From: an uncultured Clostridia bacterium
Lineage (GTDB): Bacteria; Bacillota; Clostridia; Oscillospirales; Acutalibacteraceae
Direction of reading: 5' to 3'
DNA: 40,781 bases
Assembly (NCBI GenBank): GCA_944376265.1
Contig: CALWCD010000014.1
Coordinates: forward strand, 1-40,781
Shown: positions 1 through 40,781 of the stretch, piece by piece
Layout of the letters: every line of letters starts with the position of its first letter
Numbering within the stretch: position 1 is the stretch's first letter
The notes under the pieces: model-generated
The model's input: the letters and a program-made list of their open reading frames with translations, nothing else
Databases searched by the model: none
What the model was told of the DNA's origin: nothing
Program-made: the position numbers and the translations under genes

Positions 1-1
1 G

Positions 2-277
2 ATCGTGGTGGCCACCAGCGACGAAGAGCACGACGCTGTGCCCATCGTCACTGCCGCCGGTCTGACCAAGACCATGGCTCCCCGCACTCCTGAGACTATC
101 AGCGAGCTGCCCCTGCCCCGCATTGACTGCGATATCAAGGACTACTACCGGAATATCGCCAAGGTGGTCAATGGGGAAGAGGAGCCCATCGTCACCCACG
201 ACCAGCAGCGTCAGGTCATGCGCCTGATGGAGGCTATTTTCGAGTCTGCTGAGAAGAATCAGGTTGTCACGTTCTGA
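2..277 (+). CDS. Gfo/Idh/MocA family oxidoreductase, C-terminal fragment
   Basis: This is the last ~91 codons of a gene that begins before the window. The C-terminal signature of NAD(P)-dependent Gfo/Idh/MocA sugar dehydrogenases is visible: a stretch reading D-Y-Y-R-N-I, then E-E-P-I-V-T-H-D-Q-Q-R-Q-V-M-R-L-M-E-A-I, and the common terminal segment E-S-A-E-K-N-Q-V-V-T-F. In this family that segment closes the alpha/beta substrate domain. The Rossmann half and the EKP motif lie outside the window, so substrate and cofactor cannot be inferred. A strong terminator follows 8 bases after the stop, so this is the last gene of its operon. Two further members of the superfamily occur in the hexuronate operon at 35593-37856. 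Confidence 0.82.
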   Translation: MVVATSDEEHDAVPIVTAAGLTKTMAPRTPETISELPLPRIDCDIKDYYRNIAKVVNGEEEPIVTHDQQRQVMRLMEAIFESAEKNQVVTF

Positions 278-285
278 CATTCCGT

Positions 286-324
286 AAAAAAACCTGCAGT
301 GTGAAACCACGCTGCAGGTTTTTT
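286..324. terminator. Bidirectional intrinsic terminator
   Basis: An 11-bp stem with arms CCTGCAGTGTG (293-303) and CACGCTGCAGG (308-318), one G-T wobble and a 4-nt loop. It has T6 on the plus side (319-324) and A7 on the left (286-292), which reads as T7 on the minus strand. It can end the plus-strand oxidoreductase transcript and any minus-strand transcript arriving from the DUF1292 side. Confidence 0.85.
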
Positions 325-332
325 CGCATCAG

Positions 333-364
333 AAAGGCCGCGGAACAATCATTCCGCGGCCTTT
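333..364. repeat. Perfect 13-bp inverted repeat
   Basis: Arms AAAGGCCGCGGAA (333-345) and TTCCGCGGCCTTT (352-364) with a 6-nt loop. There is no long T tract on either side, so it is a poor terminator by itself. On the minus strand it lies between the structured stretch at 371-585 and the bidirectional terminator, so it may be a 3' stability hairpin. Confidence 0.7.
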
Positions 365-370
365 GCCGTT

Positions 371-585
371 ACAGGAATCCCGCCCGACCGTATCGCGCAA
401 CTCAATAACCTGCTACATAAAAGCAGGTGGGTGCCCCCCCACATGGTTCACGCTCCCTTCCTCCAACAACGGTCAAAGCCGCGTCGGGAGGTCTGCAATC
501 CACAGATGGAGACAGGGCTCCCTTTCAATCGAGTGTAGGGTTATATGTGCGCAGTCCGCGCATCGGGCAGGAAAATTGCTGTGTG
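371..585. ncRNA. Candidate structured RNA with long-range closing stem (6S-like?)
   Basis: This is about 215 nt without a credible ORF. The ends pair over a long distance: GCCCGA near 383-388 with TCGGGC near 564-569, extended outward by CC/GG, AAT/ATT and ACAG/CTGT, and inward by GCGCA with TGCGC (about 550-554) and ATAACC (404-409) with GGTTAT (540-545). Inside are CCTGCT/AGCAGG around 408-427, CTCCC/GGGAG enclosing a CGG/CCG hairpin, TCTG/CAGA and GGAG/CTCC. A closed rod of this length recalls 6S RNA, but I cannot confirm the family. Strand is uncertain: only the minus strand ends in a proper terminator (286-318), while no clear promoter is seen on either side. Confidence 0.4.
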
Positions 586-625
586 ATGAGAGGCGTTTCC
601 TCCGCCTTAGACAACAGAAAGAAGG

Positions 626-925
626 TTACTCTTCCTCGCCGTCGAAATAGGCCTCGTTAAAGCGCTCCTCGAAGATCTCGGCCAGTTTGTCCAGAAGCTC
701 GTCGTCCTCCACTTCCTGGAGCTGCTCCTCGCCGTCCTCTTCAATGACTTCAAAGATATAGTAGGTCTCCGCGTCAGAGGCGATCTCGTCCGGTTCCTGC
801 TGTGTGGGAACCAAGGCCAGGAAATGGCCGTCGTCGTTCTCCAACTCGTCAATGATCTCAAACTCGTGTTCCTGGCCCTCGTCATCCAGCAGGGTGAGAA
901 GGTCGGCTTCGTATTCGTGGTCCAT
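626..925 (-). CDS. DUF1292 family small acidic protein
   Basis: A 99-residue, very acidic protein with the DUF1292 (YrzB-like) pattern: an N-terminal D-x-L-T-L-L-D-D-E-G-Q-E-H-E-F-E strand region, then a central F-L-A-L-V-P and Y-Y-I-F-E-V-I-E-E-D-G-E-E core, and a C-terminal helix (L-A-E-I-F-E-E-R-F-N-E-A-Y). The family is widespread in Firmicutes, commonly near ruvX/ireB, and its biochemical function is unknown. I chose the ATG at 925 because AAAGGAG lies 9 nt upstream. An in-frame ATG at 931 would leave only 3 nt. It has its own promoter at 952-980 and no terminator directly after the stop, so the transcript may run into the structured stretch at 371-585. Confidence 0.88.
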   Translation of the reverse strand: MDHEYEADLLTLLDDEGQEHEFEIIDELENDDGHFLALVPTQQEPDEIASDAETYYIFEVIEEDGEEQLQEVEDDELLDKLAEIFEERFNEAYFDGEEE

Positions 926-951
926 TTGCATACGCTCCTTTCTCCAAAATT

Positions 952-980
952 ATTTTACCGTAAAACAAGGGCATAGTCAA
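952..980 (-). promoter_or_regulatory. Promoter of the DUF1292 gene
   Basis: Reading the minus strand: -35 TTGACT (980-975), a 17-nt spacer, -10 TAAAAT (957-952). It lies about 30 nt upstream of the chosen start codon. Confidence 0.75.
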
Positions 981-1054
981 GCGGTGTTTTTTTCTTTCCG
1001 CCAATTCTGGGAAAGGCAGGGATAGGAACTCCGCCCTATAAAAATCCCCCAAAT

Positions 1055-1075
1055 ATTTTCAAGAATCTTGAAAAT
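1055..1075. promoter_or_regulatory. 21-bp palindrome abutting the large-RNA promoter (candidate operator)
   Basis: Perfect 10-bp arms ATTTTCAAGA (1055-1064) and TCTTGAAAAT (1066-1075) around a single central A. It ends 5 nt before the -35 box of the promoter at 1081-1109. The position, about -61 to -41 relative to the predicted start, suits an activator site or an A/T-rich upstream element. It does not exactly match LexA, Rex, FNR or CodY consensus sites as I know them. Confidence 0.6.
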
Positions 1076-1080
1076 TACTA

Positions 1081-1109
1081 TTGACAAACGGAAAGTGAGG
1101 CGTTATAAT
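1081..1109 (+). promoter_or_regulatory. Full-consensus sigma-A promoter of the large non-coding RNA
   Basis: -35 TTGACA (1081-1086), exactly 17 nt, -10 TATAAT (1104-1109): both hexamers are perfect. It is the best promoter in the window. Predicted transcription start is near 1116. No start codon with a ribosome site follows. Confidence 0.85.
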
Positions 1110-1115
1110 AAGGGC

Positions 1116-2355
1116 GAAGATAAGAGATAGAGATATCTACCAGATCTTCACAGCAGCTTCGCAAAAGGCCGGAAGTAAGTGAGACAGAGCTTTTACCGGA
1201 ACATGCGGAACAAGAAAGTTTCCAGAAGATGTCATCCACAGTTTTTCCAAACGAAAAACAGACTTTCATCGAAACGGAAAATTATTCAAAAGGAGTAAAC
1301 CGAAATCTCTAGGAAACCTGGAAAAGAGTTCTTTTAAAGAGAAGAGAAATTTTTAGAAGAGGTTGCTTTTCAATCAGCTGTTTTCAGAAGAGAAAAAAGG
1401 AAGAAACAAAAAGAGGAATTTCCAAAAAATGAAAGAAAGTTTTTCAAAGACTGAGAGAGAAATCTTCAAAAGCCTTGTAAAAAGCAAGGAACACATTTTG
1501 AGAGATTTCAATTCGAAGTGATATGTTTGGAAAATACGAAAAATGACAGCAAAGGAAGTTCTTGGAACGAGAAAAAGGGGAAGCATCGTTTCAGAGTGAA
1601 AACGGCGAGGAGTGGCATTGAAAAGACAGGCTGCAGGTTAAGAAAACTTTGATTGTATTTGAAAAGAATTTCAAAAACAAGAAGAGGAGCTTTTCTGGTC
1701 AGTCAGTAACCGCAAATTGGCGGTGAAAAGTGGAAAAGCAGAGCAGCCGGAAAAATGCGAAGCTTGCAAAATTATTAATGAGAGAAAGGCGGGTGAGCCC
1801 GATGGATCGGAATGAACCTCAGCACTGTGGGTCTGCGGACTCACATTCCGCAGACAAATAAATTAAAATATAATAGAAAGAAGGTTCCTTATTCTGATTA
1901 TTCCTCAGATGTTAGGAAACCAAAAAGGCACGGATCTGTTTTAACACCGTAAGTTAAATTGCTTTGTAAAGCGTGACCAATACCACAAATGTGGGTTGGC
2001 AATCATAAATGGATAGCGGTTAATTAAGACGGTAATGATGTGCCGGAAAAGGTAATAAAACCAATGTACTAGTCATTTTCTTTAAAGATAAATGCTCTTT
2101 CAAATAGATGATGGTAAGGTCTTAAAAAGTACACTTAAGATTCATTCATGTCATCCAAATGGAAAGAAAGTATAGATGGTAACCAATCATTGACCGCTCC
2201 TAAATTGCTGTGCAACCAAGTAGTCCCATTGTTCATCCTTAGAAAGATAGCAAGAAAACGAACGATTGCAACAACGTTCAGGAACCGTTCAAGTTGGCGA
2301 TAATACCTTCGTAAGTGAAGAGGGCTTTTGGGGTGTTTCTCAAAAGCCCTTTTTG
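1116..2355 (+). ncRNA. Large non-coding RNA gene (about 1.24 kb), family not recognised
   Basis: Transcription from the consensus promoter would run to the terminator at 2321-2354 through DNA with stops in all frames. There are two parts. The first, about 1116-1790, is strikingly purine-rich and low in GC: in 1381-1440 I count 13 pyrimidines and 16 G+C among 60 bases. The second, about 1790-2320, is rich in short perfect hairpins: GTCTGCGGA/TCCGCAGAC (1831-1855); TCTGA/TCAGA (1893-1909) inside a GGTT..AACC stem; a CCAA/TTGG stem around CCAC/GTGG (1977-1999); TCTTAA/TTAAGA (2120-2140) inside GATGA/TCATC; GAACG/CGTTC (2260-2279); CTTC/GAAG just before the terminator. The size recalls the ornate large RNAs (OLE, GOLLD, ROOL), but I recognise no signature of them and no OLE partner gene is next to it. 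Confidence 0.62.
2321..2354 (+). terminator. Terminator of the large non-coding RNA
   Basis: Perfect 10-bp stem AGGGCTTTTG (2321-2330) / CAAAAGCCCT (2341-2350), 10-nt loop, then T5. No coding gene lies between it and the promoter at 1081. Confidence 0.85.
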
Positions 2356-2411
2356 TTGCGTTTCACCGAAAAAAAGAATGGCCCAAACCGCAAAATCCCT
2401 GTTTTTTCCGC

Positions 2412-2440
2412 TTGTTCTCTCTGTTAGGCTATGCTATAAT
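2412..2440 (+). promoter_or_regulatory. Promoter of the HD-domain gene
   Basis: -35 TTGTTC (2412-2417), 17-nt spacer, -10 TATAAT (2435-2440) with an extended -10 TG at 2432-2433. Confidence 0.75.
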
Positions 2441-2486
2441 AATAGCCGCTGAAACGGGGAAACCTAGGTTGTCCCAGGAATATACT

Positions 2487-3080
2487 ATGGCAGGTGGCAT
2501 TATGCGGAGAAGATCCTCAGAACGTTTTTGGGAAGAGGAAGAGTTCAAGAGCTTCTATGAGACCTTGGCCCAGGAATCCGGATTGGAAGGAATTGCCCAA
2601 TTCCCTCAGCACGGTTCCACCACCCGGTTGATGCACAGCGTAGCCGTTGCGTATTACAGCTACCGGCTGGCCCGTTCCACCAGGCTTCCCTTCCATTGGG
2701 AGGAAATGGTGCGGGGCGCTTTGCTCCACGATTATTTTTTCTACGACGCTCAGGACGGCGACCCGGCCCATAAAGGCCACTGGACCCGTCATCCCGATAT
2801 CGCGGCGGATAACGCCAAAAAGGAATTGTCCCTCACCGCCATTGAAGAGGATACCATTCGCTGCCACATGTTTCCTCTCACGGTAAAGCCTCCCAAATAC
2901 CGGGAAGGCGTGGTGGTGTCTTTGGTGGACAAAGCCTGCTCGGTGTACGAGTTTTTCAGCCGCCGGGCGCCCTACCCCAGACTGCGGGGAGAGATGGTTC
3001 CTGTGGCCGGAGCCCTTCACCACAACATTCATCCCAGCATGTTGTTCCTGCTTCCGGAAATGGCGGGAAAACAGGTGTGA
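2487..3080 (+). CDS. HD-domain metal-dependent phosphohydrolase family protein
   Basis: A 197-residue protein with the HD metal-binding signature: H50 (in L-M-H-S-V-A-V-A-Y-Y-S-Y), the H81-D82 doublet (A-L-L-H-D-Y-F-F-Y-D) and D148 (S-L-V-D-K-A-C). Also visible is G-H-W-T-R-H-P-D-I-A, typical of a Clostridia HD subfamily annotated only as HD-domain or hydrolase. The substrate is unknown; HD proteins are usually phosphohydrolases acting on nucleotides. The start at 2487 has AGGA 7 nt upstream. An ATG at 2502 preceded by AGGTGG is an equally reasonable alternative. The reading frame stays open further upstream to 2328, but that would place the promoter inside the gene. It is monocistronic, with its own promoter and terminator. 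Confidence 0.8.
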   Translation: MAGGIMRRRSSERFWEEEEFKSFYETLAQESGLEGIAQFPQHGSTTRLMHSVAVAYYSYRLARSTRLPFHWEEMVRGALLHDYFFYDAQDGDPAHKGHWTRHPDIAADNAKKELSLTAIEEDTIRCHMFPLTVKPPKYREGVVVSLVDKACSVYEFFSRRAPYPRLRGEMVPVAGALHHNIHPSMLFLLPEMAGKQV

Positions 3081-3091
3081 CGAAATCTGAG

Positions 3092-3119
3092 AGCCTCCTG
3101 GTTCAGGGGGCTTTTTTTC
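3092..3119 (+). terminator. Terminator after the HD-domain gene
   Basis: Stem AGCCTCCTG (3092-3100) / CAGGGGGCT (3104-3112) with one wobble, followed by a T-rich tail. The next promoter begins at 3120. Confidence 0.75.
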
Positions 3120-3148
3120 TTGCAAAAGAGAAGTTATTTTGCTATACT
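3120..3148 (+). promoter_or_regulatory. Promoter of the gtrA-like gene
   Basis: -35 TTGCAA (3120-3125), 17-nt spacer, -10 TATACT (3143-3148) with TG at 3140-3141. Confidence 0.7.
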
Positions 3149-3200
3149 TTTATTTTATGAAACAGGGCTGGATTCCAGCGCTTTTGAGAAAGGCTTGGAT

Positions 3201-3632
3201 ATGGAAACGATGAAGTCACTTTTTTTGAAATACAAAGAGCTGATCCTCTATGTGTTTTTCGGGGGGCTCACCACGTTGGTCAACTGGGGAAGCTACTGGG
3301 TTTTGGCCGACGTTTTCCACGTGCCCTATTTGTGGGCCACAGCCATTGCCCAAATACTCTCCATCCTCTTTGCCTATGTGACCAACCGGGTGTGGGTGTT
3401 TGAAAGCCGGGCAAAAGGGTTCACCGCCGTATTTTGGGAGATGGTCCGCTTCTTTGGCTGCCGGGGCGCTTCTTTTGTGCTGGATCTGGTCTGCATGAGG
3501 GTGGGCGTTGGGGGCCTGCATGTGAACGACAAGGTGATGAAGCTGCTGTCCAACGTGATTGTCATCATCGTCAACTACGTGTTCAGCAAGGTTTTTGTGT
3601 TTCGCAAACCAAGAGAGAAACAGGGACATTGA
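3201..3632 (+). CDS. GtrA family membrane protein
   Basis: A 143-residue protein with four predicted membrane helices and GtrA hallmarks: an early L-I-L-Y-V-F-F-G-G-L-T-T-L-V-N-W segment, I-L-S-I-L-F-A-Y-V-T-N-R-V-W-V-F, and the closing V-N-Y-V-F-S-K-V-F-V-F-R. GtrA-type proteins are implicated in moving polyprenyl-linked sugars across the cytoplasmic membrane for surface glycan synthesis. ATG 3201 is preferred over the upstream in-frame ATG at 3120 because AAAGG lies 7 nt before it and the promoter at 3120-3148 would otherwise be inside the coding region. The stop codon overlaps the -35 box of the next promoter. The neighbouring LCP ligases and nucleotidyltransferase support a cell-envelope role. 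Confidence 0.88.
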   Translation: METMKSLFLKYKELILYVFFGGLTTLVNWGSYWVLADVFHVPYLWATAIAQILSILFAYVTNRVWVFESRAKGFTAVFWEMVRFFGCRGASFVLDLVCMRVGVGGLHVNDKVMKLLSNVIVIIVNYVFSKVFVFRKPREKQGH

Positions 3633-3657
3633 CGGAAGGGCCTGTTTGGAGTATAAT
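3629..3657 (+). promoter_or_regulatory. Promoter of the LCP gene pair
   Basis: -35 TTGACG (3629-3634), 17-nt spacer, -10 TATAAT (3652-3657). The -35 box contains the stop codon of the upstream gtrA-like gene. Confidence 0.8.
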
Positions 3658-3691
3658 ACTAACAAATTATGTCAATTAGGGGGACACGCCC

Positions 3692-4939
3692 ATGGCGCGG
3701 AAAAATGTGAACCACTCTGAGGAATTTGAGGACGTTTCCAGCTATTCCTCCTCCAAGGAATATAAAAAACGGAAGAAAAACAGGAGGGGCAGGGCGGTGC
3801 TGCGGGGCATTGCCATCTTCTTCTGCCTGGTGTTCATCCTCTGCGGCGGAGGGTTGGTCTATGTGTCCACCAACCTGCTTTCCGGGCTGACCACCACCAC
3901 TATTGCCAAGGACAACGACTCTCTGGGTATTGACGCGGAGAATATCGTCATGGACGACAGCATTAAGAACATAGCCTTGTTCGGCGTGGACTCCCGAAAC
4001 GGGGAGTTCAAGGGCCTGTCCGACGTGATCATGATCCTCACCGTGGACAACAAGCACGGAAAGATCAAGATGACCTCCATCCTCCGGGACAGCGAGGTGA
4101 CCATTGAGGGAGAAAGCGACACCCAAGGCTATTTGAACTACGTGGATAAGATCAACGTGGCCTACCGGTATGGCGGACCGCAGCTTGCCATCCGCACCCT
4201 GAACCGGAATTTCGGTCTGGACATCCGGGACTATGTGACCATTAACTTCGCCAACATGGCAGCCATTGTGGACGCTTTCGGAGGGGTGGACATGGAGCTC
4301 ACCGCCGAGGAAGTGGGGGCCATCAACGACAACCTGTGGGCCCTCAGCCAGGAGGTGGAGGATCAGAAAGAAACCGACCTGGCTAACGGCGTCACCGACC
4401 AAGTCTATTCGGAGATCGTCCACGACGATTACATCCCCACCATTTACGGAGATATCAACATTGCCTACGGCGAGTACGAGGGCGGCACTTACCACCTGAA
4501 CGGCAACCAGGCGGTGGCCTATGGCCGGATCCGCTACATTGACAGTGACTACGTCCGCGTGGAGCGGCAGCAGAATGTGCTGGTGGCTTTGATGGGGAAG
4601 CTGGAAGGCATGGGCATTACCGACTACACCAGCTTGATCCAGCAGTTGATGCCCTACTGTGAGACCTCCCTGGATTTGGGGGATATTGTCGGCATGACTC
4701 CCATCCTGTTCACAGATTTCACCATCAGCCGCATCAGCGTGCCCAACCCGGAGTACGAGACGGATCTGTTTGATGGGTTTAACAGCTACGACGAATACCA
4801 CATGACCTACGATCCCACTGGGGCGGCCAAGCGGATCAGCAGCTTCATTTACGAAGAGGATTCTCCCTATTGGGAGGAATATGGGGATACGTCCATAGAC
4901 CGCGATGATGAGACCTCTGGCGCAAGCACAGGGGACTGA
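3692..4939 (+). CDS. LytR-CpsA-Psr (LCP) family cell-wall glycopolymer ligase, copy 1
   Basis: A 415-residue type II membrane protein. It has a short basic cytoplasmic tail (residues 1-35, including D-V-S-S-Y-S-S at 14-20), one helix (about 36-56), and an extracellular LCP domain. LCP signatures include N-I-A-L-F-G-V-D-S-R, the S-D-V-I-M-I-L-T-V-D strand, S-I-L-R-D-S-E-V, an F-G-G-V-D-M-E-L region and Y-H-L-N-G-N-Q-A-V-A-Y-G-R-I-R followed by D-S-D-Y-V-R-V-E-R-Q-Q. LCP enzymes transfer polyprenyl-pyrophosphate-linked glycopolymers to peptidoglycan; the Asp/Arg residues listed are the expected phosphate- and metal-binding set. The acidic C-terminal tail (E-E-Y-G-D-T-S-I-D-R-D-D-E-T) lies outside the domain. 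The ATG at 3692 follows AGGGGG. It is co-transcribed with a paralogue 24 bases downstream. Confidence 0.93.
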   Translation: MARKNVNHSEEFEDVSSYSSSKEYKKRKKNRRGRAVLRGIAIFFCLVFILCGGGLVYVSTNLLSGLTTTTIAKDNDSLGIDAENIVMDDSIKNIALFGVDSRNGEFKGLSDVIMILTVDNKHGKIKMTSILRDSEVTIEGESDTQGYLNYVDKINVAYRYGGPQLAIRTLNRNFGLDIRDYVTINFANMAAIVDAFGGVDMELTAEEVGAINDNLWALSQEVEDQKETDLANGVTDQVYSEIVHDDYIPTIYGDINIAYGEYEGGTYHLNGNQAVAYGRIRYIDSDYVRVERQQNVLVALMGKLEGMGITDYTSLIQQLMPYCETSLDLGDIVGMTPILFTDFTISRISVPNPEYETDLFDGFNSYDEYHMTYDPTGAAKRISSFIYEEDSPYWEEYGDTSIDRDDETSGASTGD

Positions 4940-4963
4940 TCGGGTCTGGTACGGAGGAACGGA

Positions 4964-6307
4964 ATGGGAAGAAACGACAGCGATAGAACGCCCCGCCACG
5001 GGACAAGCCGGGGCTCTGGAGACCGCCGCGCTTCGGCAGCCAGCCGCAGGAACACAACCGGCGACACCAGCCAGCGTCTGTGGCGGGAAGAACTGAGGGA
5101 CAATTACTACTACGAGGAACCCCCGAAGGGCTGGAAGGAAGGGGACCAGTTCCAGGATATTTCCAGCTATTCCTCCCCGGCAAAGCGCCGGGCGGACCAG
5201 CGGGCCATGGAGGAAGAGGTGGAGAAAACCCGGCGGGGGGCTTCCAGAAGAAGCAGCCGGGACATTTCCAGCGGGCGCCCTGTGAAGAAAAAAGGGAGCG
5301 CGGCGAAGAAGGTTCTTGTCACCCTGCTGGTGCTTTTGGTACTGGTGGGGGGCGGCTTCTTCTATGTGTTCGGCTACCTTCTTAGCGGCATGACCATGAC
5401 CTCCCTCACTTCCGACCCGGACGCTCTGGGCATTTCCTCGTCGGCCTATTCCGATTCCCAGGTGGTCAACGTGGCTCTGTTTGGCCTGGACGCCCGAAAC
5501 GAGGGAGAGTCCAGCCGGTCCGATGTGGTGATGGTCCTCACGGTGGACAAGCGTCACCACACCCTAAAGCTCACCTCCATCCTCCGGGACAGCGAGGTGC
5601 AGATCGACGGCTACGGCGCGGACAAGATCACTCACGCCTACGCCTACGGCGGCCCGGAGCTGGCGGTGCGCACCATCAACCAGAATTTTAACCTGGATAT
5701 CAAGAATTACGTATCCGTGGACTTCCACCAGATGGCGGACATTGTGGACGCCTTTGGCGGGGTGGACATGGAATTGACCGCGGCGGAGGCGGACGCCATC
5801 AACGAGAACCTGTGGACCCTGGAGCAGGAATCTCCCGGCACGGTGACCTACGCCGACTACATCCCCTCCCTGGACGGCACGGTGCAGCTGGTGTACGGGG
5901 AGTACCAGGACGGCACTTACCACCTGAACGGCAACCGGGCAGTGGCCTATTCCCGCATCCGCTACCTGGACAGCGACGACGTCCGGGCCTCCCGTCAGCA
6001 GAAAGTGATGATGGCCCTGGTGGAGCAGCTGAAAAAGAAGAGTGTGTTCGAGTACCCGGGCTTGATCCGGAAGATCTCCGCCATGTGTGAAACCTCTCTG
6101 GATGTGGGCGACCTGCTGGGGATGGCTCCCATCATGCTGGGCGGGCTCCAGATGGAGACACTGTCCATTCCCGGGGAGGAGGAGCAGGCCTACGGCGCCT
6201 ACCTGGACAACGGCGCCTGGGTGTACGAGTACGACCTGACGGCGGCTTCCCAGCATATCAGCCGGTTCATTTACGAAGAGAATTCCCCCTATTACACGGG
6301 GAGTTAA
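4964..6307 (+). CDS. LytR-CpsA-Psr (LCP) family cell-wall glycopolymer ligase, copy 2
   Basis: A 447-residue paralogue of the preceding gene with a much longer cytoplasmic tail (about 114 residues, rich in Arg, Ser and Glu), one helix (about 115-137) and the same extracellular LCP domain: V-N-V-A-L-F-G-L-D-A-R, S-D-V-V-M-V-L-T-V-D, S-I-L-R-D-S-E-V, Y-H-L-N-G-N-R-A-V-A-Y-S-R-I-R and D-D-V-R-A-S-R-Q-Q. The tail carries D-I-S-S-Y-S-S at 65-71, nearly identical to the motif in copy 1. GGAGG precedes the ATG by 6 nt. No terminator separates it from the nucleotidyltransferase gene that starts 28 bases after its stop, so the three genes are probably one operon. Tandem LCP genes often differ in polymer or acceptor; which polymer is involved here cannot be read from the sequence. 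Confidence 0.92.
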   Translation: MGRNDSDRTPRHGTSRGSGDRRASAASRRNTTGDTSQRLWREELRDNYYYEEPPKGWKEGDQFQDISSYSSPAKRRADQRAMEEEVEKTRRGASRRSSRDISSGRPVKKKGSAAKKVLVTLLVLLVLVGGGFFYVFGYLLSGMTMTSLTSDPDALGISSSAYSDSQVVNVALFGLDARNEGESSRSDVVMVLTVDKRHHTLKLTSILRDSEVQIDGYGADKITHAYAYGGPELAVRTINQNFNLDIKNYVSVDFHQMADIVDAFGGVDMELTAAEADAINENLWTLEQESPGTVTYADYIPSLDGTVQLVYGEYQDGTYHLNGNRAVAYSRIRYLDSDDVRASRQQKVMMALVEQLKKKSVFEYPGLIRKISAMCETSLDVGDLLGMAPIMLGGLQMETLSIPGEEEQAYGAYLDNGAWVYEYDLTAASQHISRFIYEENSPYYTGS

Positions 6308-6335
6308 AAGAAATGCACAGAAAGGATGGGTTGCT

Positions 6336-7256
6336 GTGAGCGATCCCGTATTGGTCATCATGGCTGCCGGCATGGGCAGCCGCTACGGAGGCTTGAAGCA
6401 GATTGACCCGGTAGGCGTCCACGGGGAAAAGATCATCGATTTCTCCCTGTTCGACGCCCGGCGCGCCGGCTTCAAGAAAGCGTTGTTCATCATCAAGGAG
6501 GAGCTGCTCCCCGACTTCCAGGAGGCCGTGTTCCAGAAGGCCTCCCAGTACCTGGAGATCGACTGGGTGTTCCAGAAGCTCCAGGACGTGCCCGAAGGGG
6601 TGACCATCCCGGAAGGCCGGGTGAAGCCCTGGGGAACCGGCCACGCGGCCCTCACCGCGGCCCGGGTGCTGGGCGACGCCCCCTACGCGGTGATCAACGC
6701 CGACGATTTCTACGGCCGGGAAGCTTTTGAGAAGATGTACCAGTTCCTGAAAAACGCCAGGGACGGGGAGCGCATGGACTTTGCCATGGTGGGCTACTAC
6801 CTGAAAAACACCGTCACCGAAAACGGGTATGTCTCCCGAGGGGTGTGCCATACGGAGAACTGCATGCTGCGCAGCATCACCGAGCGGACCCACATTGAGA
6901 AGCGGGAAGAGGGCATCGCCTACACAGAGGACGGCGGCCAGACCTGGACCCAGCTGTCCCCGGACGCGGTGGTGTCCATGAACCTGTGGGGGTTCACCCC
7001 CGGATTCACTCCTACCCTGGAAGAGGACTTCCGCAGGTTTTTCCGGGAGGACGTGCCCAAAAACCCGGAGAAGGCGGAGTTTTTCCTGCCCTTTGTGGTC
7101 AACGACCTGCTGGCTCAGGACAGAGCCCAGGTGACAGTGCTTTCCTCCAGTGACAAGTGGTACGGCGTCACCTACAAGGAGGACAAGGAGACGGTGGTGG
7201 CGGCGATCCGTGCCATGACAGAAGCGGGCGTCTATCCCTCTCCCTTGTGGAAATGA
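6336..7256 (+). CDS. Nucleotidyltransferase family protein (sugar-phosphate nucleotidylyltransferase-like)
   Basis: A 306-residue protein of the NTP-transferase fold. The nucleotide-binding signature M-A-A-G-M-G-S-R-Y-G-G-L-K-Q occupies residues 9-22, followed by P-W-G-T-G-H-A-A-L and the metal-binding N-A-D-D-F-Y-G. Related enzymes activate sugar 1-phosphates to NDP-sugars; the actual sugar and nucleotide are unknown. It starts with GTG at 6336, 8 nt after AAAGGAT. It probably belongs to the LCP operon, where an NDP-sugar precursor enzyme would fit polymer synthesis. A strong terminator follows the stop. Confidence 0.85.
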   Translation: MSDPVLVIMAAGMGSRYGGLKQIDPVGVHGEKIIDFSLFDARRAGFKKALFIIKEELLPDFQEAVFQKASQYLEIDWVFQKLQDVPEGVTIPEGRVKPWGTGHAALTAARVLGDAPYAVINADDFYGREAFEKMYQFLKNARDGERMDFAMVGYYLKNTVTENGYVSRGVCHTENCMLRSITERTHIEKREEGIAYTEDGGQTWTQLSPDAVVSMNLWGFTPGFTPTLEEDFRRFFREDVPKNPEKAEFFLPFVVNDLLAQDRAQVTVLSSSDKWYGVTYKEDKETVVAAIRAMTEAGVYPSPLWK

Positions 7257-7263
7257 TATCCGG

Positions 7264-7290
7264 CGGCCTGCCCTGGGGCGGGCCGTTTTT
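7264..7290 (+). terminator. Terminator of the LCP-nucleotidyltransferase operon
   Basis: Stem CGGCCTGCCC (7264-7273) / GGGCGGGCCG (7276-7285) with one wobble, opening to a small loop at the tip, then T5. It sits back to back with a minus-strand terminator at 7299-7346. Confidence 0.8.
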
Positions 7291-7298
7291 CTGCCCAT

Positions 7299-7346
7299 AA
7301 AAAAACTGGCCCTTTGGCAGCTGTCCCAAGAGAGCTGTCAAAGGGC
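7299..7346 (-). terminator. Terminator of the minus-strand small RNA
   Basis: A 14-bp stem with one wobble: GCCCTTTGGCAGCT (7309-7322) / AGCTGTCAAAGGGC (7333-7346). The A7 at 7299-7305 reads as T7 on the minus strand. There is no T tract on the plus side, so it works only for minus-strand transcription. Confidence 0.8.
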
Positions 7347-7476
7347 GAGCAGCCGGAGCCCGGTGGAACTTGGATATGCCGCGAAACCACGTGGGCTCCG
7401 GTCCTGATGGACAATATCGCCGTTCTTCCAGGCAGCAAACGCTTTCCTGGCCGCTTGGTCCTAGTGTGGGCAGAAG
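7299..7476 (-). ncRNA. Candidate minus-strand small RNA (about 178 nt)
   Basis: No minus-strand protein gene lies here, yet the minus strand has a promoter (7510-7483) and a strong terminator (7346-7299). The RNA between them contains two further strong hairpins. One has CCGGAGCCC/GGGCTCCGG (7353-7361 with 7393-7401) stacked on GTGG/CCAC (7363-7366 with 7387-7390) around a 20-nt loop. The other has CCAGG/CCTGG (7428-7432 with 7446-7450) around AGC/GCT. I do not recognise it as SRP RNA, tmRNA, RNase P RNA or a known riboswitch. There is no convincing ORF on either strand. Confidence 0.55.
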
Positions 7477-7482
7477 GGCGGC

Positions 7483-7510
7483 TGTTTATGCAGGGCGGGT
7501 ATTTTGACAA
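7483..7510 (-). promoter_or_regulatory. Promoter of the minus-strand small RNA
   Basis: On the minus strand: -35 TTGTCA (7510-7505), 16-nt spacer, -10 TAAACA (7488-7483). A plus-strand TTGACA overlaps it at 7504-7509 but has no -10 box at a proper distance. Confidence 0.5.
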
Positions 7511-7529
7511 ATTTTTCCTTGCGGGCGGG

Positions 7530-7558
7530 TTGCAAATTTCCGCCCGGTATGGTATGAT
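7530..7558 (+). promoter_or_regulatory. Promoter of secG
   Basis: -35 TTGCAA (7530-7535), 17-nt spacer, -10 TATGAT (7553-7558) with TG at 7550-7551. The leader of about 130 nt before secG holds CACCA/TGGTG (7627-7642) and a GCCC/GGGC hairpin near 7650-7663, without a T tract. Confidence 0.7.
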
Positions 7559-7696
7559 AGCCAAAGGAATTTACAGCGCAGGCCTTGCGGCGGTACAACT
7601 ATCCCTGGGTCGGCGGTGAAAGCCACACCAGATATGTGGTGGAACATGGCCCTTTTCGGGGCTTGATTGAACGACTTTAGGAGGAATCAGACACAA

Positions 7697-7948
7697 ATGA
7701 ACGTTTTGTCAATCGTGCTGGGCATCGTGCTGATGCTGTTCGCTATCGCCATCATCATTGTTATTCTGCTTCAGGAAGGCAGCCAGAAGAACCTGGGCGT
7801 GGTCACCGGCGGCGCCGACACCTTCCTGTCTAAGAACAAGGCTCGGTCTGTGGACGCGTTCCTCAGCCGCTGGACCAAGGTGATCGCCATTGGCTTTTTC
7901 GTGCTGGTCATCGTGACCAACATCCTCATGTTCTTTGTGGTGAAATAA
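7697..7948 (+). CDS. secG: Preprotein translocase subunit SecG
   Basis: An 83-residue protein with the SecG layout: a first membrane helix (residues about 3-24), the conserved loop L-L-Q-E-G-S-Q-K-N-L-G-V-V-T-G-G-A-D-T-F-L (with the Q-E-G and G-G motifs), then L-S-R-W-T-K-V and a second helix to the end. SecG stimulates SecYEG-dependent protein export. The ATG at 7697 is preceded by AGGAGGA at a rather long spacing of about 11-12 nt. It has its own promoter and is followed by an imperfect terminator. The usual Clostridia neighbours (rnr, smpB, ssrA) are not in view. Confidence 0.93.
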   Translation: MNVLSIVLGIVLMLFAIAIIIVILLQEGSQKNLGVVTGGADTFLSKNKARSVDAFLSRWTKVIAIGFFVLVIVTNILMFFVVK

Positions 7949-7994
7949 ACCTGGTTTTCCCGCCCCGGCTGGGGTGAGGCACAATTTGGAACGA

Positions 7995-8026
7995 AACGCG
8001 CTCCGCGATCCTGCGGGGCGTTTTTT
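7995..8026 (+). terminator. Terminator after secG
   Basis: ACGC..CCGC (from 7995) pairs imperfectly with GCGGGGCGT (8013-8021), followed by T6. The stem contains a bulge, so it may leak into the GNAT gene 23 bases downstream. Confidence 0.6.
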
Positions 8027-8048
8027 CTGTGAAGAGAGGAGGAACGGA

Positions 8049-8777
8049 ATGATCCGCTTGGTGGAACGTGACCGGGACAAGCAGCGCCTGCTTGCCCTGT
8101 GTGAAAAGACGCCCTTCGGGTGTAAAATCGCCTCCATTGCCACAGTGTACGGTTTCGACAAGAGCTTTGCCTGTTTTTGGCTGGATACGGAAGAGGACGT
8201 GGTCTACTGCCTGGTAGACGGCGCCATGCTTCTTTCTGGCACAGTGCTCCGGGGAGACGCCGCGCGGGCGTTTCTTCAGATGGCCGGGACCAGGGAGGTG
8301 CTGTGCGCCGTGCGAAACGCGGAGGCCATGGGCCTTGTCCCCACAGAGACCGGGGATGTGCTCAAACGGGTCATCCAGCCGGGCGAGCCGCCCAGCCCGC
8401 CCCCGCCTGTGAGCATTCGGCAGATCTACACCCTGCTGGAGGAAAACGGCATGGTGGAGGAGTTCGAGCCCTTCTACCTGGACCTTTCCCACAAGCTGCG
8501 GCATCAGGGGGCGCTGGCCCTTACGGTGCCGGGGGAGAAGGGGCTGAAGGCCTGCGGGGTGGTGTCCTCCATCAGTGAAAGCGGGGCCATACTTTCGGCC
8601 CTGGCTGTGTCTGCCGACAGCCGCCGGCAGGGGATTGGTTCCCAGCTGGTCCGGCGGATCGAACGCTATTTTCCGGGGAAAACACTGTACGTGTTCCGGG
8701 AGCAGAACAAGAACAAAGAATTCTACAAGGCCCTGGGATACACCAAGGTGGATACCTGGGTCCATACCATGCTGTGA
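8049..8777 (+). CDS. GNAT family N-acetyltransferase
   Basis: A 242-residue protein. The C-terminal third is a GNAT domain: strand 4 (A-I-L-S-A-L-A-V), the acetyl-CoA pyrophosphate loop S-R-R-Q-G-I-G-S-Q-L and then L-Y-V-F-R-E-Q-N-K-N-K-E-F-Y-K-A-L-G-Y. The N-terminal two thirds are less conserved and include a proline run (P-P-S-P-P-P-P-V) that looks like a linker. The substrate is unknown. AGGAGG precedes ATG 8049 by 6 nt; the frame stays open back to 7974 but lacks a ribosome site there and crosses the secG terminator. The next gene starts 11 bases after the stop, suggesting a two-gene operon. Confidence 0.87.
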   Translation: MIRLVERDRDKQRLLALCEKTPFGCKIASIATVYGFDKSFACFWLDTEEDVVYCLVDGAMLLSGTVLRGDAARAFLQMAGTREVLCAVRNAEAMGLVPTETGDVLKRVIQPGEPPSPPPPVSIRQIYTLLEENGMVEEFEPFYLDLSHKLRHQGALALTVPGEKGLKACGVVSSISESGAILSALAVSADSRRQGIGSQLVRRIERYFPGKTLYVFREQNKNKEFYKALGYTKVDTWVHTML

Positions 8778-8788
8778 GGAGAAGGTAC

Positions 8789-10066
8789 ATGAACGTATAT
8801 CCCTATTTTCAAATTGCCCCCAAGCTGCTGGAAGCCGCCCAGCGGGCGGAGGAGCTGGCCCAGCCCCAGTTCCGGGAGATCGAGGAGATCCAGCGGTACA
8901 ACCAGCAGAAAATGCTGGCGGCTTTCAACAAGGCAGGGGTCAGCGAGAGCCACTTTGTGGGCAGCACCGGCTACGGTTACGGAGACCGGGGCCGTGACGT
9001 GCTGGACCAGGTTTACGCCGCCGCCCTGGGCGCCGAGGACGCCCTGGTGCGCCACAACTTTGTCAGCGGCACCCACACCCTGACTGTGGCCCTCTTCGGT
9101 ATGCTCCGTCCGGGGGACAAGATGTTCTGCGTCACCGGCACTCCCTACGACACCATTCAGGGGGTCATCGGCATGGAGGGCAGGGAAGAGCCCGGCTCTT
9201 TGAAGGAGTTCGGCATCCAGTACGAGGAGCTTGCCCTCCGGCCCGACGGCATGCCGGACCTGGAGGCCATGGAGCGGCGCATCACCCCCGAGTACAAGAT
9301 GATCTACATTCAGCGCTCCCGGGGCTACAGCCTGCGGCCTTCCCTGCGGGTGGAGGACATTGCCCCCATTGTGAAGATCGCCAAGCGCAAGGCTCCCCAG
9401 GCCATTGTCATGGTGGACAACTGCTACGGGGAGTTTGTGGAGCGGGAGGAACCTGTGGCGGTGGGGGCGGATATCATCGCCGGGTCCCTGATCAAGAACC
9501 CCGGCGGCGGCATCGCACCCACAGGGGGATATATTGCCGGCCGCCACGACCTGGTGGAGCTGTGTGCCTACCGCCTTACCACCCCCGGCACCGGTCGGGA
9601 GATCGGCTGCACTCTGGGGAACAACCGGGAGCTGTTCATGGGGGCTTTCCACGCGCCCCATGTGGCGGGAGAAGCGCTGAAAACCGCAGTGTTTGCCTCG
9701 GCCCTGTTCTCCCAGCTGGGGTTTGGCGTCACCCCCACGGTGGAGGAGCGCCGGGGGGACATTATCCAGGTGATGATGCTGGAAAATCCCCAGAACTTGA
9801 TCGCCTTCTGCCGGGGGGTGCAGAAGGGCGCCCCGGTGGATTCCTTTGTGGTGCCGGAACCCAGCGACATGCCCGGCTACGACAGCCAGGTGATCATGGC
9901 GGCGGGCGCGTTTACCCTGGGCTCCTCTATTGAGCTCTCCGCGGACGCGCCTCTCCGGGAGCCCTACGCCGCCTGGATGCAGGGCGGGCTCAACTATCAC
10001 AGCGGGCAGCTGGGCATGCTTCTGGCCGCTCAGGAGATGGTGAACGAGGGCCTGATCCAGCTGTAA
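8789..10066 (+). CDS. Methionine gamma-lyase family PLP-dependent protein (YnbB / 'aluminum resistance' family)
   Basis: A 425-residue fold-type I PLP enzyme. The family is recognisable from G-S-T-G-Y-G-Y-G-D-R-G-R near residue 55, R-H-N-F-V-S-G-T-H, V-M-V-D-N-C-Y-G-E-F and the PLP-lysine segment G-S-L-I-K-N-P-G-G-G-I-A-P-T-G-G-Y. Members occur throughout Firmicutes and have been labelled aluminum resistance protein or methionine gamma-lyase family; the reaction here is not established. The ATG at 8789 has GGAG 7 nt upstream. The upstream GTG at 8774 overlaps the preceding stop and is rejected. It is convergent with the feo operon across a shared terminator. Confidence 0.9.
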   Translation: MNVYPYFQIAPKLLEAAQRAEELAQPQFREIEEIQRYNQQKMLAAFNKAGVSESHFVGSTGYGYGDRGRDVLDQVYAAALGAEDALVRHNFVSGTHTLTVALFGMLRPGDKMFCVTGTPYDTIQGVIGMEGREEPGSLKEFGIQYEELALRPDGMPDLEAMERRITPEYKMIYIQRSRGYSLRPSLRVEDIAPIVKIAKRKAPQAIVMVDNCYGEFVEREEPVAVGADIIAGSLIKNPGGGIAPTGGYIAGRHDLVELCAYRLTTPGTGREIGCTLGNNRELFMGAFHAPHVAGEALKTAVFASALFSQLGFGVTPTVEERRGDIIQVMMLENPQNLIAFCRGVQKGAPVDSFVVPEPSDMPGYDSQVIMAAGAFTLGSSIELSADAPLREPYAAWMQGGLNYHSGQLGMLLAAQEMVNEGLIQL

Positions 10067-10087
10067 GAGAACAAGGCAAAAAAGATT

Positions 10088-10116
10088 GCCGCCGGGAGAT
10101 TTCCCTGGCGGCTTTT
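10088..10116. terminator. Bidirectional terminator between the PLP gene and the feo operon
   Basis: GCCGCC/GGCGGC stem continued by GGGA/TCCC with a one-base bulge. It is followed by T4 on the plus strand, and by ATCTTTTTT on the minus strand (A6 at 10078-10083). The 16-mer CAAAAAAGATTGCCGC at 10077-10092 occurs again at 12591-12606 in the feo leader. Confidence 0.8.
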
Positions 10117-10119
10117 CGT

Positions 10120-10263
10120 TTAGGAAGCTTTTTTTCGAGCGGTGCATCCGGAGCAGTTGGCGCAGCCACAGCCGCAGCCTTTTCTCCGGCGAAGGGAGCG
10201 GACCGCCAGCAGGACGGCCGCCAGAATCAGCAGAAGCAGCAAAACGGTGCTCACGGTGCCCAT
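10120..10263 (-). CDS. FeoB-associated Cys-rich membrane protein
   Basis: A 47-residue protein: one hydrophobic helix (about residues 4-22), a short Arg/Lys linker, then a Cys cluster C-G-C-G-C-A-N-C-S-G-C near the C-terminus. This matches the small Cys-rich proteins encoded directly after feoB in many Firmicutes, which are thought to take the place of FeoC, possibly sensing or handing over iron. The start at 10263 is preceded by GAGG/GGCGGA; an upstream in-frame ATG (10308) would overlap feoB by 35 bases. The gap to feoB is 10 bases. A shared terminator follows. Confidence 0.85.
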   Translation of the reverse strand: MGTVSTVLLLLLILAAVLLAVRSLRRRKGCGCGCANCSGCTARKKAS

Positions 10264-10273
10264 GGCTTCCGCC

Positions 10274-12328
10274 TCACAGGAACAGCAGGCCCACATGGTA
10301 CACCCCAAAGGTGACCACCCAAGCCACGGCGATCTGGAAGAGGGCTGTCATGCCGGTCCAGGCCCAGCTGCCGGTCTCCTTTTTGATGGTGGCCAGCGTG
10401 GCCGCGCAGGGGACGTACAGCAGGGAGAAAGTCATCAGGGCAAGGGCGTTCAAGGGGCCGAAGCCAATGGTTCCCAGGGAGCCCATCAGGGAGGTCATCC
10501 CTTCCGGAGAGGTGATGCTGGTCACCCCAAAGAGCACGGCGCAGCTGGAGACCACCACTTCCTTGGCGGAGATGCCCGCGATAAGGGCCACCACAATCTG
10601 CCAGAAGCCCAGGCCGATGGGTACGAAGAAGGGGACGATCAGCCGGCCGATCATGGAGCCGAAGGTCTGGGACATGTCCTGGGAATAGCCGGCGGGGCCG
10701 AAGTTCAACAGCACCCACATGATGATGGAGGCCACAAAGATGGTGGTGCCTGCCTTGGTCAGGTAGTCCTTCACCTTTTCCCACACGTAAATGGCGATGG
10801 TCCTGGCGCTGGGCGCTTTGTATTCCGGCAGCTCAATGAGCAGGGCGTTCTCCTTCTGCTTTTTCCGGTCGATCAGGTGCATAAGGAAGGCGCAGAGGAT
10901 GGCCACCAAAATTCCCAGCAGGTACATGGAGTAGGCCACCAGCATGGCGTTTTCCGGGAAGAACAGCTCGGAAAACAGCAGGTAAATGGGCAGCCTGGCG
11001 CTGCAGGACATAAACGGGGTGATGAGCATGGTCTTGTACCGGTCCCGCTTGTTTTCCAGGGCCCGGGAAGCCATGATGGCGGGCACCGTGCAGCCGAAGC
11101 CCAGGATCATGGGGATGAAGGACCTGCCGGAAAGCCCCAGCCTGCCCATGATGCTGTCCATCACATAGGCCACCCGAGACATGTAGCCGCTGTCCTCCAA
11201 AAAGGCCAGGGCCAGAAACAGGATAAAGATGTTGGGCAAAAACAGCAAAATGCCGCCCACGCCGGCAATGATGCCGTCCACGATCAGGGAGATGAGCATG
11301 GGCGCCACGTGGAGGGCTTCCAGCCCAAAAAGAACCCCGTCGGAGAGGGCGTCCAGCCCCAGCTGGAAGTAACCTTTCAGCCAGTCGCCCACGGTGAAGG
11401 TGAGAAAGAACACCAGGGCCATAATGCACAGGAAAATGGGGAATCCCCACACCGGATGGGTGAGCAGCTGGTCCGCCTTGTCGGTGACCGCCTCCTTTTT
11501 GGATTTGTTCACCAGCACTTCCTGAATGACCTCGTCGATGAAATCGTATTTCTGGTTGATGATGTCCTTTTCATAGCTGCGGTCCAGCACCTGGGGCAGG
11601 TCCACCGGGTAGTCCCGGGTGATTTCCTTGTCGTTTTCCAGCAGCTTGATGGCGTGCCACCGCAGGTTGTCCAGCCCGGGGTAACGCCGGGCCAGCTCGT
11701 CCATCAGCAGGTCAATCTTGTCCTCGATCTCGTCGCTGTACACCATCACGTATTCCTTGTGATGGTCATGGCGGTGGCGGGTCTGCTCCGTATGGTGATG
11801 GTGGTGATGGCTGGTGGTTTCCGTGCCCTTGCTGTCCTTGTGGTGGGCCGCGGCGTGCATCAGAATGTCCAGGCCGGTTTTCCGCCGGGCGGACACGGGG
11901 ATCACGGGAATGCCCAGCATCTCCGGCAGCCGGTGCAGGTCAATCTCCATGCCGCGTTTTTGGACAATGTCCATCATGTTCAGGGCCAAAATCACCGGCT
12001 TGCCCAGCTCGATGAGCTGCAGCGCCAGATACAGGTTCCGCTCCAGGGCGGAGGCGTCCGCCACGTCGATGATCACGTCCACGTCATCGCTGAGGATGTA
12101 CTGCCGGGTCACCTGTTCCTCCATGGTGTAGGAGGTGAGGCTGTATGTGCCGGGCAGGTCCACCAGCTTGTACTCATGGTCGTGAAACTGAAACAGGCCC
12201 TCTTTCTTTTCCACGGTGACCCCGGGCCAGTTGGCCACCTTCAGATTGGCGCCGGTGTAGGCGTTGAACAGGGTGGTTTTCCCGCAGTTGGGGTTCCCCA
12301 CAAACCCTATGGTCAATTCATGTGCCAT
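10274..12328 (-). CDS. feoB: Ferrous iron transport protein B
   Basis: A 684-residue iron(II) transporter. The N-terminal G domain has the P-loop G-N-P-N-C-G-K-T (11-18), D-L-P-G-T-Y-S-L near 57-64, the N-M-M-D base-recognition motif near 117-120 and S-A-R near 146. The C-terminal half holds two gate domains, for example S-F-I-P-M-I-L-G-F-G-C-T-V-P-A-I-M-A-S-R. Between the G domain and the transmembrane part is a His-rich insert with six consecutive His (174-179) and four more by residue 190. GGAGGG precedes the ATG at 12328 by 8 nt; the GTG directly after the feoA stop (12346) is less likely. It is the middle gene of the feoA-feoB-Cys-rich operon. Confidence 0.96.
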   Translation of the reverse strand: MAHELTIGFVGNPNCGKTTLFNAYTGANLKVANWPGVTVEKKEGLFQFHDHEYKLVDLPGTYSLTSYTMEEQVTRQYILSDDVDVIIDVADASALERNLYLALQLIELGKPVILALNMMDIVQKRGMEIDLHRLPEMLGIPVIPVSARRKTGLDILMHAAAHHKDSKGTETTSHHHHHHTEQTRHRHDHHKEYVMVYSDEIEDKIDLLMDELARRYPGLDNLRWHAIKLLENDKEITRDYPVDLPQVLDRSYEKDIINQKYDFIDEVIQEVLVNKSKKEAVTDKADQLLTHPVWGFPIFLCIMALVFFLTFTVGDWLKGYFQLGLDALSDGVLFGLEALHVAPMLISLIVDGIIAGVGGILLFLPNIFILFLALAFLEDSGYMSRVAYVMDSIMGRLGLSGRSFIPMILGFGCTVPAIMASRALENKRDRYKTMLITPFMSCSARLPIYLLFSELFFPENAMLVAYSMYLLGILVAILCAFLMHLIDRKKQKENALLIELPEYKAPSARTIAIYVWEKVKDYLTKAGTTIFVASIIMWVLLNFGPAGYSQDMSQTFGSMIGRLIVPFFVPIGLGFWQIVVALIAGISAKEVVVSSCAVLFGVTSITSPEGMTSLMGSLGTIGFGPLNALALMTFSLLYVPCAATLATIKKETGSWAWTGMTALFQIAVAWVVTFGVYHVGLLFL

Positions 12329-12346
12329 TCCGCATTCCCTCCGCAC

Positions 12347-12571
12347 TTATTGAACGCAGGCCACGTCAATGTGGGTGGAGATTCCCCAGCCCACAGCGAA
12401 CCGCGTGCCCCGCACCTTGATAATCATGGCGCCTCGGTGTTTTTTCCGCAGCACCGAGACGGTGCTTCCCTCAATAAGGCCCAGCGCCTCCAAACGGCGT
12501 TCCAGGCCCACCGGCAGCTCCAGCTTTTCCACAAGGTACCGAGAGCCGGCTTTCCCTTCTTGCAATGTCAT
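12347..12571 (-). CDS. feoA: Ferrous iron transport protein A
   Basis: A 74-residue SH3-like FeoA domain: L-P-V-G-L-E-R-R-L-E-A-L-G-L-I-E-G-S-T-V-S-V-L-R, then A-M-I-I-K-V-R-G-T-R-F-A-V-G. FeoA is the small cytoplasmic partner required for FeoB-mediated iron(II) uptake. ATG 12571 is supported by GAGGGG 7 nt upstream; the earlier in-frame ATG at 12586 has no ribosome site. It is the first gene of the operon, behind a leader that contains a terminator hairpin. Its stop codon is 18 bases before the feoB start. Confidence 0.93.
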   Translation of the reverse strand: MTLQEGKAGSRYLVEKLELPVGLERRLEALGLIEGSTVSVLRKKHRGAMIIKVRGTRFAVGWGISTHIDVACVQ

Positions 12572-12675
12572 AACAGGACCCCTCATTTCTCAAAAAAGAT
12601 TGCCGCTGGAGAAGCGGCATTCCAAATTGGGGGAAGACATTCGGCAGGTTCCCCCAGGTTTCGAGTTAGTCACCG
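12572..12675 (-). promoter_or_regulatory. feo operon leader with candidate attenuator
   Basis: On the minus strand the leader first forms TGGGGGAA/TTCCCCCA (plus 12656-12649 with 12635-12628). It then forms an intrinsic terminator: TGCCGCT/AGCGGCA (12619-12613 with 12607-12601) followed by ATCTTTTTT (12600-12592), just upstream of feoA. An alternative 8-bp pairing, CTGGGGGA (12657-12650) with TTCTCCAG (12613-12606), would break both. No known riboswitch class was recognised. Confidence 0.55.
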
Positions 12676-12680
12676 ATAAT

Positions 12681-12709
12681 AAACTAGCACAGCGAAGGGG
12701 AAAAGTCAA
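12681..12709 (-). promoter_or_regulatory. Promoter of the feo operon
   Basis: On the minus strand: -35 TTGACT (12709-12704), 17-nt spacer, -10 TAGTTT (12686-12681) with TG at 12689-12688. A gapped TTAGT-N12-ACTAG repeat (12666-12687) covers the -10 box. Confidence 0.6.
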
Positions 12710-12714
12710 TGCGT

Positions 12715-12726
12715 TAGTCTAGACTA
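12715..12726. promoter_or_regulatory. Perfect palindrome upstream of the feo promoter (candidate metalloregulator site)
   Basis: TAGTCTAGACTA is perfectly self-complementary and ends 5 bp upstream of the feo -35 box. The half-site TTAGT recurs at 12666 over the -10 region. DtxR-family iron and manganese repressors read TTAG/CTAA-type palindromes, so this is a plausible site, but that is inference. Confidence 0.45.
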
Positions 12727-12786
12727 TCTGGTGCGGAAAACCAGATCTTTTCCCGGGAAATTTCCTCAAGAACCGGGAGAGGGTTC

Positions 12787-12815
12787 TTCCCCGGGGCGGG
12801 AAAGTGTGGTATACT
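12787..12815 (+). promoter_or_regulatory. Promoter of coaX
   Basis: -10 TATACT (12810-12815) with TG at 12807-12808; weak -35 TTCCCC (12787-12792) at 17 nt. Confidence 0.55.
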
Positions 12816-12867
12816 GGGTAAAAATCCCGCCGGAACGGTCCGGTAAGGCTGAACAGGAGGGCTCCAC

Positions 12868-13638
12868 ATGCTTTTAGCACTGGATGTAGGAAATACCAAT
12901 ATCACCGTAGGCGTGTTCGACGGAGAGACCCTGCGCTTTGTCTCCCGCATGGCCACCGACGCCTCCCGCATGGAGGACCAATACGCCATAGAGCTGCGGG
13001 ACATTCTCCACCTTTACGGGGTGCGCCGGGCCAACATCACCGGGGCGGTGCTCAGTTCTGTGGTGCCGAAGCTGACCGGTTACCTGTCCCACGCGGTGGA
13101 GAAGCTCTTCTCGGTCAAGCCGCTGGTTGTCAGCTATGCCGCTGTCAAAGAGTTCTTTTCCATCGCCATCACCCAGCCGGAGACCACCGGTCCCGACCTG
13201 ATCGCCGGGTGCGTAGGTGCAAAAGCGCGTTTTTCCTGCCCCTGCATTGTGGTGGACCTGGGCACGGCAACCACCCTGGCGGTGCTGGACCGGGAAGGGG
13301 TTATGGTGGGGGGCGCCATTGTCCCCGGGGTAGGGGTAAGCCTGGACGCCTTAACCAGCCGGGCAGCCCTGCTTTCCTCGGTGAGCCTGGAGACTCCCGC
13401 CCACGTGGTGGGGCGTGACACGGCGGAGTGCCTCCAGTCCGGCGTGCTGTTCGGCGCGGCTGCCATGCTGGACGGCCTGTGTGACAGAATGGAGGCGGAA
13501 CTGGGCTATCCCTGCCGGGTGGTTGCCACCGGCGGCCTGGCGGGGCTGGTGGTGGAGCACTGCCGCCGCGAAGTGGAATGCAGCGACACCCTGCTGCTGG
13601 ACGGCCTGAAAGTGATCTACGACAAGGCGGGAACGTGA
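12868..13638 (+). CDS. coaX: Type III pantothenate kinase
   Basis: A 256-residue CoaX enzyme of the ASKHA fold, which phosphorylates pantothenate in the first step of coenzyme A synthesis. Visible motifs are the ATP-phosphate loop D-V-G-N-T-N at residues 6-11, S-S-V-V-P near residue 64, the substrate segment G-P-D-L-I-A-G-C-V-G-A-K, the V-D-L-G-T-A-T-T-L strand with its catalytic Asp, and a late A-T-G-G-L-A-G-L motif. Length is normal for the family. AGGAGG lies 8 nt before the ATG. No terminator follows; a new promoter begins 36 bases after the stop. Confidence 0.96.
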   Translation: MLLALDVGNTNITVGVFDGETLRFVSRMATDASRMEDQYAIELRDILHLYGVRRANITGAVLSSVVPKLTGYLSHAVEKLFSVKPLVVSYAAVKEFFSIAITQPETTGPDLIAGCVGAKARFSCPCIVVDLGTATTLAVLDREGVMVGGAIVPGVGVSLDALTSRAALLSSVSLETPAHVVGRDTAECLQSGVLFGAAAMLDGLCDRMEAELGYPCRVVATGGLAGLVVEHCRREVECSDTLLLDGLKVIYDKAGT

Positions 13639-13673
13639 AAGGAGATTGTAAGAAACCGGTAAGGCTCCTGTGT

Positions 13674-13702
13674 TTGTCCCTGAAGCGGGGATGTGGTACA
13701 AT
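13674..13702 (+). promoter_or_regulatory. Promoter of the flippase-like membrane protein gene
   Basis: -35 TTGTCC (13674-13679), 17-nt spacer, -10 TACAAT (13697-13702) with TG at 13694-13695. Confidence 0.65.
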
Positions 13703-13772
13703 GGGAGCAGTCCTGGCGGACGGACTCCTGGACGGGCTGCCGCTTTATTTTGAGAGAACGGAACGGTGAAGC

Positions 13773-14930
13773 ATGGAAACAATGGAAAAGAAAGAGGGAC
13801 AGCTTTCCCCGGGGAAACAGCCCTCTCCTCAAGAGATACAAAAGAAGAAGCGGAAGCTCCACTGGAGCATGCTCTACATTGGCGCCACCATCGTGGCGGT
13901 GCTGCTGTTTGGGGTGTTCAACCGGCAGTTCGGCAATGTGTTTCACACCATCAGCAACCTCACTCCCGGGTTCCTGTCTCTGGGCATCCTGATCATTCTG
14001 GTGTACTTTGTTTTTGAAGGGGAGATCTTCCGGCTGCTGCTCCACAGCCAGGGGTACCATATCAGCTTTCTCAGCGGCCAGAAAAATGCCCTCCTGGGAC
14101 TGTACTACTCCTACATCACCCCCAGCTCCACAGGGGGACAGCCCATGCAGGCGGCGTATCTGCTCCGGGACAAAATCCCCGTGGGCATTTCCACAGCGGT
14201 GCTCATCATGAAGTTTGTGTGCTTCCAATGTGGGTTTGTGGTGATCTCCGTGGCAAGCCTGCTGGGAATGTACGGCAAGCTCAAGGCGGAAAACCCGGGC
14301 ATAATCCCCTTTACCATTCTGGGGATTGCCATCAACGGCTTTTCCATCCTGTTTTTTGTGTCCCTGTTCCTCAAACCTGTCTCCCAGGTGTTCTGCCGGC
14401 TTGCCAAGCGGCTGGTGAGCAAGGTGGGGTTTTTGCGGAAGAGGGAGGGGCTGAATGAGACCATCGACCGGTTCCAGGCGGATTTCAGCAGCTATACCGA
14501 CGACTTCAAGGGCAAGCAGAAAAGCCTGGTGGCGGGGGTGCTCCTGTCCATTCCCCAGTTCATTGTCCAGATGAGCGTGATCTATTTCATCTTCCGCTCT
14601 TTCGGTTACCACAACGTGAGCTACTTTGAAATTGTGGCGGTCCAGAGCCTGCTCCAGGTCTCCGTGTCCTTCATGCCTATGCCGGGGGCCTCCGGCGCCC
14701 AGGAGATCGGCTTTTCCTCCTTCTTCCACAACTATTTCGTCAACGACGACCTGTACGCCGCGGTGATGGTGTGGCGGTTCTTCACCTACTATCTGGTGGT
14801 CATCGCCGGGGCGGTGTTTGTGGTGGCGGATCAATTCTGGTACCGGCGGAAGAAGCTGCGGGAAGCGGCAGCCTTGTCTCCGGGGGACGGGGAGGAGTCC
14901 CTCCAGGCCGAAATCACGCCAAAGCAGTAA
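13773..14930 (+). CDS. Lysylphosphatidylglycerol synthase transmembrane / flippase-like family protein
   Basis: A 385-residue integral membrane protein with a charged cytoplasmic N-terminus (about 30 residues) and roughly eight hydrophobic helices. It fits the LPG-synthase TM (UPF0104) family: G-L-Y-Y-S-Y-I-T-P-S-S-T-G-G-Q-P-M-Q near residue 110 and the late P-M-P-G-A-S-G-A-Q-E-I-G-F segment are typical. In MprF the equivalent domain flips lipids; here no synthase domain is attached, so substrate and direction are unknown. The ribosome site is weak (GGTGAAGC before the ATG). A bidirectional terminator overlaps the stop. Confidence 0.85.
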   Translation: METMEKKEGQLSPGKQPSPQEIQKKKRKLHWSMLYIGATIVAVLLFGVFNRQFGNVFHTISNLTPGFLSLGILIILVYFVFEGEIFRLLLHSQGYHISFLSGQKNALLGLYYSYITPSSTGGQPMQAAYLLRDKIPVGISTAVLIMKFVCFQCGFVVISVASLLGMYGKLKAENPGIIPFTILGIAINGFSILFFVSLFLKPVSQVFCRLAKRLVSKVGFLRKREGLNETIDRFQADFSSYTDDFKGKQKSLVAGVLLSIPQFIVQMSVIYFIFRSFGYHNVSYFEIVAVQSLLQVSVSFMPMPGASGAQEIGFSSFFHNYFVNDDLYAAVMVWRFFTYYLVVIAGAVFVVADQFWYRRKKLREAAALSPGDGEESLQAEITPKQ

Positions 14931-14966
14931 AAAAAGACGCTCCCGTCAGTGGGGAACGTCTTTTTT
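14930..14966. terminator. Bidirectional terminator between the flippase-like gene and the UDG gene
   Basis: GACG/CGTC plus TCCC/GGGG (one wobble) with a small internal loop. It is flanked by A7 (14929-14935) and T6 (14961-14966), so it can stop transcription from either side. Confidence 0.8.
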
Positions 14967-14967
14967 G

Positions 14968-15546
14968 TCACTGCTTGGCCACGTCGCAGCCCAGCTGGTC
15001 GATCTTTTCCCGCAGCTTCAGGTAGTCCTCGAAAGCGGCGGGCTTCTGGGCGGGATTGCGCAGCAGGGCGGCAGGGTGGAGGGTGGCCATCATCAGGGTC
15101 TCGCCCTTTTCGAAAAAAATGCCATGCTCTTTGGTGATCTTCAGATCTGGCTTAATCAGCTTCTGGCCCGCGATGCGTCCCAAACACACCAGGATCTTGG
15201 GCCGCAGCAGGGCGAATTGGTTGCGCAGGTAGCCGATGCAGGCATCCTGCTCTCCGGGCAGGGGGTCCCGGTTTTGGGGCGGGCGGCACTTGACAATGTT
15301 GGTGATGTACACGTTGGTGTGCCGGTCCAGGTCCACGGCGGCCAGCATTTTGTCCAGCAGCTGTCCGCCCCGGCCCACAAAGGGTTCACCCTGCAGGTCC
15401 TCGTTTTCACCGGGGCCTTCTCCCACGAACATCACTTTGGCTTTGGGATTTCCCACCCCGAACACCACATGGTTCCGCGTCTGGCACAGGGAACATTTTT
15501 CACAGGCCAGGCAGGTCTCCTCCAGTTCCTTCCAATGGTTGATCAT
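14968..15546 (-). CDS. Uracil-DNA glycosylase, iron-sulfur family (type 4/5-like)
   Basis: A 192-residue DNA repair enzyme that removes uracil from DNA. Motif 1 is V-G-E-G-P-G-E-N-E-D (about 41-50), followed by G-E-P-F-V-G-R-G-G-Q-L-L-D. Motif 2 is the later T-L-H-P-A-A-L-L-R. Four cysteines at 18, 21, 87 and 103 (C-S-L-C near the N-terminus, V-K-C-R-P-P, A-C-I-G-Y-L) have the arrangement of the 4Fe-4S cluster in family 4 UDGs. AGGAG precedes the ATG by 8 nt. It is a single gene convergent with the flippase-like gene and divergent from pduL. Confidence 0.92.
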   Translation of the reverse strand: MINHWKELEETCLACEKCSLCQTRNHVVFGVGNPKAKVMFVGEGPGENEDLQGEPFVGRGGQLLDKMLAAVDLDRHTNVYITNIVKCRPPQNRDPLPGEQDACIGYLRNQFALLRPKILVCLGRIAGQKLIKPDLKITKEHGIFFEKGETLMMATLHPAALLRNPAQKPAAFEDYLKLREKIDQLGCDVAKQ

Positions 15547-15612
15547 ACTGCGTTCTCCTCGGACATATTTTTCTCCATTCTAGCACAGGAGGGGGAGCCT
15601 TGTAAATTCCCA

Positions 15613-15641
15613 TTGAAATTTTCCCTCGAGGGTAGTACAAT
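15613..15641 (+). promoter_or_regulatory. Promoter of pduL with palindrome in the spacer
   Basis: -35 TTGAAA (15613-15618), 17-nt spacer, -10 TACAAT (15636-15641). The spacer contains the perfect palindrome CCCTCGAGGG (15623-15632), a possible repressor site. Confidence 0.7.
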
Positions 15642-15685
15642 AATGATGAAATCTGTGGATGATTTTAATAAAGGAGGAACTTCCC

Positions 15686-16252
15686 GTGAAAGTAATGGTA
15701 GAAACTTCCGCCCATCATGTCCATGTCTCTGAGCAGGACCTGGAGACGTTGTTCGGCAAAGGCGCCGCTCTCACCAACAAGAAAGACCTTTCCCAGCCCG
15801 GCCAGTTTGCCTGCGAGGAAAAGGTGGAAGTGGTGGGCCCCAAGGGCGTTATGAAAATGTCCATCCTGGGCCCCACCCGTCCCGAGACCCAGGTGGAGAT
15901 CTCCCTCACCGACGCCCGCAAGCTGGGCATCACCGCTCCCATTCGGGAGTCCGGCGACCTGGAGGGCACTCCCGGATGTACCCTGCGGGGCCCTGCCGGT
16001 GAGGTGACCATTGAAAAAGGCGTCATCGCCGCCAAGCGTCACATCCACTTCAACCCCGACGAGGCCAAAGAAGCCGGCGTGGTGGACAAGCAGGTGGTTT
16101 CCGTGAAGGTGGACTACAACGGCCGCAGCCTGATCTTCGGCGACGTGGTGTGCCGTGTCAGCCCCAAGTATGCTCTTGCCATGCACGTGGACACCGACGA
16201 GTCCAACGCCGCCGCTCTGCCCGGCACTGTGGACGGCGAGATCATCCTGTAA
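15686..16252 (+). CDS. pduL: PduL-family phosphate acyltransferase
   Basis: A 188-residue phosphotransacylase converting acyl-CoA and phosphate to acyl-phosphate and CoA. It has the two beta-barrel halves of PduL with the zinc-binding histidines S-A-H-H-V-H-V (H10, H11, H13) and the second-half A-A-K-R-H-I-H-F segment. No microcompartment signal extension or shell-protein neighbours are seen, so it is likely a cytosolic enzyme, plausibly acting as a phosphate acetyltransferase in fermentation. The start is GTG 15686, 8 nt after AAAGGAGG; the internal ATG at 15695 is too far away. It has its own promoter and terminator. Confidence 0.93.
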   Translation: MKVMVETSAHHVHVSEQDLETLFGKGAALTNKKDLSQPGQFACEEKVEVVGPKGVMKMSILGPTRPETQVEISLTDARKLGITAPIRESGDLEGTPGCTLRGPAGEVTIEKGVIAAKRHIHFNPDEAKEAGVVDKQVVSVKVDYNGRSLIFGDVVCRVSPKYALAMHVDTDESNAAALPGTVDGEIIL

Positions 16253-16259
16253 CGCACAT

Positions 16260-16296
16260 TAAAGCCAGACACGGCCGTCGCTGTGTCCGGCTTTTT
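16260..16296 (+). terminator. Terminator of pduL
   Basis: AAGCC-GACAC pairs with GTGTC-GGCTT with one mismatch, then T6. Confidence 0.85.
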
Positions 16297-16323
16297 TGAT
16301 CCCCGGAAAAGGAGGAAAACCAT

Positions 16324-16716
16324 ATGGAAGAAGTGTATCGGTTTCTCAAGGAGTGCGGAACTTACTACCTGGCCACAGCGGAGGGGGATCAGCCCCGGGT
16401 GAGACCCTTCGGCACCATTGACCTGTTCGACGGCCGGCTCACCATCCAGACTGGGAAGGTGAAAGAGGTGTCCAAGCAGATGCTGGCAAACCCCAAGGTG
16501 GAAATCTGCGCTTTCCAGAACGGCCGGTGGCTGCGGCTTGCTGCTACCGCTGTGGAGGACCCACGGGTGGAGGCCCAGGAACACATGCTGGAGGCCTATC
16601 CCAGCCTGAAAGGGCGCTACCAGGCCGGGGATGGAAACACCCAGATCTTCGCCCTGATAAACGTCACCGCCACCTTTTCCTCCTTCACAGAGGAGTCCCG
16701 TGTGGTGACCTTCTGA
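16324..16716 (+). CDS. Pyridoxamine 5'-phosphate oxidase-fold (FMN-binding split barrel) protein
   Basis: A 130-residue single-domain protein of the small PPOX-like group common in gut Clostridia: T-Y-Y-L-A-T-A-E-G-D-Q-P-R-V-R-P-F-G near the N-terminus, then L-T-I-Q-T-G-K-V-K-E-V and N-P-K-V-E-I-C-A-F. Such proteins bind FMN and probably reduce unknown substrates; the fold call is secure, the function is not. The ribosome site AAAGGAGG lies close upstream. It stands between two terminators, so it is monocistronic or driven by read-through from pduL. Confidence 0.87.
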   Translation: MEEVYRFLKECGTYYLATAEGDQPRVRPFGTIDLFDGRLTIQTGKVKEVSKQMLANPKVEICAFQNGRWLRLAATAVEDPRVEAQEHMLEAYPSLKGRYQAGDGNTQIFALINVTATFSSFTEESRVVTF

Positions 16717-16727
16717 GATGCGCAGGG

Positions 16728-16757
16728 AAAAAGGCCCCGGAACACGGGGCCTTTTTT
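16728..16757. terminator. Bidirectional terminator
   Basis: Perfect stem AAAGGCCCCG (16730-16739) / CGGGGCCTTT (16745-16754), 5-nt loop, A5 to the left and T6 to the right. The stop codon of the minus-strand phosphotransferase overlaps its right edge. Confidence 0.88.
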
Positions 16758-17628
16758 ACGCTTGTTTGCCCCCTTGATACCAGCGGGGCACCACGCGCTC
16801 CATATTGTCGTACCAGGTCAAAATCTCTCCAGCCTGCTGCCTGGTCACCTGGATCTCCTCCTCCCCATAGGGGATGGACCAGGGCAGGCTACCCAAGGTG
16901 TTGCTGGCAATGTACAGGGCCAGCAGTCTCCAAAACTCCAGGGGAGGTTCCCCGCCAAAGTAGCCGTCCACCATGCCGGAGGCAAAAGCGGGGGAAAGCT
17001 GGGCGCACCAAACGATCCGGTTGAATTCCTCCCAGGGATCTCCCCAATCGAACCGGTCGAAGTCGATGATAAAGAGCCTCCCGCCGGAGAGCATCATGTT
17101 CCCCACGTGATAGTCCCCGTGCTGCCGGCACTGAGGCCGCCCCGCCAGGCAGCCTCGGTTCTCTTCCAGATACCGGAGGAAGGCGTCTCCGTTCTCATAG
17201 CGCAGAGGGCACTCCCGGTACTGGCGGATCTTCCGGTCGATCTTGTGGTTGAAGCGCTCCTCCCAGTCCTCCACGCCCTCTGGAGCTGGGAAGCTGTGGA
17301 GCCGCTTCAAGATTTTTCCCGCATCTACCCCCAGGCTGCGCTGCTTTTCCTGGGGCAGGGAGGGGAGGACACTGTCCAGCATCTGGCCGGGGAGCCACTC
17401 CTCCCAGGCGTAGACGCCGTCCTCCCGGCGCTCCAGCCCCCGGGGTGCGGTGACAGGCAGCCCCAGGTCCAGGGCACCCTGCTGGAGCTCTTGGGCCTTC
17501 CGCAGCAGATCCTCTTTTTCCGGGGCGCACACCCGCAGGAAATACTCCTTTCCGTCGGCGTCCCAGGCGTGGTACTTCTTGTCCCCGGACCACCCGTACT
17601 CCACGGGTTCCAGTTTGGCGAATTCCAT
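16756..17628 (-). CDS. Aminoglycoside phosphotransferase (APH)-fold kinase
   Basis: A protein of about 290 residues with a kinase-like APH fold: the catalytic loop Q-H-G-D-Y-H-V-G-N-M-M-L and the metal-binding I-I-D-F-D-R-F-D-W-G-D-P-W. The N-terminal lobe has a W-S-G-D-K-K-Y nucleotide region. APH-fold proteins phosphorylate sugars, choline, antibiotics and other small molecules; nothing here points to a drug. ATG 17628 sits 7 nt from AGGAGG; the adjacent ATG at 17631 is only 4 nt away. The start lies just after the prfC terminator, so expression may depend on leakage from prfC. Confidence 0.86.
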   Translation of the reverse strand: MEFAKLEPVEYGWSGDKKYHAWDADGKEYFLRVCAPEKEDLLRKAQELQQGALDLGLPVTAPRGLERREDGVYAWEEWLPGQMLDSVLPSLPQEKQRSLGVDAGKILKRLHSFPAPEGVEDWEERFNHKIDRKIRQYRECPLRYENGDAFLRYLEENRGCLAGRPQCRQHGDYHVGNMMLSGGRLFIIDFDRFDWGDPWEEFNRIVWCAQLSPAFASGMVDGYFGGEPPLEFWRLLALYIASNTLGSLPWSIPYGEEEIQVTRQQAGEILTWYDNMERVVPRWYQGGKQA

Positions 17629-17645
17629 CATGTTCCCTCCTAATC

Positions 17646-17674
17646 AAAAACTGCCGGAGCGTTGGCCCCGGCAG
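17646..17674 (-). terminator. Terminator of prfC
   Basis: CTGCCGG (17651-17657) pairs with CCGGCAG (17668-17674). The A5 at 17646-17650 reads as T5 on the minus strand. It ends 15 nt before the start codon of the phosphotransferase gene. Confidence 0.75.
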
Positions 17675-17680
17675 CGTTTT

Positions 17681-19276
17681 TTAGTTCTTGCTGAATTCCG
17701 AAAGCAGCAGGCCCTCGTTGTGCTCCAGGGCCCAGTTAATGCTCCACTGGTTGGAGAACAGCAGCAGGTAGCGGCCCTTCATGTCCTGGACCTTCTTGGT
17801 GTCGGAGGTGAGGTTCAAGGTCTTCAGGTCGATCTCCTCGTTGTCGATCCACCGGATATAGGAGAAGGGGAGAGTCTGCATGGTGATGTCCACGTTGTAT
17901 TCGTTTTCCATCCGGTACTGGAACACGTCAAACTGCAGGCTGCCCACCACGCCCACGATGATCTCCTCCATGCCGGAGGCGATTTCCTGGAAGATCTGGA
18001 TGGCGCCTTCCTGGGCGATCTGGGTGGCGCCCTTGACAAACTGCTTCCGCTTCATGGTGTCCTTCTGCCGCACCAGGCTGAACAGCTCCGGCGCAAAGGT
18101 GGGGATGCCCTCGAAGCGGATCTTCTTTCCGGGGGCGCACAGGGTGTCGCCAATGGAGAACACGCCGGGGTCGAACACGCCGATGATGTCCCCCGCGTAG
18201 GCCTCCTCGATGATCTCCCGGCTCTGGGCCATCAGCTGCTGGGGCTGGGAGAGCTTCATCTTTCGGCCCCCCTGAACGTGGTCCACCTCCATGCCCTTCT
18301 CAAACTTGCCGCTGCAGATGCGGATAAAGGCAATCCGGTCCCGGTGAGCCTTGTTCATGTTGGCCTGAATCTTGAACACAAACGCGGAGAAAGCGGGATC
18401 AAAGGGGTCCACCACGCCTTGGGCGGTGTTCCGGGACAGGGGAGGGGTGGTCAGCTTCAAAAAGCTCTCCAGGAAGGGCTCCACGCCGAAGTTGGTCAGG
18501 GCCGAGCCAAAGAACACAGGGGACAGCTTCCCGTGACGGACCTTTTCCAGGTCGAAGTCGTAGCCGGCCCCGTCGATAAGCTCTACGTCGTCCAACAAGG
18601 TGTTGTACAGGTATTCTCCCACCGCGTCCTTCAGGCCGGGATCATCCAGGGAGAAGTCGTGTTCCCGGGCCTCTTTCCGGCCGGCGTTGTCCCCGTCGGG
18701 CTCAAACTGGAGCACCTGCCGCCGCTCTCGGTCATACACGCCCTTGAAGTCCACCCCGGAGCCAATGGGCCAGTTCATGGGATAGGTGCCGATGCCCAGC
18801 TCCTTCTCGATCTCGTCCAGCAGGTCGTAAGGGCTGCGGGAGTCGCGGTCCATCTTGTTGATGAAGGTGAAGATGGGGATATCCCGCATGACGCACACCT
18901 TAAAGAGCTTCCTGGTCTGGGCCTCCACGCCCTTGGAGGCGTCGATGACCATCACCGCGGAGTCTGCCGCCATCAGGGTGCGGTAGGTGTCCTCGGAGAA
19001 GTCCTGGTGGCCGGGGGTGTCCAGAATATTGATGCAGTAGCCGTCGTACTGGAACTGCATCACAGAGGAGGTGACGGAGATGCCGCGCTGCTTTTCAATC
19101 TCCATCCAGTCGGAAACGGCGTGGCGGGAGTTGCGCTTTCCCTTCACCATGCCCGCCAGGGTGATGGCCCCGCCGTACAGCAGGAATTTTTCCGTCAACG
19201 TGGTCTTGCCGGCGTCGGGGTGGGAGATGATTGCAAAGGTCCTCCGGCGCTGGATCTCATTTTTCAAATCAGGCAA
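17681..19276 (-). CDS. prfC: Peptide chain release factor 3
   Basis: A 531-residue translational GTPase that recycles class I release factors. The P-loop is S-H-P-D-A-G-K-T-T (about 18-26), followed by the switch region with R-G-I-S-V-T-S-S, D-T-P-G-H-Q-D-F and the base motif F-I-N-K-M-D-R-D. The C-terminal RF3 domain, with S-L-Q-F-D-V-F-Q-Y-R-M-E-N-E-Y, separates it from EF-G. The start is TTG at 19276, with AAAGGA about 9 nt upstream; no ATG or GTG lies nearby in frame, and RF3 proteins normally begin with a short lead before K-R-R-T-F-A-I-I-S-H. It is transcribed from 19409-19381 with a leader of roughly 100 nt. Confidence 0.96.
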   Translation of the reverse strand: MPDLKNEIQRRRTFAIISHPDAGKTTLTEKFLLYGGAITLAGMVKGKRNSRHAVSDWMEIEKQRGISVTSSVMQFQYDGYCINILDTPGHQDFSEDTYRTLMAADSAVMVIDASKGVEAQTRKLFKVCVMRDIPIFTFINKMDRDSRSPYDLLDEIEKELGIGTYPMNWPIGSGVDFKGVYDRERRQVLQFEPDGDNAGRKEAREHDFSLDDPGLKDAVGEYLYNTLLDDVELIDGAGYDFDLEKVRHGKLSPVFFGSALTNFGVEPFLESFLKLTTPPLSRNTAQGVVDPFDPAFSAFVFKIQANMNKAHRDRIAFIRICSGKFEKGMEVDHVQGGRKMKLSQPQQLMAQSREIIEEAYAGDIIGVFDPGVFSIGDTLCAPGKKIRFEGIPTFAPELFSLVRQKDTMKRKQFVKGATQIAQEGAIQIFQEIASGMEEIIVGVVGSLQFDVFQYRMENEYNVDITMQTLPFSYIRWIDNEEIDLKTLNLTSDTKKVQDMKGRYLLLFSNQWSINWALEHNEGLLLSEFSKN

Positions 19277-19380
19277 AACAAGCCATCCTTTCTCGATGTG
19301 AAATGTGTGGGAACAAAGGCAAACGGCGGGTGTTACATGGGAATTCCCTCGCTTTTCGTAAACTGGTCCAAAACTTAAAT

Positions 19381-19409
19381 ATTATACCATGGAATGGCTT
19401 CAGGCGCAA
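19381..19409 (-). promoter_or_regulatory. Promoter of prfC
   Basis: On the minus strand: -35 TTGCGC (19409-19404), 17-nt spacer, perfect -10 TATAAT (19386-19381) with TG immediately upstream. Confidence 0.75.
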
Positions 19410-19471
19410 GACTGTTCCAGACATAGGTCCGGGATTTCCCGCGTATGCTCCCATAAAAGGAGGGTGGACGG

Positions 19472-19552
19472 GTGTACCTTGCAATACTGGGCGCCTATGT
19501 GGTTTTGGCGGTGGGGGCCGCGGGCCTCATCGCCTTTGGCAGGCGCAGATAA
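19472..19552 (+). CDS. Small single-helix membrane protein, 26 residues
   Basis: A short frame from GTG 19472 to TAA 19550-19552. AGGAGG lies 8 nt upstream. The product begins M-Y-L-A-I-L-G-A-Y, is almost wholly hydrophobic for about 21 residues and ends in R-R-R, the positive-inside pattern of a small membrane protein. A strong bidirectional terminator follows 7 nt after the stop. It lies between the divergent prfC promoter and the convergent YuiD-like gene. No strong promoter is visible upstream. The family is not recognised. The ribosome site, stop and terminator together make it a better candidate than a chance frame. Confidence 0.5.
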   Translation: MYLAILGAYVVLAVGAAGLIAFGRRR

Positions 19553-19558
19553 GCGCGA

Positions 19559-19601
19559 AAAAAGGGGCTGCTGCATTTCTGCGGCAGTCCCGGCGTTTTT
19601 T
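19559..19601. terminator. Bidirectional terminator downstream of the small membrane ORF
   Basis: A G-rich stem, GGGGCTGC..GCA (about 19564-19574) with TGC..GCAGTCCC (about 19580-19590), flanked by A6 and T6. It serves the small ORF on the plus strand and the YuiD-like gene on the minus strand. Confidence 0.7.
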
Positions 19602-20094
19602 AAGAGAGAAACAGTCCACCCTGACGGATGATCTGGCCGATAATGGCGATGACAATGCCCAGAATAGCCCCGCAGATCACCTCGATGACCCGGTGCCCCA
19701 GGGACTCGTTCAGCCGGGGGATCAGGTCGTTCAGGCATTTCCGGCCCTCTTCCTTGTCATCGTTTTCCAGGTACTCCACAATCTGGTTGATGGCCTTGGC
19801 GTGAAGTCCGGCAGCCCAGCGGACCCCGGTGGCGTCGTACATGACAATGAGAGCCACAATGAAGGCCAAGGCAAACACGGGAGACTGGAACCCGTACAGG
19901 AAGTAAGAGGTGAGCACCACAGAGCAGCAAACCGCCGAGTGGGAACTGGGCATTCCCCCTGCCCCTGCCAGCCGCTGCCGGTTGAAAGAGCGGTGCTTGA
20001 TGGCGTCCAGGCCGGTTTTGATCAGCTGTGCGCTGAGCCAGGAGAACACTCCGGCGTTGATGAGGGGATTGGAGAATAAAATTGAAAAATCCAT
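19600..20094 (-). CDS. Divergent PAP2 family membrane protein (YuiD/DUF212)
   Basis: A 164-residue membrane protein. The DUF212 signature G-G-M-P-S-S-H-S-A is present near residue 48, preceded by I-K-H-R-S-F-N and followed by V-M-Y-D-A-T-G-V-R-W-A-A-G. The family is a divergent relative of type 2 phosphatidic acid phosphatases and keeps part of the S-x-S-H phosphatase motif, but its activity is unproven. ATG 20094 is preceded by AAGGCGGA. The frame stays open upstream to 20211, but the promoter at 20149-20177 would then be internal. It is monocistronic. Confidence 0.86.
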   Translation of the reverse strand: MDFSILFSNPLINAGVFSWLSAQLIKTGLDAIKHRSFNRQRLAGAGGMPSSHSAVCCSVVLTSYFLYGFQSPVFALAFIVALIVMYDATGVRWAAGLHAKAINQIVEYLENDDKEEGRKCLNDLIPRLNESLGHRVIEVICGAILGIVIAIIGQIIRQGGLFLS

Positions 20095-20148
20095 ACACGT
20101 TTCCGCCTTACCGCAGTCAGCCAGAGAGCCCACCGCTGTTCTGCTCTT

Positions 20149-20177
20149 ATGATACCGTATCCCACGGGGAGTGTCAA
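20149..20177 (-). promoter_or_regulatory. Promoter of the YuiD-like gene
   Basis: On the minus strand: -35 TTGACA (20177-20172), 17-nt spacer, -10 TATCAT (20154-20149). Confidence 0.78.
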
Positions 20178-20215
20178 CCGAAATCGCCGCCGTTGGACAC
20201 AAAAAGTCCATGGCC

Positions 20216-20244
20216 TTGCAATCCCCTGTGGGCTGTGCTAAACT
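20216..20244 (+). promoter_or_regulatory. Promoter of the queH operon
   Basis: -35 TTGCAA (20216-20221), 17-nt spacer, -10 TAAACT (20239-20244) with TG at 20236-20237. Confidence 0.65.
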
Positions 20245-20279
20245 TTTAGGGAATCATGAAACCAAGGGAGGGGATCCAT

Positions 20280-20930
20280 ATGGCGGCTCCCAGCCGGAAT
20301 TATTCCAAGGAGCTGGAGCGGCTTATCGGGCGGTTCCAGGAGGAGGGGCGCGTGCCCAGGCTTCTGCTGCATGCCTGCTGCGCCCCCTGTTCCAGCGCTG
20401 TGCTGGAGTACCTCACTCAGTTTTTCTCCATCACGCTGCTCTATTACAATCCCAATATCGCCCCCTATGAGGAGTACCAAAAGAGGGAGGCGGAACTGGG
20501 GCGGCTGGTTTCTCAGATGAAGGTGGTCCACCCGGTGGAGCTGCTCCCCTGCGAGTACGACGGACAGGCCTTTGCTGCCGCCGCTAAAGGGCTGGAGCAG
20601 GAGCCGGAAGGGGGCAGGCGGTGTGAAGCCTGTTTTCGTCTGCGGCTTCGGTATGCCGCCAGCCAGGCGGCCCGCCTGGGGTTTGACTACTACACCACCA
20701 CCCTGTCCATCTCTCCGCTGAAAAACGCCCCTTTGCTCAACCGGCTGGGGGAAGAGATCGGCGAGGAATTCGGGGTGCGGCACCTGCCCTCGGACTTCAA
20801 GAAGAAAAATGGTTACAAGCGCTCTGTGGAGCTTTCCAGGGAATACAGTCTCTACCGCCAGGACTACTGCGGCTGCGTCTATTCCAAGGTCCAGCGCCAG
20901 CGGGAAAAAGAAGAAAGGAAGGATCAGTAA
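20280..20930 (+). CDS. queH: Epoxyqueuosine reductase QueH
   Basis: A 216-residue QueH (formerly DUF208) enzyme for the last step of queuosine synthesis, reducing epoxyqueuosine in tRNA. Cys motifs expected for its iron centre are visible: H-A-C-C-A-P-C-S-S (C33, C34, C37), G-G-R-R-C-E-A-C-F-R-L-R-L, and D-Y-C-G-C-V-Y-S near the C-terminus. The conserved N-P-N-I and K-N-G-Y-K-R-S segments also match. ATG 20280 follows GGAGG; an upstream in-frame ATG at 20256 lacks a ribosome site. It is the first gene of an operon reaching to about 23990, and its stop abuts the next GTG start. Confidence 0.93.
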   Translation: MAAPSRNYSKELERLIGRFQEEGRVPRLLLHACCAPCSSAVLEYLTQFFSITLLYYNPNIAPYEEYQKREAELGRLVSQMKVVHPVELLPCEYDGQAFAAAAKGLEQEPEGGRRCEACFRLRLRYAASQAARLGFDYYTTTLSISPLKNAPLLNRLGEEIGEEFGVRHLPSDFKKKNGYKRSVELSREYSLYRQDYCGCVYSKVQRQREKEERKDQ

Positions 20931-21749
20931 GTGTCAGTGTTACACAATGGTGTCACCTATCGGGCTGCCGACGCCCACGCCCATATCTATCCGGGAAAAA
21001 TCGCGGAAAAGGCCACCGGCTCTGTGGGGGATTTTTACGATATCCCCATGCAGCACGTGGGACTGCCCCATGTGCTGGCCCAGCAGGGAGGGGAGGCAGG
21101 CATCGACCGCTTCCTGGTGTGCTCTGTGGCCACCAAAGTGGAGCAGGTGCGCTCCATCAACCAGTTTATCCAGCAGAAGTGTGAGAAGTATCCCCAGTTT
21201 TTGGGGCTTGCCGCCTGGCACCAGGATGTGGAGGATATCCAGGGGGAAATGGATGACATCCAGCGCCGGGGACTTCGGGGCATTAAGCTGCACCCGGATT
21301 TCCAGAAGTTTTTCATCGACGACCCCAGGATGCTGCCCGTTTATCAGGAGGCAAACCGCCGGGGGCTTCCCGTTCTGTTCCACACCGGGGACAGCCGCAC
21401 AGACTTTTCCACGCCCCGCAGGCTGATGAACGTGGTGGAGAAGATCCCCGACTTCACCTGCATCGCCGCCCACCTGGGGGGATACAGCGAGTGGGAGGAT
21501 GCCCGCCGGGAGCTTTCCGGCACCAACGTGTACATCGACACCTCCAGCTCTCTGTTTATGGTCACTCCCCAGCAGGCGAGGACCAACATTGAGCACTTCG
21601 GTGTGGACCACACCATGTTTGGGACGGACTTCCCCATGTGGAATCCCAAAGAGGAGCTGGAGCGGTTTTTTGCCCTGGGATACGGGGAAGAGGACAACCG
21701 GAAAATGCTATACGGCAACTTTGCCCGGCTGTTCCACCTGACCGATTGA
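20931..21749 (+). CDS. Amidohydrolase family protein (amidohydrolase_2 type)
   Basis: A 272-residue TIM-barrel metal-dependent hydrolase. The N-terminal D-A-H-A-H-I-Y-P motif supplies metal-binding histidines, followed by R-G-I-K-L-H-P-D, the mid-barrel L-F-H-T-G-D, I-A-A-H-L-G-G and the late F-G-T-D-F-P motif with its catalytic Asp. Relatives are often decarboxylases or lactonases of small aromatic or carboxylic substrates; this one's substrate is unknown. It starts with GTG immediately after the queH stop, with AGGA 7 nt before. The next gene begins one base after its stop. Confidence 0.88.
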   Translation: MSVLHNGVTYRAADAHAHIYPGKIAEKATGSVGDFYDIPMQHVGLPHVLAQQGGEAGIDRFLVCSVATKVEQVRSINQFIQQKCEKYPQFLGLAAWHQDVEDIQGEMDDIQRRGLRGIKLHPDFQKFFIDDPRMLPVYQEANRRGLPVLFHTGDSRTDFSTPRRLMNVVEKIPDFTCIAAHLGGYSEWEDARRELSGTNVYIDTSSSLFMVTPQQARTNIEHFGVDHTMFGTDFPMWNPKEELERFFALGYGEEDNRKMLYGNFARLFHLTD

Positions 21750-21750
21750 G

Positions 21751-22527
21751 ATGGACCAGGCCCGTTTCTCAGAAGCCTGCCGGTGGGCCCTGTCCCAGGA
21801 GGCGGGGCGGCAGGGCATTGGCACCTTGGGGGAAAAGACGCTGCACAGCGCGGTGAAATACTATTTTCAGCCGGACCCGGGAAAGCGTGAGGTGAAGCTG
21901 GGCCCCTATTGGGCGGACGCGGTCACAGAGGAGGGCGTCCTGGAAATCCAGACTGCATCCTTTCACCGGCTGCGGCCCAAGCTGGAGTACCTGCTGCCTC
22001 AGCAGGCTGTGACGGTGGTGTACCCTGTGGCGGCCCGCAAGACCCTGGTCTGGGTTACGGAGGAGGGGGAGACCACCCCGCCCCGGAAAAGTCCGTTAAA
22101 GCCCACCCAGGGCCAGGTCCTTTGGGAGCTGTACCAGGTTCGGGACCTGCTTGCCCACCCCAATCTGCGGCTGTGCGTCCTGCTGCTGGAGGTGGAGGAA
22201 TACCGCCTTCTCAACGGCTGGAGCAAAGACAAAAAGCGGGGCGCCACCCGCTTTGAACGTATGCCCCTCTCCCTGCTGGGGGAAGTGTGGGTCCATGGTC
22301 CTGAGGAATACGGCAGGCTGCTGCCGGAGGGGCTTCCCCGCCTGTTCACTTCCCGGGAACTGGGAAAGGCGGTGGGGCTGCCTCCGAAAAAGGCCACCCT
22401 TGCCGCCAATGTGCTGCGGAACCTGGGTGCCATCCGCCAGGAGGGGAAGCGGGGCAACGCCTATTTGTATACGGTTTCGGAACCAGGCAATGGGCCTGTG
22501 CCGGAAACACGTGAAGCGCCTGTTTGA
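21751..22527 (+). CDS. Uncharacterised protein with possible PD-(D/E)XK-like core
   Basis: A 258-residue soluble protein of a family often seen as hypothetical in Clostridia. It starts 1 base after the amidohydrolase stop with no clear ribosome site, which suggests translational coupling. The region around residues 25-70 (G-T-L-G-E-K-T-L-H-S-A-V-K, then Y-W-A-D-A-V and G-V-L-E-I-Q-T) resembles a nuclease core with E28, D56 and E65-x-Q67. Later segments are K-K-R-G-A-T-R-F-E-R and a C-terminal winged-helix-like part (L-G-K-A-V-G-L-P-P-K-K-A-T-L-A-A-N-V-L-R-N-L-G-A-I). Nuclease activity is only a hypothesis. It shares the queH operon, but no functional link to queuosine is evident. Confidence 0.72.
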   Translation: MDQARFSEACRWALSQEAGRQGIGTLGEKTLHSAVKYYFQPDPGKREVKLGPYWADAVTEEGVLEIQTASFHRLRPKLEYLLPQQAVTVVYPVAARKTLVWVTEEGETTPPRKSPLKPTQGQVLWELYQVRDLLAHPNLRLCVLLLEVEEYRLLNGWSKDKKRGATRFERMPLSLLGEVWVHGPEEYGRLLPEGLPRLFTSRELGKAVGLPPKKATLAANVLRNLGAIRQEGKRGNAYLYTVSEPGNGPVPETREAPV

Positions 22528-22555
22528 GAGCGCTGGAAAAAGGAGATTGAACTGT

Positions 22556-23698
22556 ATGACATTGTACCTAGAAGTGGTGTGGCAGGCGGTGATGGTGTTT
22601 CCCTTCGCTGCCGCGCTGATCGCCCTGCCTTTTCTCATTCACCATTACAGGAAGTATGGCAGCATGACCTTTGCCCGTTTCTTCCTGGCCTACTCTTTTG
22701 TGCTGTACGGCCTCTGCGCCTATTTCCTGGTGATTCTCCCCCTGCCCAGCAGGGAGGCGGTGGCCCAGATGACGGGGCCCAGCACTCAGCTTGTGCCCTT
22801 CAGCTTTTTTCGGGATCTGACCAAGGAGACCTGTTTTTCCTGGAACGATCCCTCCACCTACCTGCCCTCGATGCTGAGCACCTTCACCCTGCAGTTTCTG
22901 TTCAACATTGCCCTGCTGGGTCCCTTGGGGTTTTACCTGCGCTACTATTTCCGCCGGAACATGCTCTTCACGGTGCTGATCTCCCTGGGGGTCAGCCTGT
23001 TTTTTGAGCTCACTCAGCTTTCGGGGCTGTACGGGTTTTACCCCAGGGCCTACCGCCTGTTTGACGTGGACGACCTGCTGTGCAACACCTTGGGAGGCTT
23101 TTTGGGGTATGTGGTCACCGGGCCCCTTCTCAAGGTTCTTCCCAACCGTGACCAGATCGACCAGCGGTCGTACCAAAAGGGGGAACGGGTCACTTTTACC
23201 CGGCGGGGATTGTCCTACCTGGTGGACCTGTTTTTTCTCTCCCTGGTGTGGGCCGTTGTGGGGAGCGTTCTCCCCTGGGGCGGCCTTTCTTTCCCGGCGG
23301 CTTACCTGATCTATTTCGGGCTGTTTCAGTGGGCCTGCGGCGGAAAGAGCCTGGGAAAGCGCCTGACCAAAATCTGCGTGGTAAACGGGGACGGCACCCG
23401 GGTGCTCCTGTGGCGCTGTTTGCTGCGCTATGGGATCTTGGCCGCCCTGTTGGAGGGCTACTGGGCGGTGGCCTGGCTGTTTTCCACAGCCTCGTCCCTG
23501 GCCTTCGGGTCGGAATTCCTGGCGTTGTTCCTGGTGAGCCTTTGGTTTTTGGCGGGGATGTTCTGCCTCTTGCTGGAGACAGTGCTGAACCGCTCTTCCC
23601 ATTCGGGCAGGGACTACCTGTACGGTAGGCTTTCCGGGACCCGTATGGCCAGTACGGTGCTGCGTCAGCCGGATCCGGTGCCCGTGAACCAACCGTGA
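22556..23698 (+). CDS. VanZ-RDD domain fusion membrane protein
   Basis: A 380-residue membrane protein. The N-terminal half (about 1-190) is VanZ-like: five helices with N-I-A-L-L-G-P-L-G-F-Y-L near the middle, F-F-E-L-T-Q-L and F-D-V-D-D-L-L-C-N-T-L-G-G-F-L-G-Y. The C-terminal half (about 205-360) is an RDD domain with R-R-G-L-S-Y-L-V-D-L at its start and G-K-S-L-G-K-R-L-T-K-I-C-V-V. The RDD name motif is partly changed (L-V-D-L, where R-x-x-A-x-x-x-D is usual). VanZ proteins relate to glycopeptide or lipoglycopeptide tolerance in some species; the role here is unknown. ATG 22556 follows AGGAG by 10 nt. Confidence 0.87.
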   Translation: MTLYLEVVWQAVMVFPFAAALIALPFLIHHYRKYGSMTFARFFLAYSFVLYGLCAYFLVILPLPSREAVAQMTGPSTQLVPFSFFRDLTKETCFSWNDPSTYLPSMLSTFTLQFLFNIALLGPLGFYLRYYFRRNMLFTVLISLGVSLFFELTQLSGLYGFYPRAYRLFDVDDLLCNTLGGFLGYVVTGPLLKVLPNRDQIDQRSYQKGERVTFTRRGLSYLVDLFFLSLVWAVVGSVLPWGGLSFPAAYLIYFGLFQWACGGKSLGKRLTKICVVNGDGTRVLLWRCLLRYGILAALLEGYWAVAWLFSTASSLAFGSEFLALFLVSLWFLAGMFCLLLETVLNRSSHSGRDYLYGRLSGTRMASTVLRQPDPVPVNQP

Positions 23699-23720
23699 CA
23701 AATGAAAGGAGAATGGCCAT

Positions 23721-23990
23721 ATGGAACGTCAGCTGGAGCTTCAGAAGTTTCACTATTTCGATGAGGGCAACACCTACGCGGGGCAGAAGACAAAGGACCC
23801 GGAAAAGGGGGTTCTGCTCCGGTACCTGGTGACTCCCGACAAGGACGCCGCCCTGCTGCGGGCCTACTGCTGGACAGAGGACCTTTGCTTTGACCGTGCC
23901 CAGAACAAGGAGGGCAGGGAGTACCCCCTTACCCAGGAGGGCCTGGACAAGGCTGTGGAATGGCTGGAAGGGGAATATGCCTCCCTGTAA
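23721..23990 (+). CDS. Hypothetical small acidic protein
   Basis: An 89-residue soluble, Glu/Asp/Lys-rich protein that I do not recognise. It has no signal peptide or membrane helix. Visible elements are an aromatic N-terminal stretch (F-H-Y-F-D-E-G-N-T-Y), a central L-L-R-Y-L-V-T-P-D-K-D and a C-terminal amphipathic helix (E-G-L-D-K-A-V-E-W-L-E-G-E-Y). AAAGGAG lies upstream of the ATG at good spacing, and codon use matches its neighbours, so it is a real gene. It is the last gene of the queH operon, 22 bases after the VanZ-RDD gene. Confidence 0.72.
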   Translation: MERQLELQKFHYFDEGNTYAGQKTKDPEKGVLLRYLVTPDKDAALLRAYCWTEDLCFDRAQNKEGREYPLTQEGLDKAVEWLEGEYASL

Positions 23991-23997
23991 AAAACGG

Positions 23998-24026
23998 TTG
24001 ACAAATTGGGTTTTGTTGGGTATCAT
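23998..24026 (+). promoter_or_regulatory. Promoter of the ABC importer operon
   Basis: -35 TTGACA (23998-24003), 17-nt spacer, -10 TATCAT (24021-24026). It is the only promoter visible before the importer genes, and terminator hairpins lie between it and the first start codon. Confidence 0.78.
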
Positions 24027-24032
24027 AGGAAA

Positions 24033-24184
24033 GCGTTTCAGCACATATCCGGCAGGAAGCCGGGAGCGCGCCCAAGGCGCAGTTTTTTGACCGACCCATA
24101 TACGCCAAGAGATACCAGGAAGGTGTCTGCTTTTCACCGAGGAAAAGCGGACGCCTTCTTTTTTTCTGGGAAAGGAGTCATCGC
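24033..24184 (+). promoter_or_regulatory. ABC importer leader with tandem hairpins (candidate riboswitch/attenuator)
   Basis: A leader of about 150 nt. It forms CCGGC/GCCGG (24049-24063) and GCGCC/GGCGC followed by AGTTTTTT (24068-24088, a weak terminator), has an unpaired middle with GCCAAGAGATACCAGG, and ends with a 17-bp terminator just before the ribosome site. I could not match it to TPP, SAM, cobalamin, NiCo, guanidine, purine or T-box consensus features from memory. Confidence 0.5.
24119..24165 (+). terminator. 17-bp leader terminator upstream of the ABC importer
   Basis: GAAGGTGTCTGCTTTTC (24119-24135) pairs fully with GAAAAGCGGACGCCTTC (24142-24158), with two G-T wobbles, a 6-nt loop and then T7. 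Only 5 nt separate it from the AAAGGAG of the first gene. Confidence 0.85.
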
Positions 24185-25813
24185 ATGAGAAAGTTCTTGT
24201 CTTTGCTGCTGGGGGCAGCCCTTCTGCTGGGGGCGTTTTCCGGGTGCGGCAGTCCCCGGGGAGAGGCCTCTTCCGTGGAGTCCGAAAGCTCCCTTCAGGA
24301 CGTGGACCAGTCCGCTTCGGTGGTCATCGCCATGGGGCCCACCTCCGAGCCGGAAGCCGGGTTCGATCCTGCCTATGGCTGGGGAGCGGGAGAACACGTC
24401 CACGAGCCCCTGATTCAGTCCACCCTGACCGTCACCAACACGGACCTGACCATCGGCTATGACCTGGCCACCGGGATTTCCTCCAGCGAGGACGGCCTTA
24501 CCTGGACTGTCACCATCCGGGAGGACGTTCGGTTCACCGACGGGGAACCCCTTACCGCGGAGGACGTGGCCTTCACCTACAACACGGTCAAAGCCACCAG
24601 TTCCGTCAACGATTTCACCATGCTGGACCATGCGGAGGCTGCCGACAGCGCCACAGTGGTGTTCCACATGACCAGGCCCTTTTCCATTTGGCCCTACACC
24701 ATGGCCATTGTGGGCATTGTCCCGGAACACGCCTACGACAGCGCCACCTACGGCGGGGAGCCCATCGGTTCGGGGCGCTACATGTTGAAACAGTGGGACC
24801 GCGGCCAGCAGGTGATTTTAGAGGCCAACCCGGACTACTACGGGGAAGCGCCCGCCATGGATCGGGTGACCATCCTGTTCATGGAGGAGGACGCGGCCTT
24901 CCTGGCAGCTCAAGCCGGCCAGGTGGACGTGGCCTACACCTCCGCCACCTATTCCGGCCAGCTTCTGCCTGGCTACACCCTGGAGGCCTACGACAGTGTG
25001 GACAACCGGGGGATCAACCTGCCCACGGCCGCCGCCGGAGGAACCAATGAAAACGGTGTGGCCGTGGGCAACGACTTCACCAGCGACGTGCTGGTGCGCA
25101 GGGCCATCAACCTGGGGGTGGACCGGCAGGAGATGATCGACAACGTGCTCAACGGCTACGGCTCCCCGGCTTACAGCGTCTGTGACCAGATGCCCTGGTA
25201 CAATCTGGCGTCCCAGGTGGAGTACGACCCGGAAGGGGCGGCGGCCCTGCTGGAGGAGGCAGGCTGGCGCCTGGGAGAGGACGGCGTTCGGGAAAAGGAC
25301 GGGGTGAAGGCGGAACTGACTCTGCTGTATTCCAACGGGGATTCCGTCCGCCAGGCCCTCGCCGCGGAACTGGTGAACCAGCTGGGAGAGCTGGGCATCT
25401 CCTGCACCATGGAGGGGGTGGGATGGGACACCGCTTACGACCGGGCCCTTTCCACGCCGCTGATGTGGGGCTGGGGAGCCCACACTCCCATGGAGCTTTA
25501 CAACATCTACCACACCCAGGAGGATACCGGCACAGCGCTGTATTCCCCCTACGCCAACAGCACCGTGGACCAGCTGATGGAGGAAGCCCTTGCCTGCAGC
25601 GACCTGGAGGAGTCCTATGCCCTCTGGCAGCAGGCCCAGTGGAACGGCAGTACCGGCGTCACCCAGGAAGGGGACATTCCCTGGGTGTGGCTGGTGAATA
25701 TCGACCACCTGTACTGGGTTAGGGAGGGGCTCCAGGTGGCCCGGCAGAAGATCCATCCCCACGGCCACGGCTGGTCCCTGGTCAACAACGTGGACCAGTG
25801 GTCCTGGTCCTAA
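24185..25813 (+). CDS. ABC transporter substrate-binding lipoprotein, family 5 (oligopeptide/nickel type)
   Basis: A 542-residue extracytoplasmic solute-binding lipoprotein. The signal peptide ends in the lipobox A-F-S-G-C with C21 as the lipidated residue, followed by an acidic Ser-rich linker. The family 5 core is evident: Y-D-L-A-T-G-I-S-S-S-E-D-G-L-T-W-T, V-R-F-T-D-G-E-P-L-T-A-E-D-V-A-F-T and L-E-A-N-P-D-Y-Y-G-E-A-P. Family members bind peptides, nickel chelates or related ligands. His residues cluster at the start of the mature protein (G-E-H-V-H-E-P) and at the end (I-H-P-H-G-H-G-W). With the Nik-like gene order this suggests a metal or metal chelate, but that remains inference. AAAGGAG precedes the ATG. 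Confidence 0.92.
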   Translation: MRKFLSLLLGAALLLGAFSGCGSPRGEASSVESESSLQDVDQSASVVIAMGPTSEPEAGFDPAYGWGAGEHVHEPLIQSTLTVTNTDLTIGYDLATGISSSEDGLTWTVTIREDVRFTDGEPLTAEDVAFTYNTVKATSSVNDFTMLDHAEAADSATVVFHMTRPFSIWPYTMAIVGIVPEHAYDSATYGGEPIGSGRYMLKQWDRGQQVILEANPDYYGEAPAMDRVTILFMEEDAAFLAAQAGQVDVAYTSATYSGQLLPGYTLEAYDSVDNRGINLPTAAAGGTNENGVAVGNDFTSDVLVRRAINLGVDRQEMIDNVLNGYGSPAYSVCDQMPWYNLASQVEYDPEGAAALLEEAGWRLGEDGVREKDGVKAELTLLYSNGDSVRQALAAELVNQLGELGISCTMEGVGWDTAYDRALSTPLMWGWGAHTPMELYNIYHTQEDTGTALYSPYANSTVDQLMEEALACSDLEESYALWQQAQWNGSTGVTQEGDIPWVWLVNIDHLYWVREGLQVARQKIHPHGHGWSLVNNVDQWSWS

Positions 25814-25828
25814 AGGAGGAAGCGGCAC

Positions 25829-26821
25829 ATGAAACAAGCCCTGTTCTTCGCAGGGAAAAAAGCCTTCCGTGCGCTGCTGCTCCTGCTGGGAGTGAGTGTG
25901 GCTTCTTTCCTGCTGCTGTGCGCCTCCCCCCTGGACCCGCTGCGCACCAACGTGGGGCAGGCTGCCCTTGGCTCCATGAGCCAGGAACAGGTGGCCCAGC
26001 TGGAGGCCTACTGGGGGGCGGATCAGCCTCCGGTGGAGCGCTACTTAGGATGGCTGGCAGGGGCGGTGCGGGGAGACCTGGGCACGTCGCTGCTCTACCG
26101 CCAGCCGGTGCTCACCGTGATCGGCCAGCGGCTGGGCAGCTCCCTGTGGCTGCTCCTCACCGCCTGGGTGCTTTCCGGGGTCCTGGGGCTGGCTTTAGGA
26201 ATCACCGCAGGCGCCTTCCGGGGCCGCTGGCCGGACAAGCTGATCCGTGGCTGGTGCCTGGTGATTTCCAGCACACCTGCGTTCTGGCTGGCGCTGCTGT
26301 TCCTGCTGCTCTTCTCCGTGTGGCTGGGATGGCTTCCCATCGGCCTCTCCGTGCCTATCGGCGTGGAGGAGGAAGCCGTCACCCTGGCCGACCGGCTTCA
26401 GCACGCCCTGCTTCCCGCCCTCACCCTCAGTGTGACCGGCGTTTCCAACATTGCCCTCCACACACGGGAAAAGCTGGTGGATGTGCTGGGCAGCGACTAC
26501 ATCCTTCTGGCCCGGGCCCGGGGGGAGAGGGAGGGGGCCATTGTCCTGCGCCACGGCCTGCGGAATGTGGCCCTGCCCGCTCTCACGCTCCAGTTCGGTT
26601 CAGTGGGGGAGATCATCGGCGGTTCCGTGCTGGTGGAGCAGGTGTTCTCCTATCCCGGGCTGGGGCAGGCGGCGGTGACGGCGGGGCTTGGCAGCGATCT
26701 CCCCCTGCTGCTGGGGGTGACCCTGGTCACCTCCGGCCTGGTGTTCGGGGGAAACCTTCTGGCGGACCTGCTCTATGGGGTGATCGACCCCAGGATGAAG
26801 CGAGGGGAGGGGCGTCCATGA
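25829..26821 (+). CDS. ABC transporter permease (DppB/NikB type)
   Basis: A 330-residue inner-membrane permease with six predicted helices. The N-terminal segment has the usual long periplasmic loop (Y-W-G-A-D-Q-P-P-V-E-R-Y-L-G-W and G-D-L-G-T-S-L), and the coupling loop contains A-R-A-R-G-E-R-E-G-A-I-V-L-R-H-G-L-R-N. The end G-V-I-D-P-R-M-K-R is typical of DppB/NikB proteins. AGGAGG lies upstream at good spacing, 15 bases after the binding-protein gene. The last codons overlap the next start in an ATGA arrangement, indicating coupled translation of the two permeases. Confidence 0.93.
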   Translation: MKQALFFAGKKAFRALLLLLGVSVASFLLLCASPLDPLRTNVGQAALGSMSQEQVAQLEAYWGADQPPVERYLGWLAGAVRGDLGTSLLYRQPVLTVIGQRLGSSLWLLLTAWVLSGVLGLALGITAGAFRGRWPDKLIRGWCLVISSTPAFWLALLFLLLFSVWLGWLPIGLSVPIGVEEEAVTLADRLQHALLPALTLSVTGVSNIALHTREKLVDVLGSDYILLARARGEREGAIVLRHGLRNVALPALTLQFGSVGEIIGGSVLVEQVFSYPGLGQAAVTAGLGSDLPLLLGVTLVTSGLVFGGNLLADLLYGVIDPRMKRGEGRP

Positions 26822-27642
26822 AACGGGTAAACAGAAGGTTTTCCACCCTGCTTTTCCTGGGGATTGCCGCGGCCCTCCTTGGGGCGGTGACCCTTGCCGG
26901 CATCTGCTTGAAGGATGCCGCTCTGGTCACAGATTTTTCCCGGAAAGACCTGCCGCCCTGCCAGGGATTCCTCTTCGGCACCGACTGGATGGGGCGGGAC
27001 ATGTTCGCCCGGACCCTGGCGGGGCTGTCCCTGAGCATTCGGGTGGGGCTTCTCACGGCGGGGATCAGCGCCTGCGTGGCATTGGTTCTGGGGGTGCTTT
27101 CCGCGGCCTTCGGCGGCTGGGTGGACGCCCTGATCTCCTGGTGGATTGACCTGGTCATGGGCACTCCCCATATCTTGCTGGTGATCCTTCTGTCCATCGC
27201 CTGCGGCAAGGGGTTTACCGGTGTGGTGGTGGGCGTGGCTCTCAGCCATTGGACGTCCCTTGCCCGGGTGATCCGGGGAGAGGTGCTCCAGCTGAAAACC
27301 GCCCCCTATCTTCTGGCAGCCGAGAAGCTGGGCGTTTCCCGGTGGAACCGTGTGAAGCTCCACCTGCTGCCCCATCTGCTGCCCCAGTTTCTCACAGGCC
27401 TAATCCTCCTGTTCCCCCACGCTATCCTCCACGAGGCCAGCGTCACCTTCCTGGGGTTCGGGCTTTCCTCGGAGCAGCCCGCGGTAGGGGTCATTCTGTC
27501 GGAAAGCATGCGGTATCTCACCACGGGGAAGTGGTGGCTTGCCCTGTTCCCCGGGGCGGCTCTGGTGCTGGTGGTGGTGCTTTTCGCATTGCTGGGGGAG
27601 CGGGTCCGGCTTCTTCTGGACCCCGGCAGCGTTCATGAATAA
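26818..27642 (+). CDS. ABC transporter permease (DppC/NikC type)
   Basis: A 274-residue partner permease. An N-terminal helix is followed by F-G-T-D-W-M-G-R-D-M-F-A-R-T-L, the characteristic DppC/NikC sequence before the transmembrane core; the coupling loop has A-A-E-K-L-G-V-S-R-W-N-R-V-K-L-H-L-L-P-H, and E-A-S-V-T-F-L-G-F-G-L is the conserved late segment. The start overlaps the preceding stop (ATGA at 26818-26821), and GAGGGGAGG lies just upstream. The next gene, an ATPase, begins 10 bases after the stop. Confidence 0.93.
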   Translation: MKRVNRRFSTLLFLGIAAALLGAVTLAGICLKDAALVTDFSRKDLPPCQGFLFGTDWMGRDMFARTLAGLSLSIRVGLLTAGISACVALVLGVLSAAFGGWVDALISWWIDLVMGTPHILLVILLSIACGKGFTGVVVGVALSHWTSLARVIRGEVLQLKTAPYLLAAEKLGVSRWNRVKLHLLPHLLPQFLTGLILLFPHAILHEASVTFLGFGLSSEQPAVGVILSESMRYLTTGKWWLALFPGAALVLVVVLFALLGERVRLLLDPGSVHE

Positions 27643-27652
27643 GGAGGCAGTT

Positions 27653-28588
27653 ATGGAACCGATTCTGGAAATTCAGCACTTGTCCATCTCTTTTCACCAG
27701 TACGAGAAGGGGTTTGTCCAAAGGGAGCTCCCGGTGATCCGAGACCTTTCCCTCACCCTGGAACCGGGGGAGGTGACCGGGGTGCTGGGGGTCAGCGGGT
27801 CCGGGAAAAGCCTGCTGGCCCACGCCCTTCTGGACTTGCTGCCCTATAACAGCCGCAGGGAGGGGACCATCCTCTTCCAGGGGGAGCCCCTCACCTCCCA
27901 GCGGATACGGAAGCTGCGGGGAAAGGAGATCGTCCTGGTGCCCCAGGGGGTCACCTATCTGGACCCCTTGATGAAAGTGGGGCCCCAGCTTCGGAAAGGC
28001 CGTCGCGACCGGGGAGCCAGGGAGAAGGTCCGGTCCGCCTTGGCGCGCTACGGCCTGAAGGAGGCCGCGGCGGACCTGTACCCGTTCCAGCTTTCGGGAG
28101 GCATGGCCCGCCGGGTCCTTATGGCCTCCGCAGTGATGGACAGTCCCCGGCTTGTCATAGCGGACGAACCCACACCCGGCCTGGACGCCAAGGCCGCATC
28201 CAGGCTCCTGGGCCATTTTCGGGAGCTTGCTGCGGAAGGGGCGGCAGTGCTGTTTATCACCCACGACCTGGAACTGGCCCTGGCGGTGGCCCACCGTGTG
28301 GCGGTGTTTTACGCCGGGGAGACCGTGGAGATAGCCCGGGCCTCCGACTTTCCGGAGGGCAGGCTGCGCCACCCCTTTACCCAGGCTCTGTGGGATGCCC
28401 TGCCCCAAGGGGCCTTTCGCGCTATCCCCGGCGCCCAGCCCTACTCCGGGGAAGTGAAAGAGGGATGCCCCTTCCTGGCCCGGTGTCCTCATCCCGGAAA
28501 CGGGTGCGGCCAGGGAGAGCTGTCCCTGGTTCCCTGGAATGAGGGGATGGTCCGCTGCCTGTACCCCCACGGGGAGGTGATGGCATGA
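27653..28588 (+). CDS. ABC transporter ATP-binding protein (DppD/NikD type)
   Basis: A 311-residue ATPase. Walker A is G-V-S-G-S-G-K-S (46-53), the Q-loop V-L-V-P-Q-G, the signature L-S-G-G-M-A-R-R, Walker B L-V-I-A-D-E-P and the H-loop F-I-T-H-D. The C-terminal extension with C-P-F-L-A-R-C-P-H-P-G-N-G-C is the oligopeptide/nickel-type tail, which in this family carries cysteines and can hold a metal cluster. GGAGG lies 5 nt before ATG 27653. An in-frame ATG at 27635 overlaps the upstream stop region and is less likely. The stop overlaps the next start (ATGA). Confidence 0.93.
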   Translation: MEPILEIQHLSISFHQYEKGFVQRELPVIRDLSLTLEPGEVTGVLGVSGSGKSLLAHALLDLLPYNSRREGTILFQGEPLTSQRIRKLRGKEIVLVPQGVTYLDPLMKVGPQLRKGRRDRGAREKVRSALARYGLKEAAADLYPFQLSGGMARRVLMASAVMDSPRLVIADEPTPGLDAKAASRLLGHFRELAAEGAAVLFITHDLELALAVAHRVAVFYAGETVEIARASDFPEGRLRHPFTQALWDALPQGAFRAIPGAQPYSGEVKEGCPFLARCPHPGNGCGQGELSLVPWNEGMVRCLYPHGEVMA

Positions 28589-29187
28589 CCCTGGAAGGAA
28601 AGGACATCACCTTCGCATATGGGAAGGGAGCACCTGTGCTGGACCGGGTGAACATTTCCCTGAGCTCCGGGGAGCGGGTGGGCTTGTGGGCTCCCAGCGG
28701 CCGCGGAAAGACCACCCTGTGCCGGCTGTTGGCAGGGTATGAACGCCCCCGGAAGGGTCAGGTGCTGCTGGAGGGGCGGCCCCTGTTTCCCCATGAGGGG
28801 CCCTGCCCGGTGCAGATGGTGTGGCAGCATCCGGAAACCGTGCTGGACCCGCTTCTGCCCCTGGGACGTTCCCTGGAGGAAACCGGTCCCGCCGACCCGG
28901 GGCTTTTGGAGCAGCTCCACATTCGGAAAGAGTGGCTTCGCCGGTTCCCGGGGGAGCTTTCCGGCGGGGAGCTCCAGCGGTTCTGCCTGGCCCGGGCGCT
29001 GCAGCCCGCCACCCGGTTCCTTCTGTGTGATGAGATCACCGCCATGCTGGACCTTGTCACCCAGGCGCAGATCTGGGACTTTCTCCTGAGAGAGGCGGAA
29101 CGCCGGAGCCTGGGCTTGCTGGTGGTTTCTCACAGTCAGCCCCTGTTGGACCGGGTCTGTACCAGAAAGATCTCCCTGAAGGAATAA
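28585..29187 (+). CDS. ABC transporter ATP-binding protein, short (NikE-like)
   Basis: A 200-residue second ATPase, shorter than DppF/NikE because it ends soon after the H-loop and lacks the C-terminal extension. Walker A reads A-P-S-G-R-G-K-T (36-43), with Ala where the first Gly of G-x-x-x-x-G-K-T is usual. The other motifs are intact: signature L-S-G-G-E-L-Q-R, Walker B F-L-L-C-D-E, and V-V-S-H-S for the H-loop. It overlaps the preceding gene by 4 bases. It probably forms a heterodimer with the longer ATPase to power the two permeases. Confidence 0.88.
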   Translation: MTLEGKDITFAYGKGAPVLDRVNISLSSGERVGLWAPSGRGKTTLCRLLAGYERPRKGQVLLEGRPLFPHEGPCPVQMVWQHPETVLDPLLPLGRSLEETGPADPGLLEQLHIRKEWLRRFPGELSGGELQRFCLARALQPATRFLLCDEITAMLDLVTQAQIWDFLLREAERRSLGLLVVSHSQPLLDRVCTRKISLKE

Positions 29188-29260
29188 AAGTGGGGGCGTC
29201 ACGTAAAAGCAAAGGGAAATTGACCTTTGAAGTGGAAATACTGGCAATAAATTTATGGAA

Positions 29261-29300
29261 AAACAAGAGGCAGATGGGTAACCTGCCCCTTGTTTGCTGT
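29261..29300 (+). terminator. Probable terminator of the ABC importer operon
   Basis: AAACAAG (29261-29267) pairs with CTTGTTT (29289-29295) and GGCAG (29269-29273) with CTGCC (29283-29287), with one internal mismatch. Only GCTGTTTT follows, so it is moderate. The rest of 29188-29400 shows no gene: an open frame from 29190 lacks a ribosome site and any recognisable sequence. Confidence 0.55.
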
Positions 29301-29400
29301 TTTGGAACGCTTTCCCCGGGCGGTGTGGATTTCCTGTGCCCCTGGAAAACAGACCGGACTTTTCTTGGGAGAAACGGTTTTCCCTTTGAGAGGAGAAGGC

Positions 29401-29429
29401 TTGAAAAACCATGTGCGCTATGCTAAAAT
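29401..29429 (+). promoter_or_regulatory. Promoter of the 29560 gene and cimA
   Basis: -35 TTGAAA (29401-29406), 17-nt spacer, -10 TAAAAT (29424-29429) with TG at 29421-29422. Confidence 0.72.
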
Positions 29430-29463
29430 AATTGTACTTCCCTGAATGGGACCGTAGGGGGGA

Positions 29464-29529
29464 GCAGGCTTGAGAGGGAAACGGCCTGCGGAGGGTATTG
29501 CGCGGCGGCGGGAAAGAGCCGCCTTTTTT
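29464..29529 (+). terminator. Leader hairpin and terminator before the 29560 gene
   Basis: A first hairpin GCAGGC/GCCTGC (29464-29489), then GGCGGC (29504-29509) / GCCGCC (29518-29523) with an 8-nt loop and T6. Both lie between the promoter at 29401 and the ATG at 29560, and no second promoter is seen after them. This suggests conditional read-through. Confidence 0.65.
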
Positions 29530-29559
29530 ACCATTCTAACTTTTTGAAGGAGCGACATT

Positions 29560-30333
29560 ATGGCAAGAGAACGATACCTGGTCAACGCAGGGGAGGACAC
29601 CATTCATCAGAACCAAATTCAGCTGGTCACCGCCAAGGACAAGGGCAAAAACTGGTGGTACTACCACAAAATCCACCTGTTGGTGGGGGTGCTGGCGGTG
29701 GCTTTGGTGGGGAGCTTCCTCTATTCCATGTTCACCAAGGTGAGCCCCGATTACACCATTGGCCTGCTCACCTCCTACACCATGCCCGAGACGGGGCTGA
29801 ACCAGCTGGAGGACTATATCGCCGCCTATGCGGATGACCGCAACGGGGACGGGCAGGTGTCCATCAATGTGACAAACTACGTGTACGACACCAGCGCGGA
29901 CGCCGACTATGCCCAGCGGGAAGCCGCCATTGTGCGGTTTATGGCGGACGCCAGCAGCAACGAGGTGATGATTTACCTCCATGACGACGGGGCCTTCAGC
30001 GCTTTGGAGGGCACCTTTGAGGGCTTTTTCCAGTACACCGACGGCACACCCATGGAGGACGACGCCACCGATTTTGAGAACGCCATGACCTCTTGGCAGG
30101 ACATGGCAGCCTTTGCCAATTTCCAGCCCGCCTCGGAAGAGGGAGAACTGTACACGGGAGAGGTTCTCACGGAGCTTTACAGCAGGCTTCGGGTTTCCTG
30201 CCGGGCCGCTGAGGGCAGCTCCATTGAGAGCAGCGAAAAGGATATGGAATACTATCAGTCTTCCATGGCGCTGTTCCAGCGCCTGAAAAACGATGAACCC
30301 TTGCAAAAGGAGAATGCTTCGGAAGAGGGGTAA
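29560..30333 (+). CDS. Membrane-anchored protein of unknown function with EF-hand-like loop
   Basis: A 257-residue protein with a cytoplasmic N-terminus of about 38 residues, one helix (about 39-58, H-L-L-V-G-V-L-A-V-A-L-V-G-S) and a large extracellular domain. That domain holds D-R-N-G-D-G-Q-V-S, which matches the D-x-N-x-D-G calcium-binding loop, in a context (Y-I-A-A-Y-A-D-D-R-N) also found in secreted gut Clostridia proteins. The C-terminus is acidic and probably disordered. I do not recognise the family. GAAGGAG lies close before the ATG. It is separated from cimA by only three bases, so the two are co-transcribed although no functional link is obvious. Confidence 0.75.
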   Translation: MARERYLVNAGEDTIHQNQIQLVTAKDKGKNWWYYHKIHLLVGVLAVALVGSFLYSMFTKVSPDYTIGLLTSYTMPETGLNQLEDYIAAYADDRNGDGQVSINVTNYVYDTSADADYAQREAAIVRFMADASSNEVMIYLHDDGAFSALEGTFEGFFQYTDGTPMEDDATDFENAMTSWQDMAAFANFQPASEEGELYTGEVLTELYSRLRVSCRAAEGSSIESSEKDMEYYQSSMALFQRLKNDEPLQKENASEEG

Positions 30334-30336
30334 ATT

Positions 30337-31923
30337 ATGGGCCCTGTGACCATCTTCGATTCCACCCTGCGGGACGGCGCCCAGGGAACAGGCGTGGCCT
30401 TTTCCCTGGAGGACAAGCTTCAGGCGGTGCGCCTGCTGGATCAGATCGGCATCCAATTTGTGGAGGCGGGCAACCCGGGTTCCAACCCCAAGGATGTGGA
30501 GTTCTTTCGCCGGGTGTCCCAGCTTTCCCTGAAAAACGCCCGGCTGGTGTCCTTTGGCAGCACCCGCCGGAAGGGGCTGCGCCCCGAGGAGGACGGAAAC
30601 CTTGCGGCCATTTTGGCGGCGGGGACCCAGTGGTGCAGCGTGTTTGGGAAATGCTGGAAGTTCCATGTGGAGCGGGTGCTGGAAACCTCCTACCAGGAGA
30701 ACTTCCGGATGATCCAGGAAAGCTGCCGGTTTTTGAAGGACCACGGGCGGAACGTGGTCTTTGACGCGGAGCACTTCTTTGACGGCTGGAAGGACGACAA
30801 AGCCTTCGCCTGGGAGGCCCTTCGGGCGGCGGTCAAGGGCGGGGCGGACATGGTGTGCCTGTGTGACACCAACGGCGGCGCCTTCCCCAAAGAGGTGGAG
30901 CGCATTGTGAAAGAGGTGGTCGCGAAGGTGGATGTGCCGGTGGCTGTCCATTTCCACGAGGACTGCGGCATGGCCACCGCCAACAGTGTCACCGCGGTGC
31001 TGGCAGGGGCGTCCCAGGTTCAGGGCACGCTGCTGGGTTTCGGGGAGCGCTGCGGCAACGCCAATTTGGCCTCCATCATTCCGGACCTTCAGGTCAAGCT
31101 GGGCATCCCCTGTATCCCCCAGGAGGAATTGCTGCACCTCACCCAGCGGGCCAGAGAGCTGGCCTCCATAGCCAACATGGACCTTCCCGCCTGGATGCCC
31201 TACGTGGGGGAAAACGCCTTTGCCCACAAGGCAGGCATGCACGCGGCGGCTGTTCTCAAATGCCCGCCCTCCTTCGAGCACGTGGACCCCTACCTGGTGG
31301 GCAATGCCCGGAGGTTTCCCGCGTCGGAAATGTCCGGCCGGGCAGTGGTGCTGGAGAAGGTGAAGAACATTTTCCCCTCCGCCAGGCTGGACTCCCAGGA
31401 GACAAAGGCGCTGCTCCAGGAGCTGAAGGAGCTGGAGTCTCGGGGGTATCAGTTCGAGGGAGCGGACGCCTCCTTCCAGCTGCTGGTCCGCAAGCGTTTG
31501 AAGCCCTTCGCACCCTTCTTTGAGCTGCTGTACTACCACATCTACACCGATTACAGCGACGGCGCCGACCGGGGAGCCAGCGCCACGGTGAAAGTGCGGG
31601 TGGGGGGAGAGATCCAGCTGATGGCGGCAGAGGGAAACGGTCCTGTGAACGCCCTGGACCAGGCGCTGCGGAAAGCCCTGGAAATTTTCTACCCGGTGTT
31701 GTCCCAGGTGAAGCTGACAGACTACAAGGTGCGCGTGCTGGACAGCCAGAACGCCACTGCCGCAGGGGTTCGAGTGCTGATCACCTCCACCGACGGCGAG
31801 GATACGTTCACCACGGTGGGTGTGTCGGGAGACGTGGTGGCGGCCAGCTGGAAAGCCCTGGAGGACTCCATGGAGTTCCTGCTGTTAAAGGACGCTGCCA
31901 GGAACAACGTGGAAACAACCTGA
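30337..31923 (+). CDS. cimA: Citramalate synthase
   Basis: A 528-residue DRE-TIM metallolyase: F-D-S-T-L-R-D-G-A-Q-G at the N-terminus (the R-D-G motif), the metal-binding H-F-H-E-D-C-G-M-A-T-A-N, and G-F-G-E-R-C-G-N-A-N-L. A C-terminal LeuA-type allosteric dimer domain follows (about residue 400 onward). The length and the A-Q-G motif fit citramalate synthase, which condenses pyruvate and acetyl-CoA to start the threonine-independent isoleucine route, and not the homocitrate or isopropylmalate synthases. The ribosome site GAGGGG is within the end of the upstream gene. A perfect terminator follows. Confidence 0.93.
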   Translation: MGPVTIFDSTLRDGAQGTGVAFSLEDKLQAVRLLDQIGIQFVEAGNPGSNPKDVEFFRRVSQLSLKNARLVSFGSTRRKGLRPEEDGNLAAILAAGTQWCSVFGKCWKFHVERVLETSYQENFRMIQESCRFLKDHGRNVVFDAEHFFDGWKDDKAFAWEALRAAVKGGADMVCLCDTNGGAFPKEVERIVKEVVAKVDVPVAVHFHEDCGMATANSVTAVLAGASQVQGTLLGFGERCGNANLASIIPDLQVKLGIPCIPQEELLHLTQRARELASIANMDLPAWMPYVGENAFAHKAGMHAAAVLKCPPSFEHVDPYLVGNARRFPASEMSGRAVVLEKVKNIFPSARLDSQETKALLQELKELESRGYQFEGADASFQLLVRKRLKPFAPFFELLYYHIYTDYSDGADRGASATVKVRVGGEIQLMAAEGNGPVNALDQALRKALEIFYPVLSQVKLTDYKVRVLDSQNATAAGVRVLITSTDGEDTFTTVGVSGDVVAASWKALEDSMEFLLLKDAARNNVETT

Positions 31924-31930
31924 TCGCATG

Positions 31931-31968
31931 GCGGAAATTCTGGAAAACACCCAGAATTTCCGCTTTTT
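31931..31968 (+). terminator. Terminator of cimA
   Basis: Perfect 13-bp stem GCGGAAATTCTGG (31931-31943) / CCAGAATTTCCGC (31951-31963), 7-nt loop, T5. Confidence 0.9.
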
Positions 31969-32002
31969 GTTAAAAGAAACATAGTCTAAACCCATAAACT
32001 GG

Positions 32003-32031
32003 TTGCGAAAAACTCGGAATTATGGTAACAT
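32003..32031 (+). promoter_or_regulatory. Promoter of the M23 peptidase gene
   Basis: -35 TTGCGA (32003-32008), 17-nt spacer, -10 TAACAT (32026-32031) with TG at 32023-32024. Confidence 0.68.
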
Positions 32032-32049
32032 AAGCTTTGCGAGATGTTC

Positions 32050-32080
32050 CCGCGGCTTTGGAATGGCCAAAGGTCCGCGG
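32050..32080 (+). promoter_or_regulatory. Leader hairpin before the M23 peptidase gene
   Basis: CCGCGG-CTTTGG (32050-32061) pairs with CCAAAG (32067-32072) and CCGCGG (32075-32080), with a 2-nt bulge and a 5-nt loop. It lies about 6 nt before the AAAGGAGG ribosome site and has no T tract, so any effect would be on stability or translation. Confidence 0.65.
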
Positions 32081-32099
32081 CGGGCAAAGGAGGGATTGT

Positions 32100-33380
32100 G
32101 TGAAAAAGAGGAGAAACAGGCCGTGGCTGCGGCGCTGCTGTGCTCTGGCCCTGGCCGCCGTTCTGGCGGTGCCGGTCCGGGTCATCGCCACCACCATTGA
32201 TGAGGTCCAGCAGCGGCAGGAGGAGCTGGCCCAGGAAAACCAGGACCTGCAGTCAAAGATCGACGGGCTGAAGGAGGACGAGGACGCGGCCCTGGCCTAC
32301 CAGGAAGAGCTTACAGGCAAGATCGGGGAGGCCGAGCGGCAGATTGACGACGCGCGGGCCACCATAGACCAGATGAATGGGAAGATCACCCAGCTGGAAA
32401 GCAAGCTGGAGCTCTCTAAACAGGAGTACCAGCAGACCATTGACCTGTTCAGCCAAAGGCTGCGGGCGGTGTATGTCAGCGGCGGCCGGTCTGTGGGGAC
32501 CCTGGAGATCCTGCTCAATTCCAGCAGCCTGTCGGACTTTTTCCTGAAGCAGCGGCTGATTGAGGTCACCGCCCAGCACGATCAAGCGCTGCTGGACCGG
32601 CTGAACCAGTACATGGAGGATACGGAGCAGGACCGGAAAGAACTGGCGGAAGCCCGGAACCAGGTGGCGGAATCCAAAAAGACCATGGAATCCGCCCAGG
32701 AAGAGCTGGAGCTGCTGTACGCCGAAAACGACGCCCTTGTGGCCAGTCTGGAGTCCCAGCAGGTGGACGCTCAGAACCAGATCGCCCGGAACGAGGCGGA
32801 GGACGCCCAGCTTCAGGCCCAGCTGCAGGCGCTTATTGAGGAACGCAACCGGCAGGAGCAGGAGCGCAGGGAACAGGAAGCTCTTCAGAACAGCGCCGTT
32901 TCGGAGGAGCCCGGCGGGGAGGATGAAGACTCTCAGGAGGATAGCCAGCCTGACGGCGTAGACGTGGAACCCATCACTCCCGGTCTCCAGAGCGGGTTCT
33001 CGCCCATGTGGCCCCTGCCCGGGGTGGGCGTGGGGTCTATCTCCGGCCATTTCGGGGACATGTACTTCAATGGCCCCCACAACGGGCTGGATATTGCCGC
33101 CGGCTACGGCACCCCCATTGTGGCGGCCCAGGCGGGAGAGGTGATCCAGGCGGAATACCACTGGTCCTGGGGGAACAACGTGCTCATCTGGCACAACGAG
33201 ACTTTCGCCACCCGCTATGCCCACTGCAGTTCCCTGGCGGTCTCGCCGGGACAGTATGTGGAGCAGGGGCAGATCATTGGCTATGTGGGGAGCACGGGAG
33301 AGTCTTTTGGCAACCATCTCCACTTTGAAGTGTATTACAACGGCGTCCGGGTAAATCCGGACCCCTATCTGGGAATTTGA
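32100..33380 (+). CDS. Secreted coiled-coil M23 peptidoglycan endopeptidase (EnvC/NlpD type)
   Basis: A 426-residue exported protein. After a twin-arginine-free, Arg/Lys-rich start and signal helix (about 13-28) there is a long heptad-rich coiled coil (about 35-265) full of Gln, Glu and Leu. An acidic linker follows (about 265-300), then a LytM/M23 domain with H327-x-x-x-D331 (H-N-G-L-D-I-A) and H406-L-H408 (N-H-L-H-F-E), the zinc ligands, so the peptidase is probably active. Such proteins hydrolyse or regulate hydrolysis of peptidoglycan during division. The start is GTG 32100, 6 nt after AGGAGG. It is monocistronic. Confidence 0.92.
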   Translation: MKKRRNRPWLRRCCALALAAVLAVPVRVIATTIDEVQQRQEELAQENQDLQSKIDGLKEDEDAALAYQEELTGKIGEAERQIDDARATIDQMNGKITQLESKLELSKQEYQQTIDLFSQRLRAVYVSGGRSVGTLEILLNSSSLSDFFLKQRLIEVTAQHDQALLDRLNQYMEDTEQDRKELAEARNQVAESKKTMESAQEELELLYAENDALVASLESQQVDAQNQIARNEAEDAQLQAQLQALIEERNRQEQERREQEALQNSAVSEEPGGEDEDSQEDSQPDGVDVEPITPGLQSGFSPMWPLPGVGVGSISGHFGDMYFNGPHNGLDIAAGYGTPIVAAQAGEVIQAEYHWSWGNNVLIWHNETFATRYAHCSSLAVSPGQYVEQGQIIGYVGSTGESFGNHLHFEVYYNGVRVNPDPYLGI

Positions 33381-33386
33381 CCCTGC

Positions 33387-33419
33387 AAGGGAATGCTGTC
33401 TCAAACGGCATTCCCTTTT
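33387..33419 (+). terminator. Terminator of the M23 peptidase gene
   Basis: Perfect stem AAGGGAATGC (33387-33396) / GCATTCCCTT (33408-33417), 11-nt loop, T4 in total. Confidence 0.75.
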
Positions 33420-33431
33420 CCTTTGCCGCCA

Positions 33432-33461
33432 TTGACAGGGCCGCCGCCTGGGCGGTATACT
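33432..33461 (+). promoter_or_regulatory. Promoter of the AraC-family gene
   Basis: -35 TTGACA (33432-33437), 18-nt spacer, -10 TATACT (33456-33461). The spacer holds CCGCC (33441-33445) and GGCGG (33451-33455) as an inverted repeat. Confidence 0.75.
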
Positions 33462-33499
33462 CAGCATAGAACATTCAGGAAGGCAGGGGAGGTGAAGCT

Positions 33500-34351
33500 A
33501 TGGGCAGCACAGGGTTCAGCCGGCAGATGAGTTCCCGCATGCTGGAGGTCCAGTGCAACGGGTACGATCCCTCTTCCAACATGGAGCGGACCCACTATCA
33601 CGACTGCTTCGAGGTGTACTACCAGATCTCCGGGGACCGGTATCTTCTTTCCAACGGCAAGTTTACCCACCTGGAGGCAGGGGACATGCTGTGGATCAAA
33701 AGCTTTGACCTGCACCAATCCTTCCAGGGGCAGGACCCCACCGGCATCCGGGCGGTGATGTACTTTTCCGAGGAGTATCTCAGGGAGGTGTTCCTGGAAC
33801 GGGCAGACGAGCTTCTGGCTCTTTTTACCGGCCCTTTCCGCATTATGCGCCTGGACAGCCCCCAGCAGCGGAAAGCGGTGGAGCTGCTGTACGAAATGGA
33901 GCAGGCCGTGGGAGCCGGTCAGGACTTGTACGCCCGGTTCGTGTTCGGGCAGCTGCTGCTCCTGCTGGAAGCCTGGTCCAAGGCGGGCATTCCCCTGCCC
34001 CGGGAAGCGCCCAGCATCGACCCCAAATATGACAGGATCGCCGGAGTGCTCACCTACCTGAAAAGCCACCGCAGTGAAAAGCTCCGGCTGGAAGAGGTGG
34101 CCAGAGAGTTTTTTGTCACCCCCTGCTACTTGAGCCGCACCTTCAAAGAGTGCATGGGGATTACCTTTGTGAGCTATATCAACCACTTGAAGATCCAGCG
34201 GGCCAAGGAGCTTTTGGGCAGGGAGAAAAGCGTCACCCAGGTGAGCATGGAGCTGGGCTACGATACCCTCACCCATTTTGAACGGGTGTTTAAAAACATC
34301 ACAGGGCTTTCTCCCACGGCATGGAAAAAGCAGCGGTTTCCCGGCGAGTGA
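33500..34351 (+). CDS. AraC family transcriptional regulator with cupin sensor domain
   Basis: A 283-residue regulator. The N-terminal part (about 20-110) is a cupin-like sugar-sensing domain with H-Y-H-D-C-F-E-V-Y-Y-Q-I-S-G-D-R-Y, and G-D-M-L-W-I. The C-terminal ~100 residues form the double helix-turn-helix: L-E-E-V-A-R-E-F-F-V-T-P-C-Y-L-S-R-T-F-K-E, then V-S-M-E-L-G-Y-D-T-L-T-H-F-E-R-V-F-K. It has its own promoter and sits directly upstream of the uxuA operon in the same direction, so it is the likely regulator of that operon; the effector could be a uronate or a pathway intermediate. GGGAGGTGAAG precedes the ATG. No terminator is seen before uxuA. Confidence 0.92.
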   Translation: MGSTGFSRQMSSRMLEVQCNGYDPSSNMERTHYHDCFEVYYQISGDRYLLSNGKFTHLEAGDMLWIKSFDLHQSFQGQDPTGIRAVMYFSEEYLREVFLERADELLALFTGPFRIMRLDSPQQRKAVELLYEMEQAVGAGQDLYARFVFGQLLLLLEAWSKAGIPLPREAPSIDPKYDRIAGVLTYLKSHRSEKLRLEEVAREFFVTPCYLSRTFKECMGITFVSYINHLKIQRAKELLGREKSVTQVSMELGYDTLTHFERVFKNITGLSPTAWKKQRFPGE

Positions 34352-34471
34352 GGGGATAGGGGCTCATGGAACGGCTAAAGGACAAAAAATGTTGAGTTTG
34401 GGGTATCCGCCACGAAAAATGAATAGAGTTTCACTGAGATTTGTTTTACCCTGTTACCTGTGACATTCCCC

Positions 34472-34491
34472 CGCGGTGGGTTAAGACCGCG
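34472..34491 (+). promoter_or_regulatory. Hairpin beside the uxuA ribosome site
   Basis: CGCGGT (34472-34477) pairs with ACCGCG (34486-34491), an 8-nt loop, directly before GAGAAAGGAG. The stretch 34352-34471 has no convincing sigma-A promoter, so uxuA may be read from the AraC promoter or from an activator-dependent start. Confidence 0.5.
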
Positions 34492-34508
34492 AGAAAGGAG
34501 CTTGTCCT

Positions 34509-35579
34509 ATGAAAATGGGCTTGCGCTGGTTCGGCGAAGGATACGATACCGTCTCTCTGGAAAAAATCCGTCAGGTGCCCGGCGTCAGCGGTGTGATCAC
34601 CACCCTGTACGGTGCCATGCCCGGGGAGGACTGGGAAAAGGAAAAGGTCCTGGCCCTGAAGCGGTCGGCGGAGAACGCCGGCTTGGAGATCCTGGGCATT
34701 GAGAGCGTCAACATCCATGACGACATCAAAATCGGCCTTCCCACCCGGGACCAGTACATTGAAAACTACATCAGCACCATCCGTACCCTGTCGGAGTGCG
34801 GCATTCACCTGATCTGCTACAACTTCATGCCGGTGTTCGACTGGACCCGGACCGACCTGGCAAAGCCCCGTCACGACGGCTCCACGGTGCTGGCCTACGA
34901 CCAGCGGGTGATCGACCAGATGGACCCGGACAACCTGTTCGCCTCCATGGAGGCACGGTCTCAGGGCCACGTGCTGCCCGGCTGGGAACCGGAGCGGCTG
35001 GCCAACCTGAAAGAGCCTTTCGAGAAGTACAAGGACGTGGACGAGGAAAAGCTGTGGGCCAACCTGAAGTATTTCCTGGAGGCCATTATGCCGGCCTGCG
35101 AGAAGTACGGGGTGAAGATGGCCATCCACCCGGACGATCCCGGCTGGAGTGTGTTCGGCCTGCCCCGGATCATCACCAGCGGGGAGAACCTGCGGCGGAT
35201 GGTGGACATGGTGCCCTCCCCCTGCAACGGCGTCACCCTGTGCACCGGCTCCCTGGGCACCAATCCCAACGCGGACCTGCCGGGGATCATTCACCTGCTG
35301 AAGGGGAAAATCTTCTTCGCCCACGTGCGGAACATGGAGCACACCGCTCCCGGACAGTTCGAGGAAAGCGCCCATCTGTCCAGCGACGGCTCCTTCGACA
35401 TGTTCGCCATTGTGAAAGCGCTGTACGACACCGGCTTCGACGGCGTTATGCGGCCCGACCACGGCCGGATGATCTGGGGCGAGCAGGCCATGCCCGGCTA
35501 CGGCCTGTACGACCGCGCCCTGGGCAGCCAGTACCTGCTGGGCCTGTGGGAAGCCATCACCAAACTGAGTCACTGCTGA
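34509..35579 (+). CDS. uxuA: Mannonate dehydratase
   Basis: A 356-residue TIM-barrel enzyme that dehydrates D-mannonate to 2-keto-3-deoxygluconate in the hexuronate route. Visible UxuA segments are M-G-L-R-W-F-G near the start, G-I-E-S-V-N-I-H-D-D-I-K, C-Y-N-F-M-P-V-F-D-W-T-R, the metal-binding A-I-H-P-D-D-P, and the late M-R-P-D-H-G-R. Length is normal for the short Firmicutes type. AAAGGAG is well placed before the ATG. The next gene begins 13 bases after the stop. Confidence 0.95.
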   Translation: MKMGLRWFGEGYDTVSLEKIRQVPGVSGVITTLYGAMPGEDWEKEKVLALKRSAENAGLEILGIESVNIHDDIKIGLPTRDQYIENYISTIRTLSECGIHLICYNFMPVFDWTRTDLAKPRHDGSTVLAYDQRVIDQMDPDNLFASMEARSQGHVLPGWEPERLANLKEPFEKYKDVDEEKLWANLKYFLEAIMPACEKYGVKMAIHPDDPGWSVFGLPRIITSGENLRRMVDMVPSPCNGVTLCTGSLGTNPNADLPGIIHLLKGKIFFAHVRNMEHTAPGQFEESAHLSSDGSFDMFAIVKALYDTGFDGVMRPDHGRMIWGEQAMPGYGLYDRALGSQYLLGLWEAITKLSHC

Positions 35580-35592
35580 GGAGGAATCAATC

Positions 35593-36759
35593 ATGCTGAA
35601 AATCGCTGTTGTGGGGACCGGCAACATTGCCCCGTCCCATGTGGAAGGTCTGCTCACGTTCCCGGAGCGCTGCCAGATTGTGGCCCTGTGCGACATCTAC
35701 CCGGAGAAGGCCCAGGCCATGAAGGAAAAGTATAACCTGTCCTGTGAGGTGTTCGATGACCACCAGAAAATGCTGGCCTCCGGCCTGGACATCGATGTGG
35801 TCCACGTGTGCACTCCCCCTTACACCCATGCGGAGATCGCCATCCACTCCATGGACGCCGGAAAGAACGTGGTGGTGGAAAAGCCTATGGCCACCTGTCT
35901 GAAAGAGTGCGACGAAATGCTGGAAGCCGAGCGCCGCAACGGGGTCACCATGGGATGCATCGCCCAGAACCGGTTCCGGGACTCCATCTACAAGCTGAAA
36001 GAGACCATGGAAAGCGGCAAGGCCGGCAAACTGCGGGTGGCCCATGTGAACTCCCTGTGGTGGAGGGGCCACTGCTACTACGACCTGTGGTGGCGGGGCC
36101 TGTGGGAAAAGGAGGGCGGCGGCTGCACCCTGAACCACGCCGTTCACCACATTGACATGATCAACTGGTTCAAGGGGGAGCTGCCTCAGAAGGTGACCTC
36201 CATCCTGTCCAACGTGATGCACGACAACGCCGAGGTGGAGGACCTGTCCTTCTCCACCCTGCAGTACGGGGACGGTTCCGTGGCCCAGGTGACTGCTTCC
36301 GTGGTCCACCACGGGGAGGAGCAGGGCATTGTCCTCCAGTGTGAGAAGGCCAAGCTGGCCGCTCCCTGGAGCTGCTACGCCTCCACCAGCAAGGGCAACG
36401 GCTTCCCCGAGCGCAACGAGGAGCTGGAGAAGGACCTGACCGCTTACTACCAGGAGCTGCCCTACCTGCCCTACGAGGGCCACACCGGGGAAATCGACAA
36501 CTACCTCACCGCTCTGGAGAAGGGCACCCGTCCCATGATTACCGGGGAGGACGGCCGCAAGACCATCGAGCTGATCACGGCCATCTACAAGTCCGGCGCC
36601 CTGGGCCAGACCGTGACCCTGCCCATCGCCCCGGAGGATGACTTCTACACCTTCCAGGGCCTGCTGTCCCACGTGCCCCACTTCTACGAAAAGACCGGCA
36701 GCGTGGAGAATTTCGCCCCGGACACCATTACCGTGGGCAACTACGAGGAAAAGAAATAA
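35593..36759 (+). CDS. Gfo/Idh/MocA family oxidoreductase, copy A of the uxu operon
   Basis: A 388-residue NAD(P)-dependent oxidoreductase. The Rossmann start is I-A-V-V-G-T-G-N-I-A, and the family E-K-P motif sits at 96-98 (V-V-V-E-K-P-M-A-T). The substrate domain holds G-C-T-L-N-H-A-V-H-H-I-D-M-I-N-W, where a His/Asp pair is normally catalytic. GGAGG lies close upstream of the ATG, and the gene is tightly spaced to uxuA (13 bases) and to copy B (14 bases). The substrate is unknown. The position inside a uronate operon suggests a uronic acid, its glycoside or a keto-sugar intermediate. Confidence 0.9.
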   Translation: MLKIAVVGTGNIAPSHVEGLLTFPERCQIVALCDIYPEKAQAMKEKYNLSCEVFDDHQKMLASGLDIDVVHVCTPPYTHAEIAIHSMDAGKNVVVEKPMATCLKECDEMLEAERRNGVTMGCIAQNRFRDSIYKLKETMESGKAGKLRVAHVNSLWWRGHCYYDLWWRGLWEKEGGGCTLNHAVHHIDMINWFKGELPQKVTSILSNVMHDNAEVEDLSFSTLQYGDGSVAQVTASVVHHGEEQGIVLQCEKAKLAAPWSCYASTSKGNGFPERNEELEKDLTAYYQELPYLPYEGHTGEIDNYLTALEKGTRPMITGEDGRKTIELITAIYKSGALGQTVTLPIAPEDDFYTFQGLLSHVPHFYEKTGSVENFAPDTITVGNYEEKK

Positions 36760-36773
36760 GGGAGGAAACCGTC

Positions 36774-37856
36774 ATGGCAGTAAAAGAAGGAATGAATTAC
36801 GCGGCCAAGGGCAAGCCGGATCCTGTGGTGAAGCCCGGAGAGTTTGTGTTCTCGGTGATCGGCCTGGACCACGGTCACATCTACGGCATGTCCAACGGCC
36901 TGCTGGATGCCGGCGCCACCATGAAGTGGGTGTACGACCCCGACCCCAAAAAGGTGGAGGCTTTCTGCAAACAGTACCCCCAGGCACAGGTGGCCTCTTC
37001 CGAAGCCCAGGTGCTGGAGGATGAGGAGACCAAGCTGGTTGCCGGCGCCTGCGTCACCAGCGAGCGTGCCGCTTTGGGCATCCGTGTGATGAAAGCGGGG
37101 AAGGACTACTTCACCGACAAGGCCCCCCTCACCACCCTGGAGCAGCTGGAAGAGGTGAAAAAGATCATCGCCGAGACCGGCCGGAAGTATGCGGTGAATT
37201 ACAGCGAGCGCCTCCAGGTAGAGTGCGCCGTCTACGCCGGGGAGCTGGTGAAGAGCGGCGCCATTGGCAAGGTGGTACAGGTCATCGGCATGGGTCCCCA
37301 CCGGCTCAGCGCCCCCTCACGGCCCGCCTGGTTCTTTGAGAAGGAGAAGTACGGCGGCATCCTCTGCGATATCGGCAGCCACCAGATCGAGCAGTTCCTG
37401 TACTACACCGGCGCCAAGGACGCCAAGATTGTCAACGCCAAGATCGCCAACTACAACCATCCCGACTACCCGGAGCTGGACGATTTCGGCGACGCCACCC
37501 TGGTGGCGGACAACGGCGCCACCGGTTACTTCCGGGTGGACTGGTTCACTCCCGACGGCCTTAGCACCTGGGGTGACGGCCGCACCTTCATCCTGGGCAC
37601 CGAAGGTTACATTGAGATGCGCAAATATGTGGATGTTGCCCGCAGCCAGGAGGAGAACAACCTGTACTGGGTGGACCAGGAGGGCGAGCACTACCTGAAC
37701 TGCACCGGCAAGACCGGCTTCCCCTTCTTTGGCCAGCTGGTTCTGGACTGCATCAACCGCACGGAGAACGCCATGACCCAGGAGCATGCCCTGAAGGCGG
37801 CGGAACTGTGCGTGCGGGCCCAGATGGAGGCCGTGGACCTGTCCAACCGGGGATAA
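36774..37856 (+). CDS. Gfo/Idh/MocA family oxidoreductase, copy B of the uxu operon
   Basis: A 360-residue member of a different branch from copy A. The dinucleotide region reads V-I-G-L-D-H-G-H-I-Y-G-M, so the usual G-x-G-x-x-G is replaced. The E-K-P motif appears as D-K-A-P (115-118), keeping the Lys; the C-terminal part has I-L-C-D-I-G-S-H-Q-I-E-Q-F-L. GGAGG precedes the ATG. Two unlike members side by side may act on the same sugar in opposite directions, or on two substrates. It is co-transcribed with uxuB, 30 bases downstream. Confidence 0.9.
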   Translation: MAVKEGMNYAAKGKPDPVVKPGEFVFSVIGLDHGHIYGMSNGLLDAGATMKWVYDPDPKKVEAFCKQYPQAQVASSEAQVLEDEETKLVAGACVTSERAALGIRVMKAGKDYFTDKAPLTTLEQLEEVKKIIAETGRKYAVNYSERLQVECAVYAGELVKSGAIGKVVQVIGMGPHRLSAPSRPAWFFEKEKYGGILCDIGSHQIEQFLYYTGAKDAKIVNAKIANYNHPDYPELDDFGDATLVADNGATGYFRVDWFTPDGLSTWGDGRTFILGTEGYIEMRKYVDVARSQEENNLYWVDQEGEHYLNCTGKTGFPFFGQLVLDCINRTENAMTQEHALKAAELCVRAQMEAVDLSNRG

Positions 37857-37886
37857 ACGAGAAACTGCAAAGGGAGGTAACCTGCA

Positions 37887-39464
37887 ATGAAGCTGGACCG
37901 CAACGCGCTGCAAGAGCTGGGGGCAAAGGGGTACGCCCTGCCCCAGTACCATCGGGAGAAGATGGTGAAGGCCACAGTGGAGGAGCCCGCCTGGCTCCAT
38001 TTCGGAGCCGGCAACCTGTTCCGTGCCTTTCCCGCTGTGCTCAGCCAGCGGCTCCTGGACCAGGGGCTGACAGAGAAGGGCGTCATCTGCTGCGAGGGGT
38101 ACGACGGGGAAGTGGTCACCAAGTTCCTGCGTCCCTACGATGACCTGACTCTGGTGGTGAGCCTTCTGGCGGACGGAACCATGGAAAAGGAAGTGGTGGG
38201 CTCCATCGCGGAGAGCCTGACCCTTCCGGAGGATACCGCCCGTGTGGCGGAGATCCTGAAGGCGCCTTCTCTGCAGATGGTGTCCTTCACCATTACGGAA
38301 AAGGGCTATGCTGTGCGGGGCGGCAACGGGGAGCTGCTGCCTTACATCCAGGCGGATTTGGAACGGGCTCCCCAGGAGAGCAAAAGCTTTCTGGGCAAGC
38401 TGGTCTGGTGCTGCCTGGAGCGGTTTGCCAGCTGCGGGGCGCCCTTGGCCCTGGTGTCCATGGACAACTGCTCCCACAATGGGGCCAAGCTGCGGGAGGC
38501 CTTTTTCCAGATCCTGGATGGCTGGAAAGAGCAGGGGTATGTCTCGGAGGAGGCCTATGAGTACGCTCAGACAAAGCTCTCCTTCCCCTGGAGCATGATC
38601 GACAAGATCACCCCCCGGCCTCACGAGAGCGTTCAGAATGCCTTGGCGGCGGACGGACTGGAGGGTATGGAGATCCAGGTGACGGAGAAAAACACCTACA
38701 TCGCCCCCTTTGTCAACACGGAAAAGCCCCAGTACCTGGTCATTGAGGACGATTTCCCCAACGGACGTCCTCCCCTGGAAAAGGCCGGGGTGCTCTTCAC
38801 CACCCGGGAGACGGTGAACGCGGTGGAGAGCATGAAGGTGTGCACCTGCCTGAATCCGCTCCACACGGCGCTGGCCATTTTCGGCTGCCTGCTGGGCCAC
38901 ACCTCCATTGCCAAGGAGATGGCCGACGAGGACCTGAAGGCTTTGGTTACCCAGATGAGCAGCCAGGAGGGAATGCCTGTGGTGGTGGACCCGGGCGTCA
39001 TCGATCCCCAGGCGTTTCTCCAGGAAGTGCTCACCCAGCGGTTCCCCAATCCCTTTATCCCCGACACCCCCCAGCGCATTGCCACGGACACCTCCCAGAA
39101 GCTGCCCATCCGCTTTGGAGTGGACATCCAGCGCCATTGGGAGCGGGGCACGGCCGGCGGGCTGAAGCTGATGCCCCTGGTGCTGGCAGGCTGGCTGCGG
39201 TACCTGAAAGGCGTGGACGACCAAGGGGCCGCCTTCCAGTGCTCTTCCGATCCTCGCCTGGCTGAATTCCAGCCGATGGTGCAAAAGCTTAGCTTCGGGA
39301 TCGTCGCCACCCCGGAAAGTTTCGGGGGCATGCTGGAGGATAAAACCGTCTGGGGCGTGGACCTGAAGGAAGTGGGTCTGGACACCCTGGTGGTGGACTA
39401 TTTCAATCAGCTGAACCAAGGCCCCGGCGCGGTCCGGAAGGTTCTGCGAAAATACCTTGCCTGA
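37887..39464 (+). CDS. uxuB: Fructuronate reductase (mannitol dehydrogenase family)
   Basis: A 525-residue long-chain polyol dehydrogenase-family protein: H-F-G-A-G-N-L-F-R-A-F at the N-terminus (nucleotide binding), S-M-D-N-C-S-H-N-G near the middle, F-P-W-S-M-I-D-K-I-T-P-R and the conserved K-V-C-T-C-L-N-P-L-H-T-A. With uxuA in the same operon, fructuronate reductase (fructuronate to mannonate) is the best assignment. It could also act as a tagaturonate reductase. GGGAGG lies before the ATG. A strong terminator ends the operon. Confidence 0.9.
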   Translation: MKLDRNALQELGAKGYALPQYHREKMVKATVEEPAWLHFGAGNLFRAFPAVLSQRLLDQGLTEKGVICCEGYDGEVVTKFLRPYDDLTLVVSLLADGTMEKEVVGSIAESLTLPEDTARVAEILKAPSLQMVSFTITEKGYAVRGGNGELLPYIQADLERAPQESKSFLGKLVWCCLERFASCGAPLALVSMDNCSHNGAKLREAFFQILDGWKEQGYVSEEAYEYAQTKLSFPWSMIDKITPRPHESVQNALAADGLEGMEIQVTEKNTYIAPFVNTEKPQYLVIEDDFPNGRPPLEKAGVLFTTRETVNAVESMKVCTCLNPLHTALAIFGCLLGHTSIAKEMADEDLKALVTQMSSQEGMPVVVDPGVIDPQAFLQEVLTQRFPNPFIPDTPQRIATDTSQKLPIRFGVDIQRHWERGTAGGLKLMPLVLAGWLRYLKGVDDQGAAFQCSSDPRLAEFQPMVQKLSFGIVATPESFGGMLEDKTVWGVDLKEVGLDTLVVDYFNQLNQGPGAVRKVLRKYLA

Positions 39465-39474
39465 ATCACTGCGT

Positions 39475-39517
39475 AAAAAGCTCTCCTTCCCCCAGCGGGG
39501 AGGGAGGGCTTTTTTTC
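39475..39517 (+). terminator. Terminator of the uxu operon
   Basis: AAAAAGC with GCTTTTT outside and CTCCTTCCCC with GGGGAGGGAG inside (with wobbles), ending in T7. The following 39518-39690 contains no gene that I can see. Confidence 0.85.
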
Positions 39518-39691
39518 AAAAATCCGGTCAAACAGTTTCTGCGGAGAAAAAACTTTCGGAGTCCGGGGAGAATAGTATGGAAGAGGCCCAGGGTTCTGAC
39601 ACGGAAAGCTGGCCGGAGAGGGCGTAAAACGGAAGAAAATGCGGATTTCCCGAAAAAATCTGGAAAAAAAGAGGAAATGTGCCGCGGTTTG

Positions 39692-39700
39692 TGCTATAAT
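39692..39700 (+). promoter_or_regulatory. Extended -10 promoter of glmM
   Basis: TGCTATAAT: perfect -10 TATAAT (39695-39700) with the TG extension. The -35 region has no good match. Confidence 0.65.
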
Positions 39701-39751
39701 CACTCTGACGAGAAACCCCTTCTATTTCACTTAATTCAGGAGGTACCCACA

Positions 39752-40781
39752 ATGGGACGTTATTTCGGAACAGACGGCTTCCGTGGCGAAGCCAACATCA
39801 ACCTGACAGCAGACCACGCCTACAAGGTAGGCAGGTTCCTGGGCTGGTATTATAACGAGAAGCGGGCGCGGGCCGTGGAAGAGGGGAGAGCCGCCAAGGA
39901 AGGCTCTGCCCGAATTGTCATCGGCAAGGATACCCGCCGGTCCAGCTATATGTTCGAGTATGCCCTGGTGGCCGGCCTGGTGGCCTCCGGCGCGGATGCC
40001 TATATGCTCCACGTCACCACCACGCCCTCCGTGGCCTATATCGCCCGGGTGGACGACTTCGACTGCGGCATCATGATCTCCGCCAGCCACAACCCCTACT
40101 ACGACAACGGCATCAAGCTGATCAACGACCAGGGGGAGAAGATGGACGAGGAGACCATCTCCCTGGTGGAGGACTACCTGGACGGCAAGCTGGTGGCCTT
40201 TGGCCAGGAGTGGCCGGAGCTGCCCTTTGCCCATAAAGAAAAGATCGGCTGCACGGTGGACTATGTGTCCGGCCGGAACCGGTATATCGGCTACCTGATC
40301 TCCCTGGGCATGTACTCCTTCCGTGGGGTGAAGGTGGGCCTGGACTGCGCCAACGGCTCCAGCTGGAACATCGCCAAGGCGGTGTTTGACGCTCTGGGCG
40401 CCGACACCTATGTCATCAACAACCAGCCCAACGGCTTGAACATCAACAACGATGCCGGCTCCACCCACATTGAGGGATTGCAGAAGTTCGTGGTGGAGAA
40501 GGGTCTGGACGTGGGCTTCGCCTACGACGGCGACGCGGACCGGTGCCTGTGCGTGGACGAGAAGGGCAACGTGGTCAGCGGGGACCACATTCTGTATATC
40601 TACGGCCGCTACATGAAGGAGCGGGGCAAGCTGGTGACCAACACCGTGGTGACCACCGTCATGTCCAACTTCGGCCTGTACAAGGCCTTTGACGAGCTGG
40701 GCATCGACTACGCCAAGACCAAGGTGGGCGACAAGTACGTGTACGAGTATATGCAGCAGAGCGGCGCCCGGATCGGCGGGG
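39752..40781 (+). CDS. glmM: Phosphoglucosamine mutase, N-terminal part
   Basis: The first ~343 residues; the gene runs past the window end. GlmM converts glucosamine 6-phosphate to glucosamine 1-phosphate for peptidoglycan precursor synthesis. It opens with M-G-R-Y-F-G-T-D-G-F-R-G-E-A, the phosphohexomutase start. The catalytic serine is S112 in I-S-A-S-H-N-P, and the magnesium loop D-G-D-A-D-R lies at 259-264. The ATG at 39752 has AGGAGG 8 nt upstream. The frame stays intact to the last base. Confidence 0.96.
   Translation, partial: MGRYFGTDGFRGEANINLTADHAYKVGRFLGWYYNEKRARAVEEGRAAKEGSARIVIGKDTRRSSYMFEYALVAGLVASGADAYMLHVTTTPSVAYIARVDDFDCGIMISASHNPYYDNGIKLINDQGEKMDEETISLVEDYLDGKLVAFGQEWPELPFAHKEKIGCTVDYVSGRNRYIGYLISLGMYSFRGVKVGLDCANGSSWNIAKAVFDALGADTYVINNQPNGLNINNDAGSTHIEGLQKFVVEKGLDVGFAYDGDADRCLCVDEKGNVVSGDHILYIYGRYMKERGKLVTNTVVTTVMSNFGLYKAFDELGIDYAKTKVGDKYVYEYMQQSGARIGG

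Follow-up and report, generated by a model that had tools for sequence, protein, structure and literature searches.

What might be transcribed from a stretch of about 1.24 kb that follows a perfect promoter and holds no protein gene? The question is raised by the window, the whole 40,781-nt stretch of DNA analyzed here, in which a −35 element TTGACA (1081–1086, +), a 17-nt spacer, and a −10 element TATAAT (1104–1109, +) match the consensus at 12 of 12 positions. An earlier note had read the stretch as a large non-coding RNA gene with this promoter, a terminator near 2321–2354, and no signature of a known large RNA. Comparison of homologous loci supports an independent, conserved gene with covarying helices, but not one that is simply non-coding, because the core of its homologues retains a start codon followed by a short frame.

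An RNA Gene Beside 6S RNA

The RNA gene occupies positions 1116–2355 of the forward strand, with a start deduced from the promoter. Folding predicts a terminator hairpin at 2317–2354 (+), a 17-pair stem with a 4-nt loop and a T-run, which agrees with the earlier placement and is absent from the output of a simple terminator scan. The contrast in composition first described for this stretch is equally clear: GC is 0.32–0.43 in 200-nt windows from 1101 to 2300, versus 0.53–0.615 across 1 to 900 and 0.545–0.59 across 2501 to 3100, and the A+G content of the RNA stretch is 0.60. The statement that it has no credible open reading frame holds for proteins, as two antisense frames of 63 and 70 amino acids have no Pfam match, but it overlooks frames below the 60-amino-acid listing limit, one of 19 codons at 1802–1861 and one of two codons at 2064–2072.

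Upstream and divergent from the RNA gene lies a DUF1292 gene (626–931, −), and downstream of that gene is 6S RNA (373–576, −; Rfam RF00013). Genes for an HD-domain protein, GtrA, and two LytR-CpsA-Psr proteins lie downstream of the RNA; a promoter-like TTGACG-17-TATAAT at 3629–3657 (+), with 11 of 12 consensus positions, precedes the first LytR-CpsA-Psr gene. Of 18 homologous loci that were scanned, 11 contain a 6S RNA at gathering threshold, indicating that 6S RNA, DUF1292, and the large RNA form a recurrent cluster. From the strong promoter we infer high transcription of the RNA gene, and the consensus sequence suggests that the RNA is abundant.

Conservation Within the Genus

In the genus, taken as Acutalibacter, the RNA gene is found in 23 of 29 genomes, one RNA per genome, divergent from the DUF1292 gene, which is itself present in 26 of the 29. 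These RNAs were collected by reading upstream of DUF1292 and around DNA matches; a DNA search of 60 relatives gave matches in 14 genomes (the window's own included) at E ≤ 0.001, every one in the same genus. All 23 have an equivalent promoter, TTGACA-17-TATAAT in 21 and TTGACA-17-TATACT in two. A terminator-type hairpin ends 22 of the 23 in a scripted search, while the end of the L099 RNA was placed by eye. Retention of the gene in 23 of 29 genomes is more than chance would give and, as judged by sequence comparison, the window RNA comes from a conserved gene that has a promoter and a terminator to itself.

A model of the core (R1, built from 21 sequences) matches 22 of the 29 genomes, with a single match in each. 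It misses G007 (12.6 bits), whose RNA was recognized from its locus, promoter, and terminator; this RNA (L040, 2386–3009) is itself rebuilt, with four later CCAATG copies, each with a stop within four codons. Three genomes (G004, G009, and G016; loci L098, L109, and L111) keep DUF1292 and have no RNA at that place, the G024 contig (L102) stops shortly after the promoter, and G003 and G015 have neither DUF1292 nor an R1 match. The DNA match of G004 to the promoter region lies elsewhere, at L041 (reverse strand, 3233), where a similar TTGACA-17-TATAAT promoter stands without the motif described below, as sought by sequence-pattern search. An Acutalibacter sp. locus (L190, JAAWSH010000016.1) has a short frame, ORF1, identical to that of the near-identical pair L038/L039.

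The RNAs of the genus range from about 429 to 1246 nt, the window RNA being the longest. Much of the difference falls in the purine-rich part, which in these alignments is a variable linker, differing in length and sequence. The bipartite layout that the earlier note proposed, an unstructured purine-rich arm joined to a folded 3' domain, is thus not a conserved trait. Nor is the arm enriched in 16S-binding sites: a test of 14 of the 23 RNAs counted 92 such sites along their length versus 96 in dinucleotide shuffles. The arm was accordingly rejected as a ribosome decoy.

Several structured elements accompany this linker. A 5' hairpin (GAAGAT/ATCTTC, 1116–1149, +) is predicted by folding, and stem changes in it are visible in the alignment, uncounted. 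A hairpin between AGUA and GAA (1705–1727, +), which a sequence-pattern search located in 13 of the 23 RNAs, covaries, with a score of 0.536 versus 0.272 (12 distinct sequences). Further downstream are a hairpin GGTTCC/GGAAACC (1883–1921, +), visible in the alignment and likewise uncounted, and a domain closed by GGCAC/GTGCC (1927–2044, +) with an inner GCTT/AAGC hairpin at 1961–1972. This domain covaries, with 38 cells changed on both sides versus 13.1, although no more than 58.7% of cells form its inner third helix. It is mostly genus-specific: its model, R2, gives E below 0.001 in two of 12 further loci (L040 and L127). The earlier note had named covariation in aligned relatives as support and a conserved protein frame as refutation; covarying helices are present, and no long conserved protein frame was found in the homologues.

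A Repeated Motif Before Start Codons

The shared core begins with a motif of AAAGG, a few letters, GNGAGUCC, one letter, and a start codon, as seen in alignments A1 and A3. A3 holds 69 sequences aligned without structure (L154, L156, L202, and L219 are omitted from 73); A1 and A2 omit L038, nearly identical to L039, and L040, which is misaligned. In the window the first copy is a Shine-Dalgarno-like AAAGGCGGGTGAGCCC at 1785–1800 (+). The motif, a start codon, and a frame of 16–34 codons occur together in all 82 unique modules, of which those from public contigs had been pre-filtered for a short frame with GAA at codon 5 and those from the genus and the family draw had not. A loose Shine-Dalgarno plus GRGYCC pattern was rejected as a marker by itself, since it matches 337 times in the 29 genus genomes versus 381 times in the reversed control (summed columns).

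Later copies of the motif mostly precede mini-ORFs, the commonest being AUG, one codon, and a stop, and some copies have AAG in place of AUG. The second copy in the window (2045–2072, +) is degenerate, with AAAAGG followed by CCA and then the mini-ORF ATG-TAC-TAG at 2064–2072. An in-frame stop falls within four codons in 41 of 53 unique later ATG copies, whereas the two other frames do so in 17 of 52 and 18 of 51 cases (Fisher 5e-6 and 2.5e-5, related copies not being independent). Two of the 53 do not belong among later copies, one in L036 being a first copy and one in L189 a distant site, and both count against the claim. The excess is weaker without the genus, at 22 of 31 versus 26 of 62 (p 0.009). 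Copy number varies widely. Locus L142 has eight AUG copies, the first included, and one AAG copy, counted by eye; among Ruminococcus-type loci the number of AAG copies rises to four, and in several the last copy is AUG-AGA followed by UAA or UAG. In three Ruminococcus-type loci (L181, L200, and L149) motif copies with AAG for AUG are spaced 54 nt apart and share a common tail.

Ribosome-binding-site-like motifs repeated before tiny frames suggest that the RNA may capture ribosomes and not make protein. Two-codon minigenes such as AUG-AGA-UAA and lambda bar also place a two-codon frame behind a strong site, whereas here the frames are arrayed within a conserved RNA gene and the second codon varies. 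A different use of the repeats is offered by CsrB/RsmZ-type sponge RNAs, which carry a repeated leader-like motif: copies of GNGAGUCC would mimic a protein-bound leader and titrate an RNA-binding translational regulator. The several copies per RNA fit this model, as do the AAG copies, which keep the motif yet cannot start translation. The present motif, however, precedes start codons and short frames, and a sponge needs neither the early stops after AUG copies nor the kept start codon; its partner protein is also hypothetical. We regard a sponge as unlikely, if the strongest of the rivals.

ORF1 and the Anti-Motif Hairpin

The first motif copy leads into ORF1 (1802–1861, +), 19 codons and a stop, whose start codon and short frame are kept in homologues. 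The start is ATG in the 23 genus RNAs except for GTG in L032 and L040 and TTG in L033. Unfiltered on frame length, the frame has 16–24 codons in 22 unique genus modules and 16–32 in 11 loci outside the genus. Could the gene be chiefly one for a small peptide, the remainder being a long structured tail or its regulator? The kept start and frame speak for this, together with an N-terminal M-x-x-x-E and a Q near codon 7 in many homologues. Homologues read the same hairpin in different frames, however, which means that the C-terminal half of the peptide is not conserved, and the RNA exceeds the frame 20-fold in length. RNAIII-type dual-function RNAs are likewise long structured RNAs with a small frame, but the present peptide is hardly conserved and its start sites are repeated. 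A peptide gene is thus quite improbable as the main role.

After the ORF1 start comes a predicted hairpin (1832–1854, +) whose loop is complementary to the motif; in the window, CTCAC at 1840–1844 would pair with GTGAG at 1793–1797. Across A3, the seven pairs between motif and loop are formed in 84.5% of cells versus 82.7% in shuffles, with 21 cells changed on both sides versus 2.5 (controls that ignore relatedness). The corresponding score is 0.360 versus 0.324 in shuffles and 0.145 for the best slid version, and one column pair (11/71) reads CG in 24 sequences, UG in 24, and UA in 17. In A1, the hairpin and pseudoknot together have 16 cells changed on both sides versus 5.8, again with controls that ignore relatedness. 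A complementarity search found a loop match reached by at most 5% of single-letter shuffles in 40 of 86 modules; the window's own match, five pairs with a shuffle fraction of 0.32, is not exceptional. The alignments thus point to a covarying pairing that links the motif to the hairpin loop just downstream. The alignment also fits a long alternative helix, in competition with this pairing, in which the Shine-Dalgarno strand would be sequestered (96.4% of cells paired, six double changes versus 2.0), making a switch possible. The hairpin was also considered as a mimic of the initiator-tRNA anticodon loop, which it seems to resemble; the idea was dropped because the anticodon position is not kept.

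The same complementarity could operate between molecules, with anti-motif loops pairing with motif copies of other RNAs to build oligomers. Complexes formed by GOLLD, ROOL, and OLE are reported in PMC12286853. Self-association would suit an RNA with one anti-motif loop and often several motif copies, and the complementarity covaries. The nearest explanation of the pairing is nonetheless intramolecular, as motif and loop lie 30–48 nt apart in most modules, and oligomers leave the start codons and early stops unexplained, making this model very unlikely.

Reach Beyond the Genus

Model R1 matches 15 of 300 genomes drawn from the family, four in the genus and 11 from ten other genera. Each of the 11 loci outside the genus lies near DUF1292, and in each the motif is preceded by a sigma-70-type promoter. 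A draw from the order gave matches in 16 of 295 genomes, with 12 new places. Six were judged real (L272, L273, L275, L276, L281, and L282), DUF1292 adjoining five of them, and L274, L277, L278, L279, and L280 were judged chance matches. Locus L283, in a genome of another family, is a doubtful case: its motif-like sites lie at 1470 and 1520, only 50 nt from each other, and neither the usual promoter (by sequence pattern) nor DUF1292 (by tblastn) was found there. Both draws underestimate the true reach owing to their strict filters.

A pattern scan of a species-genome collection yielded 77 stretches, of which 62 pass a filter for a promoter or DUF1292 upstream and a short frame. The 15 that fail include records titled Deltaproteobacteria, Patescibacteria, and Ignavibacteriae; some of the 15 look real but are cut or fail the promoter pattern. 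By record title, carriers include Agathobaculum desmolans, Agathobaculum massiliense, Faecalispora jeddahensis, Clostridium sporosphaeroides, and Ruminococcus sp. YE71. Family loci chosen by DUF1292 alone have the promoter and the motif with a start codon in 15 of 28 cases, four of which (G090, G175, G079, and G170) were already among the R1 loci of the family draw. The other 13 lack the motif or promoter in sequence-pattern searches, and truncation affects at least three of the 28, which extend over only 527, 885, and 397 nt; the RNA is therefore common, not universal. Phage and plasmid collections gave no blastn match to the RNA. A shorter motif pattern matches 39 viral-contig stretches, a pattern match to which we attach no claim.

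By these searches, homologues span other genera and families of Oscillospirales, and many gut bacteria related to Acutalibacter and Ruminococcus appear to carry the long RNA gene, often beside a 6S gene. A functionless intergenic remnant or chance AT-rich insert would explain variable length and low GC but not a promoter, motif, covariation, and locus conserved in the genus and other families, and is hardly credible.

Comparison With Known RNAs

Rfam 15 has nothing over the window RNA at E up to 5 or over L181 (4750–6400) at E up to 1, and in the 18 homologous loci its only hits at gathering threshold are the 6S RNAs and one RNase P. OLE, GOLLD, ROOL, raiA, and all other Rfam 15 families are rejected on this basis, in keeping with the earlier note, which had recognized no signature of the first three and suggested the search. 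OLE, GOLLD, and ROOL resemble the present RNA in size and in having their own promoter; unlike them, it carries start codons, Shine-Dalgarno motifs, and mini-ORFs. tmRNA (RF00023) is also a structured RNA with a short frame and a pseudoknot, but it too is rejected: the RNA is unmatched, ARAGORN finds no tRNA-like part in the window, and the genome has its own tmRNA elsewhere (G000:C46). Nor is the RNA a 6S RNA (RF00013), since that gene is its separate neighbor and the two are not homologous.

We recognized no description of the RNA in the open-licence library searched; supplements and most subscription papers were beyond reach, so fragments may sit in published candidate lists. In the available part of PMC8040213 the terms sought do not occur.

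To our knowledge, no described RNA combines a covarying anti-motif loop with start-stop frames and repeats of a ribosome-binding-site-like motif. The RNA matches no Rfam family, and its architecture differs from those of the families to which it was compared.

Pairing With the 16S Tail

The 3' tail of 16S rRNA in the genus is CTGGATCACCTCCTTTCT, taken from relatives, as the draft genome of the window itself did not yield it. The complement of this tail is close to the motif with one G added. The predicted duplex between this tail and the 18 nt before the start has an energy of −18.6 kcal/mol in first copies (55 unique; shuffles −8.6), −13.1 in 31 later NTG copies (shuffles −6.6), and −14.9 in 20 AAG copies (shuffles −7.5). 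For 26 chosen gene starts of the window, themselves putative, it is −11.0 kcal/mol (shuffles −6.9). These predictions support the motif as a strong Shine-Dalgarno sequence.

Pairing that extends further along the tail is only suggested. PMC13009471 reports extended Shine-Dalgarno helices near the start codon in S. aureus. Here, the start-proximal half of the motif alone is predicted to pair with the tail at −6.0 kcal/mol, a value that three controls match at rates of 5.3% to 10.5%. Its predicted pairing with the anti-motif loops is much stronger (−10.9 to −13.5 kcal/mol). The conserved C in the genus sequence AAAGGCGG is also not the best Shine-Dalgarno choice.

A Proposed Role in Ribosome Engagement

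The reading we favor, at a probability of about 0.4, is that this conserved Oscillospirales RNA with its strong promoter acts by engaging ribosomes. Counted for it are the conserved promoter and locus, the motif with its start and frame, the covarying loop, the early stops, and the predicted 16S duplexes. Counted against it are the weak 16S pairing of the start-proximal half, the lack of a general excess of 16S sites, the short pseudoknot of the window, the weaker mini-ORF excess outside the genus, the conserved C in AAAGGCGG, the three genus genomes with DUF1292 and no RNA, and the 13 of 28 family loci without motif or promoter.

Under ribosome engagement, 30S subunits would dock on motif copies through the anti-Shine-Dalgarno tail of 16S rRNA. 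The anti-motif loop would mask the first site, and a ribosome translating ORF1 would open it. At later sites ribosomes would start, make one to three codons, and stop, while at AAG copies they would only bind. The net effect would be that free 30S subunits are held or sensed with no protein made, much as 6S RNA holds RNA polymerase.

In a more specific version the RNA would be to translation what 6S RNA is to transcription: abundant and often encoded beside 6S, it would capture 30S subunits on arrayed strong start sites with start-stop mini-ORFs, its first site gated by a loop that mimics the 16S tail. The likeness lies in a consensus promoter hinting at abundance, the proposed part as a global-machinery mimic, and a common neighborhood; the proposed target here is the ribosome, not RNA polymerase. 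The 6S neighbor makes the analogy attractive, no more, and we consider this version possible but doubtful.

The RNA library searched thus seems to lack a large RNA gene that common gut bacteria conserve. Its culturable carriers, Agathobaculum desmolans ATCC 43058 and Clostridium sporosphaeroides DSM 1294, make the RNA directly testable. If ribosome capture is true, these bacteria would control ribosome availability by RNA alone, from a gene near that of 6S RNA, the controller of RNA polymerase. If the 6S counterpart is also true, the gene would represent a new means, made of RNA alone, of setting or sensing how many ribosomes are free.
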